The translations under genes were made by a program, and so were the position numbers. This document shows, in pieces, positions 1 to 64,000 of a DNA stretch of 64,000 bases (position 1 is the stretch's first letter; each line of letters starts with the position of its first letter). This DNA is from Rhodobacterales bacterium LSUCC0031. Lineage in GTDB: Bacteria > Pseudomonadota > Alphaproteobacteria > Rhodobacterales > Rhodobacteraceae. The stretch is from NCBI GenBank assembly GCA_015689735.1, contig WVSP01000001.1:1104001-1168000 (forward strand), read 5' to 3'. The notes beneath the pieces were generated by a model. That model made no database searches. It was not told where the DNA came from and was given only the letters and a program-made list of their open reading frames with translations.

Positions 1-1681
1 GGCGCAGGTCGAGGGAGGCCAGCGTTGCGGGGGCAACATCGCCCGGTCGGCTCAATCGCAAGGCGGTGGGGCGAAAATCATGCAGAAAGGCCGCAAGCCC
101 GGTCGCGGCGGCACCCTCATCGCTGGCAAGGCTGAGCGGGCCGTTGGACCATTTCAACCGCGCGCTATTGTCCATGTCCGCGCGGCGCGCGATGTCTTGG
201 CCAAGCGTGATCAGGTCTGTGCGGCCCTCTTGGGCCATGATGACGAGGTCTGAGACCTGCGTCGCGGCGCGGATCGCCACGAAGCCCAGGCCGCAGCCGA
301 TATCGAGCAAGCGCGGGCAACCCGCGAGATAGCTTGCGATATTGCGGGCATGGCGGCGTTCGAAGCGGCCCGCCACGACGCTATCGAGCGCCTCGGGGCG
401 AAAGATGCGGGCATCGGCGGGCAGGGGGACGTCGTGATTGGATACCCAATCGACCGGCACATCGCCCGACAGGTCAAGCGGCGCGGGCAGATAGGGATCG
501 CCCCCTTCGACCGCCCAGCCCGCGACGGTGTCGGTGCGGCGTTCCTCCTTGGGGCGCGCGCTGGATTTCTTTTCCACGGCACTCATCAGGGCCGCGATCT
601 TGGCGGGATCGCGGGCCTTGGGCGGTTTGGCCTCAACATCGGTGATCGGCACCTTGGAGGCTGCGATCAGGCCGGCGCGCAGCTCTTCATAGGCGGGCGT
701 CCTGCGGTATTCGGCCAGCCGCGCCTCGACCCGTTCGAGGGCTGCAAAGTGCAGCTTGTTCAGGACCGGGTCCTTGAGCAGTTCCGCCATGATGCGGGCG
801 CGGTCGGGCGCGTGGCGCAAGATGGCGCGATCCTCGACCTCGTTGCGGTCCTGAAGTGACCAGTAATCGGCGTTGTACTTGTCTTTCTTGTTGTTCACAT
901 TGCCGCGAAACTTGCGCACGGCATAGCTATCCACGGATTTCACCGCGTAATGGTTCATCTGCGCCCAGTCATAGCCGATGGTGCGCCGGATCGAGCGCCA
1001 GCCGCGAAAGCGGAAATAATCCTCCATCGGCTGGCCTGCACCGTTGAGCCATTTCACCGTGTCGGGAAAACCGTCTTCGAGATGCTTGTTCTTGATCGTG
1101 GGGCGGTGGATGCCGAGTTTCCAGTATTCGGGATCGAATTTGAAAAGCGTCTTGACCCCCCAGCCCTTGTTCCAAAGTGGGGGGGCCGCGCGGGTATATT
1201 GCTCGGTTACAGGTGCGCGCGACCAATCGACCACGCCGCCTGAGCCAAAGATGCGCCATGTGATGACCACGCCATTGGCGCCGCGCGCGACCGTGTCGTC
1301 GAGCATCCCCTCGAGATGGCGCGCGGGGTGGTTGACGCTCAGAAACTCGTCAGCGTCAAAGACCAGCACCCAATCGGCGGCGGCCACCAAGGGTTCGTGT
1401 TGCGCGTGATTGAGCGCCGAAGGCTGGGGCTTGATCCCTTCGGGGATGACATTGGGCCGGTGATAGCCAAGGCCCAACTCTTCGAGCCGGATCAGCATGG
1501 CATCGGTGCCGTCCGAGCAGTCGTTGGTATAGACGAGGATATCGGTGAAGCCGATGGCAAGGTGATGGGCGAACCATTCCAAAAGGAACGGCGCCTCGTC
1601 CTTCATCATCGACACGGCCATGACGGTGCCGTGTTTCGAACGGTGACGTAACTTGGAATATGCTGGCAAAACACGCGCCAT
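1..1681 (-). CDS. Glycosyltransferase (GT2/GT92-like) fused to a C-terminal SAM-methyltransferase-like domain, partial
   Basis: The reading frame starts with ATG at 1681 and runs off the left edge, giving at least 560 residues of an incomplete protein. Residues about 15-250 resemble the Glyco_tranf_2_4 family: an N-terminal MKDEAPFLLEWFAHH stretch, TNDCSDGTD, and a DxD-type FDADEF motif near residue 110 expected to bind the nucleotide-sugar metal. From about residue 440 a second domain contains LLDIGCGLGFVAIRAA, a typical methyltransferase motif I. The domain order is direct sequence evidence; the role (surface polysaccharide or glycan modification) is inferred from family. It diverges from another methyltransferase gene at 1838. 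The acceptor is unknown and the C-terminus is not visible. Confidence 0.8.
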   Translation of the reverse strand, partial: MARVLPAYSKLRHRSKHGTVMAVSMMKDEAPFLLEWFAHHLAIGFTDILVYTNDCSDGTDAMLIRLEELGLGYHRPNVIPEGIKPQPSALNHAQHEPLVAAADWVLVFDADEFLSVNHPARHLEGMLDDTVARGANGVVITWRIFGSGGVVDWSRAPVTEQYTRAAPPLWNKGWGVKTLFKFDPEYWKLGIHRPTIKNKHLEDGFPDTVKWLNGAGQPMEDYFRFRGWRSIRRTIGYDWAQMNHYAVKSVDSYAVRKFRGNVNNKKDKYNADYWSLQDRNEVEDRAILRHAPDRARIMAELLKDPVLNKLHFAALERVEARLAEYRRTPAYEELRAGLIAASKVPITDVEAKPPKARDPAKIAALMSAVEKKSSARPKEERRTDTVAGWAVEGGDPYLPAPLDLSGDVPVDWVSNHDVPLPADARIFRPEALDSVVAGRFERRHARNIASYLAGCPRLLDIGCGLGFVAIRAATQVSDLVIMAQEGRTDLITLGQDIARRADMDNSARLKWSNGPLSLASDEGAAATGLAAFLHDFRPTALRLSRPGDVAPATLASLDLR

Positions 1682-1837
1682 AACAGGGCCTTCATCTACT
1701 GCGGGCAGCTATATCGCAAAGCATTCGACGGGGCCACAGGGAAGCTGCGGCGCAATCACGGCTTGCGCGCACGGCGCGGCTTGCGTTAGGCACAATGTGC
1801 GTCGTGTTTGTGCGAGTGATTAATAGGTGGTGCGTCG

Positions 1838-2611
1838 ATGATTACCTTGGAACAAATGTTGGAGGCGGCGCAGTCCAAGGATATTCGTGCCATCGATTTC
1901 AGCGTTTTCGATGAGACCGATATCGTCAACCTGATCGCACAGCGATCAGAGATCATTTTCGATGCGGCCGAGCCCAACGCAATCATCAAGCAATGGGCCG
2001 AGGGCAATGAGGCCCCTGTGCGCGCGCTTGTGCAGGCGCGCGGCGATGAGCTGATGCGCCGCGCCGCTGGCATGATCCGCGCCGAATACGATGAGATCAA
2101 ACCAGAGCTTGACGCGCTTGCACCGAACAGCCTTGCCGATATCGGTTGCGGTTATGCGCTCTATGACCTGTTTCATTGGCGCGATTTTCCCGGCCGCATC
2201 GTGCTTGTCGATATTGAAACCACGCCATCGCGTCACTTCGGCTACAAGGAGACGGGGGCCGCCTATACCAACCTCGACAAGGCCAAGGCTTTTCTTGTCG
2301 CCAATGGTGTGAAGAAGGGCGACATCACCTTGGTTAACCCCGATAAGCAGTCGATGCCCAAGACCAAGGTCGATCTTGCGGTCAGCTTCATTTCCTGCGG
2401 CTTCCATTATCCGGTCGAAACCTACGCCAATTATTTTCGGGATGGTGTCAAGGCAAAGGGCGCGATCATTCTGGATGTCCGCCGCCGCCGGGTGAACCAA
2501 TCGCGACCGACCCTCGAGGCGCTTGGCGATTTCCGCGAATTGACGGCCTCGGCCAATGGTGGGGCAGCCCGCCTCATGGTGCGCAAGGGCATGCCGCCTG
2601 TTTCGGCATGA
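1838..2611 (+). CDS. SAM-dependent methyltransferase-like protein
   Basis: A 257-residue soluble protein. NSLADIGCGYALYDLF (about residues 96-111) looks like the SAM-binding motif I, followed by an acidic beta-strand end (VLVDIETT). The N-terminal 90 residues are helical and lack a recognisable domain. AGGTGG lies upstream of the ATG. It is divergent from the glycosyltransferase-methyltransferase gene across a 156-bp gap, so a shared role in modifying a surface glycan or small metabolite is plausible but unproven. The substrate cannot be read from the sequence. Confidence 0.65.
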   Translation: MITLEQMLEAAQSKDIRAIDFSVFDETDIVNLIAQRSEIIFDAAEPNAIIKQWAEGNEAPVRALVQARGDELMRRAAGMIRAEYDEIKPELDALAPNSLADIGCGYALYDLFHWRDFPGRIVLVDIETTPSRHFGYKETGAAYTNLDKAKAFLVANGVKKGDITLVNPDKQSMPKTKVDLAVSFISCGFHYPVETYANYFRDGVKAKGAIILDVRRRRVNQSRPTLEALGDFRELTASANGGAARLMVRKGMPPVSA

Positions 2612-2616
2612 CAATG

Positions 2617-2640
2617 CTCGCCCCCGCGGATGGGGGCGAG
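2617..2640. terminator. Hairpin between convergent genes
   Basis: A perfect 9-bp stem CTCGCCCCC / GGGGGCGAG with a 6-nt loop lies 6 bp after the methyltransferase stop and before the end of the convergent membrane-protein gene. There is no strong T-tract, so it is a probable bidirectional transcript-end hairpin rather than a canonical intrinsic terminator. Confidence 0.55.
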
Positions 2641-2657
2641 ACTGTTGAGCGGTCACC

Positions 2658-3866
2658 TCAGGCGGTGCGCATCGCCGTGCCGCGTGGGGCGCGGAAGTGG
2701 CGCTGGTGGAGGAAGACGACAAGCGCCACGGCGGTGACTTGCAGCGCGATGGCGATCGCGGTGAGCGCCCAATAGGCGGTGCCGAATTTCTCGATCAACC
2801 CCGCGCCGACAAGGCCCGTGTTGATCCAGAACTGCATCAGGACCGACATCGCCACGGGCGGGCAGACCAGCGCGTAGTTGCCGGGGCTGATCGCGTCACC
2901 CGTCAGAAAGCGGCGGACATAGCCGGTGGCGGCCAGAACCGTCAGGCCGAAGAGCGCAAAGAGCACCTCTACCGACAAAAGCCGGGTCAGAAGCATCATC
3001 TTTTCGGCACCTTCCATGTGGACGCCGAAGCTGACCTCAAGCCCATGGGCCTGACGCAGCATCAAGATGCCGAGGATCGTCGTGATCGGAACGATCATCA
3101 TCAGCGTGGGCGCCTGTTCGGCGGCGACGCCGTTTTCCATGATCGACCGCAGGCCAAGCACAAGCCCCACCAGCACGATGAAAGCGGCGGCGATCAGGAA
3201 AAAGCTGGAGATGATCAACGCGATGCCTGCGATGGTGGCATTGGTGCTGAGGGCGGCCGGTGCGGCCAAGCCCACGCCGGTCATGGCCAGCGCGAAGGCA
3301 GGCAGCATTTGGGCAAAGGAGTTGTTCTTGGTACAGTCGAACCCGCCCGAGGCGGTGACGCGGGCGATGAATTGGCCCAGCTGTTTGAAGGCGAGCCAGC
3401 CCACGGCGAGGAAGGCCACCATCGCCAAGGGAAACAGGTATTCGATCACCGACCACAGCCCCGGCACGAAGACGAGGCCGAGGATGAAGCCGCCATTGAT
3501 CGACATGGCGAGTGCAAGCGGCAGTGCCATCATCTGGGTCTGGGCGTTGGAATTGGCGAGCGCGCGCCCTTTTTCCGAGGCCCAGAAGCCCTGCATCTTG
3601 CGCAGGTTCCAGATCAGAAGCGACAGGTTCAGCGCGCCGAAAACGGCGATGCCCAACAGCGCCACGATGATCGCGGTCGTCAGGGCCGTATCGCCACGGC
3701 CAAGGGCGGCAACGATATCCTCGAAGACCGGCACGGTGCGGCCGGGATGCGGCACCCAATGCATCAGGTACATGAAAAAGGTGACGGAAATCCCGCCTGA
3801 GCCCACAGAGGCGAGGAAATAGAGCGGCGACCAGTTATCGGCTGTGCGGGTTTGGGAATGTGACAT
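2658..3866 (-). CDS. Multi-pass inner-membrane protein, possibly SLAC1/TDT-like (TsoY-type)
   Basis: A 402-residue protein dominated by hydrophobic segments; about ten transmembrane helices are visible between residues 15 and 390. The start ATG at 3866 has AAGGAGAT upstream at good spacing. The N-terminal stretch NWSPLYFLASVGSGGISVTF and the FVPG/LWxVIEYLFP segments remind me of the TsoY family related to SLAC1/TDT anion transporters, but this is recall of family style, not a search. No soluble domain is present. The next gene upstream on the same strand is a BASS transporter, separated by the palindrome block, so co-transcription is uncertain. Confidence 0.55.
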   Translation of the reverse strand: MSHSQTRTADNWSPLYFLASVGSGGISVTFFMYLMHWVPHPGRTVPVFEDIVAALGRGDTALTTAIIVALLGIAVFGALNLSLLIWNLRKMQGFWASEKGRALANSNAQTQMMALPLALAMSINGGFILGLVFVPGLWSVIEYLFPLAMVAFLAVGWLAFKQLGQFIARVTASGGFDCTKNNSFAQMLPAFALAMTGVGLAAPAALSTNATIAGIALIISSFFLIAAAFIVLVGLVLGLRSIMENGVAAEQAPTLMMIVPITTILGILMLRQAHGLEVSFGVHMEGAEKMMLLTRLLSVEVLFALFGLTVLAATGYVRRFLTGDAISPGNYALVCPPVAMSVLMQFWINTGLVGAGLIEKFGTAYWALTAIAIALQVTAVALVVFLHQRHFRAPRGTAMRTA

Positions 3867-3960
3867 GGCTTAGATCTCCTTGATGGGAGCGTGGCTAGGC
3901 CATCTGGGCTGGGTCTGTCGGTGACTTTGTTACCCGTGTCAATTAATTTTGCGCGGTTGG

Positions 3961-4044
3961 GGGGAGGGCGGGCGTTTTCCTCGAGGAAAACGCCCGGGAA
4001 ATCTCGAGATTTCCCAGGCGAAAAACGCGCGTTTTTCGCTCCCC
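3961..4044. repeat. Three adjacent perfect palindromes enclosed by an outer stem
   Basis: Three perfect inverted repeats lie almost end to end: 3970-3995 (26 nt, centre CTC/GAG), 3996-4015 (20 nt, GGGAAATCTC/GAGATTTCCC) and 4018-4039 (22 nt, GCGAAAAACGC/GCGTTTTTCGC). GGGGAG at 3961-3966 is complementary to CTCCCC at 4039-4044, so the block could fold into a four-way junction with three hairpin arms. It sits in the 183-bp gap between two same-strand genes and does not have a simple terminator layout. Such extragenic palindromic blocks may be dispersed repeats in the genome; no function is shown. Confidence 0.85.
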
Positions 4045-4049
4045 AGACC

Positions 4050-4931
4050 TTACAGCAGGCTGTCGGGCATTTTCTGTTCTGCCGCCGTATTGGCGCGGCG
4101 GAAAAACAGCGTGACCAAGGTCGAGACGATCACGATGAAGAGCGAATAAAGTGCCGGTACCGCCATGATCGCCTGTTGCTGGTCAGGCGGAAAGGTGAAG
4201 ACGATGATGGCAATCGCCAAAGGGCCGTTCTGGATGCCCGTCTCAAGCGCCACGGTGCGCGCATTGCGTGGGTGCAGCTTGAGGGCGGTGGCAAACATGT
4301 AGCCCAGCATGATCCCCACCAGCCCCAGACCGATCGCGGCCACATAGGTGGCCCCGGTGGTGTTGAGCAGGAATTGCCAGTTCTGCGGCACCCAGGTGAC
4401 CATGATGAAGGCGATGAAGAACAGCGCCAGCAGCGCGCCGCAAAACTCGATCACGGCACCGACATTGGCGTTGAGCTTGCGCAGCCCCATGCCGATGGCC
4501 ACAGGCACCAGAAGCACGATCAGGACGCGCACGATATCTTCGCGCGGGATGTCGAGATCGAGTGCCGAGGCATAAAGCAGCAAGATGATCGGGATCAAGA
4601 TCACCCCCGTCACGGTCGATGTCACCGTCATCAGGACCGACAGCGCCAGATTGCCCTTGGAGAAATAGGTGAAGATGTTCGATGTCGTGCCGCCCGGCAT
4701 GCAGGCCATGATCAAGATGCCGATGGCGATGGGTTCAGGCACGACCAAGAACAGCGCCATGACAAAACCCAACAGCGGCATGATCCCGTATTGGCTGATC
4801 ACGCCGATGCCCAAGCCATAGGGCCGCTTGAGTGCCAGATAGAAGTCGCGCGGCGTGAGCGAGGCCCCCATGCCCAGCATGATGATGGCGACCATGATGC
4901 CCAAAAGCGTCTGTGTGAATTCATCGACCAT
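4050..4931 (-). CDS. Bile acid:sodium symporter (BASS) family transporter
   Basis: A 293-residue inner-membrane protein with about nine to ten transmembrane helices. Family hallmarks are visible: GMGASLTPRDF near residue 20, GGTTSNIFTYFSKGNLALSV (the crossover region) near residue 80, and ETGIQNGPLA near residue 230, corresponding to the ExGxQN sodium/substrate motif. The family imports organic anions with sodium; the true substrate is unknown. It starts 6 bp after the stop of the acyl-CoA synthetase gene, so the two are very likely co-transcribed, hinting at uptake of an organic acid that is then activated to a CoA thioester (inference). Confidence 0.85.
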   Translation of the reverse strand: MVDEFTQTLLGIMVAIIMLGMGASLTPRDFYLALKRPYGLGIGVISQYGIMPLLGFVMALFLVVPEPIAIGILIMACMPGGTTSNIFTYFSKGNLALSVLMTVTSTVTGVILIPIILLLYASALDLDIPREDIVRVLIVLLVPVAIGMGLRKLNANVGAVIEFCGALLALFFIAFIMVTWVPQNWQFLLNTTGATYVAAIGLGLVGIMLGYMFATALKLHPRNARTVALETGIQNGPLAIAIIVFTFPPDQQQAIMAVPALYSLFIVIVSTLVTLFFRRANTAAEQKMPDSLL

Positions 4932-4937
4932 ATCTGC

Positions 4938-6668
4938 TTACTCCGCCGCCAGTTCTGCCAGCGCCTCGGCGCGCAGGTCTTTCCGCAAGATCTTGCCGAC
5001 ATTGGATTTCGGCAGATCATCGCGGAATTCGTAGATTTTCGGCACCTTGTAGGCGGTCAGGTGCTCTTTGCAGTAGGCGCGCAAATCCTGGCCATTCAGG
5101 TCGCGATCGGCGGCCACGATATAGGCTTTGACCGCCTCGCCTCCCTCACTGTCGGGAATGCCGATGACGGCGGCCTCGAGCACGCCGGGATGGGCGGCCA
5201 GAACATCCTCGACCTCGTTGGGATAGACGTTGAAGCCCGAGACAAGGATCATGTCCTTTTTGCGATCCACGATGCGGATATAACCGTCGGCATCCATCAC
5301 GCCGATATCGCCGGTCAGGAACCAGTTGCCGCGCATGGTTTTTGCGGTTTCCTCGGGTTTTTCCCAATAGCCCTTCATGATCTGCGGGCCGCGCGCCGCG
5401 ATTTCGCCCGGCTCGCCGATGGCGACAGGATTGCCCGCCTCGTCAAGGCAGATGATCTCGGTCGATGGGACAGGCACGCCGATGGAACCGGCGCGCGCCT
5501 TGCCAAGCGGTTCGAAGGTCAGGACGGGCGAGGTTTCGGTCAGCCCGTAGCCTTGGATCACGGGGGCGCCGGTGATGCGCTCCCATGTTTCGGCGACCGA
5601 GGATTGCAGCGCCATGCCGCCTGCGGAGGCGAATTTCAGGTGCCGGGGCGGGCTGTCGCGGAACCAGAGCTCGTTCGTCAGCCCGTTGAAGAGCGTGTTC
5701 ACGCCGCTCATCCAGGTGATCTTGTAGTTTTCAAACGCGCGTTTGAGGTTGGACAGGGGGCGGGGATTGGGGATCAGGATGTTGCGCGCGCCCAGCCAGT
5801 AAAAGCCCAGCAAATTCACCGTAAAGGCGAAGATGTGGTAAAGCGGCAGGGCGGTCAGCGCCACCTCGCCGCCCTTGACCACGCCGTTTTCGACCCCTTC
5901 GATCAACTCCATGGTCTGTTCCATGTTCAAGATCAGGTTGGCGTGCGTCAGCATCGCGCCCTTGGAGATGCCTGTGGTCCCGCCCGTATATTGCAGCACG
6001 GCGATATCATCGCCGGCGACATCTTGATGGTAACGCCCCACATCGGCGCCCTGCGCGATGCGCGCGCGCCCCGCGGCAAGAGCTGCGGGCAGGCGGATAT
6101 GGGGGGTGTCGATGCGCTTGACCGATTTGTCCCAATATGTCTGCACCAAGCCCACGATCCCACGCGGCAGGACGGGCAGGAACTCGGCCACGCGGGTGAC
6201 GATGATATTGGGGATCGGATGGGCCGCCGTGGCGCGTGGCAGCTTGTCGGCAAACATATCCATGATGATCAGCGCGTGCGGGCGCGAATCTTCGAACTGG
6301 CGGGCCATCTCCTCGGCGGTGTAGAGCGGATTGACGTTGACGAGCACACAACCCGCCTTGAGCACGCCGAAGGCTGCGATGGGAAAAGACAGGCAATTGG
6401 GCATTTGCACCGCGACGCGGTCGCCCGGGGCCAGGCCCGCCACCTCGCGCAGGTAAGCGGCCAGCGCATCGGACATGGCATCGGCTTGGGCGAAACTAAG
6501 CGTGCCGTTCATGCCGTTGGGCAGGCAACAGGTAAAGGCCGGTGCGCGCCCATAGGTGGCGGCCACGGCAACGATCATATCGGCAAGATTGCGATAGGCG
6601 GGGGTCGTGATCTCGGCCCGCGCGCCCGCACGGTAAAAGGCCGTCCAAGGCCGGTTTTGATGCTCCAT
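4938..6668 (-). CDS. fadD: AMP-forming acyl-CoA synthetase (long-chain-fatty-acid--CoA ligase type)
   Basis: A 576-residue adenylate-forming enzyme that activates a carboxylic acid to acyl-AMP and then acyl-CoA. Key motifs: the phosphate-binding loop YTGGTTGISKGAML (about residue 210), GYGLTETSP (about 345), TGDIGVMDADGYIRIVDRKK (about 430) and the C-terminal lysine in KSNVGKILRKDLR. I chose the ATG at 6668; a GTG five codons upstream is also in frame, but its first codons would themselves be the purine-rich ribosome-binding site. It heads a likely two-gene operon with the BASS transporter. Chain-length specificity is not certain, so the gene name is by similarity. Confidence 0.85.
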   Translation of the reverse strand: MEHQNRPWTAFYRAGARAEITTPAYRNLADMIVAVAATYGRAPAFTCCLPNGMNGTLSFAQADAMSDALAAYLREVAGLAPGDRVAVQMPNCLSFPIAAFGVLKAGCVLVNVNPLYTAEEMARQFEDSRPHALIIMDMFADKLPRATAAHPIPNIIVTRVAEFLPVLPRGIVGLVQTYWDKSVKRIDTPHIRLPAALAAGRARIAQGADVGRYHQDVAGDDIAVLQYTGGTTGISKGAMLTHANLILNMEQTMELIEGVENGVVKGGEVALTALPLYHIFAFTVNLLGFYWLGARNILIPNPRPLSNLKRAFENYKITWMSGVNTLFNGLTNELWFRDSPPRHLKFASAGGMALQSSVAETWERITGAPVIQGYGLTETSPVLTFEPLGKARAGSIGVPVPSTEIICLDEAGNPVAIGEPGEIAARGPQIMKGYWEKPEETAKTMRGNWFLTGDIGVMDADGYIRIVDRKKDMILVSGFNVYPNEVEDVLAAHPGVLEAAVIGIPDSEGGEAVKAYIVAADRDLNGQDLRAYCKEHLTAYKVPKIYEFRDDLPKSNVGKILRKDLRAEALAELAAE

Positions 6669-6774
6669 GAGCCTCCCCCTCACGTCACGTCACTATCGCG
6701 CGACGCTAACGCAACTTTTTTGCAGTTGGAAAGAAAAAGCGTGAAGACGTTGCGTCATCTTGCCTTGGGCGGCG

Positions 6775-7128
6775 TCAGCTTCCACGATAGGTGCCATAGC
6801 CGTAGGGCGACAGCAAAAGCGGCACATGGTAGTGATCATCGGCCGACATGCCGAAGCGGATCGGCACCTCGTCGAGAAATAGGGGGTGCGGCCCATCTTG
6901 GCCCGTGGCGCGCAGATAATCGCCCGCGGCAAAGCTCAGCTCATAGGTCCCGGTGGCAAAATCCGCTTCGGGCAGGATCGGCCCATCGGTGCGGCCATCG
7001 GCATTGGTGATCTTTTCCGCGATCTTCACGCGGTCAGCACCCGTGATGCGGTAGAGCGTGATCTTGAGGCCTGCGGCCGGGCATCCGCGCGCCGTATCCA
7101 GCACATGGGTGGTCAGAAAACCGGGCAT
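6775..7128 (-). CDS. uraH: 5-hydroxyisourate hydrolase (transthyretin-like)
   Basis: A 117-residue protein of normal family length. It opens the 5-hydroxyisourate ring made by urate oxidation to give OHCU. The N-terminal THVLDTARGCPAAG carries the catalytic histidine region, and the protein ends in YGTYRGS, the C-terminal YRGS signature that separates these hydrolases from true transthyretins. GGAGAC precedes the ATG. It is divergent from the puuE-uraD fusion across 107 bp, a layout that suggests shared control of purine breakdown. Urate oxidase and xanthine dehydrogenase genes are not in the window. Confidence 0.93.
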   Translation of the reverse strand: MPGFLTTHVLDTARGCPAAGLKITLYRITGADRVKIAEKITNADGRTDGPILPEADFATGTYELSFAAGDYLRATGQDGPHPLFLDEVPIRFGMSADDHYHVPLLLSPYGYGTYRGS

Positions 7129-7235
7129 GTCGTGTCTCCGTCAAAGATGGGCCGACCATTTCCCAGCCATCCCCCCCTTGCAACCCCCCGCGCGCTTCGA
7201 CAAGCCTTGTTAGAGTACGAAGAGAGGGCCGCGCC

Positions 7236-8645
7236 ATGAACAGATATCCTCGCGACATGACTGGCTATGGGGCCACGCCCCCCGATCCGCAATGGCCGGG
7301 TGGGGCAAAGATCGCGGTGCAGATCGTGCTGAATTACGAGGAAGGGGGCGAGAACAACCTGCTCCATGGTGATGCGGCCTCGGAAGCTTTCCTGTCCGAG
7401 ATCACCGGCGCGCAGCCTTGGCAGGGGATGCGGCATTGGAACATGGAGCAGATCTATGAATACGGCGCGCGGGCGGGATTTTGGCGTCTTTATCGCATGC
7501 TGGGCCATATGCCTGTCACGGTTTATGGCGTGACCAGCGCCTTGGCGCGCGCCCCTGAGCAGGTCGCCGCGATGAAACAGGCGGGTTGGGAGATTGCCAG
7601 CCATGGGCTGAAATGGATCGAGCATAAAGACATGCCCGAGGGTCAGGAACGCGCCCTGATGCATGAGGCCATCGCTTTGCATGAACAGATCACCGGCGCC
7701 CCACCGCGCGGCTGGTACACCGGGCGCAGTTCGATGAATACGGTGGCGCTTGCGGCTGAGACCAAGATTTTCGACTATATCTCAGATGATTACGCCGACG
7801 ATCTGCCTTATTGGCGGCGGTTCGGGGATCGCGATCAGCTGATGATCCCCTATACGCTTGACGTCAACGACATGCGCTTTGCGATTTCTGCGGGCTTTAC
7901 CGAAGGCGCGCAGTTCGAAACCTATCTCCGCGACAGTTTCGACTGTCTGTATGCCGAAGGGGTTGCGGGTGCGCCCAAGATGATGTCGATCGGGCTGCAT
8001 TGTCGCCTTGCGGGACGTCCGGGTCGGGCGCAGGCGCTCCGGCGCGCCATCGATTATATGGCGGGGCATGCAGGCGTATGGTTTGCCACGCGGCTCCAGA
8101 TCGCAGAACATTGGGCGCGGGTCCATCCGCCGGTGGCGCGCAATCGCCCCTCCGAGATGGACCGCGCGACGTTTGTCACGGAATTCGGCGGTATTTTCGA
8201 ACATTCCCCTTGGATCGCGGAACGCGCCCATGGGTTGGAGCTGGGGCCGACCCATGACACGGCTGTGGGCGTGCATGCAGCGCTGGCGCGGATCTTCCGC
8301 GCCGCCAGCCCCGAAGAACGTCTCGGCGTGCTCATCGCCCATCCCGATCTGGCCGGCAAGCTGGCCGCCGCCAAGCGGCTGACGGCCGAAAGCACGGCGG
8401 AACAGGCCAGTGCCGGGCTTGATGCGCTGACCGACGCCGAGCGCGCCGAATTCACCGCGCTCAATGCCGCCTACACGGCGAAATTCGGCTTTCCCTTCAT
8501 CATCGCCGTGCGCGACAATACCAAGGCCACGATCCTCGCGGCCTTCCGCCGCCGCATCGAACAAGACCGCGACACCGAGTTTGCCGAGGCCTGCCGACAG
8601 GTCGAGCGCATCGCGGAATTGCGCCTGAAGGAGAAGCTGGGATGA
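7236..8645 (+). CDS. Bifunctional allantoinase (PuuE-type) / OHCU decarboxylase (UraD) fusion
   Basis: A 469-residue two-domain protein. Residues 1 to about 300 match the metal-independent PuuE allantoinase of the polysaccharide-deacetylase fold (GGENNLLHGD, GWEIASHGLKWIEH, TGRSSMNT, MSIGLHCRLAGRPGR). Residues about 308-469 match UraD, OHCU decarboxylase (FVTEFGGIFEHSPWIAERA, LIAHPDLAGKLA, FGFPFIIAVRDNTKATIL). The two activities flank S-allantoin: UraD makes it, the allantoinase opens it to allantoate. It overlaps allA by 4 bp (ATGA), so translation is coupled. Such fusions occur in related bacteria; the fusion itself is plain from one uninterrupted frame. Confidence 0.93.
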   Translation: MNRYPRDMTGYGATPPDPQWPGGAKIAVQIVLNYEEGGENNLLHGDAASEAFLSEITGAQPWQGMRHWNMEQIYEYGARAGFWRLYRMLGHMPVTVYGVTSALARAPEQVAAMKQAGWEIASHGLKWIEHKDMPEGQERALMHEAIALHEQITGAPPRGWYTGRSSMNTVALAAETKIFDYISDDYADDLPYWRRFGDRDQLMIPYTLDVNDMRFAISAGFTEGAQFETYLRDSFDCLYAEGVAGAPKMMSIGLHCRLAGRPGRAQALRRAIDYMAGHAGVWFATRLQIAEHWARVHPPVARNRPSEMDRATFVTEFGGIFEHSPWIAERAHGLELGPTHDTAVGVHAALARIFRAASPEERLGVLIAHPDLAGKLAAAKRLTAESTAEQASAGLDALTDAERAEFTALNAAYTAKFGFPFIIAVRDNTKATILAAFRRRIEQDRDTEFAEACRQVERIAELRLKEKLG

Positions 8646-9130
8646 GTGGCGCGATCGTCATCCAACCGCTGAGCGCCGCGGCCTTCGCCCCATTCGGTGA
8701 TGTGCTGGAGGTTACGGGCGATCCCGACCGGATCATCAATCAGGGGCTTTGCGGGCGCTGGCACGATCGCGCCCGGCTTGATTTCATGGATGGCAAGGCG
8801 GGGATCAGCCTGTTTCAATCCCAAAGTCGCAGCCTGCCCTACAGGCTCGAGATGGTAGAGCGTCACCCGCTGGGATCTCAGGCATTTATCCCAATGTCGC
8901 ATGATCCCTTCCTCGTCATCGTCGCCCCCGATCAGGGCGGCACGCCGGGGCGGCCCTTGGCCTTTCGCACGATGCCGGGCCAAGGGATCAACATCGCGCG
9001 CAATACATGGCACGGGGTGCTGACACCGCTCCATGCGCCGGGGCTGTTCGCCGTGATCGACCGGATCGGCGAGGGGGCGAACCTTGAGGAATACTGGTTC
9101 GACACCCCCTATGATGTGCGCGCAGATTAA
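8642..9130 (+). CDS. allA: Ureidoglycolate lyase
   Basis: A 162-residue protein of the cupin-like AllA family that splits ureidoglycolate to glyoxylate and urea. The C-terminal half carries FRTMPGQGINIARNTWHGVLTPL, typical of the family's active-site region. Its start overlaps the stop of the puuE-uraD fusion (ATGA). The product glyoxylate is the entry metabolite of the bhc gene cluster that begins, convergently, 121 bp downstream. An allantoate-degrading enzyme, needed between allantoate and ureidoglycolate, is not in this window. Confidence 0.92.
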   Translation: MSGAIVIQPLSAAAFAPFGDVLEVTGDPDRIINQGLCGRWHDRARLDFMDGKAGISLFQSQSRSLPYRLEMVERHPLGSQAFIPMSHDPFLVIVAPDQGGTPGRPLAFRTMPGQGINIARNTWHGVLTPLHAPGLFAVIDRIGEGANLEEYWFDTPYDVRAD

Positions 9131-9251
9131 AGCCCGCCCGCATCATCTTTGCTTCACAAATACTCCCGCCGGAGGCTACTGACCTTTCCAACCTTCGCGC
9201 TGCGAAGGGGCGAGTCGGGTGTCGCCGCGCGCGCGGCGGCGCCCATAACGC

Positions 9252-10250
9252 TCAAAGGGCGACGCGGGTTGCCAGACCTTGGGCCAAAGCGGCATCGACG
9301 ATGGCATCGGCCACGGCCAGATCTTGCAGGCCGACGCCGGTGCCGTCGAAAAGCGTGATCGCATCGGCGCTTTGCCGCCCGGCATGGGTGGCGTTGATCA
9401 CGGCACCGATGGGGGTCACGTCATCTGCTGCGATCAGACCTGCACCGACAGCATGTTGCGCTTCGCCGATCGTCACGGATTGGGCAACCTCGTCGCAGAA
9501 CACGGTCGCGCGGGCCAGAAGGGCTGCCTCGACCTCTTGCTTGCCTTTGGTGTCGGTTCCCATGCAGGCCAGATGCGTGCCGGGTGACACATGCGCGGCC
9601 ACAAGCGAGGGGGCAAAGCTCGAGGTGATGGTGATGATCACATCCGCCGCTTTCAGCCCCGGAAGATCGACCGCCTCGAAAGGCAGACCCATCTCGTCGG
9701 CCACGGCGGCCAGGCCCGGCAGCATCTCGGGGTGGTAGTTCCAGCCGATGACGCGCTCGAAGGCATGGGTTTCAAGGGCCGCGCGGAGCTGGAACTTGGC
9801 CTGATGGCCCGCGCCGACCATGCCCAGAACCCGCGCATCCTTGCGCGCCAGATGCTTGATCGAGACGGAGGAAGCGGCAGCCGTCCGGAGCGCGGTCAGG
9901 AGATTGCCACCCACCATCGCCTTGACCCGACCGCTGTCGGGATCGAAGAGGAAGACCGTCGATTGGTGGTTGATCAGCCCCCGCCGTTCAAGGTTATGGG
10001 GCCAATAGCCCCCGGCCTTCAGCCCCAGTACACCGCCCACGGCATCAAAGCCGCCCTTGAAGCCGTAAAGCGCATCTTCATGGCCCAAGGCCTCGCGCAC
10101 CACGGGGAAATTCACCGCGTCACCCGAAGCCATGGCGGCAAAGACCTTTTCCACCGCGTCGAAGGCGGCTTTGCGGGTCAGCAGGTCGGCGATCATCCCC
10201 TCGGGGACGATCACCAACTCATGGGCGGGGGTCTTTCCGCCGTCCATCAT
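9252..10250 (-). CDS. bhcD: Iminosuccinate reductase (ornithine cyclodeaminase/mu-crystallin fold)
   Basis: A 332-residue protein with the OCD/mu-crystallin fold and a Rossmann motif VLGMVGAGHQAKFQL near residue 135. In the beta-hydroxyaspartate cycle, BhcD reduces iminosuccinate to L-aspartate with NAD(P)H. The assignment rests on gene order (aminotransferase, threonine-dehydratase-like, D-threonine-aldolase-like, OCD-like, divergent IclR), which matches the described bhc cluster of marine Proteobacteria. Its first ATG overlaps the bhcC stop codon, indicating translational coupling; a second ATG directly follows. Taken alone it could be read as ornithine cyclodeaminase. Confidence 0.92.
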   Translation of the reverse strand: MMDGGKTPAHELVIVPEGMIADLLTRKAAFDAVEKVFAAMASGDAVNFPVVREALGHEDALYGFKGGFDAVGGVLGLKAGGYWPHNLERRGLINHQSTVFLFDPDSGRVKAMVGGNLLTALRTAAASSVSIKHLARKDARVLGMVGAGHQAKFQLRAALETHAFERVIGWNYHPEMLPGLAAVADEMGLPFEAVDLPGLKAADVIITITSSFAPSLVAAHVSPGTHLACMGTDTKGKQEVEAALLARATVFCDEVAQSVTIGEAQHAVGAGLIAADDVTPIGAVINATHAGRQSADAITLFDGTGVGLQDLAVADAIVDAALAQGLATRVAL

Positions 10251-11413
10251 CAGTAGGCCTTGCCGCGTGCGGACACCGGCCAGACGACTTCGACCTTGCC
10301 GCCGCGCACGCCCACATACCAGTCGTGGACGTTGCAGGTCGGGTCGCAATGGCCCGGCACGAGGCGCAGCTTGTCGTTCACTTTCAGCACGCCCTCGGGG
10401 TCGGCAACGACGCCGTGTTCGTCCGAGCACTTGACGTATTTGACATCGTCGCGCCCGAAGATCACCGGCAGGCCCGAGTCGACCGATTGCGCCTTCAACC
10501 CCGCATCGACGATCGCCTTGTCGGCCTTGGCGTGGGACATGACGCTTGTCAGGATGAAGAGCGCGTTTTCCCATTCGCCCTGGTCGATGCGCTTGCCGTC
10601 CTTGTCGAGGATGCGGCCGTAATCGGCATCCATGAAGGCGTAGGAGCCGCACTGAAGTTCGTTGTAAACGCCCGAGGTGCTCTCGAAATAATAGCTCCCC
10701 GTGCCGCCGCCGCCGACGATGTCGCACTCGATCCCCTCGGCCTTGAGCGTGTCAACGGCATCTTTGACCTGTGCCACCGCAACCGCGATCTTGGCCTTGC
10801 GATCCTCGTAGCTGTCCATGTGCTGCATCGCGCCCTGATAGGCTTGGAGGCCTGCGAATTTCAGGCCGGGGGCGGCTTCGATGGCTTTGGCGATTTCGAC
10901 GACGGCGGGTGTGGTGGTCACGCCGCAGCGGCCCGCACCGCAGTCGATCTCGACCAGACATTCGATCTGGGTGCCATGGCGCTGGGCGGCGGCCGACAGA
11001 TCGGCCACATTGGCGATATCATCGACGCAGCAGATGGTGCGCGCGCCGAGTTTCGGCATGCGGGCGAGGCGGTCGATCTTGGCGGGTTCGCGCACTTGGT
11101 TGGAGACGAGCACATCCTTTATGCCGCCACGGGCGAAAACCTCGGCCTCGGACACTTTCTGGCAGCAGACGCCGCAGGCACCGCCCAGTTCCACCTGAAG
11201 CTTCGCCACATCGACGGATTTGTGCATCTTGCCATGCACCCGGTGGCGCATGCCATGCGCCTTGGCGTAATCGCCCATCTTCTTGATGTTGCGCTCCAAA
11301 GCGTCGAGGTCGAGGATCAGGCAAGGGGTCTGGATTTCCGCCTCATCCATGCCGGGCAGGGCGGGGATGTCGTAGCCGACTTCGAGGGTTTCGATATCGA
11401 TATGGTCTTTCAT
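10250..11413 (-). CDS. bhcC: beta-hydroxyaspartate aldolase (D-threonine-aldolase-like, PLP)
   Basis: A 387-residue fold-type III PLP enzyme. RHRVHGKMHKS near residue 60 holds the probable Schiff-base lysine, and VPGHCDPTCNVHDWY near the C-terminus corresponds to the metal-site region of D-threonine-aldolase-like proteins. BhcC condenses glycine and glyoxylate to beta-hydroxyaspartate, the carbon-carbon bond-forming step of the cycle. It lies between bhcB (118-bp gap with twin hairpins) and bhcD (overlapping). The function is inferred mainly from operon context plus family. Confidence 0.93.
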   Translation of the reverse strand: MKDHIDIETLEVGYDIPALPGMDEAEIQTPCLILDLDALERNIKKMGDYAKAHGMRHRVHGKMHKSVDVAKLQVELGGACGVCCQKVSEAEVFARGGIKDVLVSNQVREPAKIDRLARMPKLGARTICCVDDIANVADLSAAAQRHGTQIECLVEIDCGAGRCGVTTTPAVVEIAKAIEAAPGLKFAGLQAYQGAMQHMDSYEDRKAKIAVAVAQVKDAVDTLKAEGIECDIVGGGGTGSYYFESTSGVYNELQCGSYAFMDADYGRILDKDGKRIDQGEWENALFILTSVMSHAKADKAIVDAGLKAQSVDSGLPVIFGRDDVKYVKCSDEHGVVADPEGVLKVNDKLRLVPGHCDPTCNVHDWYVGVRGGKVEVVWPVSARGKAY

Positions 11414-11465
11414 GGCGCGGTTCCCTTGTGGTGCGAGGATTGGTCGGACAATTGGTGTGGGGATT

Positions 11466-11521
11466 GGTGGGTTTCACCCACCTTACGGGTGATTGGTGGC
11501 GTAGGGTGGGTGCAACCCACC
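11466..11521. repeat. Twin GGTGGGT-N3-ACCCACC hairpins between bhcB and bhcC
   Basis: Two hairpins with the same 7-bp arms occur at 11466-11482 (loop TTC) and 11505-11521 (loop GCA), inside the 118-bp gap between bhcB and bhcC. The sequence is a possible extragenic repeat or an mRNA-processing or stability element that would set unequal levels of the upstream and downstream halves of the operon. There is no T-tract, so full termination is unlikely. Confidence 0.7.
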
Positions 11522-11531
11522 CGCCACCGCG

Positions 11532-12497
11532 TTACATCCAGGGCAATTTGCCCATGTCGACATTGCCGCCGGTGATGATCACGCCGACGCGCTTGCCGCG
11601 GAAGATGTCGGGGTTCTTGAGGATTGTCGCCAGTGGCACAGCGCAGGAGGGTTCCATCACGATCTTCATCCGCTCCCATGTCAGGCGCATGGCGTCGATG
11701 ATCTCCTGCTCGGTCGCGGTCAGGATATCGGTCACATGGTTGGAGACGAAATGCCATGTGTTCTCTTTCAGTGGCACTTTCAGCCCGTCAGCGATGGTGT
11801 TGGGCGCGTCATCGGCGATGATATGGCCCGCCTTGAAGCTGCGATAGGCATCATCGGCCTGTTCGGGTTCTGCGGCGTAGATCTTGACCTGCGGCGCGAT
11901 GTTGGAAAGCGTCAGGCAGCAGCCCGAGATCATGCCGCCGCCGCCGATGGGGGCGATGACGCTGTCCAGCCCCTCGACCTGTTCCATCAATTCCCGCGAA
12001 CAAGTGGCCTGTCCCGCGATGACGCGGGGGTCATTGTAGGGGTGGACGAAATCGGCGCCTGTGCGTGCATGCACATCGGCAAAGACAGCTTCGCGCGAGG
12101 TGGTCGAGGGTTCGCATTCGGTGATCGTGCCGCCATAGCCGCGCACGGCGGCTTTTTTCGCCTCGGGGGCGGTGCGGGGCATGACCACGTGGCAGGGGAT
12201 GCCGCGACGACCGGCAGCGTAGGACAAGGACAAGGCGTGGTTGCCCGAGCTGTGGGTCGCCACGCCCTTGGCCGCCATCTCATCGGATAGGCCGAAGACC
12301 GCATTGGTGGCCCCGCGCACCTTGAAGGCACCCGCTTTCTGGAAATTCTCGCATTTGAAGAACAGATCCGCCCCGGTCAGTTCGTTCATGAAGTGCGAGG
12401 TCAGGACGGGCGTGCGGTGAATATAGGGTTTGATCCGCTCATGGGCGGCCAGCACGTCGTCATAGCTGGGGATATGGGTTTCGATCGCGTCTTTCAT
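11532..12497 (-). CDS. bhcB: beta-hydroxyaspartate dehydratase (threonine/serine-dehydratase-like, PLP)
   Basis: A 321-residue fold-type II PLP enzyme. KAGAFKVRGATNA near residue 50 carries the PLP lysine, SSGNHALSLS the phosphate and substrate loop, and APIGGGGMISG the glycine-rich PLP-phosphate loop. In the bhc pathway it dehydrates beta-hydroxyaspartate to iminosuccinate. AAGGGG lies upstream of two tandem ATGs; the second (12497) has the better spacing, the first (12500) is the alternative. It starts 10 bp after the bhcA stop codon. In isolation it would be annotated threonine ammonia-lyase; the operon decides the call. Confidence 0.92.
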   Translation of the reverse strand: MKDAIETHIPSYDDVLAAHERIKPYIHRTPVLTSHFMNELTGADLFFKCENFQKAGAFKVRGATNAVFGLSDEMAAKGVATHSSGNHALSLSYAAGRRGIPCHVVMPRTAPEAKKAAVRGYGGTITECEPSTTSREAVFADVHARTGADFVHPYNDPRVIAGQATCSRELMEQVEGLDSVIAPIGGGGMISGCCLTLSNIAPQVKIYAAEPEQADDAYRSFKAGHIIADDAPNTIADGLKVPLKENTWHFVSNHVTDILTATEQEIIDAMRLTWERMKIVMEPSCAVPLATILKNPDIFRGKRVGVIITGGNVDMGKLPWM

Positions 12498-12507
12498 CAT
12501 GCACCCC

Positions 12508-13698
12508 TTATTCGGCGGCCAACGCCATCGGCGTGGCGCTATTGCGGTAGATTTCTTGCGCGGCGGCAACGCCCGAACCCAGGCGGATGGGCAGACCCAG
12601 ATCGGCCATCACCATCTCGGCGGTGGCGAGGCCCGAGAGCATCATGACATCGGTCAGGCTGCCCAGATGCCCGATGCGGAACACCTTGCCCGCGACCTGG
12701 CCCAAGCCCGCGCCGAAGGCCACGCCGTAGCGGGTGCTGGCATGGCTGACGATGCGGCCTGCGTCAAAGCCTTCGGGGGTGCGGATGGCGCTGACCGTGT
12801 CGGAGAAGAGCGCGGGGCGCGCAGCACAAAGCTCCATCCCCCAAGCGGCCACTGCGGCGCGCACGCCGGTGGCAATCCGGGTATGGCGGGCAAAGACATT
12901 CTCTAACCCCTCGTCAAGAAGCATGGAGGAGGCCAGCTTGAGCCCGTTGAGCAGGCCGACGGAGGGCGTGTAGGGATAGCCATTCGCGGCATAGCCCTTG
13001 GCCATGTCGCGGATATCGAAATAGGTGCGCGGAAGGCCGCCGGTTTCGACCGCTGCCATCGCCTTGGGCGAGAAGGCCGCGATGCCAAGGCCCGCGGGCA
13101 TCATGAAGCCCTTTTGGCTACCGGTCACGGCGACGTCGATCTTCCAGCCGTCAAATTCAAAGGGCATGGACCCGATGGAGCTGACGCCATCGACAAAGAG
13201 AAGCGCAGGATGCGCGGCGCCATCCATCGCGCGGCGCACGGCCGCGATGTCGGAGGTCACGCCGGTCGCGGTTTCATTGTGCGTGGCCAGCACAGCCTTG
13301 ATCCGGTGGGCGGTATCGGCGGTCAGGATCTCTTCGAAGCGGTCGGCGGGGATACCCTCGCCCCAAGCGGTTTCCACGATCTCGACCAGCAGGCCATGGC
13401 GTTGGCACATGTCGATCCATTTGAGCGAGAACATGCCGTTGCGCGCGGCCAGCACCGTATCACCGGGCGACAAGGTGTTGGTGATCGCCGCTTCCCAGCC
13501 GCCAGTGCCGGTCGAGGGGAAGATGAACACCTCTGCGCTTTGCGACTTCAGCACTTGCCGGACGCCATCGCGAGCAGGGTGCAATATATCCTTGAACAGG
13601 CTCGAGCGGTGGTCGAGCGTGGGCATGTCGCAGGCGCGGCGCACGCTTTCGGGCATGTTGGTGGGGCCGGGAATGAAAACTGGGTTCTGCAAGCTCAT
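12508..13698 (-). CDS. bhcA: L-aspartate--glyoxylate aminotransferase
   Basis: A 396-residue fold-type I aminotransferase of the AGXT/serine-glyoxylate class. PVFIPGPTNMPESVRRA at the N-terminus and VTGSQKGFMMPAGLG (PLP lysine, near residue 195) are diagnostic. BhcA transfers the amino group of aspartate to glyoxylate, giving oxaloacetate and the glycine needed by BhcC, and so closes the cycle. It is the first gene of the minus-strand bhc operon. The ATG at 13698 fits the start of family proteins and has GAGGAG upstream; a longer in-frame extension from 13779 would run into the operator region and is rejected. Confidence 0.93.
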   Translation of the reverse strand: MSLQNPVFIPGPTNMPESVRRACDMPTLDHRSSLFKDILHPARDGVRQVLKSQSAEVFIFPSTGTGGWEAAITNTLSPGDTVLAARNGMFSLKWIDMCQRHGLLVEIVETAWGEGIPADRFEEILTADTAHRIKAVLATHNETATGVTSDIAAVRRAMDGAAHPALLFVDGVSSIGSMPFEFDGWKIDVAVTGSQKGFMMPAGLGIAAFSPKAMAAVETGGLPRTYFDIRDMAKGYAANGYPYTPSVGLLNGLKLASSMLLDEGLENVFARHTRIATGVRAAVAAWGMELCAARPALFSDTVSAIRTPEGFDAGRIVSHASTRYGVAFGAGLGQVAGKVFRIGHLGSLTDVMMLSGLATAEMVMADLGLPIRLGSGVAAAQEIYRNSATPMALAAE

Positions 13699-13763
13699 CT
13701 GATGCCGTCTCCTCATCTCTTGCAGGCAAGGTAAGTTGCAGTGGCGATGCAGCACAATTTTTT

Positions 13764-13778
13764 TGAAAACGTTTTTCA
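13764..13778. promoter_or_regulatory. Candidate BhcR operator, copy 1
   Basis: TGAAAACGTTTTTCA, a near-palindrome, lies in the bhcA-bhcR divergent region. It differs at one base from a second copy 73 bp away (13837), close to seven helical turns. IclR-family regulators commonly bind such palindromes. Assignment to BhcR is inference. Confidence 0.6.
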
Positions 13779-13836
13779 TAAATGATATAGTGATGGCATA
13801 TTGAATGATTTCAATATCTTGGTATTTTTCACAAGA

Positions 13837-13851
13837 TGAAATCGTTTTTCA
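13837..13851. promoter_or_regulatory. Candidate BhcR operator, copy 2
   Basis: TGAAATCGTTTTTCA, 22 bp upstream of the bhcR start, is nearly identical to copy 1. A further palindrome TTGAA-N4-TTCAA lies at 13801-13814 between them. The position next to the bhcR start fits autoregulation. Confidence 0.6.
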
Positions 13852-13872
13852 CTGCACCGCAGCGAGGGTCAA

Positions 13873-14709
13873 ATGCGCGAACCGACCACCCCCGAATCCC
13901 CTCGCCGCGCGCGGGGGCGGCCCAAAGCTTGGGATGACAAAAGCGATCAGAATACGATCAAGTCGCTCGATCGGGCGATGGCGGTGTTCGAGCATTTGTC
14001 CACCACAACGGGCGCGACGCTGTCGGAGTTGGCCGCCGATACAGATCAAGCGGCGGCGACGACCTATCGTATCCTCACCACGCTCGAGGCGCGGGGGCTG
14101 GTGGAGTTTGATCAGGCCGCACAGCTTTGGCATATCGGGCCACGCGCCTTCCTGATCGGGGCGCGCTATTTGCGGCGCACTTCGGTGATGGATCGCGCGC
14201 GTCCGATCCTGCGCCGCCTGATGGAGGCGACGGGCGAGACGGCAAATCTAGGCATCGCGCGCGATACCCATGTGCTGTTCGTCAGCCAAGTGGAAAGCCA
14301 TGCCTCGATCCGGGCGTTCTTTCCACCCGGCACGCTGTCGCCCATGCATGCCTCAGGGATCGGCAAGGCGCTTTTGGCGCAGATGACCGACGACCGGCTG
14401 TCACGTCATATCGCGACGGCGCCCCTGGATCGGTTCACCGCGCGCACCTTGACCGACCCCGGTGATCTTCGCGCCGATCTGCAAGAAACGCGGGCGCGCG
14501 GCTATGCGATCGACGATGAGGAAAAGACCGAAGGGATGCGCTGCATCGCGGCCCCTGTTTTCGATTGGCAGGGCGAGGCGGTAGCAGGGCTGTCGGTCTC
14601 GGGGCCGGTCAGCCGGGTGTCATTGCAACAGACGCCGCGCTTGGCCGATGCGGTGCTGCGTGCTGCCGCCGATCTGTCGGCAGCGCTGGGCGCGGATGGC
14701 AAGGGCTAG
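13873..14709 (+). CDS. bhcR: IclR-family transcriptional regulator of the bhc cluster
   Basis: A 278-residue regulator. An N-terminal winged helix-turn-helix is seen at about residues 33-85 (TLSELAADTDQAAATTYRIL), followed by an IclR effector domain (ANLGIARDTHVLFVSQVES, GIGKALLAQM, GYAIDDEEKTEGMRCIAAPV). In the described bhc cluster this regulator responds to glyoxylate; that ligand is known from the family, not visible here. It is divergent from bhcA across a 174-bp AT-rich region with paired near-palindromes. Its 3' end overlaps the convergent LysR gene by 4 bp. Confidence 0.92.
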   Translation: MREPTTPESPRRARGRPKAWDDKSDQNTIKSLDRAMAVFEHLSTTTGATLSELAADTDQAAATTYRILTTLEARGLVEFDQAAQLWHIGPRAFLIGARYLRRTSVMDRARPILRRLMEATGETANLGIARDTHVLFVSQVESHASIRAFFPPGTLSPMHASGIGKALLAQMTDDRLSRHIATAPLDRFTARTLTDPGDLRADLQETRARGYAIDDEEKTEGMRCIAAPVFDWQGEAVAGLSVSGPVSRVSLQQTPRLADAVLRAAADLSAALGADGKG

Positions 14710-15620
14710 GCGCTGGCCGCCAAGGCGACGAGATTGCCCTCCAGGCAATCGAGGAGCGCGTCGCGCGCCCCGTCGCGCACATCGGCGCACCATGCGGCGG
14801 CCAGATGCAGGCGGCGGATCGGTTGGCCCTCGGGCGTCAGGAGTGGGCGGAATACCACCCCCTTGGGCGTGCCGAGCGCCGACCAGCGTGGCACGATGGC
14901 CAGCCCCAGCCCCGCCGCGACAAGGCTGACGATGGTGTGTTTTTCCTCGGCCACTTGCGCGATGCGTGCGGCATGTCCCGCCTCATGCATGAGTTTGATG
15001 GTCAGGTCGTGGCTATGCGGCCGCGATTGGCGGTCAGGCACGATCAGAGGAGCATCGGCGAGGTCATCGACCGTGAGATGCACCATGCGCGCAAGGGGGT
15101 GGCCCAAGGGCAAGGCCACGACCGTGCTTTCCGACAATAGCGCGCGCAGCTTGAGGCGCGGGTCGCGGCGTTCGGGCGGGCGGATCAGCGCCAGATCGAT
15201 CCGCCCCGACAAGAGCCGTGGCACGAGTTGGATCGTCTTGCGTTCATCGAGCGTGATCTGAATGTCGGGGGCTTGGTTGCGAAACAGCGGCAGGATTTGC
15301 GGCAATAGACCCGCTGCCGCGCTATCGATCGCACCAATTCTTAGCTTTGGGGCGGCATCGCGCCCCAGGCTGCGCGCGCGGCTGACAAAGGCATCGGCGG
15401 CGCAGATCAGGTCGCGGGCCTCGGCCACAAGCGAATGGCCGGCTTGCGACAGCGTGACGGCGCGCGTCGTGCGGTGGATCAAGACGGTGCCTAAGCGATC
15501 CTCAAGCGCGGCGATGCGGCGCCCGAGACTGGCTGGCAGCATCTCGAGCCTCCGCGCGGCACGGCCGAAATGCAGCTCTTCGGCCACCATGAGGAAACAG
15601 CGCAAATCGATGAGGTCCAT
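14706..15620 (-). CDS. LysR-family transcriptional regulator
   Basis: A 304-residue LysR protein: N-terminal HTH (FGRAARRLEMLPASLGRRIAALE, residues about 18-40) and a C-terminal periplasmic-binding-protein-like effector domain from about residue 90. It is divergent from the tartrate/D-malate dehydrogenase gene across 99 bp, the usual layout for a LysR regulator and its target, so it probably controls that dehydrogenase. Its 3' end overlaps the bhcR 3' end by 4 bp. Confidence 0.9.
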   Translation of the reverse strand: MDLIDLRCFLMVAEELHFGRAARRLEMLPASLGRRIAALEDRLGTVLIHRTTRAVTLSQAGHSLVAEARDLICAADAFVSRARSLGRDAAPKLRIGAIDSAAAGLLPQILPLFRNQAPDIQITLDERKTIQLVPRLLSGRIDLALIRPPERRDPRLKLRALLSESTVVALPLGHPLARMVHLTVDDLADAPLIVPDRQSRPHSHDLTIKLMHEAGHAARIAQVAEEKHTIVSLVAAGLGLAIVPRWSALGTPKGVVFRPLLTPEGQPIRRLHLAAAWCADVRDGARDALLDCLEGNLVALAASA

Positions 15621-15632
15621 GTCGCCTGATTA

Positions 15633-15642
15633 TATTGCAATA
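15633..15642. promoter_or_regulatory. AT-rich palindrome in the LysR/dehydrogenase divergent region
   Basis: TATTGCAATA, a perfect 10-bp palindrome, sits in a very AT-rich patch 13 bp upstream of the LysR start codon. It is a plausible LysR-type operator core or overlapping promoter element; no binding evidence is available. Confidence 0.4.
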
Positions 15643-15719
15643 ATATATAATACAAGAAAGCTTGAGATGGCGTCATACCGGCGCATAAGGCCCGGTATCG
15701 CCACAATACAGGATGCGCC

Positions 15720-16793
15720 ATGAACAGCTATAAAATCGCCGCCATTCCCGCCGATGGGATCGGCCCCGAGGTGATCCGCGCGGGCCTTGCCGTGCTGGAT
15801 GCCGTCGCTGCCCGTGATGGTGGTTTCACGCTCGACGTGACCGAATTCGATTGGGGCAGCGATTATTACAAGCGCCATGGCGCGATGATGCCTGCCGATG
15901 GGCCAGAGCAGCTCAAAGCCCATGACGCGATCTATTTCGGCGCGGTGGGTGCGCCTGATGTCCCTGATCACATCACACTGTGGGGCTTGCGCCTGCCGAT
16001 TTGTCAGGGGTTTGACCAATACGCCAATGTGCGCCCAACGCGTATCCTGCCGGGCATCAAGGCGCCCTTGGCCGGTATCGGCCCCGGCGATCTGGATTGG
16101 GTGATCGTGCGCGAGAACTCGGAAGGGGAGTATTCCGGCCATGGCGGTCGGGCGCACAAGGGCCTGCCGGAAGAGGTTGCGACCGAGGTGTCGATCTTTA
16201 CCCGTGTCGGTGTCACGCGGATCATGCGCTATGCTTTCGCGCTCGCCCAAAAGCGGCCTCGCAAGCTGTTGACGGTGGTGACGAAATCCAATGCCCAACG
16301 CTTTGGCATGGTCATGTGGGACGAGATCGCGGCCGAGGTCGCCCGCGAATTCCCCGATGTGACATGGGACAAGATGCTGGTCGATGCGATGACCGTGCGG
16401 ATGGTGCTAAAGCCGCAATCGCTCGATACCATCGTGGCCACTAACCTGCATGCCGACATCCTGTCGGATCTGGCCGGGGCCTTGGCCGGGTCGCTCGGCG
16501 TGGCGCCCACGGCCAATATCGATCCCGAAGGGCGCTACCCCTCGATGTTCGAGCCCATCCACGGTTCGGCCTTCGATATCACAGGCAAAGGCATCGCCAA
16601 CCCGGTCGCAAGCTTCTGGACAGCCGCGCAAATGCTAGAGCATTTGGGCGAGCCCATGGCCGCTGCGCGCCTCATGGCGGCGGTCGAACAGGTCTGTGCC
16701 GCAGGGATCATGACGCCGGATGTGGGCGGCACGGCAACGACGCAAGAGGTGACGGATGCCGTGGTCGAAGCGGTACGCGGCGCGAATGCCTGA
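15720..16793 (+). CDS. Tartrate dehydrogenase / D-malate dehydrogenase (isopropylmalate dehydrogenase superfamily)
   Basis: A 357-residue metal- and NAD-dependent beta-decarboxylating dehydrogenase. It shows IPADGIGPEVI at the N-terminus, RENSEGEYSGHGG (about residue 136), the conserved lysine in VVTKSNAQRFGMVMW, and TNLHADILSDLAGALAGSLG near residue 240, followed by EPIHGSAFDITGKGIANP. This is the tartrate/D-malate (TtuC/DmlA) branch rather than leuB. Possible reactions are tartrate to oxaloglycolate or D-malate to pyruvate; the sequence does not decide. It is divergent from a LysR gene and followed by a clear terminator. Confidence 0.82.
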   Translation: MNSYKIAAIPADGIGPEVIRAGLAVLDAVAARDGGFTLDVTEFDWGSDYYKRHGAMMPADGPEQLKAHDAIYFGAVGAPDVPDHITLWGLRLPICQGFDQYANVRPTRILPGIKAPLAGIGPGDLDWVIVRENSEGEYSGHGGRAHKGLPEEVATEVSIFTRVGVTRIMRYAFALAQKRPRKLLTVVTKSNAQRFGMVMWDEIAAEVAREFPDVTWDKMLVDAMTVRMVLKPQSLDTIVATNLHADILSDLAGALAGSLGVAPTANIDPEGRYPSMFEPIHGSAFDITGKGIANPVASFWTAAQMLEHLGEPMAAARLMAAVEQVCAAGIMTPDVGGTATTQEVTDAVVEAVRGANA

Positions 16794-16818
16794 GGCGGCA
16801 CATGTCCGATGACCCAAG

Positions 16819-16842
16819 GGGCGGCCGAAAGGTCGCCCTTTT
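16819..16842 (+). terminator. Intrinsic terminator after the dehydrogenase gene
   Basis: GGGCGGCC-GAAA-GGTCGCCC followed by TTTT: an 8-bp stem with one G-T pair and a GNRA-type tetraloop, 25 bp after the stop codon. Confidence 0.85.
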
Positions 16843-16876
16843 GCTTGCGCACCGCGTGACGGGGAAGGAAAGAGGG

Positions 16877-16896
16877 TTGTGGAGGCGAGTACCGGA
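16877..16896. repeat. attL core: copy of the tRNA-Cys 3' end
   Basis: A 20-bp exact match to 22502-22521. Similarity fades after this into a degenerate T-arm-like stretch. It marks the island end distal to the intact tRNA. Confidence 0.85.
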
Positions 16897-16967
16897 GTGA
16901 ACTCCGTCCGATCTTTATTCGACTAAATTACTGAAAACAAAACAAAATCGTAATGCTTCGGCACGTG

Positions 16968-16989
16968 CGTACTGTCTATCGTACTGTCA
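16968..16989. repeat. Candidate integrase arm-type site, left end
   Basis: A 22-bp tandem of two CGTACTGTC-like units. It matches 22418-22439 at the other island end with two mismatches and in the same orientation, 71 bp inside the attL core. This position and tandem form suggest an integrase arm-binding site. Confidence 0.6.
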
Positions 16990-16994
16990 GTGCC

Positions 16995-17684
16995 TTATGG
17001 TGATATCGCCTTCAGACGCTTCACGCTGTTCGCAGACCATGACCCTTTCCCTGAGACAGTCGGAACCCCCATAGCGTTGAACCGTTCTGCGATTTGTCGA
17101 AGTGACAGGCTGCCCAGGGGGTCTACACGCTGCAGTAGGGGAAGTTTCGTTCGTGCTGCAGCCTCATACTTCGCAGCGCGGGCAACGGATGCCTTTTGTG
17201 CATCCTCTGCCGTGCCAACCCGTCCCACGAATTGCCCATCTCTGTATGCGCCCAACTGGACGCCTCTGGCCTTTGCGGCTGCTAGGGCGTCTTTGGTCCT
17301 TCGACTGATTGCCTCACGCTCTTGCTCTGCGACCAGAGCCATGATGCCCACTGTGAGCCTGTTGGCATCAGGCATATCAGCCGCCACGAAATCTATCCCT
17401 GCATCACGCAGAGAAAGAAGAAAGGCGGCATCTCGCGTCAGTCGGTCGATCTTTGCGACCACCAGCGTAGCGCCTGTTGCTCTGGAAAGGTCGATTGCTT
17501 CCTGCAGCACAGGTCGGTCGCTCTTCTTCCCCGACTCCACCTCGATCATTTCAGCCAGAAGCTGCCAGTTGCCTCCGTTGAGGTAATCAGCAACGGCTTT
17601 GCGCTGTGCCTCCAGCCCTAGACCTGACTTCCCTTGTCGTGCTGTAGACACCCGCAGGTATGAGATGACCGCCCCGGTAGCCAA
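16995..17684 (-). CDS. Serine recombinase (resolvase/invertase family)
   Basis: A 229-residue protein. The catalytic domain occupies about residues 1-140: ISYLRVSTARQGKSGLGLEAQ includes the nucleophilic serine of the YxRVST motif, and VAKIDRLTRDAAFLLSL and EQEREAISRRTKDALAAAKARG are typical resolvase segments. The C-terminal SLRQIAERFNAMGVPTVSGKGSWSANSVKRL (split here by function, not by gap) is a recombinase-type helix-turn-helix. The start appears to be TTG at 17684 with AAGGA upstream. It could resolve or invert DNA on the element, or be cargo. It lies at the island end opposite the tyrosine integrase. Confidence 0.88.
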   Translation of the reverse strand: MATGAVISYLRVSTARQGKSGLGLEAQRKAVADYLNGGNWQLLAEMIEVESGKKSDRPVLQEAIDLSRATGATLVVAKIDRLTRDAAFLLSLRDAGIDFVAADMPDANRLTVGIMALVAEQEREAISRRTKDALAAAKARGVQLGAYRDGQFVGRVGTAEDAQKASVARAAKYEAAARTKLPLLQRVDPLGSLSLRQIAERFNAMGVPTVSGKGSWSANSVKRLKAISP

Positions 17685-17830
17685 TGTTACGATCCTTCAT
17701 TAGGTGATTTGAAGTAACGTAACATCATTTGGAAGCAAAAGGGAATAGCGTTCGTGGCTTGCGGCAGTTCAACCAAAAGCCATAAGTGATGCTGGGTTCT
17801 GTCGGGAGGCCTGCTATCCCCAATAGCCCT

Positions 17831-18229
17831 CTAGTAACAGGTAACGTTACTTCCCAGCTGCCTGCAGATAGTACCGTCTGATCCATACACGCTGTTTCCG
17901 ACCCTTCGGTAGGTCGTAGGTGGTGTGTAAGCAGATGCCTCGCGAACACTGTTTGCGATTTGATTACCAGATGAAGCAATAGCGTTAGAAAGGTTCGCTT
18001 CACCTTGCGCTCGCGCCAATCGACTTTCTGTAGCGATGCATTCTGTCATCTGCCTTGTGCCTCGTCTGATCCCATAACCTTGGCACACACTGGAAAAGTA
18101 CTCAGCCTGCTGTTGAGGTGTAGTCCTGTTGAACCATGCTGGACTACCTTCCATTCCCAAATTCCCGTCTGCATCACATCCACTAAGCACAAGCATCGCG
18201 GGGAAAATAAAAAGTGACAGTTTCTTCAT
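17831..18229 (-). CDS. Small predicted lipoprotein, unknown function
   Basis: A 132-residue protein starting at the ATG at 18229. MKKLSLFIFPAMLVLSGC is a classic lipoprotein signal peptide with lipobox LSGC, so the mature protein should be anchored by Cys18. The mature part is polar, with a CQGYGIRRGTRQMTEC segment that may form a disulfide, and a C-terminal ICRQLGSNVTCY that may form another. I recognise no named domain. It is island cargo; codon use is less GC-biased than that of chromosomal neighbours. Confidence 0.75.
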   Translation of the reverse strand: MKKLSLFIFPAMLVLSGCDADGNLGMEGSPAWFNRTTPQQQAEYFSSVCQGYGIRRGTRQMTECIATESRLARAQGEANLSNAIASSGNQIANSVREASAYTPPTTYRRVGNSVYGSDGTICRQLGSNVTCY

Positions 18230-18928
18230 CGCGGGACCTTCATTCTTACCGTGAACCGCGAGTATGCAGTTTTCCATCTATTTTGTGAAGCATGGGGCAA
18301 CACCCACCCACAGCGACCCAATCCGATTGATCCCTTCGAAGGTTAAAAAAGGCCGCAGGCAAAGGAAGGGGCCGTGCGAGTGCCACCTACCCCCCTCCCG
18401 TTAGCGTGTTCAGCCCTTCCCTGAGATTAGGGAATGGGACGCGTAAAGTGGGTGTTGCAAATCCGCAACATTGTTCTTCGTTTGTACCCACTTTTGGATT
18501 GTTGTTTATGTCCTGTTGTGGTACAATTAAGAACGACCGGCGATGTGTTCCCGGCCTAAATTCCCCGCAGCGCCACCCAATGAACTGGCCCGCTGCCGGG
18601 CATCTACAGAAGCCGCATCTCCTGCCGACCTTCTGCAGCGCGTTTAGCGCGACCCTCCCTTATGTGATCTCTGATCGTCCCCCGCAGCCCCGGCACCCGG
18701 CTGCTGCAGCTGATGCTGCGATAACCCCGCATGAGGCAGGCTACTGGTCCGCTGCCGTAACAACATGGACAGCGGGACTAATGGGCAGCGACAGTCACGG
18801 CCTCGACCGTGCCACTATTGCAGAAAGCACCCGACAAGTATCGGGTGCCGGTGCGTGGGTAGAGATTAACTCAAATCATTATCCTGCTTCGATTGGAGGG
18901 CGAAGCGATCTCAGCAAAAGGTAACACC
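18230..18928. other. Long non-coding gap in the island with two hairpin regions
   Basis: About 0.7 kb between the divergent lipoprotein and nuclease-like genes. I see no convincing gene; a 172-codon open frame (18406-18924) has no family features. Two structured spots stand out: 18445-18494, where AAAGTGGGT pairs with ACCCACTTT around an inner GTTGC/GCAAC hairpin, and 18827-18848, an 8-bp perfect hairpin GCACCCGA/TCGGGTGC. It could hold promoters, a small RNA or an origin-like site. Confidence 0.5.
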
Positions 18929-19630
18929 ATGACAATCGAACCTATCTGGCAGCAGCCATTTCACGACCGCAAGGCAAAGGGCCAGCAATCCGAACGCCTC
19001 TTCATGATGCAGATCGCCTGTATGGGTGGCGCTGCACAATCATTGGGGACAGTGCCGGGACACAGCGATCCCACTCCTCGCTTCTGCAGGCCATCCTCCA
19101 TCGCGGAGGAAGGCTTCCATTACTCCGTCAGCCCCGACATCCTTTTCACCCTTCCCGGCCAGCCTCGCGGCTTCGCGTCTCTGGCACAGGTGAAGCTGAA
19201 AAAGGTCTACCCCGAAAAGTCGAAGGGCTGGCTGTTCGTTTTTCTGGATGAAGCGGAGATGTACCGAATGAAGGTCGCCGCCCAATTCTTCGACGTCTTC
19301 TTCATCATCCATACGCCGGAAGTTGCTGACGTCGACGGCTTTGGCGAATGGCTTTGGGTGAAGTTCGACGACCTCAGCAACACGGAACTCTACCGCCGCC
19401 GTCTGCCCAACGGAAAGAAAGCCTTTATCCTGCCCCTCAACCTCTTCCGCCCCTTGTCCGAACTCGCAAAGGAACCGCTGCATGAACCAGCCAACATTGA
19501 CGCTCCGCCAACAGATCGATGTGTTCGAAAGAACGCTGATTTGCGAGGCGATGGAAACTTGCCCGAACCGTCACAAATTGGCGCAACGTCTGGGACTGCC
19601 TCTGACGACGCTTTACCGCCGTCTGCATAA
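18929..19630 (+). CDS. Candidate PD-(D/E)XK-type nuclease, island cargo
   Basis: A 233-residue soluble protein from the ATG at 18929 (AAAGG upstream). The pattern GQQSERLF (helix with a conserved-type Glu, about residue 20), SPDILF (about residue 68) and SLAQVKLKK (about residue 85) fits a PD-(D/E)XK nuclease core in the variant with Gln before the catalytic Lys. Strand-helix segments (WLFVFLDEAEMYRMKVAAQFF) follow. Residues after about 184 are low-complexity and overlap the HTH gene in another frame with poor codon usage, so the functional protein may effectively end earlier. The fold call is by motif inspection only; the function (DNA cleavage, defence or element mobility) is inference. Confidence 0.6.
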   Translation: MTIEPIWQQPFHDRKAKGQQSERLFMMQIACMGGAAQSLGTVPGHSDPTPRFCRPSSIAEEGFHYSVSPDILFTLPGQPRGFASLAQVKLKKVYPEKSKGWLFVFLDEAEMYRMKVAAQFFDVFFIIHTPEVADVDGFGEWLWVKFDDLSNTELYRRRLPNGKKAFILPLNLFRPLSELAKEPLHEPANIDAPPTDRCVRKNADLRGDGNLPEPSQIGATSGTASDDALPPSA

Positions 19631-19652
19631 GCATGACCTGCTAGACGCATGA
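19482..19652 (+). CDS. Fis-like helix-turn-helix mini-protein overlapping the nuclease gene
   Basis: A 56-codon frame starting ATG at 19482, with AAAGGA eight bases upstream, and ending TGA at 19652. The translation ends in NRHKLAQRLGLPLTTLYRRL plus a short tail, closely resembling the Fis-type HTH at the C-terminus of NtrC-class activators. It overlaps the nuclease frame by about 149 bp in a different frame. Third-position GC is clearly higher in the HTH frame, which supports it as the selected frame here. It probably binds DNA as a dimer and may regulate the element. Confidence 0.65.
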   Translation: MNQPTLTLRQQIDVFERTLICEAMETCPNRHKLAQRLGLPLTTLYRRLHKHDLLDA

Positions 19653-19783
19653 AACAGGAGGCAGGCCCCACACCGGGCCTGTCGCCGCTCTAGTGGGGGA
19701 TTTTGTGCTGCAACGAACCTTTGGCTGCGCTAGCATCTCCGTCAGTCACAAGCAGGACGTGGCTTTGGCTGGGAGAAAATGCG

Positions 19784-20590
19784 ATGCGGATAATCACGGC
19801 AATAGCAGCCGGTTTCTTTGTGTTTCCGGTAGCCTTAGCGGCACAGGGTTTAGATACCGGGACGGCGGCATATGTTGCCGGCGATTACTTTACGGCCTTG
19901 TCCGAATTGCGACCCTTAGCAGAGCAAGGTAATGCTGATGCACAGTTCTACCTTGGGCAAATGTATCGCAATGGAGCAGGTGTCCCTGAGGATAAACTTG
20001 TAGCGGTTCGTTGGTTTCGGTTGGCCGCAGAGCAAGGCCATGCCGACGCACAGTTCCACTTGGGGTGGATGTACGACGAGGGTGAAGGCGTCCTACAGAG
20101 CCAGACTGAGTCTATTCGTTGGGAGCGGTTGGCTGCGGAGCAAGGCCACGTTATCGCGCAGATAAGTATGGGGACGGCTTACCTAATGGGTCATGGTGTC
20201 CCACATGACATGACCGAAGCAATTTTCTGGTTTAGGTTAGCCGCGGAGCAAGGCGATGCGGATGCACAAACGTTTCTCGGCTCTAGGTATGCATTTGGTC
20301 TGGGCGTCACGCAGAGCTACACGGAGGCTGTTTATTGGTACATGCAGGCTGCGATTCAGGGGAAAGCATCCGCTCAGTTCTGGCTAGCAAATCGGTATAA
20401 AAATGGTGAGGGTGTCCCGCAGGACTATTATGAAGCACATTTCTGGTCGAATATTGCGGCGGCGCAAAACGTCAATGGGGCGGCTGACTTAAGGGACCAA
20501 ATTGCCGAACTTATGACCTTAGAGCAGCTTGCGGAAGCTCAACGGCGGGCCACTCGCTGTATGACATCGGACTACACCGACTGCAATTAA
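19784..20590 (+). CDS. Exported Sel1-repeat (TPR-like) protein
   Basis: A 268-residue protein. The start at 19784 follows GGGAGA and gives a signal peptide (MRIITAIAAGFFVFPVALAA). The mature part is about five or six Sel1-like repeats, seen in units such as GNADAQFYLGQMYRNGAGVP, GHADAQFHLGWMYDEGEGV and GKASAQFWLANRYKNGEGVP, each about 36 residues. Sel1 repeats mediate protein-protein contacts, often in the envelope or secreted effectors. It is an island gene; its partner is unknown. It could be an adaptor for the island lipoprotein, but nothing in the sequence proves that. Confidence 0.8.
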   Translation: MRIITAIAAGFFVFPVALAAQGLDTGTAAYVAGDYFTALSELRPLAEQGNADAQFYLGQMYRNGAGVPEDKLVAVRWFRLAAEQGHADAQFHLGWMYDEGEGVLQSQTESIRWERLAAEQGHVIAQISMGTAYLMGHGVPHDMTEAIFWFRLAAEQGDADAQTFLGSRYAFGLGVTQSYTEAVYWYMQAAIQGKASAQFWLANRYKNGEGVPQDYYEAHFWSNIAAAQNVNGAADLRDQIAELMTLEQLAEAQRRATRCMTSDYTDCN

Positions 20591-20930
20591 GACTGCGTTG
20601 CGCGAGGCCTCACCTAAATCGCCCCTATATAGCGAATTGGGAGAACGTCCTGACCATGTTCTGCGTCGCCCCTCCCCCTCCACACAGAAAAACGTCAACA
20701 CCCATGACCTAATGCTGTTTGGGGACTTTACAGGCCAATACCGTCAACTACTGTCTTGCCCTAAGAGGAACTTCCAGAGACTTCTGCGCCTTTGCGCCTC
20801 TGTTAACAGTCCCATCAGCCGGGTCTTCTCCGCCTCAGATAGCACCAGTTACTGACGGTAAAATTCCATCTCTATTTGGGCTGCTTCTAGTGTTTACGAA
20901 CCGTTTATTATAGATCCGCGTATGTGATTT
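20591..20930. other. Non-coding gap between the Sel1 gene and the integrase
   Basis: 340 bp between the Sel1 gene and the 3' end of the convergent integrase. I see no supported gene, RNA or strong terminator here. Confidence 0.5.
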
Positions 20931-22409
20931 TTACAATGTCATCTCCTTGATCCATTCTAAATATGGATGCGAAACTTTGTTCAGAGCCTCTTGCATGCGT
21001 TTCAGTGATGGGCCGTCGCCGTATGATGCTGAAACCGTATGCTGTCCATGACCTAAAATTGCATCATTTAGCCCATCGGAAACTTCGGCGTCGCGTAGTT
21101 TATCTTTCAGAGAACCTCGCATTGAGTGCAAAGTGAAACGGCCAGGTCCTCTTGGAGCCATTACTTCAAGTTTAACTTTTTTCCGCCAATGGCTTGAAAG
21201 CTCTGAGGCGCGGCTTTTCCCGTCTGTTTTCATTGAAAATGAAAAAACGCGACCATCGTTCGATCTTGGATTGTTTTTCAAGTGAATGGCAAGCGGTAGG
21301 ATTACTTCCGGTATTGGCACACGACGTGCTGAACCCTTGTTCTTAACCTTTGCGCTGCGAAGGTCGAAATAAGGAACGTCCTCAAGGTTGACTTGATCTG
21401 TATGGAGAAGTGCTGCTTCCTCGAGGCGCATACCTGTCGCGATCAGTATTGCCCAAAGGTATTTCAGTTCTTGAGGAAGATTGGGAATCGCAAAAAGTGC
21501 CGTTAGTTGTCTGTCTGACAAAGGGCGGTAGTTTTCTTTACGGACCCCGTAAGTCGAAAGCTTCAGTCCATGTAGTGGATTCGTACCAATCAACCCTTTT
21601 GTTTCGGCAAAATGGAGCATGCCGCTGACTGCTGTGATCCTGCTCTTGATGGTGCTGTTATTATAACCTTGGTCAGCGAGTTCCTGCGCAAAGGAGTATC
21701 CATGCTTCGCTTCTATAGCGTTGATTGGAAGGTCTCCCACATAGTCGAGAAATTGAATGACATACTTGGGCCAGTCTTTCGATGTGCGTAGCTTCAGGTT
21801 TCCAGCCTCGACGCGCTGGGCGAGATGAGCTTTGAAACGCCCTAAGAGTTGTGACAGGCATTCGGAAGAGCTTTGTCCATCGATGCGGAGGATTTTGGCA
21901 ACATCTGCCAACAATCCATGGACATCGTCTTCACTCGGCGGGAAGCCACCGTTCCGCAAAGCCACGCCCGCAACCTCTGGATCCAATTCATGCCTTGCGC
22001 GCTTAGCAAGCAGGTTGAAGGCAAAAGCACTGATTTTTTCGAAAGCGTCCTGCCGTTCTCCATCAGTCTGGGGGGGAGTAGAGAGTGGGATTGGTTCAAC
22101 ATCGTCAATTTCTGGTTGGTACTCAGAGGAATAGGGCTGTTGTTCAATTCCCAAAAGCTCAACAGCTTTTCGATATGGGCTGTCCGGTTGCCAAATTCTC
22201 GACTGCTGATGAGATGCTAGAACCTTCTCGCGCATCTTGGCTTCGAGGTCATGCAGCTTCCGTTCCGCAAGGCGACGGTCGGAAGTACCAGTCGAGAGCC
22301 TCACCTGTTTGTTGCCGAAAGCCGCGCGCGCTTCCGCCGGCACGGTCATTTCCGCGTACCAGTTGCCCTTCTTTCCGCGTTGAAACAAACTTGCTGGGTG
22401 CCAGTCCAT
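20931..22409 (-). CDS. int: Tyrosine recombinase / phage-type integrase
   Basis: A 492-residue integrase. The N-terminal half (about residues 1-280) holds a DUF6538-like start (SLFQRGKKGNWYAEMTVP) and a SAM-like core-binding domain (YVIQFLDYVGDLPINAIE). The catalytic domain shows Arg I in LIATGMRLEEAALL, the beta-hairpin Lys in SAKVKNKGSARRVPIP, the HxxR motif in LHSMRGSLKDKL, GHGQHTVSASYG with His and the nucleophilic Tyr. It lies 95 bp from tRNA-Cys and reads away from it, as is usual for tRNA-targeting islands. It should catalyse integration and excision at the 20-bp repeat. Confidence 0.93.
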   Translation of the reverse strand: MDWHPASLFQRGKKGNWYAEMTVPAEARAAFGNKQVRLSTGTSDRRLAERKLHDLEAKMREKVLASHQQSRIWQPDSPYRKAVELLGIEQQPYSSEYQPEIDDVEPIPLSTPPQTDGERQDAFEKISAFAFNLLAKRARHELDPEVAGVALRNGGFPPSEDDVHGLLADVAKILRIDGQSSSECLSQLLGRFKAHLAQRVEAGNLKLRTSKDWPKYVIQFLDYVGDLPINAIEAKHGYSFAQELADQGYNNSTIKSRITAVSGMLHFAETKGLIGTNPLHGLKLSTYGVRKENYRPLSDRQLTALFAIPNLPQELKYLWAILIATGMRLEEAALLHTDQVNLEDVPYFDLRSAKVKNKGSARRVPIPEVILPLAIHLKNNPRSNDGRVFSFSMKTDGKSRASELSSHWRKKVKLEVMAPRGPGRFTLHSMRGSLKDKLRDAEVSDGLNDAILGHGQHTVSASYGDGPSLKRMQEALNKVSHPYLEWIKEMTL

Positions 22410-22417
22410 ATCCCGTC

Positions 22418-22439
22418 CGTACTGCCTGTCGTACTGTCA
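22418..22439. repeat. Candidate integrase arm-type site, right end
   Basis: A 22-bp tandem repeat matching 16968-16989 with two mismatches, placed just upstream of the integrase start and 62 bp inside the attR core. It may also be an autoregulatory site for int. Confidence 0.6.
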
Positions 22440-22501
22440 AACATACTGACACTGCTACCTTTGAGGGTCAACAATACAAGGCAATAACGGATTTGATGTG
22501 T

Positions 22502-22521
22502 TTGTGGAGGCGAGTACCGGA
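22502..22521. repeat. attR core within the tRNA-Cys 3' end
   Basis: A 20-bp direct repeat identical to 16877-16896. It spans the last 17 bases of tRNA-Cys plus three flanking bases, so insertion rebuilt an intact tRNA. Confidence 0.85.
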
Positions 22522-22578
22522 ATCGAACCGGTCTACACGGATTTGCAATCCGCTGCGTAACCTCTCCGCCAACTCGCC
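22505..22578 (-). tRNA. tRNA-Cys (GCA)
   Basis: A 74-nt cloverleaf. Acceptor stem GGCGAGT/ACTCGCC, encoded TCCA end, anticodon loop ATTGCAAA giving GCA, T-arm CCGGTTCGATTCCGG. It is the insertion target of the adjacent element and remains intact. Confidence 0.96.
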
Positions 22579-22728
22579 GCCGGGGTGGTGGAAGGTGAGG
22601 TAGCCGATCCGCCAGCGGTGCGCAAGCCTGCGGGGACAAACGTCGCAGGATGCGAAGCTGTCGTTGCGCCAGCTTGCGGGCTGTGCCAAGACAGGGATGG
22701 ATAAACTAGACGGATTGGTTCAGTTCCC

Positions 22729-23382
22729 ATGGCAGACTACGCCGAACGCCGCCGCACGATGGTCGATACCCAAGTGCGGCCATCCGATGTCACCAGCTTT
22801 CCCATTCTTGATGCGATGTTATCGATCCCGCGCGAGGCCTTTGTGCCGGACGCCAAGCGCGATCTGGCCTATGCGGGCGCGCCGGTTGATCTTGGTGGCG
22901 GGCGGCAATTGATGGAGCCGCGCAGCATCGCCAAGATGTTGCAAGCGCTAAATGTGCAGCCGGGTGAGCTCGTGCTCGAGATAGCGCCGGGCTTGGGCTA
23001 TGGGACGGCGCTTTTGGCCCGCTTGGCCGATGCCGTTGTCGCAGTCGAGGAAGATGCGGGTCTGGCCGCGGATGCCGAGGCCGCGCTTTCGGCCCAGGAA
23101 ATCGACAACGCCGCCGTGCTGAGCGCGCCGCTGACCGCGGGGAGTGCCAAGAACGGCCCATATGATGTGATCGTGGCCTTTGCCGGTGTCGAAGTGATGC
23201 CGCAAGTCTTGATCGACCAACTCAAAGAGGGCGGTCGGATCATGGCCGTTTTCATGCAAGGCGCGCTGGGCGAGGTGCGGCTTGGCCGCAAGATCGACGG
23301 CGCTATGTCGTGGCGGGCAGAGTTTAATGCAACCGCGCCGGTCTTGCCGGGGTTTGCGCGGGTGCTGGGTTTCGTATTCTAA
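22729..23382 (+). CDS. pcm: Protein-L-isoaspartate O-methyltransferase family protein
   Basis: A 217-residue methyltransferase of normal Pcm length. RRRTMVDTQVRPSDVTSFPI at the start and VLEIAPGLGYGTALLARL near residue 84 (SAM motif I) mark the family, which methylates abnormal isoaspartyl residues for repair. In Rhodobacterales a Pcm-like gene commonly precedes a tolC-like gene, as here (50 bp to the next start), so the two are likely one transcript. Motif I carries EIAPGLGYG rather than the more usual EIGTGSGY, so catalytic specificity is not assured. Confidence 0.8.
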   Translation: MADYAERRRTMVDTQVRPSDVTSFPILDAMLSIPREAFVPDAKRDLAYAGAPVDLGGGRQLMEPRSIAKMLQALNVQPGELVLEIAPGLGYGTALLARLADAVVAVEEDAGLAADAEAALSAQEIDNAAVLSAPLTAGSAKNGPYDVIVAFAGVEVMPQVLIDQLKEGGRIMAVFMQGALGEVRLGRKIDGAMSWRAEFNATAPVLPGFARVLGFVF

Positions 23383-23432
23383 GGCCCAATTCAGTGGCCT
23401 TTGGCCGAGCGCGGTTCGGCAAGCAAAGGGTG

Positions 23433-24824
23433 ATGACGATGGCGGTCTGGACTGTTCGATTGACGCGAGGTTTGAGTGTCGCGCTGGGCATGGCGGTGCT
23501 GGCCGCGCTGCCCGCAAGCGCCGATACGCTGCGCGCAGCCATGGCCGATGCCTATCGCAACTCCGCCTTGCTGGAACAGAACCGTTATTTGCTGCGTCTG
23601 CGCGATGAGGGTGTGAACCAAGCGATCGCCGCGCTTTTACCGACGCTCGGCTTTGTCGCGAGCACGTCGCGCGATCTGGTGGCTGATACCACGACCACGA
23701 CAGCGCGGCTTGTGGCCGAAGCCACGCTTTATGCCGGTGGGTCGCGGCGGAATGCCGTGCGCGGGGCAGAGGAGACGCTGAACGCCGCGCGCGCCCAGCT
23801 TGTCACGCTCGAGGCGCAAGTGCTTGGCGACGCGGTCACCGCCTATCTGGAGGTGTGGCAGTCGGCGCAAGTCGTCGCTGTGCGCGAGGCCAATGTGCGT
23901 GTCGTCACCGAACAGCTGCGCGCCGCGCGGGATCGGTTCGAAGTGGGCGAGGCGACGCGCACCGATGTCGCCCAAGCCGAGGCGCAGCTGGCAAGCGCGC
24001 GCTCGAATTTGGCCGCTGCCCAAGGGACGTACGACATCGCCCGAGAATTGTTCAACCTTGCGGTTGGCCGCTATCCCGGTACCTTGTCGGGGCCGGGTGC
24101 AATGCCGGTTCTGCCCACCTCGGAGGAAGAGGCTGCGCGCCTTGCCCGGCAAGAACACCCGGCCATCCGCGCCTTGCAGCATGAAGTTGCCGCCGCCGAA
24201 TTTGCTGTCGTACAGGCACGTGGCGCGATGTTGCCGAGCCTGTCGATGGAGCTGTCGCGCAGTGAGACATTCGTCGCGCCAAATCCCGCTTTCGAAGGCA
24301 ATGGCGCAAGCCTTAGCCTCACGCTCAGCCAGCCGATTTATCGCGGTGGCCAACTTGGCTCGCTCGAGCGGCAGGCCTTGGCCCAAGCCGAGTCGGTCCG
24401 GGCGGGCTTGAACCGCCAAGTGCAGGTCAATCTCCAGCTGTTGGGCAATGCCTATGCCCGGCTGAGGATCGCCACGGCGCAGCTGCAAGCCTCGGAGCAA
24501 CGGATCGCGGCGGCACAGCTTGCCTTTGACGGTATCCGCGAGGAAGCGGCCCTCGGCGCGCGGACCACGCTCGATGTGCTCGACGCTGAACAAACCCTGC
24601 TTGAAGCGCGCATTAGCCGGATCGAGGCACAGGCAGGACTTTACGGTGCGGCCTATGCGATCTTGGGGGCAGCTGGGCTTTTGGGTGTCGAAAAGCTCGA
24701 TCTTCCTGTTCCGGAATATGATGTCGCCGCTTACGGCGCAGCATTTGCGGGCGGACAGCTACGGCTCAACTCGCCTCAAGGTGAGCGGCTCGACACGCTG
24801 CTCAAGGCGATCGGGCGGGAGTGA
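23433..24824 (+). CDS. tolC: TolC-family outer-membrane channel protein
   Basis: A 463-residue protein with a signal peptide ending ALPASA before DTLRAAMADAYRNS. Two duplicated OEP repeats follow (each with long helices such as RDRFEVGEATRTDVAQAEAQLASAR split across the helix, and GIREEAALGARTTLDVLDAEQ), as expected of trimeric TolC tunnels that serve type I secretion and RND or ABC efflux. The ATG at 23433 is chosen; an ATG two codons later is an alternative with better spacing to AAAGGG. It is downstream of pcm in a probable operon. Confidence 0.9.
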   Translation: MTMAVWTVRLTRGLSVALGMAVLAALPASADTLRAAMADAYRNSALLEQNRYLLRLRDEGVNQAIAALLPTLGFVASTSRDLVADTTTTTARLVAEATLYAGGSRRNAVRGAEETLNAARAQLVTLEAQVLGDAVTAYLEVWQSAQVVAVREANVRVVTEQLRAARDRFEVGEATRTDVAQAEAQLASARSNLAAAQGTYDIARELFNLAVGRYPGTLSGPGAMPVLPTSEEEAARLARQEHPAIRALQHEVAAAEFAVVQARGAMLPSLSMELSRSETFVAPNPAFEGNGASLSLTLSQPIYRGGQLGSLERQALAQAESVRAGLNRQVQVNLQLLGNAYARLRIATAQLQASEQRIAAAQLAFDGIREEAALGARTTLDVLDAEQTLLEARISRIEAQAGLYGAAYAILGAAGLLGVEKLDLPVPEYDVAAYGAAFAGGQLRLNSPQGERLDTLLKAIGRE

Positions 24825-25006
24825 TCTGGCCGCCGCATGTCGGCGCGAGATCGTTACAATCCGCCCTTTCCATTGTGTGAAGCGGCACTTGCGGCTATGC
24901 TACACGGCAAGCCCCCCGCATGAGGGGGTCAAAGGGTCGGTCGCTCGCGGGCGCGCATGGGCGCGCAATCAGTGAACATGCCCCGTGTGTTGAGGAGTAA
25001 GTGGTG

Positions 25007-26011
25007 ATGACGGATACAGCAAAATCCGCTGACGAGATCGAAGATGTTCTGGCCTCCATTCGTCGTCTCGTCGCGGGTCCAGCCGGAAAACCTGCCGCTG
25101 CCTTAGCACCACAAAATCTCGAGAACTCGCAAAAGCTGGTGCTAACCCCTGCTTTGCGGGTGCGTGACCCAGATGATCCCTGGATGCCCGTGGCAGGGTC
25201 CATGCCAGATGATCACGCCCAAACGGGGACGATGGGTGCCAACCCTGCTCAAGACGCGGAGGGATATGGTGACGACCTGCGCGAGGATGGCGACAATGCG
25301 GCTTGGGGTTTGGCAGATCGGCTTGCCGATTGGGGCGAGATTGCCGAGAGCGCCCAAGAGGCCGTGAATGATGCCATCGCCGAGGGACAGGCAGCAGAGA
25401 AGGTCTGGGCCGAGAGTGAGCGCCCGCCGTTCCGCGCCACGCTTGCACATCTGCACAGTGCCACAGCAACCGGCACTTTTGAGGCCGAGGCAGGCGATGC
25501 CGATTGGCCCGATCCCAGTGCCGACCAAACCTTGCGTGAATTGGCCCGCGTGAGGGTGCAAAGCCCGCAAAATGACGACAAAGCGGTGGAAAACACCAAA
25601 GGGACCGCATCACCGCCATGCGATCCCATCGTGGCGAGTGACGCGCTTGCGCCACAGGATGCCGATCCTGTGGCGGTGGGCGAAACGGGCGATGCCCCGA
25701 TCCCTGACGCACCTGCGGCGGCGCAAGCTGCGCCTGACCCGCGCGCAGAGCCGGGTCAGGCCGCGGCCGAGGTTGAGGGGATATCTTTCGAAGACGACAC
25801 AGAGGTCGAGGATTTTGGCGCGCAACCGACGCCCTTTACCTTTCCCGATACAGAGGATGGCATCCTCGACGAAGAGACGCTGCGCGAGATCATTTCCGAG
25901 GTCGTCCGCCAAGAGCTCCAAAGCGAATTGGGGATGCGCATCACCCGCAGCGTGCGCAAGATGGTCCGCCGCGAAGTCAGGCTTGCATTGACGCTTGATG
26001 AGTTGAATTAG
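25007..26011 (+). CDS. PopZ-like (DUF2497-type architecture) acidic disordered protein
   Basis: A 334-residue protein with a short N-terminal helix (ADEIEDVLASIRRLVAG, residues about 6-22), a long acidic, Ala/Asp/Pro-rich, probably disordered middle (about 25-270) and a C-terminal helical block (DEETLREIISEVVRQELQSE, then a basic helix). This three-part plan matches PopZ, the polar organising protein whose N-helix binds clients and whose C-helices oligomerise. The ATG at 25007 follows GAGGAG; two GTG codons upstream are alternatives. The role as a pole organiser is inference from architecture; a search would be needed to call it PopZ. Confidence 0.55.
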   Translation: MTDTAKSADEIEDVLASIRRLVAGPAGKPAAALAPQNLENSQKLVLTPALRVRDPDDPWMPVAGSMPDDHAQTGTMGANPAQDAEGYGDDLREDGDNAAWGLADRLADWGEIAESAQEAVNDAIAEGQAAEKVWAESERPPFRATLAHLHSATATGTFEAEAGDADWPDPSADQTLRELARVRVQSPQNDDKAVENTKGTASPPCDPIVASDALAPQDADPVAVGETGDAPIPDAPAAAQAAPDPRAEPGQAAAEVEGISFEDDTEVEDFGAQPTPFTFPDTEDGILDEETLREIISEVVRQELQSELGMRITRSVRKMVRREVRLALTLDELN

Positions 26012-26067
26012 CGCATGGCCCGGCGCGCCCCCTTGACCGGCGCAATCGCACCCCCAAGCTAAGGCCG

Positions 26068-26934
26068 ATGTTCCCGATCCGCGATCATAACCCGTCGAAC
26101 CGCACGCCATTCGTCACTTGGGCGCTGATCGCGATCAATATCGTGGTCTTTTTATCCTATTACCCCACGCTCTCGGGGTCAGAGCGGCTGTTGATGGCCT
26201 TTTTCGACGATTGGGCGTTGGTCCCGCGCGAAGTGGTGTCCGGCAGCGATGGGCATACGCTTGTAACGTCGATGTTCTTGCATGGCGGCTGGATGCATCT
26301 CATCGGCAACATGCTGTTTTTGTGGATTTTCGGCGACAATATGGAAGACCAGTTCGGGCATTTGCGGTTCTTGGGCTTTTACCTTGCGGCTGGCATTGCA
26401 GCGGCGGTGGGGCAAATCCTTGCCGCGCCTGCCTCACTTGTGCCGATGGTTGGCGCATCGGGGGCGATCGCAGGTGTGATGGGGGCGTATTTGCTGTTTT
26501 TTCCGCGTGCGCGGATCGACGTGCTGGTCATCATCGTGGTGCTGATCAAGATCTTCACGATCCCCGCATGGATCATGCTGGGGCTATGGTTTGCGCTGCA
26601 ACTGTTCAACGGCATGGCCATGGATGTTGCCGGTGGCGGGGTCGCCTATTGGGCGCATGCGGGCGGCTTTGTCGCCGGTGTGGTCTTGGCGCTGCCCGTA
26701 TGGCTTCGGCGGGGCGGGATCAGCTTTTGGCAAAAATGGCATGGTGAGCCGCCGCATGCAGCCGCCGACTATGTGATCGCGCCGCGTGGTCCACTGTCGC
26801 TGCCCCGTGTGCAAAGGGTCAGATCATCACCGCGTGCAGCTGCGCCGATTGCGAATGTCGGGGCAACACGCATTCCGCGCAGCAATGCGCGCAAGCGTCT
26901 GTTTTCACCATGGAACACCACGCCCAAAGGCTAA
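26068..26934 (+). CDS. Rhomboid-family intramembrane serine protease
   Basis: A 288-residue integral membrane protein with about six helices between residues 17 and 210. FLHGGWMHLIGNMLFLWIFG is the conserved HxxxN region, GASGAIAGVMGAY holds the catalytic serine and AHAGGFVAGV the catalytic histidine. It cleaves transmembrane substrates. A C-terminal tail of about 75 residues is basic and cytosolic-looking. It follows the PopZ-like gene by 56 bp. Confidence 0.9.
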   Translation: MFPIRDHNPSNRTPFVTWALIAINIVVFLSYYPTLSGSERLLMAFFDDWALVPREVVSGSDGHTLVTSMFLHGGWMHLIGNMLFLWIFGDNMEDQFGHLRFLGFYLAAGIAAAVGQILAAPASLVPMVGASGAIAGVMGAYLLFFPRARIDVLVIIVVLIKIFTIPAWIMLGLWFALQLFNGMAMDVAGGGVAYWAHAGGFVAGVVLALPVWLRRGGISFWQKWHGEPPHAAADYVIAPRGPLSLPRVQRVRSSPRAAAPIANVGATRIPRSNARKRLFSPWNTTPKG

Positions 26935-27177
26935 GGTCGTGGAGCCGCGGCGCACGGCGAACTGTGTCAGAATGATGGCAAAATCTTGATAGTTCTTTAA
27001 CGCCGCCTATATGCAGCACAGGGACAGGGGCCATATTACTGGAAATTGTGTGTTTCTCATTTAGCCATGCGCTGAGGGAATACCACATATGCGATTTAAG
27101 CATCACAGAATCGCATCGTTTTCAGGCAGAAGGGGCCTCACGCCGGAAATGCAAGAGCAATAACAAGGAACGACGAA

Positions 27178-27501
27178 ATGCGAGATTTCGTTGATGGCAC
27201 TGCCTTCAACTTCGAACAAGGCCAACGCGCGCGCAAGCTTTTCGCCGCCGTGGTGCTTGCCGCTTTGGATGACGCCATTGCGGATGACAAGAAATATGGC
27301 AACGGCCCCGAGCAGATCGCCCGCTGGGCGCGCTCGCGCGACGGCCGCGAGGTGCTAAGCTGTGCGGGCATCGACCCCAACGAGCGCGTTGTTCAGGGCT
27401 TGATGTGCTTTGTTTCGCGCGGTGTGCGCACCTCGGTGGCACTCAGCCGCGAGGAAAGCGAGCGTCGCAGCCAAGCCGAGGCAGAGGCCGAAGCGGCCTG
27501 A
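27178..27501 (+). CDS. Conserved small protein, DUF6280-like
   Basis: A 107-residue soluble protein. MRDFVDGTAFNFEQGQRARK, VVLAALDDAIADDKKYGNGP and ARWARSRDGREVLSCAGIDP match my memory of a small Rhodobacteraceae family (DUF6280) of unknown role. AAGGAA is upstream; the ATG is preceded by a 243-bp gap that I could not assign. A strong terminator follows at 27540. Confidence 0.75.
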   Translation: MRDFVDGTAFNFEQGQRARKLFAAVVLAALDDAIADDKKYGNGPEQIARWARSRDGREVLSCAGIDPNERVVQGLMCFVSRGVRTSVALSREESERRSQAEAEAEAA

Positions 27502-27539
27502 TCGCAGGCAGCCCGAAATGGGCTGTCCTGACCCCAAGA

Positions 27540-27565
27540 ACGCGCCCCATTGCGGGCGCGTTTTT
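27540..27565 (+). terminator. Intrinsic terminator
   Basis: ACGCGCCC / GGGCGCGT stem (8 bp, 6-nt loop) running into a T-tract. It lies between the DUF6280-like gene and the antisense tRNA-Leu. Confidence 0.9.
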
Positions 27566-27589
27566 CGTTGTGGATGGGCGGTGTGATCT

Positions 27590-27675
27590 TGGTGCGGGCG
27601 GGGGGACTTGAACCCCCACGGCACGAAGGCCCACGGATTTTAAGTCCGATATGTCTACCATTCCATCACGCCCGC
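27590..27675 (-). tRNA. tRNA-Leu (UAA)
   Basis: An 86-nt class II tRNA. Acceptor GCGGGCG/CGCCCGC, encoded CCA, anticodon loop CTTAAAA giving TAA, long variable arm (GGGCCTTCGTGCC) and T-arm GGGGGTTCAAGTCCCCC. Confidence 0.96.
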
Positions 27676-27747
27676 AACACCGCTTGGCTAGCGGCTTGGG
27701 CGGGGAATGGCAATCGTCTGGGCGCGATCTTGTTTGCTGTCTTTTGG

Positions 27748-28287
27748 TCAATGCCCGCCAAAGGCACACAACGCGTGGACAGGCACGCCCATCGCCGCGA
27801 GCCGGGCGCGCCCGCCCAGATCGGGCAGGTCGATGACAAAGGCGCAGCCCACCACCTCGGCACCGAGCCGTTCGACGAGCCGGATACCAGCCTCAGCGGT
27901 GCCACCTGTGGCCAAGAGATCATCGACGAGCAGCACCTTTTGACCGGGTGCGAGCGCGTCATCATGGATCTCGACCGTCGCTTGGCCATATTCGAGCGTG
28001 TAATCCTGCGCGATGGTTGCGCCGGGCAGCTTGCCCTTCTTGCGGATCGGCACAAAGCCCTTGGACAGTTGATGGGCAACCGCGCCACCCAAGATAAAAC
28101 CGCGCGCCTCCAGCCCTGCCACCATGTCGATGCGTTCCCCCACGAAGGGGGCCAAAAGCTGATCAACGGCCAGCCGAAAGCCGCGCGGGTCTTGGAACAG
28201 CGTTGTCACATCGCGGAACATGATCCCGGCATGGGGAAAGTCGGGGATGGTGCGGATGTAGTCTTGGATGGTTTTCTGGTTGGGCAT
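27748..28287 (-). CDS. apt: Adenine phosphoribosyltransferase
   Basis: A 179-residue type I PRTase of standard length. It salvages adenine to AMP using [21 protein letters not shown] at the N-terminus and the PRPP loop [17 protein letters not shown] (about residue 118) are diagnostic. The ATG at 28287 follows AAGGACA; the frame continues upstream into the DUF2927 gene but no family residues occur there. It lies 22 bp downstream of that gene on the same strand. Confidence 0.95.
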
Positions 28288-28309
28288 CTGGTGTCCTTCG
28301 AGCGGCAGC

Positions 28310-28984
28310 TCAGCGGTTTGGGTAGTGGCGGCGAAGTGCGGCGGCATCTTGCCCGCGCAACCGGACGGTCGCATTGTCGGCCTCGGAAAAGATCGAGCGG
28401 GTATAGGCGGCGCTGTCGATATCGGTGGGCAGGCCCAAGGCTTGCACCAATTCCTCCAAAACGACAGAGGCGATTTCGCGGCGGCGAATGTCTTGGCTGA
28501 TGGCAATCGCGGCCGCGGTGATCATGCTGCCGCGCGAGCGCAGCGCTACCCGTGCGATGGCCATTTCACTGCCATCAAGCGCGGCAATGCTGGTGCCTGT
28601 GATGCGCGCGCCTTGGGGTGTTGCGACAAGATAGAGAGGGATATCGACCGTGCCTTCATAGACCCGCGTCAGGCGCAGCGCGGCACCAGTGGCATTGATC
28701 TCGGTGATGGCGGTGTCGATGGCGCGGTCGATCAGGTCGAGCTTGTAGCCAGGAAAGCTGGGGGCCACATCGGCAATGCCGACACGCAATTCTTGTCGCC
28801 GCGGCTCGGGCCAGCGGATGAACGGCTTTGCGCAAGCCCCGCCGGGCGGGGCGGCGCAGGCGACGAGGCGGTAGAAATCCTCGTCCGAGATCGTCCCCTG
28901 CGTGGTGATGAATTCCTGCGCCGGGGCGGCAGTTCCGGCAAGGCAGATCAGCAAGGCAAAGGCGAGATAGCGGCGCATGCGCAT
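28310..28984 (-). CDS. Exported DUF2927-like protein
   Basis: A 224-residue protein with a signal peptide ([22 protein letters not shown]). The mature part contains a pair of possible disulfide cysteines ([12 protein letters not shown]) and, near the end, [18 protein letters not shown], the conserved segment of DUF2927, a family with zincin-like resemblance but without a full HExxH motif here. A periplasmic location is predicted; function is unknown. It is upstream of apt in an apparent two-gene unit. Confidence 0.75.
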
Positions 28985-29123
28985 AGGTGGCGCAAGTCAG
29001 GGGGCAAGTGCAAGCCGGTCGGCGTCACCATGGTCAGGCTGTTGCAAGCGCACCGCGCGGGAGGATGCGGCGGCATGCGTATTTGTGAAGCAGAGAGGGG
29101 GGTGCGTTAACCTTGACGAAGTG

Positions 29124-29807
29124 CTAACGGCCAAGCTGGCGGCCGGCTTCCTTGCGGGCGAAGGGTTTGAGGGTGGCGCCATGGGTTGCCAGCCACGCGG
29201 TGACGGCATCGGGGTCGCGCCTGGACAGGTCGCGCAGCCACCATGCGATGGCCTTCTGGATGAACCAGTCGCGGTCGGGGGCCAAGGTTTCGCACCAGCG
29301 AAGGATGCGCACGCGGGCCGCGGCCTCGGTCGGGTTCGGGTGGCGGGCTTTGGTGAAGGGCAGGGAAAAGACCAGTGCCGCGCGGCGGGTCCACATGTGG
29401 TCGGAGCTGATCCATGTGTCGAGTTCGTCAAGGCGCCGTGGGTCTTGTGCCAGCCGCTTGGCGCCGCCTTGGGCCACCGCATCGGCGATGGCCCAGCTGT
29501 CGAAATCTGGGACCAGGTTGGTGATGCAATCCCATGCGGCGGCATCATCAGGGCGCATCCGGGCCTGGATGAACAATTTGCCTGCCGCGATCCGTGCCTC
29601 GAAAATGTCGCTGGCCCAAAGCCCTTGGGCAAGCGTGACGAGGCCAGGTTGATCCAAGGCTTTGCGCCAGTCGTCGGCCAGCGCGCCTGTCAGCGCGTTG
29701 GACAGGCCCAGCACCTCGCGGCTTTGTTTGTGATAGGCGGCCATCTCGGCGGCGCGGGCCGGGTTGGCATGGCTGCGCAGGGCGGCCAACGCCGCGTCCG
29801 GCGTCAT
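29124..29807 (-). CDS. DNA alkylation repair (AlkD-like HEAT-repeat) protein
   Basis: A 227-residue all-helical protein. Features of the AlkC/AlkD-like family include NLVPDFDSWAIADAVAQG, TRRAALVFSLPF and DWFIQKAIAWWLRDLSRRD, forming a run of HEAT-like repeats that cradle DNA and excise alkylated bases in characterised members. The start ATG at 29807 overlaps the GNAT gene stop (ATGA), so it is translated as part of a glmS-GNAT-alkD-like run. Confidence 0.83.
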   Translation of the reverse strand: MTPDAALAALRSHANPARAAEMAAYHKQSREVLGLSNALTGALADDWRKALDQPGLVTLAQGLWASDIFEARIAAGKLFIQARMRPDDAAAWDCITNLVPDFDSWAIADAVAQGGAKRLAQDPRRLDELDTWISSDHMWTRRAALVFSLPFTKARHPNPTEAAARVRILRWCETLAPDRDWFIQKAIAWWLRDLSRRDPDAVTAWLATHGATLKPFARKEAGRQLGR

Positions 29808-30400
29808 CTTGGGCGCGCGATCAGCCCATCGAGATGGGCGCGGATGACGGGCCATTCGGCGGCGGTAATGGAATAGACGGCGGTGTCGCGCACCGTGCCG
29901 TTGGGCATGGTTTGATGGGCGCGCAAGATACCGTCGAGCTGCGCGCCCAGCCGTTCGATGGCGCGGCGCGATTGGCTATTCAGGCGGTGGGTGCGAAACT
30001 CGACCGCGAGGCAGGACCAGACCTCGAAGGCATGACCCAGGAGCAGGCGCTTGGCCTCGGTATTGAGTGGGCCGCGCTGGGCGGATGGCGCGATCCATGT
30101 CGAGCCGATCTCGACGCGCGGCGTGGCGTGATCGATGTTCATGTAGGTCGTCATGCCGACGGGCGTGCCGGTCGCGTCAAGCTGGGCGAAGGGGATCATC
30201 GCGCCAATATCGCGCAGGCGCAGGCGGCGGTCGATTTCGGCCAGCATGCCCGAAGGCGCGGGGATGGAGGTGTACCACAGCTTGTGCAGATCGCCCGCGG
30301 CGCTGGCCTCGGACAGGGCTTCGGCATGGGCGCGGTCGAGCGGCACGAGGGTGACATGGCGGCCGCGCAGGGTCAGGGTCGGGGGGCCAAGGCGGCTCAT
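29804..30400 (-). CDS. GNAT-family N-acetyltransferase
   Basis: A 198-residue protein of the RimJ/RimL-like GNAT type. It shows LTLRGRHVTLVPLDRAHAEA at the N-terminus, VGMTTYMNIDHATPRVEIG, and WIAPSAQRGPLNTEAKRLLL, the region that binds the acetyl-CoA pyrophosphate, then FRTHRLNSQSRRAIERLGAQ. The acceptor is unknown. Its ATG overlaps the glmS stop (ATGA) and its own stop overlaps the next ATG, so three genes are translationally coupled. Confidence 0.87.
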   Translation of the reverse strand: MSRLGPPTLTLRGRHVTLVPLDRAHAEALSEASAAGDLHKLWYTSIPAPSGMLAEIDRRLRLRDIGAMIPFAQLDATGTPVGMTTYMNIDHATPRVEIGSTWIAPSAQRGPLNTEAKRLLLGHAFEVWSCLAVEFRTHRLNSQSRRAIERLGAQLDGILRAHQTMPNGTVRDTAVYSITAAEWPVIRAHLDGLIARPR

Positions 30401-32205
30401 TCCACGGTCACCGATTTGGCGAGGTTGCGGGGTTGGTCCACATCGGTGCCTTTCGCGATCGCGGTGTGATAGGCCAAAAGCTGGGCAGGGATGGCATAGA
30501 TCAAGGGCGCGGCAAGGCGCCCTGCGGCGGGCAGGGTCAGGGTGGCTTGCGTGCCTTCAGAGGCGATGGCGGCACCGGCGGCATCGGTGATCAAGGTCAC
30601 CTGACCGCCGCGTGCCATCACCTCTTGCATGTTCGAGACGGTCTTGTCGAAGAGCGCGTCATGGGGGGCAAAGACCAGCACGGGCAGGGTGCGGTCGATC
30701 AGCGCGATGGGGCCATGCTTGAGTTCACCTGATGCATAAGCTTCGGCGTGTATATAGCTGAGTTCCTTGAGTTTTAGTGCTGCTTCAAGGGCGGTTGCAT
30801 ACATCACGCCGCGCCCAAGAAACAGGGCCGAGCGCGCCTCGGCCAGACCGGCTGCGATGGCGGCGATCTCGGGCTCGCTGGCGAGCGCTTGGCGCATCTG
30901 GTCGGGGACATGGCGCAGGGTGTTGAGTTCTTGCCCGATCTGGGCAGGCGTCAGCACGCCGCGCTGGCCCGCCGCATGCAGCGCCAAAAGCGCCAGCACG
31001 GCGAGCTGGTTGGTATAGGCCTTGGTCGAGGCGACCGAGACCTCGACACCTGCCAAGATCGCCAGCGCCACATCGCTTTCGCGCGCGATGGACGAGGTGC
31101 CGACATTGACAAGGCTTGCCACCATCGCGGCCCGTCCGCGCAGGTAACGAAGTGCTGCCAGCGTATCGGCGGTTTCGCCTGATTGGCTGACGACAAGGGC
31201 CAGTGTGCGCGGGGCCAAGGGCGGCTCGCGGTAGCGGAATTCGGAGGCGACATCGACCTCGCAAGGGATGCCCGCCACCTGTTCGAACCAGTATTTCGCG
31301 GTCAGGCAGGAATAGTAGCCCGTGCCGCAGGCCACCATCACCACCCGGTCGAAGCGCGTGAAATCGAGGCTTTCGGGAAAGACCGGCAGCGCGCCCGGCG
31401 CGTAGCGGGCCAGCGCCTCGGCCAGCACGCGGGGCTGTTCGTGGATTTCCTTGGCCATGAAATGCTTGTAGCCCGCCTTGTCGATCACGGCGGCGCCGAT
31501 CTCGATCCGGGTTTTGGGGCGGCTGGCGGGGGTGCCGGTTTCATCGAAAATCTCAGCGCCTGCGCGGGTGATCAGCGCGATGTCGCCCTCGTCCAGATAG
31601 GTGATCTGGTCGGTCATGGGGGCAAGCGCGATGGCGTCGGAACCCACAAACATCTCGCCCTCGCCATGACCGATGGCCAAGGGCGAGCCGCGGCGCGCGG
31701 CGATTAGCAGATCATCATGCCCGTCGAACAGGAAACACAGCGCGAAGGCGCCCTCGAGCCGTGCAATGGTTGCCTTGACGGCTTCACGCGGGGCCATGCC
31801 GCCTGCCATGAAGCGCGCACAGAGATGGGCGACGGTTTCGGTGTCGGTCTCGCTTTCGAAATTCGCGCCTGCAAGCTCGGCCCGCAATTCGCGGTAGTTT
31901 TCGATGATGCCGTTATGGACCACGGCCACGGGGCCGTTTTGGTGAGGGTGGGCGTTGGCCTCGGTCGGGGCGCCATGGGTGGCCCAGCGGGTATGGCCGA
32001 TGCCTGCCTTGCCCGGCAGCGGCTTATGCACCAACCGGTCGGAAAGGTTGATCAGCTTGCCCACAGCGCGGCGCCGGTCAAGGCGGCCTTGTTGCAGCGT
32101 GGCGATGCCCGCGCTGTCATAACCGCGATATTCCAGCCGCTTGAGCGCCTCGAGGATCAGGGGGGCGACCTCATGGCTGCCCAGAACGCCGACGATACCA
32201 CACAT
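30397..32205 (-). CDS. glmS: Glutamine--fructose-6-phosphate aminotransferase (isomerizing)
   Basis: A 602-residue enzyme making glucosamine-6-phosphate from fructose-6-phosphate and glutamine, the first step to UDP-GlcNAc. The N-terminal Ntn glutaminase begins MCGIVGVLG with the nucleophilic Cys after Met removal. Two SIS domains follow (VACGTGYYSCLTAKYW and VSQSGETADTLAALRY). It ends in NLAKSVTVE, the expected C-terminal tail. It lies 3 bp after glmU, so the two UDP-GlcNAc enzymes are co-expressed. Confidence 0.97.
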   Translation of the reverse strand: MCGIVGVLGSHEVAPLILEALKRLEYRGYDSAGIATLQQGRLDRRRAVGKLINLSDRLVHKPLPGKAGIGHTRWATHGAPTEANAHPHQNGPVAVVHNGIIENYRELRAELAGANFESETDTETVAHLCARFMAGGMAPREAVKATIARLEGAFALCFLFDGHDDLLIAARRGSPLAIGHGEGEMFVGSDAIALAPMTDQITYLDEGDIALITRAGAEIFDETGTPASRPKTRIEIGAAVIDKAGYKHFMAKEIHEQPRVLAEALARYAPGALPVFPESLDFTRFDRVVMVACGTGYYSCLTAKYWFEQVAGIPCEVDVASEFRYREPPLAPRTLALVVSQSGETADTLAALRYLRGRAAMVASLVNVGTSSIARESDVALAILAGVEVSVASTKAYTNQLAVLALLALHAAGQRGVLTPAQIGQELNTLRHVPDQMRQALASEPEIAAIAAGLAEARSALFLGRGVMYATALEAALKLKELSYIHAEAYASGELKHGPIALIDRTLPVLVFAPHDALFDKTVSNMQEVMARGGQVTLITDAAGAAIASEGTQATLTLPAAGRLAAPLIYAIPAQLLAYHTAIAKGTDVDQPRNLAKSVTVE

Positions 32206-32208
32206 GGT

Positions 32209-33582
32209 TTAACCTTTCTTGCCCGCCTTGATCGCGCGCAAACGCTCCATCAGGCGGATTGCGAGGCCGGGCTTGTTGACCTGCTTGGCGCGGGCCAAGG
32301 CCAGTGTGCCTGGCGCCACATCCTCGGTGATGACCGAGCCAGAGGCGGTCATGGACTGATCGCCAAGGCTGACGGGGGCCACCAGCATGGTGTTCGACCC
32401 GACAAAGACATCGCGCCCGATCACGGTGCGGTGTTTCATGACGCCATCGTAATTGCAGGTGATGGTGCCAGCGCCGATATTGCTGCCATCGCCGATTTCG
32501 GCATCGCCGATATAGCTGAGGTGATTGACCTTGGCCCCTTCGCCGATCTGCGCCTCTTTCACCTCGACGAAATTGCCGATGCGCGCGTCATTGCCGATTT
32601 CCGCGCCGGGGCGCAGGCGGGCATAGGGGCCGATCACGGCCCCCGCGCTGACATGACAGCCCTCGAGATGGGAAAAGGCGCGAATGCGCGCGCCGCTTTC
32701 CACCGTGACGCCTGGGCCGAAAACCACATGCGCTTCGATCTCGGCATCGCGGCCGACCCATGTATCTTGGGCGAAGATCACGGTCTCGGGCGCCTGCATG
32801 GCGACGCCTGACGCCTGCATGTCGGCGCGGCGAGCGGTTTGAAAGGCGATCTCGGCCTGCGCCAGCTCCGCGCGGGAATTGATGCCCAAGGTCTCTTCCT
32901 CGGGGCAGAGGATCGCGGTCGCGGTCAATCCTTCGCGCATCGCGAGGGCGGGCAGATCGGTCAGGTAGTATTCGCCCGCCGCGTTGTGGTTGCCGACAGC
33001 CCCCAAGAGCCGCAGCATCGTGGCCGCATCGCCCGCCATCAGGCCGGAATTGCACAAGGTGACCGCGCGCTCGGCGGCGGAGGCATCCTTGGCCTCGACG
33101 ATGCGCAAAAGCCGCTCGCCATCGAGGATCAGCCGCCCGTAGCGGCCGGGATCGGCAGCCTCGAAGCCCAAGACGACGATGTCATGGCGCGCGCGGGCGG
33201 CTTGCATCGCGGCAAGCGTTTCGGGGGTGATGAAGGGCGTATCGGCGTAAAGTACGATCAGATCGCCGGAAAAATCGGTCAAGAGGGGGGCGGCTTGCAA
33301 TACGGCATGCCCGGTGCCGAGCTGTTCGTGCTGGCGGACACATTCAGCCCAAGGGGCAAGGTCGGCGGCCGTTTTTTCGACAGCATCCGCGCCGTGGCCG
33401 GTGACGACAATGATGCGCGCAGGCGTGAGGCTGCCTGCCGCGGCAAGCGCATGGGCGATCAGCGGCACGCCGCCCAGCTTGTGCAGCGGCTTGGGCAGGT
33501 CGGAATTCATCCGCGTGCCTTGGCCCGCCGCCAGTACCACGACAGCGATCGGTGTCGCATTGCCTGTCTCGGGATTATTCAC
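32209..33582 (-). CDS. glmU: Bifunctional UDP-N-acetylglucosamine pyrophosphorylase / GlcN-1-P acetyltransferase
   Basis: A 457-residue enzyme of usual length. The N-terminal uridylyltransferase has VVLAAGQGTRMNSDLPKPLH; the C-terminal left-handed beta-helix (from about residue 255) has hexapeptide repeats and NYDGVMKHRTVIG, the acetyltransferase site. No ATG precedes the LAAG motif in a sensible place; a GTG at 33582 with GGGGGCAG upstream gives the normal N-terminus. It is divergent from gph and upstream of glmS. Confidence 0.95.
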   Translation of the reverse strand: MNNPETGNATPIAVVVLAAGQGTRMNSDLPKPLHKLGGVPLIAHALAAAGSLTPARIIVVTGHGADAVEKTAADLAPWAECVRQHEQLGTGHAVLQAAPLLTDFSGDLIVLYADTPFITPETLAAMQAARARHDIVVLGFEAADPGRYGRLILDGERLLRIVEAKDASAAERAVTLCNSGLMAGDAATMLRLLGAVGNHNAAGEYYLTDLPALAMREGLTATAILCPEEETLGINSRAELAQAEIAFQTARRADMQASGVAMQAPETVIFAQDTWVGRDAEIEAHVVFGPGVTVESGARIRAFSHLEGCHVSAGAVIGPYARLRPGAEIGNDARIGNFVEVKEAQIGEGAKVNHLSYIGDAEIGDGSNIGAGTITCNYDGVMKHRTVIGRDVFVGSNTMLVAPVSLGDQSMTASGSVITEDVAPGTLALARAKQVNKPGLAIRLMERLRAIKAGKKG

Positions 33583-33715
33583 GCCGCTGCCCCCATCATT
33601 TTGGGCTGGTTTTATCGATGCTGCGGCCCGGCGCAAGCATTGGCGCTTCACTTTGCCCTACGCCCTGTTACATCGACAGGCGAAAACCTGCCCAAATCCC
33701 GGCAAAGGGGGCGAT

Positions 33716-34393
33716 ATGCGCTGCGTGATCTTTGATTTGGACGGAACCTTGGCCGATACGGCGGGTGATCTGATCGCGGCGGCCAATGCGGCATTGGCCG
33801 CGATGGGCCATGCCCCGCAATTGGTGATGGGGCAAGATGATGCGACCGCGCTGCGTGGGGGGAGGGCGATGCTGTCCTTGGCTGCCGCGCGGATGGGGCT
33901 TGACCAGCCGGAACCGTTGATTGCCGAGGGCTATCCGCTTTTGCTGGCAGCTTACGGCGATGCGATTGATCATCATACCACGCTCTACCCCGGTGCGATG
34001 GATGCCGTTGCACGGCTGCGGTCGCACGGGATTGCGGTGGGCATCTGCACAAACAAGCCCCAAGGCTTGGCCGAAACCTTGCTGACACGGCTTGGGGTGC
34101 GCGGCGAATTCGCGGGCCTTGTCGGGGCCGATACCCTGCCCCAGCGCAAGCCCGACCCCAGCCCCTATTGGGAGGCTGTGGCGCGTTCGGGCGGGGCGCG
34201 CGCGCGGTCTTGCCTGATCGGTGATACGGTGACCGACCGCGAGACGGCGCGCGCGGCGGGGCGGCCTTGCGCCTTGGTGACATTCGGCCCTTTGGGGGCG
34301 GCGGTCGCCGATCTCGCGCCGGAGGCATTGATCGATCACTATGACGGGCTTGATCCGATCATCGACCGGCTTTTGGGGAACGCGGGGCATTGA
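33716..34393 (+). CDS. gph: HAD-family phosphatase, phosphoglycolate-phosphatase-like
   Basis: A 225-residue HAD-IA hydrolase. Motif I is IFDLDGTLADT, motif II ICTNKPQG, motif III the lysine in RKPDPSPYW, motif IV GDTVTDRETA. Phosphoglycolate phosphatase makes glycolate, a precursor of glyoxylate; the substrate is by similarity. The start ATG at 33716 has AAAGGGG upstream; the open frame extends much further 5' but overlaps the antisense glmU start region and lacks homology. Confidence 0.87.
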   Translation: MRCVIFDLDGTLADTAGDLIAAANAALAAMGHAPQLVMGQDDATALRGGRAMLSLAAARMGLDQPEPLIAEGYPLLLAAYGDAIDHHTTLYPGAMDAVARLRSHGIAVGICTNKPQGLAETLLTRLGVRGEFAGLVGADTLPQRKPDPSPYWEAVARSGGARARSCLIGDTVTDRETARAAGRPCALVTFGPLGAAVADLAPEALIDHYDGLDPIIDRLLGNAGH

Positions 34394-34425
34394 CGCACTG
34401 CGCGCCAAAGCCAATTCTGCCGCTC

Positions 34426-35634
34426 ATGGAAAAACCCGTTTTCACTGGATCATTCACCCAGCAAGAACCCATCCCCGAAGCTGCGATCGCGGCGGCGGTG
34501 GCGGTAATGCGCGCAGGTCGCTTGCACCGCTACAACCTTGCCCCGGGCGAAGAGGGGGAGGTGGCGGTGCTTGAACGCGAGTTCGCGGCCTTCACCGGGG
34601 CGCGCTATGCGCTCGCGGTGGCCTCGGGCGGCTATGCGATGGGCTGCGCGCTGCGGGCGCTGGGCGTGGGCGCGGGTGACAAGGTTTTGTCAAACGGGTT
34701 CACCCTCGCTCCCGTGCCGGGTGCGATCGCGAGCGTTGGGGCCACGCCGGTTTTTGTCGAAGTGACGGATGCCCTGACCATTGATCTGGACGATCTTGCA
34801 ACCAAGGCCGCGGCCAGCGGGGCCAAGACGCTGTTGCTGAGCCATATGCGCGGCCATATCTGTGATATGGATCGGTTGATGGCGATTGCCGCTGCCCATG
34901 GTCTCAGGGTGATCGAGGATTGCGCCCATACAATGGGCGCGGCGTGGAAGGGCGTGCCTTCGGGGCGGCACGGGGTACTTGGGTGCTACTCGACCCAGAC
35001 CTATAAACATATCAACTCGGGCGAGGGCGGTTTCTTGATCACCGATGATCCCGAGATCATGGCCCGCGCGGTGATGTTGTCGGGTTCCTATATGCTTTAC
35101 GGCAAACACACGGCGGCACCAGCCCCGGAAATGTTCGAAAAGGTCAAGTATGACACGCCCAATATCTCGGGGCGGATGGACCATCTGCGCGCTGCGATCC
35201 TGCGCCCGCAGCTAGCCGAACTGCCCGTTCAGGTCATGCGTTGGAACATGCTTTACCGCATGATGGAGGCAGGTCTGCGCAATATCGCGGGACTGCGCAT
35301 CGTTGAACGCCCACCACAAGAAAGCATCGTTGGATCGTCGTTCCAGTTCCTTTTGCCCGAATGGCCTGCCGACCGGGTTCGCGCGCTGTTGGCGGCCTGC
35401 GCCGCGCGGGGGGTGGAGTTGAAATGGTTCGGCGCGGCGGAACCCGTGGCTTTTACCTCGCGCTATGACAGTTGGCGCTATGCGCCGGCGCAAAGCCTGC
35501 CGCGCACCGATGCGATCTTGGCGGGGCTTATCGATATGCGCTTGCCGCTGACATTTTCAGAGGCCGATGTTGCCCTGATCGCGTCGATCATCCGTGACGA
35601 GGTGATGGGCCTGACCGTACAGGCGGCGGAGTAA
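34426..35634 (+). CDS. DegT/DnrJ/EryC1/StrS-family PLP aminotransferase
   Basis: A 402-residue sugar-aminotransferase-like enzyme. HTMGAAWKGVPSGRHGVLGC and YSTQTYKHINSGEGGFLITD (with the probable PLP lysine in TYKH) match the DegT family, which aminates keto-sugars for glycan or antibiotic synthesis. The ATG at 34426 gives a natural N-terminus; an in-frame TTG at 34390 overlapping the gph stop is an alternative. The substrate is unknown; no sugar dehydratase is adjacent. Confidence 0.85.
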   Translation: MEKPVFTGSFTQQEPIPEAAIAAAVAVMRAGRLHRYNLAPGEEGEVAVLEREFAAFTGARYALAVASGGYAMGCALRALGVGAGDKVLSNGFTLAPVPGAIASVGATPVFVEVTDALTIDLDDLATKAAASGAKTLLLSHMRGHICDMDRLMAIAAAHGLRVIEDCAHTMGAAWKGVPSGRHGVLGCYSTQTYKHINSGEGGFLITDDPEIMARAVMLSGSYMLYGKHTAAPAPEMFEKVKYDTPNISGRMDHLRAAILRPQLAELPVQVMRWNMLYRMMEAGLRNIAGLRIVERPPQESIVGSSFQFLLPEWPADRVRALLAACAARGVELKWFGAAEPVAFTSRYDSWRYAPAQSLPRTDAILAGLIDMRLPLTFSEADVALIASIIRDEVMGLTVQAAE

Positions 35635-35650
35635 ACGGGGACTGCCTTTC

Positions 35651-37294
35651 TCAGACCAACCGAGAGTTTTCCTTGGCTGCGCGCACGAAATCGCGAAACA
35701 GCGGATGTGGGGCAAGTGGCTTGGATTTCAATTCGGGGTGGAATTGTACGCCGATAAACCACGGGTGATCGGCGATCTCGACGATCTCGGGCAGGCGGCC
35801 ATCGGGTGACATGCCCGAAAAGCACAAGCCCTTGGCCTCGAGCGCCTCGCGGTACTTGATATCTACCTCATAGCGGTGGCGGTGGCGTTCCTCGATAGCG
35901 AGCGCGCCATAGGCCTCGGCCACTTTGGATCCTGCCTTCAACACCGCGTCATAAGCGCCCAGCCGCATCGTGCCGCCTTTTGCGTCGGTCAGTTTGCGTG
36001 TGACGGATTTATTGCCCTGCACCCATTCCTTGAGGTGGTAAACTACCGGCGTAAAACGCTTTTTTCCCGCCTCATGATCAAATTCCTCGGAGCCTGCATC
36101 GGCCAGATCGGCCAGATTGCGTGCTGCTTCGATCACGGCCATCTGCATGCCCAGACAGATGCCGAGATATGGCACCAGCCGCGTGCGGGCAAACTCGGCG
36201 GCCTTGATTTTGCCTTCGGTGCCGCGCTCGCCAAATCCGCCGGGGACCAAGATCGCGTCGAAGCCTTCGAGATAGGGGGCGGGATCCTCGCGTTCGAAAA
36301 TTTCGGCGTCGATCCATTCCGCGCGCACCTTGACGCGGTTGGCGATTCCACCATGGGTAAGCGCCTCGGCGATGGATTTATAGGCGTCTTCCAACTGGGT
36401 GTATTTGCCCACGATCGCCACGCGCACCTCGCCCTCGGGGTTGGCGATGCGGTCGGCCACATCTTCCCATGCCGACAGGTCGGGCTTGGGTGTGGGACTG
36501 ATCTGGAAGGCATCGAGAACGGCCTGATCCATCCCCTCGCGGTGATAGGCCAAGGGGGCCTCGTAGATCGAGGAGAGGTCTTGCGCCGCGATTACCGCCT
36601 CGGGGCGAACATTGCAAAACAGCGCCAATTTCTCACGTTCTTTCAGGGGGATCGGCCCCTCGGAGCGGCAGACGAGGATATCGGGCGCTATGCCGATCGA
36701 GCGCAATTCCTTGACGGAATGTTGGGTCGGCTTGGTCTTCAGTTCGCCGCTGGCCTTGATATAGGGCAGCAGCGTCAGATGCATGAAGATGCACTGCCCG
36801 CGCGGCTTGTCTTGACTGAATTGGCGGATCGCCTCGAAAAAGGGCAGACCCTCGATATCCCCGACGGTGCCGCCGATCTCGCAAAGCATGAAATCGACTT
36901 CTTCTTCGCCGATGCGGATGAAGTCTTTGATTTCGTTGGTGACATGGGGGATCACTTGGATTGTTTTGCCCAAGTAGTCGCCGCGGCGCTCTTTCTCGAG
37001 CACGTTGGAGTAAATGCGCCCCGACGACACCGAATCCGTCATACGCGCAGCCACGCCGGTAAAGCGTTCGTAATGCCCAAGATCGAGGTCGGTTTCCGCC
37101 CCGTCATCGGTGACGAAAACCTCGCCATGCTCAAAGGGCGACATCGTGCCGGGATCGACGTTGAGATAGGGGTCAAGCTTGCGCAGCCGCACGGTAAAGC
37201 CGCGTGCTTGCAACAGCGCGCCCAACGCCGCCGATGCCAGACCCTTGCCAAGCGAGGAGACCACACCGCCGGTGATGAAAATAAATCGCGCCAT
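35651..37294 (-). CDS. pyrG: CTP synthase
   Basis: A 547-residue enzyme of usual length that aminates UTP to CTP. The N-terminal synthetase begins [19 protein letters not shown] (P-loop) and carries [12 protein letters not shown]. The C-terminal class I glutaminase has [17 protein letters not shown] with the nucleophilic Cys and [11 protein letters not shown] with the His-x-Glu pair. It is downstream of secG on the same strand (168-bp gap with an 8-bp inverted repeat ACACATGA/TCATGTGT at 37407-37429). Confidence 0.97.
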
Positions 37295-37462
37295 GTCAGC
37301 AAACCTTCCCGTGCCGGAGCGCGCCGCTTTGGCTGCGGCCTGCCCTTATCCTTGTATCACGGGATTTGATCCTAACTGGATTCGCGCCATCACCGCAAGG
37401 CGCGCGACACATGATCTTGGGTCATGTGTGCGGATAACGCTAAATATACGAAAAACCGGCGA

Positions 37463-37822
37463 TCAGTCGGCGCGTGGCGGCAAAAGCGGCGCGTCGCCGG
37501 ACACCGGCGGCAGCAAATCCGACGCCGGCGGAAGCGCAAGCCCGTCGCCACCATCGGTTGCCGTGCCTGCGCCGATCCGGTCCAGCACCGACGAGCCGGC
37601 CGAGTTTTGTGCCGCGATGATCGTCAAGGTGATCGAAGTCGCGAGAAAGGCAATCGCAAAGGCCCATGTCAGCTTGCCCAGAGCGGTTGCCGCTTGGCGA
37701 CCGCTCATCACGCCGCCGCCACCACCAAGACCCAAGCCGCCACCCTCGGAGCGCTGCAAAAGCACAACGCCAATCAAGCAGACCGCAAGGATCAGATGCA
37801 CGACGAGGATGATGTTTTCCAT
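37463..37822 (-). CDS. secG: Preprotein translocase subunit SecG
   Basis: A 119-residue protein with two transmembrane helices: residues 3-20 (IILVVHLILAVCLIGVVLL) and about 50-70 (LTWAFAIAFLATSITLTII), joined by the conserved LLQRSEGGGLGLGGGGG loop. The C-terminal tail is Pro/Asp-rich, as in other alphaproteobacterial SecG. It is the non-essential helper of SecYE. Confidence 0.93.
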   Translation of the reverse strand: MENIILVVHLILAVCLIGVVLLQRSEGGGLGLGGGGGVMSGRQAATALGKLTWAFAIAFLATSITLTIIAAQNSAGSSVLDRIGAGTATDGGDGLALPPASDLLPPVSGDAPLLPPRAD

Positions 37823-37861
37823 TGGCGGTGTCCTTCGCGAGGCCTGGCGCGGATTTCGGCT

Positions 37862-37890
37862 TACTTATGAGATGCGGCATGCCGCCGCAA
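37862..37890 (-). promoter_or_regulatory. Possible sigma-70-type promoter for secG
   Basis: Read on the minus strand: TTGCGG, 17-bp spacer, TAAGTA, ending about 40 bp upstream of the secG ATG. Match by eye only. Confidence 0.35.
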
Positions 37891-38133
37891 GCCCAAGTCA
37901 GTCAACCATAACGCGAGTCGCCCCTGTATTTGAAACTTTTTTATTTCCAATGCATTTCTTGGCGTTGCAGTACACCGATGTATGCCATTCCCCGTTTCAC
38001 GCCAGCCGATCCGGCGGCATGTGGCGGCATGTCGCGCCGCAATGTGGATTTCAGCCGATTCTTGCCATCTTGCGCTTCCAACCCGCGCGGTGGGCCGTTA
38101 TAGCCCGCCCGGGTCGCAATCGGAGGATCTGCC

Positions 38134-39429
38134 ATGGCTAATGTCGTCGTTGTTGGGGCCCAGTGGGGCGATGAAGGCAAAGGCAAGATCGTCGATTGGC
38201 TGTCGGAGCGCGCCGATGTGATCGCGCGCTTTCAAGGCGGCCACAATGCGGGCCACACGCTGGTCATTGACGGCAAGGTCTATAAGCTGAATGCACTGCC
38301 CTCGGGCGTGGTGCGCGGCGGCAAGCTGAGCGTGATCGGCAATGGCGTGGTGCTGGACCCGTGGCACCTCGTGGCTGAAATTGCAGCGATCCGCCAGCAA
38401 GGGGTCGATATCACCCCCGAGACGTTGATGATTGCGGAGAACACGCCGCTGATCCTTCCGATTCATGGCGAGTTGGACCGCGCGCGGGAAGAAGCGGCCA
38501 GCGCCGGGACGAAAATCGGTACGACAGGGCGCGGCATTGGACCCGCCTATGAGGATAAGGTGGGTCGGCGTTCCGTGCGGGTGGCGGACCTCGCCGATGA
38601 TGCGACGCTTCAGGCGCGCGTTGATCGTGCGCTTCAGCATCACAACCCGCTGCGCCGCGGTTTGGGTATTGCCGAAGTGGATCGTGACGCGCTTTTGGCC
38701 AAGTTGCGCGCCATCGCCCCTGAGATCCTGTCTTATGCCGCGCCGGTCTGGAAGGTGCTGAACGAGAAACGCAAGGCAGGCAAGCGTATCTTGTTCGAAG
38801 GCGCCCAAGGTGCGCTGCTCGACATTGATTTCGGCACCTATCCTTTCGTGACGTCCTCGAATGTGATCGCAGGGCAAGCGGCGACAGGTGTTGGCTTGGG
38901 GCCAACGGCGATCAATTACGTCCTGGGGATCGTCAAGGCCTACACGACCCGCGTGGGCGAGGGGCCGTTTCCGACCGAACTCAAGGATGCTGATGGCCAG
39001 CGCTTGGGCGAGCGGGGGCGCGAGTTTGGCACCGTGACGGGGCGCAAGCGGCGCTGCGGCTGGTTCGACGCCTGCCTTGTGCGCCAGACCTGTGCAACCA
39101 GTGGGGTCAAAGGGATCGCGCTGACCAAGCTCGATGTACTGGACGGTTTTGCGACGCTGAAGATCTGCGTGGGCTATGATCTGGATGGGCGGCGGCTCGA
39201 TTATCTGCCCACGGCCGCCGATCAGCAGGCGCGCTGCACGCCCATCTATGAGGACATGCCCGGCTGGTCAGCCTCGACCGAAGGGGCGCGCAGCTGGGCC
39301 GATCTGCCCGCCGAGGCGGTGAAATATGTCCGCCGCATCGAAGAGTTGATCGAATGCCCGGTGGCGCTACTGTCCACCTCACCCGAGCGGGATGACACGA
39401 TCCTTGTGACCGATCCCTTCGCAGATTGA
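38134..39429 (+). CDS. purA: Adenylosuccinate synthetase
   Basis: A 431-residue enzyme. It joins IMP and aspartate with GTP in AMP synthesis. [21 protein letters not shown] at the start is the P-loop signature (split here at its middle by [12 protein letters not shown]), followed by [10 protein letters not shown] and [12 protein letters not shown]. The 311-bp gap upstream, shared with the divergent secG, holds AT-rich promoter-like sequence but no gene. Confidence 0.97.
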
Positions 39430-39444
39430 TTTGGACGAAGATGC

Positions 39445-39675
39445 ATGGCGTTAAGCTATAAAACCCGGCGGCGCTTGTCGCTTTTGATCCTACTGATGGG
39501 CATGCCTGCCTATATCGCCTTGGCTTGGTGGATCATGAGCTTGTTCGCGCGGCCAAGCCTTTGGCTGGAATTCGCCATTTATGTCATCTTGGGCATCTTG
39601 TGGGCTTTGCCCTTGAAGGCGATTTTCAAAGGCGTCGGTCAGGCCGACCCAGACGCGCCGCGCGACGAAACCTGA
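39445..39675 (+). CDS. DUF2842 small membrane protein
   Basis: A 76-residue protein with two transmembrane helices (LLILLMGMPAYIALAWWIM and FAIYVILGILWALPLKAIF) and a basic N-terminus, matching DUF2842. It is 15 bp after purA and followed at once by a strong terminator. Function is unknown. Confidence 0.88.
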   Translation: MALSYKTRRRLSLLILLMGMPAYIALAWWIMSLFARPSLWLEFAIYVILGILWALPLKAIFKGVGQADPDAPRDET

Positions 39676-39690
39676 GCGAGGTCGAGATGG

Positions 39691-39727
39691 AAAAAAGCCC
39701 CGTCGCTATGCAGCGCGGGGCCTTTTT
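39691..39727. terminator. Bidirectional intrinsic terminator
   Basis: An A-tract, GCCCCG / CGGGGC stem with inner CGCT/AGCG pairs, then a T-tract. It serves the purA-DUF2842 unit on one strand and the convergent large acidic-protein gene on the other. Confidence 0.9.
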
Positions 39728-39742
39728 CGAGGGTCGGCCTGG

Positions 39743-42037
39743 TTATTGTGTATGCGCGAGGCGGAAAGCACCGCGCGCGACACGCGCGATCCTGCCTTGA
39801 CGCATCAATTCGCCAAAGCTGTGCAACATGTCCTCCCGGCTGATCGATTGATCGGTCGCCTCTGCGATCATGCGAAACAATTCGGCCCGGTCAAAGGTGC
39901 CTGTGCTAAAAATGCCTTGCGCGTAACCGGCGGCCAATTCGATCACCTCGTCGATTTCGACAGCATCGCTTTTTTCGAGGATCTTGGCGAAATGCTCGAT
40001 ATGGTCGGGCGTGATCACCGCAGGTGCCGGTGCGGGCGGGGTTTGTGCAGCCGGTGCCGGTGCCGCTGTCGCGGTAGGCGCGGGCTGTGATGCGGTGGCA
40101 TCCTCGGCCCGGCGCAAGCTCATGATGACGCTGGCGCGTTGGGCCAATTGCGCGAGGGAGTTGGTGATCGTACCCGGTGCCTGCGCGGTGTCGCTTGTCG
40201 TTTCTACCACGCGCGGTGCAGTGTCGGCTGTGGTTTGCGCAAAGTCGGAGGCCATGACGCGGCGCGGGCGGACAGGTTCAGCCAGCGCACCGGCGACGGA
40301 GGTATCGGTGTCGATGCGTTGCTCTGAAACCAAGATCAGGGGCGATGGGCGCGCGGCCTCGGCCCGACGGGTGACATCCACGCGAATGCGGCGGGGATGC
40401 ATGACTTGGGCAAGATCCTCGCGATAGGCGGCAGTATCGTCAGCGGTCGTATCCGTGGCGGGGGCGAGTTCCAGCTCGGCGCTGCGCGCGGCGACGGCAG
40501 CCTTGAGATGGGCGATATTGGCCCGGCGGCGGCTGGTGTCGGCATGGCTGAGATGGTTCTCCGTGGTGGCAAAGAGGCGATCGGCGGCTTCGAGCAAGCC
40601 CGGTTCGCGGCCCGCCTCGGCCGCGGTTTGCGCGTTGTGGCGCATTGCGTCGTGGGGCTGCGCAGTAGGGGCGATGTCGCGCGCAGTTGCGGCGGTAATT
40701 GCGGCGGTGATGGCAGCATCATCGTCGGTTGGTGCATTGTCATCATCGAAATCCGCCTCGAAATGGACGAGTTTGACGACGGCGCCTGCGGCCGGGGCGG
40801 GTTCCTGTGCGGGGGCAGGAGCGGCGCGGGTTTCGGTTGCAAGTTCATTGGCCAGCGCGGCAAGCGTGATGCTGTCGTGCTGGTCGTCTTGTTTCTTGTC
40901 GGCCTGATGTGGCGGGGTGTTTGGTGCCGGTTCTGGCGCCGCTTGGTGCAGTTGCGACGCATCGTCATGGTCATTGGCGACTTCGTCCGCCTCTGCATCG
41001 CGCGCGGCGCGTCGGATGCGCGCTAAGCGATCGGCAACCGCGCTTGCGTCCATCGCGGGGACATTGCCGACCAGGGAAGCGACATCGAGCGGCGTCTCGT
41101 CTTGCGCGACACTGGCAAAAAACGCCTCTTGCGCTTGCAGATCCACAACGTCGTCGGCAGGCGTGAAGGGCGTGAAGGGCGTGAGGGGTTCAGCGGGCGC
41201 GGTGTCTGCTTCAATTGATGCGGCCATGCTTGCGGCGACAGCGGCGAGTGTGTCGGCATCATCCTTCCCATCATGGGGGGGCTGGGCGCTTGCGGCCACA
41301 TGCTCTGAGGCGTCCTCTGCCATATCGGGAGCGGTTGCGGTGTCTGTCGCATCCAGCACGGGTGCGGCTTCTGTGACGTTACAATCTGGCGCCTCTGGCA
41401 AGAGGGCGCTCTTATCTTCGGCGGTGACCGCCCCTGCGACTTGCGCCGCTTGGGCGAGGTCATGTGCTTGCGTATCGTTGTCAGCGTCGGGTGTTGCCTG
41501 CGCATGGCTTGCTGGTTCAGCGGTCGCGTCGGGTGCGCTGTCTTGGGTTGCAGGAACATCAAGCATGTCTTGGGGTGCGTCCGCTTGCGCGGCGTCGGTC
41601 ATGCTCGCAGCGGGCGCGATCGCCAAGGCTGCTGCCGCCAAATCAAGTGTCGGCTCTTCAAACACGCTGTCATCATCAGCGAACGGATCGGCCTCTGCCA
41701 CCGCGACAGGCGTTTGCGGCACGGGCGTTTCGGGGTCTGGTTTGCTGTCAGTGGCGGTTGGCACGACAGGATCGAGTGCCTCGGGCCGGGCGCGCAGCAA
41801 AAGACCCGTTTCCATGATCCGCGCCTCGACCCGGCGCTGGATCGCGGCTTCGGTGATGCGGTGCAACATCTCGGTGTCGGGGGTGGGCGGTTCAGCCCCG
41901 AAAAAGCGGTCTTCGGCGGCAAGGTCGCGGAAATACTCTGCAATCGCCTTCATCGCTTCAAAGGGATTGTCAAAACCTTCGAGGGTGCAAGAAAAGGTGC
42001 CATAGGACACCGTCAAGATCTTGTTTGCGTCACTCAT
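39743..42037 (-). CDS. Large acidic protein with conserved ends, unknown function
   Basis: A 764-residue protein. The N-terminal about 85 residues look folded ([40 protein letters not shown]), as do the last about 90 ([40 protein letters not shown]). Between them lie roughly 550 residues rich in Ala, Asp, Thr, Pro and Gln, likely disordered. No signal peptide, membrane segment or catalytic motif is seen. It is monocistronic, convergent with DUF2842 and divergent from thiN. I do not recognise a named family; the layout suggests a scaffold. Confidence 0.75.
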
Positions 42038-42156
42038 CGTTCTCGTACTCTGCTCGACGGGCTATGCCAGTCTTTTAATTATTGCATTCAATCTGACAAA
42101 GTGATTCCCCACAAAGGCGACAGTAATTGGGCATTTCAAAGGAGATTTTCCCCAAT

Positions 42157-42876
42157 ATGGGCAACAATGGGCCAAGCCATGCGCCGCTGTTCCAGACGGG
42201 CCGGGCGGTGACGCTGTTGGGCGGCGGGGCCGTGGCGCGCACCGATCTGGATCTGGCACTGGCGCTTGCCCCTGATCTGGTCGCCGCCGATGGTGGGGCG
42301 GCGCATGGTGTTGCAGCCGGTCATATCCCCTTGGCGGTCTATGGCGATATGGACAGCCTCAGCGCCGAAGCGCGCGCGGTCATTCCGCCTGCGCGCATCC
42401 ATGCCTTGGCCGAGCAAGATAGCACCGATTTCGACAAGGCATTGCGCCATATCGATGCGCCGCTGGTCATCGCGGTCGGGTTCACCGGCGCCCGCGTTGA
42501 TCATGAACTGGCCGTTTACCATGCGCTTGCCGCCCGGTCCGCGCTGCGCTGTATCATTTTGGGGGGGCATGATGTCGTGGTGCATGCCCCACCGCGCCTG
42601 ATGCTTGATCTGCCTAAACAAACGCGCCTGTCGCTGTTTCCTCTGACCGATGTCACGGGAACGAGCCAAGGCTTGGCTTGGCCGATTGACGACATCGCTT
42701 TTCACCCGGCCCGCAGGATCGGCACCTCGAATGTGACGACAGGGGCGATGGTGGATCTGCGTTTTGATGGGCCGGGTATGCTGGTGATCTTGCCGCGTGA
42801 TCATCTTGCGGCAGTTGCCGCCGCTCTGCGCGCGGCGTCAGTTTGGTCTCGCACCACGGGCGCGGCTTGGGTATGA
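42157..42876 (+). CDS. thiN: Thiamine diphosphokinase
   Basis: A 239-residue enzyme converting thiamine to thiamine diphosphate. VAADGGAAHGVAAG, YGDMDSL, EQDSTDFDKALRH and GFTGARVDHELAVYHAL are the expected motifs. The ATG at 42157 has AAAGGAG upstream; an in-frame TTG ten codons earlier is a weaker alternative. It is 39 bp before rpiA on the same strand. Confidence 0.92.
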   Translation: MGNNGPSHAPLFQTGRAVTLLGGGAVARTDLDLALALAPDLVAADGGAAHGVAAGHIPLAVYGDMDSLSAEARAVIPPARIHALAEQDSTDFDKALRHIDAPLVIAVGFTGARVDHELAVYHALAARSALRCIILGGHDVVVHAPPRLMLDLPKQTRLSLFPLTDVTGTSQGLAWPIDDIAFHPARRIGTSNVTTGAMVDLRFDGPGMLVILPRDHLAAVAAALRAASVWSRTTGAAWV

Positions 42877-42915
42877 ACATGATGCAACCAGGCCCCACAG
42901 GAGTGCAGTAGTCTC

Positions 42916-43704
42916 ATGACCGCCGAGCTTTCACCCATCGATAAAGCCAAATATGTGGCCGCGCGCCGCGCGGTGGAATTTGTGGAAGACGGGATGCGTG
43001 TCGGCCTTGGCACCGGTTCGACAGCGGCGTGGATGGTGCGCTGCTTGGGCGAATTGGTGCGCGAGGAGGGGATGAAGATCACCGGCGTCGCCACCTCGGC
43101 GCGCACAGCCCAGCTTGCCGCCGAGGTTGGTGTGCCGATCAAGACCCTCGACGAGGTGCGCTGGCTTGATCTGACCATCGACGGAGCCGATGAATACGAC
43201 GCCAATCTGAACCTGATCAAAGGTGGCGGCGGCGCGCTGTTGCAAGAAAAGATCGTGGCCACCGCCTCGGACCAGATGATCGTGATCGCCGACCCCAGCA
43301 AACAGGTCGATAGCCTTGGGGCCTTTCCGCTGCCGGTCGAGGTGATCCCGTTTGGTTGGCAGACCACCAAGGCGCTGATCGAAGAAATGCTGGCCAATGT
43401 CGAAGTTGCAGGACGCGCAGCCAGCCTACGGTTGAACGGTGCCACTCCGTTTCGGACAGATGAGGGGAACTATATCCTTGATCTGAACCTGCGCCGGATC
43501 GCCAATCCAACACAGCTGAGCCTTGTGCTCAACCAGATCCCCGGCGTGGTTGAAAATGGCCTTTTCCTCGATATTTGCGATGTGATCGTGATCGGCAAAT
43601 CCGATGGCACGGTCGAGGTACGCGATATCAATAACGGCACCGTCGCGCATGAGCGTATCGATATTGCCGACACCGAGAACCTTTTCGTCGACAAGGCGGA
43701 ATAG
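42916..43704 (+). CDS. rpiA: Ribose-5-phosphate isomerase A
   Basis: A 262-residue enzyme of the pentose phosphate pathway. Motifs: GLGTGSTAAWMV, TIDGADEYD, LIKGGGGALLQEKI. The C-terminal about 30 residues (VIGKSDGTVEVRDINNGTV) extend past the usual core, common in this order. It is followed by gor after 102 bp. Confidence 0.95.
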   Translation: MTAELSPIDKAKYVAARRAVEFVEDGMRVGLGTGSTAAWMVRCLGELVREEGMKITGVATSARTAQLAAEVGVPIKTLDEVRWLDLTIDGADEYDANLNLIKGGGGALLQEKIVATASDQMIVIADPSKQVDSLGAFPLPVEVIPFGWQTTKALIEEMLANVEVAGRAASLRLNGATPFRTDEGNYILDLNLRRIANPTQLSLVLNQIPGVVENGLFLDICDVIVIGKSDGTVEVRDINNGTVAHERIDIADTENLFVDKAE

Positions 43705-43806
43705 TCGGAACCGGCGGGCTTGCGGCTGGTCGCATAGGCGGCGGCCGGCAGGGCCATTTTCATACGGAATATGCGGCGCGGCGCGCCCAAAAGGTGGCAA
43801 GGCAAG

Positions 43807-45168
43807 ATGACCGACTTTGACTATGATCTTTTCGTCATCGGTGGCGGCTCGGGCGGGGTGCGCGCCGCGCGGGTGGCGGCTGCGACAGGGGCGCGGGTGG
43901 GCTTGGCCGAAGACAGCCGCATGGGCGGAACATGCGTGATCCGGGGCTGTGTGCCGAAAAAGCTGATGGTGTTTGCAAGCGCCTATCGCGAAGGGTTTGC
44001 CGATGCGCGGGCCTACGGCTGGGACCTGACCGAAGGAGCCTTTGATTGGGCGCAGTTTTCTGGCCAGCTCCATGCCGAGTTGGACCGCCTCGAAGGGGTC
44101 TATCGCCGCTTGTTGGACGGATCGGGCGTGGTCGTTCATGATCAGCGCGCGCGGTTGCGCGACCCGCACACGGTCGCGCTTGCCGATGGTCGCACGATCA
44201 CGGCCAAGCATATCTTGATTGCGACGGGCGGCCGGCCTGTGCGCCCCGATCTGCCCAATGCCGACCTTGGGATGGTGTCCGATGACATCTTCGCGATGAA
44301 GACCTTGCCCCGCGCGATGCTGATCGTAGGCGGCGGCTATATCGCCTGCGAGTTTGCGGGCATCCTGAACGGCCTTGGCGTGGAGGTGACGCAATTTTAC
44401 CGCGGTGCGCAAATCCTGCGCGGTTTCGACGATGAGGCACGCGACCTGATCGCCACGCAGATGCGCGAAAAGGGCGTCGATCTGCGGCTTGGCACCGATG
44501 TGGTGGCGATGGCCCCATCCGCCGATGGCGCGATCGCGGTCAGGGGCTCGGATGGGTCGGATCGCAGCTATGACGCTGTTCTGTTCGCCACGGGCCGCGC
44601 GCCAAATACGCGCGATCTCGGGCTGGAGGCGCTTGCTGTGGCACTGGGCCGCCACGGCGAGATCGTGGTCGATCAATTCTCGCAGACCAACGTTCCTTCG
44701 GTCTTCGCGATTGGTGATGTGACAAACCGCGTCACGCTGACACCTGTCGCGATCCGCGAGGCGATGGCCTTTGTCGAGACGGTGTTCAAGGGCAACCCGA
44801 CCCCGGTCGATCACGCGCTGATCCCTTCGGCGGTATTTACCCAGCCTGAATTCGGCACTGTCGGTCTGTCTGAAGAGGCGGCCCGCGCCCAAGAACCCGT
44901 CGAGATCTACGCAACCTCTTTCCGCCCGATGCAATCGGCCTTTGCCGGTCGCGCCGATCGCGTGATGATGAAACTTGTCGTCAGCCAAGCCACGCGCAAG
45001 GTTTTGGGCTGTCATATCGTCGCGCCAAATGCCGGTGAGATGATCCAGCTTGCGGGTATCGCGATCAAGATGGGCGCAACGAAAGAAGACTTTGACCGCA
45101 CCGTGGCGGTGCATCCGACCATGTCCGAAGAACTGGTCACGATGAAAACGCCGGTGCGCATGGCTTGA
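43807..45168 (+). CDS. gor: Glutathione-disulfide reductase
   Basis: A 453-residue FAD/NADPH oxidoreductase. FVIGGGSGGVRAARVAA is the FAD-binding fold, GGTCVIRGCVPKKLMV the redox disulfide with the glutathione-reductase spacing, and VHPTMSEELVTMKTP the C-terminal His-Glu dyad. NADPH binding follows IVGGGYIACEFAG. The ATG at 43807 is chosen over an upstream in-frame ATG because family proteins start here. Confidence 0.95.
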   Translation: MTDFDYDLFVIGGGSGGVRAARVAAATGARVGLAEDSRMGGTCVIRGCVPKKLMVFASAYREGFADARAYGWDLTEGAFDWAQFSGQLHAELDRLEGVYRRLLDGSGVVVHDQRARLRDPHTVALADGRTITAKHILIATGGRPVRPDLPNADLGMVSDDIFAMKTLPRAMLIVGGGYIACEFAGILNGLGVEVTQFYRGAQILRGFDDEARDLIATQMREKGVDLRLGTDVVAMAPSADGAIAVRGSDGSDRSYDAVLFATGRAPNTRDLGLEALAVALGRHGEIVVDQFSQTNVPSVFAIGDVTNRVTLTPVAIREAMAFVETVFKGNPTPVDHALIPSAVFTQPEFGTVGLSEEAARAQEPVEIYATSFRPMQSAFAGRADRVMMKLVVSQATRKVLGCHIVAPNAGEMIQLAGIAIKMGATKEDFDRTVAVHPTMSEELVTMKTPVRMA

Positions 45169-45266
45169 TATTGGGGCAAAAACGCCCAGCTTGGCGTGTA
45201 AACAGGGGCGCGCGCCCCCATATGCATGCTTGACGACGACCAGATTTGTGAGGGGAACAACAATCA

Positions 45267-46418
45267 ATGGCTGGCAATAGTGGCGGACCCTGGGGCGGTG
45301 GTGGCTCTGGTGGCGGTGACAATCGCGGCGGGAATGGGTCCAATGGACGGCCGCCACGGGGCGGCGATCAGCAGATCCCCGAACTCGACGAGATTGTGCG
45401 TAAGGGACAAGAACAGTTGCGTGTGCTCATGGGCGGGCGCGGCGGCCGCTCGGGTGGCGGTGGCACGGGCGGGGGCGATTTGCCGGTCAGCCCACGCACC
45501 ATCTGGGCCGCGGGCCTTGTCGCGGTCCTTGGCCTTTGGCTTTACAATTCGGTCTATACGGTCCGGCCCGAAGAGCAATCCGTTGAGTTGTTCTTGGGTG
45601 AGTTTTCGTCCATCGGGTCACCCGGTCTAAACTTCGCCCCGTGGCCGGTGGTGACCGCCGAGGTGGTGAACGTCACCTCTGAGCGGACCGAGAATATCGG
45701 CGATATTGTATCCAACCGTGTGGGCGGCTCGTCAGGTTTGATGCTGACGACCGACGCCAATATCGTGGATATAGATTTCCAAGTCGTCTGGAATATCAAT
45801 GATCCAGCGAAATTCTTGTTCAACTTGCGCGATGGCGCAGCAACCGTCCGTGCTGTGGCCGAATCCACCATGCGTGAGATCATCGCACGCACCGAGCTTG
45901 CGCCGATCCTGAACCGCGACCGTGGTTTGATCGCCGATGGCGCGCGCGAAGGTATCCAATCGACGCTTGACGGATATGATGCGGGCATCACGGTCGTGCG
46001 CGTTAACCTTGACCGCGCCGATCCGCCCACCGAGGTGATCGATGCGTTCCGCGAAGTGCAAGCCGCCGAACAAGAGCGCGACCGGCTAGAGCGTCAGGCC
46101 GACGCCTATGCCAACCGCGTCTTGGCAGGCGCGCGCGGTGAGGCGGCCCAGATCCTTGAACAGGCCGAAGCCTATCGCGCGCAAGTCGTCAACGAAGCCG
46201 AGGGTGAAGCCAGCCGCTTTCTCGCTGTTCTCGACGAATATCGCGGCGCACCCGATGTGACGCGCCGCCGCCTTTACCTTGAAACAATGGAACGGGTCTT
46301 GGGCGACGTGGATCTGGTGATCCTCGATGCGCCGGGCGGTGCGGGCGGACAGGGTGTCGTGCCTTACCTGCCGCTCAATGACCTGCGCCGCAGCACCACC
46401 AGCACCGGGAGCAACTGA
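45267..46418 (+). CDS. hflK: FtsH modulator HflK (SPFH domain)
   Basis: A 383-residue membrane protein. A Gly-rich N-terminus (residues 1-75) precedes one transmembrane helix (TIWAAGLVAVLGLWLYNSVY) and the SPFH/prohibitin domain (VRPEEQSVELFLGEF onward), then a long coiled coil. With HflC it forms the cage around FtsH at the inner membrane. Its stop overlaps the hflC ATG. Just upstream lies GGGGCGCGCGCCCC, a 14-bp palindrome (about 45206-45219). Confidence 0.95.
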   Translation: MAGNSGGPWGGGGSGGGDNRGGNGSNGRPPRGGDQQIPELDEIVRKGQEQLRVLMGGRGGRSGGGGTGGGDLPVSPRTIWAAGLVAVLGLWLYNSVYTVRPEEQSVELFLGEFSSIGSPGLNFAPWPVVTAEVVNVTSERTENIGDIVSNRVGGSSGLMLTTDANIVDIDFQVVWNINDPAKFLFNLRDGAATVRAVAESTMREIIARTELAPILNRDRGLIADGAREGIQSTLDGYDAGITVVRVNLDRADPPTEVIDAFREVQAAEQERDRLERQADAYANRVLAGARGEAAQILEQAEAYRAQVVNEAEGEASRFLAVLDEYRGAPDVTRRRLYLETMERVLGDVDLVILDAPGGAGGQGVVPYLPLNDLRRSTTSTGSN

Positions 46419-47311
46419 TGCGCCGTTTGACATATCTCATCCCCGCTATCGTCTTGGTCCTCTCGGTGGCGCTGAGCGCGGTTTTCGTCGTCGATGAGCG
46501 CGAGAAAGCCTTGGTTTTGCAATTCGGCCAGATCCGCCAAGTGGTCGAGGAGCCGGGCCTGAACTTCAAAATCCCCTTCATCCAAGAGGTGGTCTATTAC
46601 GATGCGCGTATCTTGGCGCTCGACACCGAGACGATCGAAGTCACGCCCTCTGATGATCGCCGCCTTGTTGTTGATGCCTTTGCCCGCTACCGCATCGCCG
46701 ATGTGGTGCGCTTCCGCCAAGCGGTGGGTGTGGGTGGCCTGCGCGCGGCCGAGGATCGTCTGTCATCGATCCTGAACGCGCAGATCCGCGAGACGCTCGG
46801 TGCCGATCAGGTGACATCGGACACGATCTTGTCGCCGGGCCGTGCCATGTTGGCCGAGCGCATCCGCGACGGCGCACGCACCAGCGCGCTGTCCTTGGGG
46901 ATCGATATTCTCGACGTGCGTCTGAAGCAGACCAATTTGCCAGTGCAAAACCTCGAGGCGACCTATGCGCGGATGCGCGCCGAGCGTGAACGCGAAGCCG
47001 CAGACGAGATCGCCCGCGGTGAGGAAGCGGCCCAGCGCGTGCGCGCCCAAGCCGACCGGACCGTGGTCGAGCTTGTCTCGGATGCTCGCCGTGACGCCGA
47101 TATCGCCCGCGGTGAAGCCGATGCACAGCGGAACAATATCTTTGCGGCCGCCTTTGGCCAAGATCCCGACTTCTTCGAATTCTATCGCTCGATGACCGCC
47201 TATGAGCGAGCCTTGATGGGGCAGAATTCGACCATGGTGATCTCGCCCGATAGTGAATTCTTCGAATTCCTCGGGGGGTCGGGTGCGGCTGTGCCTGCAC
47301 CATTCCGCTAA
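46418..47311 (+). CDS. hflC: FtsH modulator HflC (SPFH domain)
   Basis: A 297-residue partner of HflK: an N-terminal helix (LTYLIPAIVLVLSVALSAVF), SPFH domain (VVDEREKALVLQFGQIRQVV) and a coiled coil rich in Ala, Glu and Arg, then SMTAYERALMGQNSTMVIS near the end. It is translationally coupled to hflK and followed by a DUF2065 gene and a DegP-type protease, a quality-control cluster common in alphaproteobacteria. Confidence 0.95.
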   Translation: MRRLTYLIPAIVLVLSVALSAVFVVDEREKALVLQFGQIRQVVEEPGLNFKIPFIQEVVYYDARILALDTETIEVTPSDDRRLVVDAFARYRIADVVRFRQAVGVGGLRAAEDRLSSILNAQIRETLGADQVTSDTILSPGRAMLAERIRDGARTSALSLGIDILDVRLKQTNLPVQNLEATYARMRAEREREAADEIARGEEAAQRVRAQADRTVVELVSDARRDADIARGEADAQRNNIFAAAFGQDPDFFEFYRSMTAYERALMGQNSTMVISPDSEFFEFLGGSGAAVPAPFR

Positions 47312-47326
47312 GGGCGGGGTGTTGCC

Positions 47327-47524
47327 ATGAGCATGATGCTGGTGCTTGGGCTCGGCATGGTGCTGGTGATCGAGGGGCTGGTGTTCGCACTGGCCCCTTC
47401 GCGTTTGGACGAGCTGTTGCGCTTGATGAACCAGATCCCGATCGAGACGCGGCGCCTGATCGGTTTGGGGGCAGTGACGGTGGGGGCTGTGTTGGTATCT
47501 TGGGCTGTCAGCACAGGTTTCTGA
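47327..47524 (+). CDS. DUF2065 small membrane protein
   Basis: A 65-residue protein with two transmembrane helices around a FALAPSRLDELLRLMNQIP linker, the DUF2065 signature. It is 15 bp after hflC and conserved in this place in many proteobacteria. Function is unknown. A hairpin CCTGTCAC/GTGACAGG follows at 47564-47585. Confidence 0.9.
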   Translation: MSMMLVLGLGMVLVIEGLVFALAPSRLDELLRLMNQIPIETRRLIGLGAVTVGAVLVSWAVSTGF

Positions 47525-47696
47525 AGGTGGGCGCTGCCCCTCTTGGCCGGCTTGTGTTGTTGGCCTGTCACGATGTTGTGACAGGGGCAGGCGTGCTATC
47601 TGCGCGCATGGGATTGATCCCGGCCAATTCCGGGCAAATATCTAGGGTCGGCGCGCGTGCCATCGCGCGCCCTGATGGCTTTGACAGGAGGAAAAG

Positions 47697-49211
47697 GTGA
47701 CGATCGCACAGGCCCATAAGGTCGATCCGCGCCGTGCCAGCGTGGCTATCGCACAACCCCAATCCAAGGATGCGCGCTTGCGCGCTGCGTTCGCAGCACT
47801 CGTCAGTGCGCTCTTGGTGATCACGATGCTGGTCACGATCACGCCCGTGCGCGCCCAATCCGCGCCGCCTGCGACATTCGCCGATCTGGTCGATCAGGTG
47901 GGTGACGCGGTCGTCAACATCACCACCTCGTCGCTTGTGGCTAGCCGCCAAGGCCCTGGCCCCGTGGTGCCGGAAGGTTCTCCGCTTGAGGATTTCTTCA
48001 ACGATTTCCTCGATCGCCAAGGCCCTGATCGTGGCCCCCGCCGTAGCCAAGCCCTGGGCTCGGGCTTCGTCATTTCCGAGGACGGTTATATCGTGACCAA
48101 TAACCATGTCATCGAAGGCGCCGATGAGATCACGATCGAGTTTCGCGCGGGTTTTACCCTTGAGGCGGAACTGGTCGGCACCGATCCCAACACAGATATC
48201 GCGGTCCTCAAGGTCACGGCTGATGCGCCGCTGCCCTTCGTCGATTTCGGCGACAGCACCGCGATGCGTGTTGGTGACTGGGTCATGGCCATGGGCAATC
48301 CTTTGGGGCAGGGCTTTTCCGTTTCGGTCGGGATCGTGTCGGCCGCGGGTCGCGCGCTTTCGGGCAGCTATGACGACTATATTCAGACCGACGCCGCCAT
48401 CAATCGTGGCAATTCCGGCGGCCCGCTGTTCAATATGGCAGGCGAGGTAATCGGTGTGAATACTGCGATCTTGTCCCCCACGGGCGGCTCGATCGGGATC
48501 GGCTTTGCTATGTCCTCGGCCGTGGTGACCAAGGTCGTTGATCAGTTGCGCGAATTCGGCGAGACGCGGCGCGGTTGGCTGGGTGTGCGCATCCAGGATG
48601 TCACCCCCGAATTGGCCGATGGGCTTGGCCTTGCCGAGGCGCGCGGCGCCTTGGTTACCGATGTCCCCGAGGGGCCGGCGCGCCTTGGCGGGATGGAAGT
48701 AGGAGACGTGATCTTGACCTTCGATGGCGAGGCGATCACCGATACGCGCGGCTTGGTGCGTATCGTCGGTGAACGCGCCGAAGGCCAGACCGTCCCGGTC
48801 GAGGTGGTGCGCGAAGGCAAGCCCGAGATCCTCGCGATCACGCTTGGCCGGCGCGAAACCGCTGAAGGCATGGCCGCGACAAGCCCCGATGGACAGGTCG
48901 TGCCGCCCGCACCGAAACAAGTCTTGGGCCTAACGCTGGCACCGCTCACCGATGAGCTGCGCGCCCAGCTTGGTCTTGCAGCGGGTGCGACGGGGCTGTT
49001 GATCGAGGCGGTTGATCCCGCCTCGGATGCGGCGACCAAGGGCTTGGCGGTGGGCGATGTCATCACCGAGGTGGCCCAGCAACCCGTTACCGATGTGGCA
49101 AGCTTTCAGGCAAGCGTCGAGACAGCGATCGAGAATGGCCAGAAATCGGTACTGTTGCTGATCCGGCGCGCTGGCAATCCGCGCTTTGTCGCGCTGAGCT
49201 TGTCTAACTGA
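47697..49211 (+). CDS. degP: Periplasmic Do/DegP-family serine protease
   Basis: A 504-residue HtrA protease. GTG start at 47697 with AGGAGG five bases upstream; no ATG fits before the signal sequence (LVSALLVITMLVTITPVRA, cleaved near AQS). Catalytic triad: His in VTNNHVIEG, Asp in NTDIAVLK, Ser in NRGNSGGPLF. Two PDZ domains follow (from about residues 290 and 405). It degrades misfolded envelope proteins. It belongs with hflKC in a protein-quality-control block and ends at a strong terminator. Confidence 0.95.
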   Translation: MTIAQAHKVDPRRASVAIAQPQSKDARLRAAFAALVSALLVITMLVTITPVRAQSAPPATFADLVDQVGDAVVNITTSSLVASRQGPGPVVPEGSPLEDFFNDFLDRQGPDRGPRRSQALGSGFVISEDGYIVTNNHVIEGADEITIEFRAGFTLEAELVGTDPNTDIAVLKVTADAPLPFVDFGDSTAMRVGDWVMAMGNPLGQGFSVSVGIVSAAGRALSGSYDDYIQTDAAINRGNSGGPLFNMAGEVIGVNTAILSPTGGSIGIGFAMSSAVVTKVVDQLREFGETRRGWLGVRIQDVTPELADGLGLAEARGALVTDVPEGPARLGGMEVGDVILTFDGEAITDTRGLVRIVGERAEGQTVPVEVVREGKPEILAITLGRRETAEGMAATSPDGQVVPPAPKQVLGLTLAPLTDELRAQLGLAAGATGLLIEAVDPASDAATKGLAVGDVITEVAQQPVTDVASFQASVETAIENGQKSVLLLIRRAGNPRFVALSLSN

Positions 49212-49233
49212 TACGCCCTGATATCGGGCTTGC

Positions 49234-49260
49234 ACCCCCGGACCTTGGTCCGGGGGGTTT
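49234..49260 (+). terminator. Intrinsic terminator after degP
   Basis: CCCCCGGAC-CTTG-GTCCGGGGG (9-bp perfect stem) followed by GTTT, 23 bp after the stop. Confidence 0.85.
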
Positions 49261-49289
49261 GCATGGGCAGGCCTTGGCGCGTGGCGCAC

Positions 49290-49850
49290 TCAGCCTGTGG
49301 TGTCGTTTGCTGCGATCGTGGGGTTCCACAGTGCCAAGCCAAGTTGTTGTGCGGCGGCCAACGACAAGATGTCGCTGTCGAGGCCTTGTGGCGCCTGATA
49401 AGCACGGATCGCTTGGCGGGTGCGGCGGTTCATCTCGCCGGTGATCGGTCCGGCGTAAAGCCCGCGCGCGGCCAGCGCACGTTGCAGCGAAGCGATGAAA
49501 TCACGCTCTCCCGCCGCGAGCGCGCACGGAACCTCGAACCATAGCTCGCGCCGCTCGGTCACGATGCGCTGGTGGGTTTCGGTCACAAAAATGGCAGGTT
49601 CCCGCACGCGCCCATCGGTGCTGATCTGTGGCGGCTGAACCATCACTTGCTCTGTCACGGTCTCGATCACCGCAGGCGTCGTTGTGCGCCCGTAACAGGC
49701 CGCCGGGTCGGCATTGGGGGGGCCTTGTCCGCGCAAGACCGCCACCGCCGCGTCACCCGCGACAAGCGGATCGGCAAAGGCATCCTGCGCGCTCGTGGGC
49801 ATGCAAGCGGCAAGGGCCAGCAGCCCCGGGCATAGGATGGTCAGGCGCAT
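49290..49850 (-). CDS. Lipoprotein with peptidoglycan-binding domain
   Basis: A 186-residue protein. MRLTILCPGLLALAAC gives a lipobox (LAAC) with Cys16. The C-terminal about 70 residues (FIASLQRALAARGLYAGPIT and MNRRTRQAIRAYQAPQGLDS) form a PG_binding_1 domain. It is expected to be anchored in the outer membrane and to contact the peptidoglycan. It is convergent with degP. A similar layout is seen in many Rhodobacterales envelope proteins; the specific role is unknown. Confidence 0.83.
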   Translation of the reverse strand: MRLTILCPGLLALAACMPTSAQDAFADPLVAGDAAVAVLRGQGPPNADPAACYGRTTTPAVIETVTEQVMVQPPQISTDGRVREPAIFVTETHQRIVTERRELWFEVPCALAAGERDFIASLQRALAARGLYAGPITGEMNRRTRQAIRAYQAPQGLDSDILSLAAAQQLGLALWNPTIAANDTTG

Positions 49851-49930
49851 GGGGGTGACTGCTCGCTGCGCTGTGTTGTCTTGGCACCAAAGATAGCCTG
49901 TTTGCGGCGATGGTGAAAGCTTGGGCTTTC

Positions 49931-50311
49931 TTAGGGCTGATCGGCGGCGCGCGCGCCTGGGTGCAGGCGCACGAGATCGTCAAGCATGGGCGAGATATCC
50001 TCGACCATCTCGGCCACCACATGGGTGACGCCCGATTGCCGCTGCATCCGTCCCGTCACCCGCAAAAGCCGCCCGGCGATCACCGCCCGGCGAAAACGCT
50101 GATAGATCTTTTGCCAGATGATCACGTTGCAGACCCCGAACTCATCCTCGAGCGTCAGGAAAATCACGCCCTTGGCCGTGCCGGGGCGCTGGCGCACCAA
50201 GACAAGCCCTGCCACCGCGACCCGCGCCCCCTCGGGCGGCAGGTGCAGCATGTGATGGGGCAGGCAGACGGGAGGCCGTGGCCATGCAGGGGGGGTGATC
50301 TGTGGCTCCAT
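49931..50311 (-). CDS. Stand-alone DnaE2 C-terminal-like OB-fold protein, putatively SOS-controlled
   Basis: A 126-residue frame. [36 protein letters not shown] and [20 protein letters not shown] match the C-terminal OB-fold segment of error-prone polymerase DnaE2 (normally over 1000 residues). No PHP, polymerase or helix-hairpin-helix parts are encoded nearby. The frame is intact, begins with ATG at 50311 and sits directly behind a LexA-type box (50314-50328) and a promoter-like TTGCGG-16-TATCTT. It is either a decayed remnant kept in frame or, more interestingly, a small ssDNA-binding-type SOS protein. Upstream in-frame codons cross the promoter and are not included. Confidence 0.7.
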
Positions 50312-50313
50312 GA

Positions 50314-50328
50314 GAACAAAGATAGAAC
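50314..50328 (-). promoter_or_regulatory. LexA (SOS) box overlapping a probable leaderless promoter
   Basis: On the minus strand GTTC-TATCTTT-GTTC, an exact match to the alphaproteobacterial LexA consensus GTTC-N7-GTTC. The candidate -10 (TATCTT, 50319-50324) lies inside the box and a -35-like TTGCGG (50341-50346) is 16 bp upstream, which would place the transcription start at or next to the ATG of the OB-fold gene. Confidence 0.75.
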
Positions 50329-50422
50329 AATTCACCGTATCCGCAAGCCTGCCAATTCGGGCTGGAAAGCGGTCAAAGGGCATACTACCTAGGGCGCGAT
50401 CAGGTCACGCGCGCGGCCTTAG

Positions 50423-50764
<342 letters not shown>

Positions 50765-50773
50765 GCCTTGGGC

Positions 50774-50788
50774 GGGGCGCACAGCCCC
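50774..50788 (+). terminator. Possible terminator after the ferredoxin gene
   Basis: GGGGC-GCACA-GCCCC hairpin (5 bp) followed by CCTCTCTTTT, 10 bp after the stop codon. Weak stem. Confidence 0.4.
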
Positions 50789-50919
50789 CCTCTCTTTTCC
50801 CAAAATACACATGCAACGCTTGCCTGCTCGCGCCCTGCCGGGGTTGACTTCACCGGCGCGGCGCGGTGTATCGGCGCGACATCCGAGTTAGCCCAATTCA
50901 CCCCAAGGGGACCGCCAAG

Positions 50920-52707
50920 ATGCACGCATTCCGCAGCCATACCTGCGCCGCCCTGACCGCCGCCGATGTGGGGCAGACCGTTCGCTTGTCGGGCTGGGTC
51001 CACCGCAGGCGCGACCATGGCGGGGTGATCTTCATCGATCTGCGCGACCATTACGGCATCACGCAGGTGCTCTGTGATCCCGATAGCCCGGTCTTTGCCG
51101 AGGTCGAAAAGCTGCGCGCGGAATATTGCATCCGCATCGATGGACTGGTCAAAGCGCGCGATCCGTCGCTGGTGAACCCCAAGCTTGCCACCGGCGAGAT
51201 CGAGGTTTTCATCCGCGATGTCGCGATCTTGGGTGCGGTGAACGGCGATCTGCCGCTTCAGGTCTTCGGTGATCAGGAATACCCCGAGGAAACGCGGCTA
51301 AAATACCGCTATCTCGACCTGCGTCGCGAGGCGATGCAGGAAAACATGAAGCTGCGCTCGGATGTGGTGGCCTCGATCCGGCGGCGGATGTGGGACTTGG
51401 GCTTCCGCGAATACCAGACGCCGATCATCACCGCCTCCTCCCCCGAGGGCGCGCGCGATTTTCTGGTGCCAAGCCGCCTGCATCCCGGCAAGTTCTACGC
51501 CCTGCCGCAAGCCCCCCAGCAGTTCAAGCAATTGCTGATGGTCTCGGGCTTTGACCGCTATTTCCAGATCGCGCCTTGTTTCCGCGACGAAGATCCGCGC
51601 GCCGACCGCTCGCCCACCGATTTCTACCAGCTCGACCTCGAGATGTCCTTTGTCGAGCAAGAAGATGTCTTTGCCACCGTCGGCCCGGTGCTGGAGGGCG
51701 TTTTTGCCGAATTCGGCGGCGACCGCCGGGTCGATCCGGCAGGTCAATGGCCGCGCATCTCCTATGCCGAGGCCGCGCTGAAATACGGCACCGACAAGCC
51801 CGATTTGCGCAACCCCATCGAGATGCAGGTGGTGTCCGAGCATTTCGCAGGCTCGGGTTTCGCGATCTTTGCACGCATCCTTGAGCAAGACGGCACGCAA
51901 GTGCGCGCAATCCCCGCCCCCACGGGTGGGAGCCGCAAGTTCTGCGACCGGATGAACGCCTGGGCGCAGGGGCAGGGCTTGCCCGGCATGGGCTATATCT
52001 TCTGGCGTGACGCAGAGGATGGCAGCCTTGAGGCCGCTGGCCCGCTTGCCAAGAACATTGGCCCTGAGCGGACGGAAGCCATCCGCCAGCAGCTTGGTCT
52101 CAAGGCGGGCGATGCGGCGTTTTTCCTTGCAGGCAAACCGGCGGAATTCGAGGCCATCGCGGGCCGCGCGCGGACCGAGATCGGACAGGAGTTGGGCCTG
52201 ATTGACCAGTCCCGCTTTGCCTTTGCATGGATCGTCGATTTTCCGATGTATGAGCGCGACGAGACGACCGGCAAGATCGACTTTTCGCATAACCCCTTCT
52301 CCATGCCGCAAGGCGGGATGGAGGCGCTCTCGGGCGATCCCTTGGCGGTCAAGGGCTACCAATATGACCTTGCCTGCAATGGCTACGAGGTCATCTCTGG
52401 GGCCATTCGCAACCACAAGCCCGAGATCATGTTCAAGGCCTTCGAACTGGCCGGTTACGGCGCAGACGAGGTGCGCAAGCGTTTCGGCGGCATGGTCAAC
52501 GCGTTCCAGTACGGCGCGCCGCCCCATGGTGGCTGTGCGGCGGGCATCGACCGGCTGGTGATGATCCTTGCCGGCACATCGAATATCCGGGAGGTGATCT
52601 TGTTCCCGATGAACCAGCGCGCCGAGGATGTGATGATGGGCGCCCCCTCCGAGCCGATGAGCGAGCAGCTGATGGAACTGGGCCTGCGCGTCATCCCGCG
52701 CGACTGA
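50920..52707 (+). CDS. aspS: Aspartate--tRNA ligase
   Basis: A 595-residue class II synthetase. The N-terminal OB anticodon-binding domain ([20 protein letters not shown]) is followed by the catalytic core: motif 2 region [20 protein letters not shown], the bacterial insertion domain (about 290-420) and motif 3 [15 protein letters not shown]. The ATG at 50920 has AAGGGG upstream; a longer frame from 50866 lacks homology. Whether it is Asp-only or Asp/Asn non-discriminating is not decided here. Confidence 0.97.
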
Positions 52708-52713
52708 GGCGCG

Positions 52714-53421
52714 CTACATCACTACTGGCAAGGCTTGCACGCGCTGCGCAAGGAATGCGTGCAGCGCGCGCCGTTCCGGTATGGCAAGCTGTTCACCAAT
52801 CTCGCAGGCTTGCCCCTCCAAGGCGGGATCGCGCGCGCTGCGCGCAACACCCAGCAAAAACCGCCGCAGATAGACAAGCGGCGGTTCCTCAAGCGCCAAA
52901 AGCGCGATGGCATGGGTCAAATCCTCGCGCAGCGCGATCTGGTCGGGTTCGATCCCCCCGCTGCCCGCGATCTCGCGCAGCGGGCCGGTTGGCACATCTT
53001 GGAAATGTGCCAAGATCGCAGTTTGGAACCCGGCCAAGGATGTGAAGGGTTTGGCCAGGAACCCATCGGCGCCCGCTGCCATCACATCGGCCCGTGCGAT
53101 GTCTTGCTCGGCACCTGACGCGCCGAGCAAGACCGGCACACGCGGGCGCATGGCGTCCATCCGCGCGATAAGCGACAGTCCCGATCCATCAGGCAATCCC
53201 AGATCGACAATGGCCACGCTGGGCCGATAGACCTGAAGGTGACGTTCGGCCGAGGCGATGCAATCGGCCCGCCGGATCCGCGCGCCCGAGCGCAGACACA
53301 TCAGCCGCACCCCCTCCGAGGTGTATTGGCTATCTTCGACCAACAGCACGGTCAGCCCCAGCAAGGGCCGGTCTGGCGTCGGTCTTGGTCGCGTTTCCAT
53401 CGCGATCACTGCGTCATCCAT
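52714..53421 (-). CDS. Response regulator with receiver domain and uncharacterised helical C-terminus
   Basis: A 235-residue protein. The receiver domain (residues about 18-140) has the acidic pair in VLLVEDS, the phospho-acceptor Asp in VAIVDLGLPDGSG and the conserved Lys in FLAKPF. The C-terminal about 95 residues (EDLTHAIALLALEEPPLVYL, SARDPALEGQACEIGEQLAI) are helical and lack a DNA-binding motif I recognise. No histidine kinase is adjacent. The start is chosen as ATG 53421; ATGs at 53436 and 53457 are possible. Confidence 0.83.
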   Translation of the reverse strand: MDDAVIAMETRPRPTPDRPLLGLTVLLVEDSQYTSEGVRLMCLRSGARIRRADCIASAERHLQVYRPSVAIVDLGLPDGSGLSLIARMDAMRPRVPVLLGASGAEQDIARADVMAAGADGFLAKPFTSLAGFQTAILAHFQDVPTGPLREIAGSGGIEPDQIALREDLTHAIALLALEEPPLVYLRRFLLGVARSARDPALEGQACEIGEQLAIPERRALHAFLAQRVQALPVVM

Positions 53422-53575
53422 GCGAATTACCCCCATTTTGCCGACGACTCGGCCCATAACATGCAGTAAAGCCCCCCGAGGTTGATTGCCCGTTAACGCC
53501 CTGCGGCGTCTGACCGCTTGGCAGGTGGTGTCGGGACGCGGCATATCTGTCCCGACCGAAATCCAGAGGATCGCC

Positions 53576-53980
53576 ATGATCGGACGTCTCAACCATGTTG
53601 CCATCGCCGTGCCTGATCTTGACGCAGCCGCGGCCCAGTATCGCGACACCTTGGGTGCCGATGTCGGCGCGAAGCAAGACGAACCCGATCACGGCGTGAC
53701 CGTGATTTTCATCACCTTGCCCAATACCAAGATCGAATTGCTTTATCCCTTGGGCGATGCATCGCCCATCAAGGGGTTCTTGGAAAAGAACCCCGCGGGC
53801 GGCATTCATCACATCTGTTACGAGGTCGAAGATATCCTTGCCGCACGCGATCGCCTCTTGGCCGCAGGCGCGCGTGTGCTCGGCACCGGCGAGCCCAAGA
53901 TCGGCGCGCATGGTAAGCCGGTCTTATTCTTGCACCCCAAGGATTTCACCGGCACCCTTGTCGAGTTGGAGCAAGTCTGA
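53576..53980 (+). CDS. mce: Methylmalonyl-CoA epimerase
   Basis: A 134-residue VOC-fold enzyme that interconverts methylmalonyl-CoA epimers in propionate and ethylmalonyl-CoA metabolism. Metal ligands are seen in LNHVAIAVPD and GIHHICYEV, with the terminal Glu in LVELEQV. Its stop overlaps the start of a DUF1467 gene (TGATG), a pairing common in alphaproteobacteria. Confidence 0.95.
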   Translation: MIGRLNHVAIAVPDLDAAAAQYRDTLGADVGAKQDEPDHGVTVIFITLPNTKIELLYPLGDASPIKGFLEKNPAGGIHHICYEVEDILAARDRLLAAGARVLGTGEPKIGAHGKPVLFLHPKDFTGTLVELEQV

Positions 53981-54261
53981 TGGGCGTCGTCACTGGCCTC
54001 GTGCTTTATGCGATCATCTGGTTCATGACGCTCTTCATCGTGTTGCAGGTGGGTGTGACCAGCCAATCCGATGCGGGCGAGCGGGTCACCGGCACGCATG
54101 GGTCCGCGCCTGTCAACGCGCAGATCAAGCGCCGTTTCCTGATCACTTCAGGGCTGGCCGCGGTGATCTGGGCGGTGATCGCAGGCGTGATCTTGTCAGG
54201 CGCGGTTACGGTCGCGGATTTCGATCTTTATACATGGTTTGGTCTGGGCGCGCCGCGCTGA
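53980..54261 (+). CDS. DUF1467 small membrane protein
   Basis: A 93-residue protein with two transmembrane helices (VLYAIIWFMTLFIVLQVGV and LITSGLAAVIWAVIAGVIL), matching DUF1467. It is translationally coupled to mce. Its last 56 bp overlap the 3' end of the convergent EI24-type gene. Function is unknown. Confidence 0.9.
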   Translation: MGVVTGLVLYAIIWFMTLFIVLQVGVTSQSDAGERVTGTHGSAPVNAQIKRRFLITSGLAAVIWAVIAGVILSGAVTVADFDLYTWFGLGAPR

Positions 54262-54937
54262 TCTTGTGGTAGAGGTGGGTGAAACTGGCCGCGCCGACAA
54301 TCGGCACGAGCAGGTTGATCACCGGGATGGTCAGCGGCACCGCCATCACCACACCTGCAATGAACAGCCGTCCCCTATTGGCGCGGCGAAAGGCGCCCGC
54401 TTCGGCCGCATCATGGCGGCGCAGCGCAACCAACTGGCCATATTCGCGCCCGAGCAGGTAGCCGTTTACCCCCCAAAACAAAAGCGGCGCAACCGGCGCA
54501 AAGAGCAAATAGCCGATCAGCGCCACCAGGTTAACCCCGAGGACCACGGCCAGAAAGCGCGCCGCATCGCTTAGGCCTTCGATCAGTCCGATCCGGCGCG
54601 CGGGCGGCAGGCCGGGGTAATGACGATCCTCGACTGCATCGGCGACTTTGTCGAGAAAGATGCCCATGAAGGCCGTGGCGACCGGGATCATCAACAGCGC
54701 CGACATCAGCAAGAAGACCGGCAGGCCGACCCAGCCGATAACCGCGCCCGTTAGGTCTATCTCGCCGATCCAAGGGAGGCTGAAGCTCGGGGGCAGGAGC
54801 CGGCCGAGCAGGGCGACAAAACCCGCGTAAAACCCCAAGAGCAAGGCGATGGTCAACCCCAACCCTATCGCCAGCACGCCCCAGAACCGCCGGTCACCCA
54901 GCTGCGCAATGGCGCTGAGCACCGCGGATGCGATCAC
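54206..54937 (-). CDS. EI24/CysZ-family membrane protein
   Basis: A 243-residue inner-membrane protein of the EI24 family (CysZ relatives, some of which transport sulfate). About four to six hydrophobic segments are visible; ATAFMGIFLDKVADAVEDRHY and GYLLGREYGQLVALRR are family-type stretches. The likely start is a GTG at 54937 overlapping the nitroreductase stop (GTGA); a TTG four codons earlier is an alternative. No cysteine-synthesis genes are near, so transport of sulfate is not implied. Confidence 0.82.
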   Translation of the reverse strand: MIASAVLSAIAQLGDRRFWGVLAIGLGLTIALLLGFYAGFVALLGRLLPPSFSLPWIGEIDLTGAVIGWVGLPVFLLMSALLMIPVATAFMGIFLDKVADAVEDRHYPGLPPARRIGLIEGLSDAARFLAVVLGVNLVALIGYLLFAPVAPLLFWGVNGYLLGREYGQLVALRRHDAAEAGAFRRANRGRLFIAGVVMAVPLTIPVINLLVPIVGAASFTHLYHKISAARPDQTMYKDRNPRP

Positions 54938-55506
54938 GTCTCGACCCAAGTCAAGATTGTCTCAAGATCAGGGCGCGGGCGGGGGGGCGGTTCTTGCCGC
55001 GGCGTACCAAGATGCACGAAACCTGTCACCGCCTGGGGCGCGTTCAGGCCAAAGGCTTGGGTCAGGAAATCGGGGTCACGCGCCATCCAGCCGGTCAGCC
55101 AATGACCGGCAAAGCCTGCGGCCTGTGCCGCGTTGACAAGGCTGAGGCAGGCCAGCGCCGCGGTCTGTTCTTGTTCGATGAGCGGGATCGGGCGGTCGGT
55201 GTCTGGCGTAAAGATCACTGCAACCGTAAGCGGCGCATCGTCAAAGGACGCCGCCTGCTTGGCCAGCTTGTCAGGGTCGCGCCCTTGTGCCGTGCCGATC
55301 GCGCGCGTCAGCCGTGCCATGCGGTCAATGGCGGGTTTGCGCAGGATGTGAAAGCGAAATGGCACGATCTTGCCATGATCAGGCACGCGCGCGGCGGCGG
55401 TCAAAAGCGCGCGCAGCATTGCATCATCGGGAATGGGCGCGCCCAGCATGCGCACAGGCACCGAGTGGCGGTTCAAGAGAAATGCAAGGGGTGTCGTCGT
55501 GTCCAT
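54934..55506 (-). CDS. Nitroreductase-family FMN protein
   Basis: A 190-residue flavoprotein. LLNRHSVPVRML at the N-terminus and VPDHGKIVPFRFHIL are the FMN-binding features of the short YdjA-like nitroreductases; FAGHWLTGWMARD and GFVHLGTP follow. It probably reduces an unknown substrate with NAD(P)H. It is coupled to the EI24 gene by a GTGA overlap. Confidence 0.88.
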   Translation of the reverse strand: MDTTTPLAFLLNRHSVPVRMLGAPIPDDAMLRALLTAAARVPDHGKIVPFRFHILRKPAIDRMARLTRAIGTAQGRDPDKLAKQAASFDDAPLTVAVIFTPDTDRPIPLIEQEQTAALACLSLVNAAQAAGFAGHWLTGWMARDPDFLTQAFGLNAPQAVTGFVHLGTPRQEPPPRPRPDLETILTWVET

Positions 55507-55603
55507 TTGGCCGATCTCGTGTTGCAGGCTTGGTCGTTCAAGGGGCAGGACGGAAAACCGGGGTTATCCCGCGCAAAAAACCCGTGCTTTTTGCACCCGC
55601 CGA

Positions 55604-58351
55604 TCAGCCTTTCTTGGTCGCGGTCTTTGCCTTTGCCTTTGCCTTTGCCTTGGGCTTGGCGACGGCTGTCTTGGGCTTGGCCGGCGTTTTGGGTTTGGCG
55701 GTCTTAGCCTTGACTGCTTTTGAGCCTTTACCACCCTTGGCGGCCTTTTCAGCGATCAGCGCCACGGCCGCCGCGAGCGTCAGCGCCTCGGGGGCCACAT
55801 CCTTGGGCAAGGTGGCGTTGATCTTGTCCCATTTCACATAAGGGCCGTAGCGCCCCGCCATGACCGCGACCTGTCCGCCATGTTCGGGATGTTCGCCCAA
55901 TTCCTTGAGCGGGGCCGCCGCCGACGCACCACGCCCGCCGCGACCGGCGGCTTTGGCGGCCAAAAGCTCGACCGCGCGGTTCATGCCGATGGTCCAAACC
56001 TCGTCCACCTCGGGCAAGTTGGCGTATATCGGCTTGGCGGCATCCTTGGCCTTGTATGCGACATAGGGGCCGTAGCGGCCGATGGCGGTCTCGACGGGCT
56101 GGCCATCCTCGGGATGGGCGCCCACGACACGCGGCAGTGTCAAGAGTTTCAGCGCCCGCTCGAGATCCATCTCGCCTGCGCCCCAGCCCTTGGGCAGCGA
56201 GGCGCGCTTAGGCTTGGGATCATCTTCGGTCGCCTCGCCGAGCTGTACATAGGGGCCGAAGCGCCCGTCGCGCAGCGTTACGGGCAACGAGGTATCGGGA
56301 TCGACCCCCAGCATCTTGCCATCGGCACTGAGCGCTGTGCCATCCTCGGCCTCGGGGTTGGGCGGGCCAAAGGGGCGGGTGTAGCGGCATTCGGGATAGT
56401 TCGAACAGCCGATGAACGCCCCGCCCGAGCGCGCGGTGCGCATCGACAGCCGTCCCGCACCGCAAGCGGGGCAAGCGCGCGGGTCGGCGCCATCGGTGCG
56501 CGCGGGGAACAGGTGCGGCTCCAACACCTCGTTGATCTTTTCCAGCACATCGGTGATGCGCAGTTCCGCCGTCTCGGCCAGCGAGGCCGAGAAATCGCGC
56601 CAGAACGCCTCGAGAACCGCCTTGTAAGCGCGCGCGCCTGCACTCACCTCGTCGAGTTGGTTTTCCAGATCGGCGGTAAAGTCGAACTCGACATATTTGC
56701 CGAAATAATTGACCAGGAACGCGGTCACCAACCGCCCCTTATCCTCGGGGATCAGGCGGTTTTTCTCTTTGCGCACATAGCCGCGCGCCACGATCGTGTC
56801 GAGGATCGAGGCATAGGTCGAGGGCCGCCCGATGCCGAGCTCCTCCATCCGCTTGACCAGCGTCGCCTCGGTGTAGCGCGGCGGGGGTTGGGTGAAATGC
56901 TGCTGGCCCAAGACCGCACCATCGCCCGACAATAGCGCCGCCGCATCCTCGGCCATCGCGCCCTTGGGGGCGGCCTTGCCGGTCAGCTTGGCCCAATCAT
57001 CGGCCAATGCGGTGGCGGCGGGTTTGAGCGCATCGCCCCGCGCCATTTGCGGCAGGCGGCGGCCATCTTCGTCGGCGTCATCGTCGCGTCCTTCCTCGTA
57101 CACCTTGAGGAAGCCGTCGAAGAGCACGACCTGACCGGTGGCGCGCAATTCGACCTGACCATCGGCGCTGGCGATGGTGACGGTGGTGCGTTCCATCCGT
57201 GCCGCTTCCATCTGGCTCGCGATGGTGCGCTTCCAGATCAATTCGTAAAGCTTGCGCTGGTCATCCTCGCTCAGGCGCAAATCGCCTGGTGCCTTGGCCA
57301 TATCGGTGGGGCGGATGCATTCATGCGCTTCTTGCGCGTTCTTGGCCTTGTTCTTGTACATGCGCGGGTCTGCGGGGACGTATTCGGCCCCGTAGCGCGC
57401 CTTGATCGCGTCGCGCGCCGCATGGACCGCCTCGGGGGCCATGTCGATGCCGTCGGTTCGCATATAGGTGATATGGCCCGCCTCGTAGAGGCGCTGGGCG
57501 GCGCTCATCGTCTGGCGCGCGCCCATGCCGTATTTGCGGCTCGCTTCTTGTTGCAGGGTCGAGGTCATGAAGGGTGGGGCGGGGTTGCGGTTGGCGGGCT
57601 TGGCCTCGACGTCGGTGACCGACAGCGCGCGCGACGAGACGGCCTGCACCGCAAGGCTTGCCTGCGCGGCGGTGGCCAGATCGAATTTATCGAGCTTGCG
57701 CCCGCGCAGATGGGTCAGCCGCGCCTCGAAGTGCTGGCCGCGCGGCGTTTCGAAGATGCCGCGCACCGACCAGTATTCCTGACCGCGAAAGGCCTCGATC
57801 TCCATCTCGCGGTCGGTGATGATGCGCAGCGCCACCGATTGCACGCGCCCTGCCGACTTTGCGCCGGGCAGCTTGCGCCATAAGACAGGCGAGAGGTTGA
57901 ACCCCACGAGATAGTCAAGCGCGCGGCGCGCCAGATAGGCCTCGACCAGCTCCATATCGACTTGCCGTGGGTTCTTCATTGCCTCGGTCACGGCGGATTT
58001 GGTGATCGCGTTGAAGACCACGCGGCTGACGGGGGTTCCGGGCTTGATCGCCTTGCGGCTGGTCAGCGCCTCTTGCAGATGCCACGAAATCGCCTCGCCC
58101 TCGCGGTCTGGGTCGGTGGCGAGGATCAGGACTGGGTCATCTTTCAGCGCATCGGCGATGGCTTTGACATGTTTGCGCGAGTCGGTGGCGATCTCCCACT
58201 CCATCGAAAAGCCCTGTTCGGGGTCGACCGAGCCATCCTTGGAAGGCAGGTCACGCACATGCCCGTAAGAGGCCAACACGGTGTAATCGCTGCCAAGATA
58301 GCTGTTGATGGTCTTGGCCTTGGCGGGCGATTCGACGACGACGACGGGCAT
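55604..58351 (-). CDS. topA: DNA topoisomerase I
   Basis: A 915-residue type IA topoisomerase. The Toprim domain starts VVVVESPAKAKTINSYLGSD with DPDREGEAISWHL; the active-site tyrosine is in TYMRTDGIDM near residue 300. One Cys4 zinc element (CPACGAGRLSMRTA, GCSNYPEC) and several Topo_C repeats (GRFGPYVQLG, GRYGPYVAYK, GRYGPYVKWD) follow. The C-terminus is a Lys/Ala-rich tail (AKPKAKAKAKAKTATKKG) expected to bind DNA. The ATG at 58351 is the homologous start. Confidence 0.97.
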   Translation of the reverse strand: MPVVVVESPAKAKTINSYLGSDYTVLASYGHVRDLPSKDGSVDPEQGFSMEWEIATDSRKHVKAIADALKDDPVLILATDPDREGEAISWHLQEALTSRKAIKPGTPVSRVVFNAITKSAVTEAMKNPRQVDMELVEAYLARRALDYLVGFNLSPVLWRKLPGAKSAGRVQSVALRIITDREMEIEAFRGQEYWSVRGIFETPRGQHFEARLTHLRGRKLDKFDLATAAQASLAVQAVSSRALSVTDVEAKPANRNPAPPFMTSTLQQEASRKYGMGARQTMSAAQRLYEAGHITYMRTDGIDMAPEAVHAARDAIKARYGAEYVPADPRMYKNKAKNAQEAHECIRPTDMAKAPGDLRLSEDDQRKLYELIWKRTIASQMEAARMERTTVTIASADGQVELRATGQVVLFDGFLKVYEEGRDDDADEDGRRLPQMARGDALKPAATALADDWAKLTGKAAPKGAMAEDAAALLSGDGAVLGQQHFTQPPPRYTEATLVKRMEELGIGRPSTYASILDTIVARGYVRKEKNRLIPEDKGRLVTAFLVNYFGKYVEFDFTADLENQLDEVSAGARAYKAVLEAFWRDFSASLAETAELRITDVLEKINEVLEPHLFPARTDGADPRACPACGAGRLSMRTARSGGAFIGCSNYPECRYTRPFGPPNPEAEDGTALSADGKMLGVDPDTSLPVTLRDGRFGPYVQLGEATEDDPKPKRASLPKGWGAGEMDLERALKLLTLPRVVGAHPEDGQPVETAIGRYGPYVAYKAKDAAKPIYANLPEVDEVWTIGMNRAVELLAAKAAGRGGRGASAAAPLKELGEHPEHGGQVAVMAGRYGPYVKWDKINATLPKDVAPEALTLAAAVALIAEKAAKGGKGSKAVKAKTAKPKTPAKPKTAVAKPKAKAKAKAKTATKKG

Positions 58352-58514
58352 GCACTGATTTCCTGTTCCGGCCGGTAAGCGAGAAATGGCCTTGTGGCGG
58401 CGGACCATGTGGGCGTTGTGGTCGGCTTGTCAATGCGTCAGGAGGCGGTGAAAAGCCCCTCATTTTCAATGAGCGATTTTTTTGGCAAGGCGTGGCAGCC
58501 ATAGTGATGGGCGG

Positions 58515-59723
58515 TCACAGGCGCGTCAAAAGCCCGCCGCCGCCGCGCTGGATGCGCCCGGCCAATTCAAGGATTGCCAAGGCTTGGGCCACGGCGCGCG
58601 GCGGTTGGCCAAGGTCGCGGATCAGTTGATCCTCGGCCAGGGGCGCGGTCCCAAGAAGGGCAAGGATCGCTCCCTCGAGCCCGCCATCGGTATGGGGTGG
58701 CGGTGGTGCGAGCGGGACGGCCTTGTCGCGCGCGACTGGCCGCATGGATTGGCGCGGTACGGCATCATCTTGGCCACAAGCGGCGATTACATCCGCAGCG
58801 TCGCGCACCAGCAAGGCACCATCGCGGATAAGCTGGTTGCCACCGCCTGCGCGCGTATCCATCGGGTGGCCTGGCACGGCCATGACCTCGCGCCCTTGAT
58901 CCAGCGCGATCCGCGCAGTGATCAGCGAGCCCGACCGCGTCGCGGCCTCCACCACGATCACGGCGCGCGCAAGCCCCGCGACGATGCGGTTGCGGCGCGG
59001 GAAATGGCGCGCCTGCGGGTGCAGGCCAAAGGGCATCTCGCTGAGTAACAGGCCCTTTTGGGCGATCTGAGCTGCCAGATCAGTATTCTCGGCCGGGTAG
59101 ATGCAATCCAGCCCCCCCGCCAGCACGGCGATGGTGCCGGTCTCGAGGCTGGCCTGGTGGGCGAGCGCGTCGATCCCGCGCGCCAGCCCCGAGACGATGA
59201 CATGACCCGCATCACCCAGATCGGCCGCCAGTCGCCGGGCCATGCGCGCGCCCATGGCCGAGGCATTGCGCGTGCCGACCAGCGCCAGCATGGGCCGCGC
59301 CAAGAGATCGGCCCGCCCCTTGGCCCAAAGGATCGGGGGCGCATCGCCGCTTTCGGCCAGGGAGGTGGGATAATCGGCATCGCCGAGGCAGATCATCCGT
59401 GCGCCTGCGCGCTTGGCGGCCTTGATCTCGGCCAGCGCCACGGGTTCGGGGCAGGTTGTGTAACTCTCGACTCCCGCCGCGCGTGCAATCTCGGGGAGGG
59501 CGCGCAAGGCGTCCGCTGCGCTGCGATGTTCGGCCATGAGCCGCAGATAGGTCGCCGTGCCGACCCGGCGCGACCGGATCAGGCGCAGCCGCGCGATCCG
59601 CTCGCCCGCGTCTTCGGTGGCCGGGGGGCGATAGGCGCTGGCCGCTTCTTGAAAAAACGCCGCCTCATCCGCATCGGAAAACCGATGGGCAGGGGCAGGG
59701 GGGGAATCGGGTAAGCTCCACAT
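58515..59723 (-). CDS. dprA: DNA-processing protein DprA
   Basis: A 402-residue protein. The Rossmann-like DprA core has LVGTRNASAMGARMA, VIVSGLARGIDALAHQASL, TIAVLAGGLDCIYPAEN and GSLITARIALDQGREVMAVP. A C-terminal winged helix (EGAILALLGTAPLAEDQLIR) completes it. DprA loads RecA on incoming ssDNA; in Rhodobacterales it is also needed to receive DNA from gene transfer agents (family knowledge). A partial CtrA-type motif lies upstream. Confidence 0.93.
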   Translation of the reverse strand: MWSLPDSPPAPAHRFSDADEAAFFQEAASAYRPPATEDAGERIARLRLIRSRRVGTATYLRLMAEHRSAADALRALPEIARAAGVESYTTCPEPVALAEIKAAKRAGARMICLGDADYPTSLAESGDAPPILWAKGRADLLARPMLALVGTRNASAMGARMARRLAADLGDAGHVIVSGLARGIDALAHQASLETGTIAVLAGGLDCIYPAENTDLAAQIAQKGLLLSEMPFGLHPQARHFPRRNRIVAGLARAVIVVEAATRSGSLITARIALDQGREVMAVPGHPMDTRAGGGNQLIRDGALLVRDAADVIAACGQDDAVPRQSMRPVARDKAVPLAPPPPHTDGGLEGAILALLGTAPLAEDQLIRDLGQPPRAVAQALAILELAGRIQRGGGGLLTRL

Positions 59724-59746
59724 CGCCCCAGCATGGCGGGAAGTGG

Positions 59747-59761
59747 TTAACGGATGCTTAC
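59747..59761. promoter_or_regulatory. Partial CtrA-type motif upstream of dprA
   Basis: TTAA-N7-TTAC, one base off the CtrA consensus TTAA-N7-TTAA, 24 bp upstream of the dprA ATG. CtrA control of dprA is described in Rhodobacter capsulatus; here it rests on a single imperfect motif. Confidence 0.4.
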
Positions 59762-59777
59762 TAGTGGCGCGGCGTCC

Positions 59778-61202
59778 TCACGCGGCTGATCCGCCCACGG
59801 TCAGCCCGCCGATCATCAGCGTGGGCTGGCCCACACCGACCGGCACCCATTGGCCTGCCTTGCCGCAATTGCCCATGCCGGGATCAAGCGCCATGTCATT
59901 GCCGATCGCGCGGATCTGTTGCAGCGCGGTCGCGCCATCCCCGATCAGCGTCGCGCCCTTGACCGGCGCGCCGATGACACCGTTCTTGACGCGATAAGCT
60001 TCGGTGCAGCTAAAGACGAATTTGCCGTTGGTGATATCGACCTGACCACCGCCAAAGCCCACGGCATAAATCCCGTCCCTCAGATCGGCCAAGATCGCGC
60101 TGGGGTCGGCATCGCCGCCCAGCATGTAGGTATTGGTCATTCGCGCCATCGGCGCATGGGCATAGCTTTCGCGCCGCCCATTGCCGGTGGGGGCCACCCC
60201 CATCAGGCGGGCGGATTGGCGGTCTTGCATGTAGCCCACCAAGATCCCGTCATCGATCAGCACGTTCCGGGCCGAGGGCGTGCCTTCGTCATCGACCGAG
60301 ATCGAGCCGCGCCTGTCGGGGATCGTGCCATCATCGAGCACCGTGACACCGGGGGCGGCGATGCGTTGGCCCATCAGGCCTGCAAAGGCCGATTGGTTCT
60401 TGCGGTTGAAATCCCCCTCAAGCCCGTGGCCCACCGCCTCGTGCAGCAAGATGCCCGGCCAGCCGGGGCCGAGGACGACATCCATCACACCCGCAGGTGC
60501 GGCGACCGCGCCAAGATTGACCACTGCGATGCGCAACGCTTCGCGCACGAGGGCTTCCCAATGATCGCGGGTCATCAAACCAGCCAGACCGATTCGCCCC
60601 CCGCCCCCGGCGCTGCCGCTTTCGCGTCGGCCATTTTCCTCGACGATGATCGAGACATTGAGGCGGACCATCGGTCGCACATCGCGCATGGTGGTGCCTT
60701 CGGGGCGCAAGATCTCGACCTCTTGATGGCTTGCCGCCAGCGAGGCCGAGACCTGAACGACACGGGTATCGAGCGCGCGGGCATAGGCATCGATCTCGGC
60801 CAGCATGGAAAGTTTCACGCCGAATTCTGCCCCTGCCATCGGGTCGGCATCTGTATAGAGGCGGCGGTTTGTCCCCAGCGGCGCATCGGCCAAGACACCG
60901 CCCCCTGACCCCACGGCAAGCCGGGTCGTCTCGCTTGCTCGGCGCAAGGAGGCTTCGGAAATCTCTGTGGAATGGGCATAACCTGCAACCTCGCCCTTAA
61001 CTGCGCGCAAGCCGAAGCCCTCGGCTGCGTCATAGCTTGCCGTGCGAACCCGCCCATCATCGAAGACCAAAACCTCGGATCGGCGACGTTCGAGGAATAA
61101 TTCGCCGTCCTCGGCCCCGGCTGTGGCCGCGCGCAGGACCGCAAGGGCCGCGGCTTGGTCGATCAGGGTCTCGAATGGGCGAAAGGGGGAGTGTTGGGAC
61201 AT
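59778..61202 (-). CDS. tldD: Metalloprotease TldD
   Basis: A 474-residue TldD protein. The zinc site lies in LLHEAVGHGLEGDFNRK (HExxxH type), with GSISVDDEGTPSARNVLIDD and NTYMLGGDADP downstream. With TldE/PmbA it degrades peptides and processes peptide antibiotics. No pmbA is adjacent. The gene is divergent from ctaC across 184 bp. Confidence 0.95.
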   Translation of the reverse strand: MSQHSPFRPFETLIDQAAALAVLRAATAGAEDGELFLERRRSEVLVFDDGRVRTASYDAAEGFGLRAVKGEVAGYAHSTEISEASLRRASETTRLAVGSGGGVLADAPLGTNRRLYTDADPMAGAEFGVKLSMLAEIDAYARALDTRVVQVSASLAASHQEVEILRPEGTTMRDVRPMVRLNVSIIVEENGRRESGSAGGGGRIGLAGLMTRDHWEALVREALRIAVVNLGAVAAPAGVMDVVLGPGWPGILLHEAVGHGLEGDFNRKNQSAFAGLMGQRIAAPGVTVLDDGTIPDRRGSISVDDEGTPSARNVLIDDGILVGYMQDRQSARLMGVAPTGNGRRESYAHAPMARMTNTYMLGGDADPSAILADLRDGIYAVGFGGGQVDITNGKFVFSCTEAYRVKNGVIGAPVKGATLIGDGATALQQIRAIGNDMALDPGMGNCGKAGQWVPVGVGQPTLMIGGLTVGGSAA

Positions 61203-61386
61203 GTCGCCTCCGGCGTTGCAGGGCTGCGTTGATAATGACCTGTGTCAATTTCGAGCAGGGGTGAGACATTTCGACCAAATGCCTTGGCTTGTCCTCAGCT
61301 ATATGGTCCACACCACAAAGAACGCAACGGCGCGTCGCAGCACATTGTCTGGCTGTGTACGCCCGGGATAGACAGGACAGACCGGC

Positions 61387-62277
61387 ATGACCTTTCGCAA
61401 GACCCTCAGCGGCCTCGGGGCCGCGATTGGTGCAACCATCATCGCGGGCATGGCGACCGCCCAAACCGCCGGCATGCGTGATGGTCTCGAGATCATCGGC
61501 GCGCCGACACCGGGCGCGATCGGCTTTCAGCCCGGCGTGACCGAATTGGCGCGTGATGTGCGCGCGCTCGATACTTTCCTATTGGTGATCATGACCGCGA
61601 TCGTCTTGTTCGTGACGGCCTTGTTGATCTGGTCGATCTTCCGACACAATGCCCGCGCCAACCCGACACCCGCGACCTTCACCCACAACACCAAGATCGA
61701 GATCACATGGACGGTTGTGCCGTTGGTCATCCTCGTGGTGATCGGTGCCTTCTCGCTGCCTGTCTTGTTCAAGCAGCAGACGATCCCCGAGGCTGATGTG
61801 GTCGTGAAAGCCACGGGCTACCAATGGTATTGGGGCTATGAATACCCCGAGCATGGCATCGTCTATGACAGCTTCATGCTGCGCGAGGATGAGCTGGCGG
61901 AATTCGGCTATACCCGCGACGAGTATCTATTGGCCACCGACACCGCCATGGTGGTGCCGACCGGCGCTGTTGTCGTGGTGCAGGTCACTGCGGCCGATGT
62001 GATCCATTCCTGGACCGTGCCTGCCTTTGGCGTGAAGCAAGACGGCGTTCCGGGCCGTTTGGCCGAGCTGTGGTTCGAGGTCGAGGAAGGCCGCGAAGGC
62101 GTCTATTTCGGCCAGTGCTCGGAATTGTGCGGCGTCAACCACGCCTATATGCCGATCACCGTTTTCGCCGTGACGCAGGCCGAATATGACGCTTGGATCA
62201 ATGGTGAAGCGCAGGCCTTCTCATCGATCGGTGACATGCGCGCACCAGGCGTGATCGAACTCGCCTCGGTGGAATAA
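61387..62277 (+). CDS. ctaC: Cytochrome c oxidase subunit II
   Basis: A 296-residue subunit of aa3-type oxidase. It has an N-terminal signal segment, two transmembrane helices (LLVIMTAIVLFVTALLIWSI and VVPLVILVVIGAFSLPVLF) and the periplasmic CuA domain with GYQWYWGYEYPE and GQCSELCGVNHAYMPI, which contains the CuA ligands. It accepts electrons from cytochrome c. It is the first of a ctaC-ctaB-orf-ctaG unit. Confidence 0.97.
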   Translation: MTFRKTLSGLGAAIGATIIAGMATAQTAGMRDGLEIIGAPTPGAIGFQPGVTELARDVRALDTFLLVIMTAIVLFVTALLIWSIFRHNARANPTPATFTHNTKIEITWTVVPLVILVVIGAFSLPVLFKQQTIPEADVVVKATGYQWYWGYEYPEHGIVYDSFMLREDELAEFGYTRDEYLLATDTAMVVPTGAVVVVQVTAADVIHSWTVPAFGVKQDGVPGRLAELWFEVEEGREGVYFGQCSELCGVNHAYMPITVFAVTQAEYDAWINGEAQAFSSIGDMRAPGVIELASVE

Positions 62278-62360
62278 CGCGATGGGCCGGGCTTTGACCC
62301 GGCCATCCGAAATGCCGGGAAGGACACCCCGGTTGCCAACCCAAGATCAAAGCAGGCGCA

Positions 62361-63299
62361 ATGACTGACGTAGCGACCAACACCACCATCCAAGCCGCCG
62401 AGGGTGAAGCCCGTTTCGGCGATTACGTGCAGTTGCTCAAGCCGCGGGTGATGTCTCTGGTGGTGTTCACGGCGCTTGTCGGTCTGTTTGTCGCGCCGGT
62501 TTCCGTCTCTCCCATGGTGGGATTTACGGCGATCTTGTTCATCGCGCTGGGGGCGGGAGCCTCGGGCGCGCTGAATATGTGGTACGACGCCGATATCGAC
62601 CGCGTCATGCGCCGCACGGCCAAGCGTCCTGTGCCTGCGGGCAAGGTTGCGCCGGGCGAGGCGCTGTCGCTGGGGCTTTGGCTTTCGGCGATCTCGGTCG
62701 CGATGCTGGGGCTGGCGACGAACTGGATGGCGGCGGGACTTTTGGCCTTTACGATCTTTTTCTACGCGGTGATCTACACCATGTGGCTTAAGCGCGCGAC
62801 GCCGCAGAACATCGTCATCGGCGGTGCGGCAGGAGCGTTTCCGCCTGTGGTGGGCTGGGTCGCGGCAACCGGCGCGGTCAGCTTTGAGGCGATCTTGATG
62901 TTTGGCCTGATCTTCATGTGGACGCCGCCGCATTTCTGGGCGCTCGCGCTGTTCATGAAGTCCGATTACCACGAAGCGCGCGTGCCGATGCTGACGGTGA
63001 CCCATGGCCGGGCCGAGACGCGCCGCCAAATCTTGATTTACACGGTCTTGCTGGTGCCGGTTGCGCTGGGCCTGGGGTTCACCGCCGTGGCGGGTCCTGT
63101 CTATCTGGCCGCCGCTATCGTGCTGAACGCCTTCTTCCTCAAGGGGGCATGGGACATCTGGCGCCGGAATGAGGCGGTTGCCGAGGCCGATGGCTATGCC
63201 ACCGAAAAGCGGTTCTTCCGCTTCTCGCTTTATTATCTGTTCCTGCATTTCGGCGCGCTTCTGGCCGATGCGGGCTTGCGCAGCTGGGGAATGGCCTGA
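62361..63299 (+). CDS. ctaB: Protoheme IX farnesyltransferase (heme O synthase)
   Basis: A 312-residue UbiA-family membrane enzyme with about nine helices. [19 protein letters not shown] is the prenyl-diphosphate-binding motif; [20 protein letters not shown] is the second conserved loop. It makes heme O for the oxidase. It overlaps the next small gene by one base (TGATG). Confidence 0.96.
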
Positions 63300-63493
63300 T
63301 GCCGATCACGCAAACACATGAGCTGCACAAGCGCCGTTTCGGCCGCAATGTCGGTGTGGCGCTGAGCCTTGTGGGCTTTGCTGCGATCGTGTTCGGCTTG
63401 ACGGTCGCCAAGATCCGCGAAGGGGCCTCGATGGAAGCTTTCGACCATCAGCCGCGCATCTCGATCACGCCCCCGGTGGAGAGCAAGCCATGA
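63299..63493 (+). CDS. Small membrane protein between ctaB and ctaG (CoxF-like)
   Basis: A 64-residue protein: basic N-terminus (HELHKRRFGRNVGVALSLVG), one transmembrane helix and a short tail with FDHQPRISITPP. A small ORF in this place is common in alphaproteobacterial cta clusters and is sometimes named CoxF, an assembly factor candidate. It overlaps both neighbours, so translation is tightly coupled. Confidence 0.8.
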   Translation: MPITQTHELHKRRFGRNVGVALSLVGFAAIVFGLTVAKIREGASMEAFDHQPRISITPPVESKP

Positions 63494-64000
63494 ACGCCAA
63501 CCAAAAGGTGGTCACCAAGCTTTTGAGCGTGATCGTCGTGATGGGCGGCCTGGCTTGGGCATCGGTGCCGTTTTACGATTGGTTTTGTCGTGTCACGGGG
63601 TTCGGCGGCACGACGCAGGTGGCCGAACAAGGCAGCGACACCGTGCTGGACCAGACAATCCGTGTGCGTTTCGACGCAAGCCTCGCCCATGACATGCCGT
63701 GGGAGTTTCGCGCCGTGCAGCCGCATATGGATATCCGCATCGGCGAAACAGGGCTTGCCTTTTACGAGGCCTATAACCCGACCGACAAGCCCGTGGCGGG
63801 AACTGCCTCTTTCAACGTGACGCCCTATGCGACGGGCGGTTATTTCATGAAGATCGCCTGTTTCTGCTTTGAATTGCAGGTCCTGCAACCCGGTGAGCGC
63901 GTCGAGATGCCGGTCAGCTTTTTCGTCGATCCCGCGCTTCTGGACGATGAAGAAGCGCGCGGCGCGCCTGCGATCACCTTATCCTACACCTTTCACGTGA
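63490..64000 (+). CDS. ctaG: Cytochrome c oxidase assembly protein CtaG, partial
   Basis: 170 codons are visible before the right edge; the family is usually about 190, so nearly complete. One N-terminal helix (LLSVIVVMGGLAWASVPFYD) anchors a periplasmic domain with KIACFCFELQVLQPGERVEM, whose Cys pair delivers copper to CuB. Its ATG overlaps the stop of the small upstream gene (ATGA). Confidence 0.95.
   Translation, partial: MNANQKVVTKLLSVIVVMGGLAWASVPFYDWFCRVTGFGGTTQVAEQGSDTVLDQTIRVRFDASLAHDMPWEFRAVQPHMDIRIGETGLAFYEAYNPTDKPVAGTASFNVTPYATGGYFMKIACFCFELQVLQPGERVEMPVSFFVDPALLDDEEARGAPAITLSYTFHV

Follow-up and report, generated by a model that had tools for sequence, protein, structure and literature searches.

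The locus

The window is a stretch of 64,000 nucleotides from Rhodobacterales bacterium LSUCC0031, a member of the Rhodobacteraceae. It carries a small gene for a stand-alone OB-fold protein of 126 amino acids, read from an intact, open frame and headed by a LexA-type operator and promoter elements (table 1). A divergent 2Fe-2S ferredoxin gene and genes for a peptidoglycan-binding-domain protein and an HtrA/DegP-type protease are its neighbours.

Table 1. Features of the OB gene, its surroundings and the related genes elsewhere in the same genome. Positions without a prefix are those of the window.
Feature	Position	Strand	Basis or remark
OB-fold gene standing alone, 126 aa; probable C-terminal domain detached from DnaE2	49931..50311	minus	family matches and predicted structure
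LexA-type operator GTTCTATCTTTGTTC, 2 bp before ATG, conserved in relatives	50314..50328	minus	exact GTTC-N7-GTTC match
-10 element TATCTT inside operator, 16-bp spacer to -35	50319..50324	minus	aligned upstream regions; start site inferred
-35 element TTGCGG, its conserved TTG a constant distance away from the box	50341..50346	minus	aligned upstream regions
2Fe-2S ferredoxin gene, divergent neighbour, marks conserved OB site	50441..50764	plus	context only
Peptidoglycan-binding-domain protein, downstream neighbour	49290..49850	minus	context only
HtrA/DegP-type protease gene with trypsin-like and PDZ domains, often adjacent	47697..49211	plus	context only
dnaE2 box, window's genome	L003:9045-9059		one mismatch
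ImuA-like gene	G000:C1:1175711-1176193	plus	exact LexA-type box 1175614-1175628
ImuB-like gene	G000:C1:260244-260648	minus	exact LexA-type box 260752-260766

The protein aligns to positions 948-1039 of the 1047 in the NCBIfam family PRK05672 (E 3.7e-31, 108 bits; the family's cut-off of 939 bits is set for the whole polymerase). It is also recognized as a DnaE-type OB domain by Pfam PF01336 (E 1.7e-9, 37.9 bits, cut-off 27). An earlier note on this DNA had derived the gene from DnaE2, and these matches to the C-terminal part of the polymerase bear it out. AlphaFold predicts an OB fold for the protein alone, with a mean pLDDT of 89, and residues 11-20, which make up most of a WPRPP region, reach 92. 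The model superposes on residues 1005-1099 of the Mycobacterium tuberculosis DNA polymerase 7pu7 (Z 11.3, rmsd 2.1 over 91 residues). Many other OB proteins are structural matches; aspartyl- and asparaginyl-tRNA synthetases stand at the top, and the polymerases include 7pu7 and PolC (3f2b/3f2c). Sharing an OB fold is not in itself proof of function. The OB domain of replicative DnaE and PolC has the same fold, but there it lies within the polymerase chain. A profile search of solved structures with the OB sequence gave no match at E 0.01, and the best SSB family model, PRK07275, gave E 0.21 and 11.7 bits against a cut-off of 254.

Purifying selection maintains the gene. The median dN/dS is 0.15 over 91 pairs from 14 genomes, 13 of the window's genus and the neighbouring G023, and the frame is unbroken in every one. 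The earlier note had held that the gene is no decayed remnant, had looked to homologues of about 120 residues with an upstream LexA box, and had named missing homologues and frames broken in relatives as signs to the contrary. Such homologues exist, they carry the same conserved operator, and the close relatives keep the frame.

Operator and promoter

Exact GTTC-N7-GTTC boxes number 47 in the 2.98 Mb of the window's genome, against 306 for the reversed pattern; the box at the OB gene appears to be more than chance. Conservation was assessed over 75 OB loci: that of the window and 74 more, with 13 of the set from the window's genus and the rest from other genera. (Loci L121-L149 were left out of this count, as they partly repeat the genomes of other loci.) An exact box in the same orientation is found at 68 of the 75. 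An ATG follows it by 1-5 bp at 61 loci and by exactly 2 bp at 42. Among the remaining seven, four have no box (L109, L180, L199 at a contig edge, and L295), two have one mismatch and one has the reverse orientation.

The promoter elements are conserved with the box. In the 68 aligned upstream regions, the T, T and G of the -35 element are kept in 63, 50 and 60 rows, and the letters of the -10 element (TATnTT), within the box and 16 bp from the TTG, in 49-65. Flanking positions mostly carry less than 0.4 bits. The expected transcription start is an A in 52 of the 68, and at the window's gene the 5' end is inferred to fall at the ATG or one base before it. Because the box occupies the ribosome-binding region, no Shine-Dalgarno sequence fits the close-set loci. 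The conserved TTG and TATnTT, with an ATG 1-5 bp behind the box, support a leaderless transcript; the geometry places the 5' end at the ATG, and the OB mRNA is probably leaderless. In these respects the earlier note read the region well: the exact box ending 2 bp before the ATG and the TTGCGG-16-TATCTT promoter with its -10 inside the box are as it described, the box, the TTG and a TATnTT recur in relatives, and its suggestion of a leaderless gene agrees with the promoter geometry. The idea that the OB promoter is a copy of the dnaE2 promoter finds no support; box orientation and geometry differ.

Two side observations concern boxes and starts. At locus L097 (G305) the OB gene has an exact box and no ATG, GTG or TTG nearby; the frame opens ATC GAA CCG after a GAGGTG stretch, so that either translation starts at an uncommon codon or the sequence contains an error. 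Within the window, two more exact GTTC-N7-GTTC matches (56403-56417 and 56603-56617) lie inside a 934-aa frame (55604..58408) whose product we take, from its sequence, to be topoisomerase I-like. These two are probably chance.

The rest of DnaE2

Searched with the C-family catalytic domain, the window's genome yields two genes, for the replicative DnaE and for a single DnaE2. The body of this DnaE2 (L003:9035..6087, 982 aa) ends in ...RLTLRSHPVALIRHRLSPGIDGRLLGGHVPSKGHESALQGA, just before the OB domain would begin. Its residues 3-958 align to PRK05672 positions 4-938 with 1224.5 bits, over the cut-off of 939, and it keeps the PDIDVDF and VDIL motifs of a DnaE2-type polymerase with catalytic motifs. 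No OB domain is joined to its C terminus. The OB gene is the sole OB match in the genome and lies 0.92 Mb away. Since the body covers positions 4-938 and the OB protein 948-1039, with no other OB match, the polymerase is encoded in two pieces. Together they match PRK05672 almost end to end, like the DnaE2 (ImuC) of the ImuA-ImuB-DnaE2 mutasome. A second full DnaE2 that would duplicate this OB domain was considered and rejected, as one DnaE2 and one OB match were found. The earlier note had suggested a new small damage-response factor. A DnaE2-derived gene with a LexA-type box is indeed present, but the picture of an additional factor alongside an ordinary DnaE2 is not supported: the only DnaE2 in the genome is without exactly this domain, and the simplest reading is one polymerase in two pieces.

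The same division is seen in many relatives. No in-frame OB sequence follows any of 93 separate bodies (alignment score at most 29), whereas 18 of 18 fused genes score at least 281. PDIDVDF is kept in 92 of the 93. The separate dnaE2 genes have a control region of their own: a proximal GAAC-type box, GAACAAAACGTGAA(T/C), abuts a TATACT -10 element in 82 of 92 split genomes. In 63 of the 82 this box ends in T, so that a single letter differs from the consensus in a conserved way. The 82 of 92 is the stricter count; body L090, whose N-terminal part is in another frame, and one of the 18 fused genes were left out. A looser count of any box with at most one mismatch within 160 bases, some of them expected by chance, finds one at 89 of 92 split bodies and at 6 of 17 fused genes.

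Distribution and co-inheritance

An OB match is present in 358 of 395 sampled genomes of the family, and a stand-alone OB gene, judged from frame lengths, in 169 of the 395 sampled species. The fused G333 and G292 were removed from the stand-alone counts, and G236, G361, G207 and G416, which are fragments or unclear, were left out. In the named genome set (29 loci), the close relatives are Roseicyclus and Roseibacterium; others belong to Boseongicola, Tropicimonas, Pseudooceanicola and elsewhere. A split DnaE2 thus appears, from these sequences, to be common to a large, mostly marine bacterial group within the family. Plasmid or phage carriage of the stand-alone gene was rejected on the basis of one weak phage record and of the 25 listed among 801 plasmid records with a match: in 21 the match falls within a gene annotated as error-prone DNA polymerase, two records are unannotated and two have no feature at the match.

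The OB gene and the DnaE2 body are inherited together. A DnaE2-type match was found in 162 of 163 stand-alone-OB genomes searched (batches of 27, 74 and 62), in pieces at contig ends in G189, G394 and G105; 18 of the 169 stand-alone genomes fell outside the body search, although the locus itself was inspected in G222. In G255 a fused DnaE2 is accompanied by no more than a 289-aa piece of a split-type body, and G047 has a split pair together with a separate fused DnaE2. Conversely, where no OB match was found, DnaE2 is mostly missing as well: 21 such genomes were searched in batches of 3 and 18 (20 of the 37 sampled, and G020), and 17 have none. The two counts together give a Fisher p of 2.5e-19 for co-occurrence with kinship ignored. 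Eighteen genomes were found to have no DnaE2; 17 of them have no OB gene, the exception being G095. The two halves also diverge in step. After removal of the replicative DnaE distance, OB and body distances are correlated over 32 genomes (partial r 0.71, permutation p 0.0005; r 0.63 without four fast lineages), the DnaE loci of G162, G003 and G008 and the G169 stub having been left out. Shared history of all mutasome genes may be a partial cause of this correlation. A very divergent split pair is seen in G045 (L290, L291, L415), a small genome that is 74% complete; its OB is 40% identical and keeps the exact box and the ferredoxin neighbour.

Genomic site

The OB gene has a conserved position. 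The same divergent ferredoxin gene adjoins it at 23 of 24 loci, and the other side is usually occupied by the peptidoglycan-binding gene or htrA. The exception is G222. There the body and OB gene share a strand and are separated by about 0.95 kb, in which an arginine-deiminase-like gene (PF02274) lies. The OB of G222 retains the HPRDQAKRLFPSRDFH tail, together with an exact box of its own. Four DnaE2-less genomes (G097, G015, G231, G143) have no OB at the ferredoxin site, and an intact OB is likewise absent from that site in six genomes with fused DnaE2 from the other tree group (G381, G014, G096, G021, G208, G028). In one of these, G014, a decayed OB remnant of 51 residues with no box (L404, about 2139-2291) lies between the ferredoxin and peptidoglycan-binding genes, and both DnaE2 genes are fused ones. 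This remnant would argue for decay of the OB gene along with a split polymerase. The sites of G222, G333, G292, G125, G029 and G098 are not comparable because the neighbours differ.

Origin of the split

G333 has a fused gene whose linker, ...LTPPGALTLDGRAGAPWPRPPACLTAAQL..., connects the sequence at the end of split bodies (LTP) with that at the start of split OB proteins (WPRPP). Timinskas and co-workers (2013, PMC3919608) describe an SRDF[H/R] tail of DnaE2. A C-terminal SRDF motif is present in 17 of 18 fused genes, as SRDFH in 16 and SRDFN in G279; G292 has AREF. In the main clade neither half carries the motif, apart from degenerate tails on seven of the 93 bodies. The split enzyme therefore differs from the old one by more than its division into two. 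These seven tails (for example in G340, G185, G209 and G108) have HPR(N/D/S) near the end, some followed by RHF, resembling a degenerate SRDFH. They look as if the OB domain had been cut out and the tail kept.

In a tree of 102 bodies without G222, from which nine near-duplicate rows of the genus were dropped, a single branch with support 89 parts split from fused genes. When outgroups and G222 are included, with 14 rows dropped, the main split clade has support 100/100, and the AU test rejects a grouping of all split rows in one clade (p 0.00096). This tree thus speaks against a single fission behind all split genomes, and fission probably occurred at least twice, in the main clade and in G222. 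An alternative history is one early fission with later re-fusions. G125, whose OB has no box and a broken tail, takes no firm place in the tree.

Mutasome genes elsewhere in the genome

The other genes of an ImuA-ImuB-DnaE2 mutasome have candidate counterparts in the window's genome, both with LexA-type boxes upstream. The ImuA-like protein matches fused-type ImuA at E 7.5e-19 and scores 40.5 bits with the ImuA model, under its curated cut-off of 150. The ImuB-like protein is the product of a second Y-family gene; it is divergent, scoring over the cut-off for PF00817 (68.5 bits) and matching no ImuB-specific model. An ImuA-like gene is found in 30 of 30 split genomes searched, in G095 and G125, and in none of four DnaE2-less genomes. 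Loss of ImuA or ImuB along with fission is not supported, as ImuA-like and second Y-family genes are found. The OB gene, dnaE2 and the ImuA-like and ImuB-like genes stand at separate places, so that the mutasome-type genes are four separate genes with a LexA-type box near each; that of dnaE2 has one mismatch. The usual imuA-imuB-dnaE2 operon is thus dispersed in this genome. The differences from the known mutasome are the lack of this operon, the splitting of the polymerase over two distant loci and the loss of SRDF.

Other divided or reduced mutasome components have been reported. Split ImuB (iPolY and ImuB-C) in DnaE2X systems (PMC12926913) is alike in that a mutasome component is in two genes; those systems divide ImuB, whereas here the polymerase itself gives its nucleic-acid-binding domain to a second gene. 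The words OB domain and OB-fold are absent from the main text of that 2026 survey, and the available text of a mycobacterial mutasome study (PMC10421592) leaves the OB domain unmentioned. Several DnaE2 sequences without an OB domain are described in PMC3919608; the available text of that paper links them to no separate OB gene, SOS promoter or co-inheritance. A Dinoroseobacter study lists predicted LexA sites, its main text being without dnaE or imuB (PMC6473078), and an imuA-imuB-dnaE2-type cassette is reported on a 126-kb plasmid of the same species (PMC9426580). Among the titles and abstracts found in open-licence papers on DnaE2, on LexA in Rhodobacteraceae, Roseobacter and Dinoroseobacter, and on leaderless SOS genes, none describes a separate OB gene.

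Interpretation

The OB gene probably encodes the OB-fold domain of error-prone DnaE2 as a separate protein, a trans-acting subunit born by fission, in an ImuA/ImuB/DnaE2-type mutasome. From sequence, we put the probability of this reading at roughly 0.78. The proposed mechanism is as follows. DNA damage would remove LexA from the promoters of the OB, dnaE2, ImuA-like and ImuB-like genes. The OB protein, made from a leaderless mRNA, would then bind the DnaE2 body in trans, docking perhaps via the conserved WPRPP-containing N-terminal segment, which corresponds to the old linker. There, as part of a mutasome that includes ImuA and ImuB, it would provide a grip on the template or on single-stranded DNA while lesions are bypassed. 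In published AlphaFold models (PMC12926913) most contacts between DnaE2 and ImuB fall in the PHP and HhH regions. These regions would stay on the separate body, so the split need not break the contacts. A wider reading is offered tentatively. It sees a C-family polymerase with a separately regulated, exchangeable nucleic-acid-binding subunit. If fission occurred at least twice, separate dosing of the OB protein may itself have been selected. The SOS polymerase might then switch between OB-less and OB-bound states in lesion bypass, or the OB protein might also serve ImuB or another polymerase.

Functional independence of the OB protein is the strongest rival explanation, and we consider it unlikely. 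The protein would be an SOS-induced factor that binds single-stranded DNA or modulates RecA or ImuB, and the truncated DnaE2 would work without an OB domain, as some C-family polymerases are described as naturally lacking one (PMC3919608). Exceptions to co-inheritance speak for such independence. In G095, a genome rated complete, the usual site holds an OB gene that is intact and has a box (G095:C4:2083570-2083938; L331, L292). An ImuA-like gene is also present there, and the search found no DnaE2 body. Four genomes (G088, G108, G192, G209) have a DnaE2 body and no OB match. The assemblies of G088, G192 and G209 do not include the usual ferredoxin site, the search giving either no match or just a paralogue at 46%. 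The contig of G108 ends 222 bases from the ferredoxin gene, so that the usual site is partly visible, and neither box nor OB start lies within those bases; G108 may be a real exception. Against independence stand the near-perfect co-occurrence of OB and DnaE2, the absence of the OB gene from 17 of 18 DnaE2-less genomes, the correlated divergence, and the fact that none of the six fused-DnaE2 genomes keeps an intact OB at the ferredoxin site.

Two further explanations carry very little weight. A decaying DnaE2 fragment, left by rearrangement and open by chance, is highly improbable: truly decayed or promoterless OB fragments do occur elsewhere (G014, G361 C40, G207 C29), but a chance frame is contradicted by intact relatives (14 of 14) at a dN/dS of 0.15, by stand-alone genes in 169 of 395 species, by the conserved operator and promoter and by the fixed genomic site. 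An assembly error or mis-called start parting a truly fused dnaE2 is less credible still, even with the genome in seven contigs and a longer in-frame ATG at 50383, because single-contig genomes (G006, G089, G286, G316, G338) are split too, with the halves far apart and the site conserved, because the longer start would run through operator and promoter, and because in some relatives the frame extends upstream by only a few codons beyond the short start.

Implications

A polymerase subunit separated by fission would matter for several reasons. The OB protein would be a fourth protein in a mutasome that is described as three. The mutasome genes are dispersed singly, each with a LexA-type box, and the OB gene has a conserved, start-fused and probably leaderless LexA promoter. 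The role of the OB domain in an error-prone C-family polymerase is hard to test while the domain lies within the chain. Its natural detachment, which has persisted in a large clade of this marine family and comes with an SOS-type promoter of its own, would make that role testable by clean deletion and by add-back in vitro.
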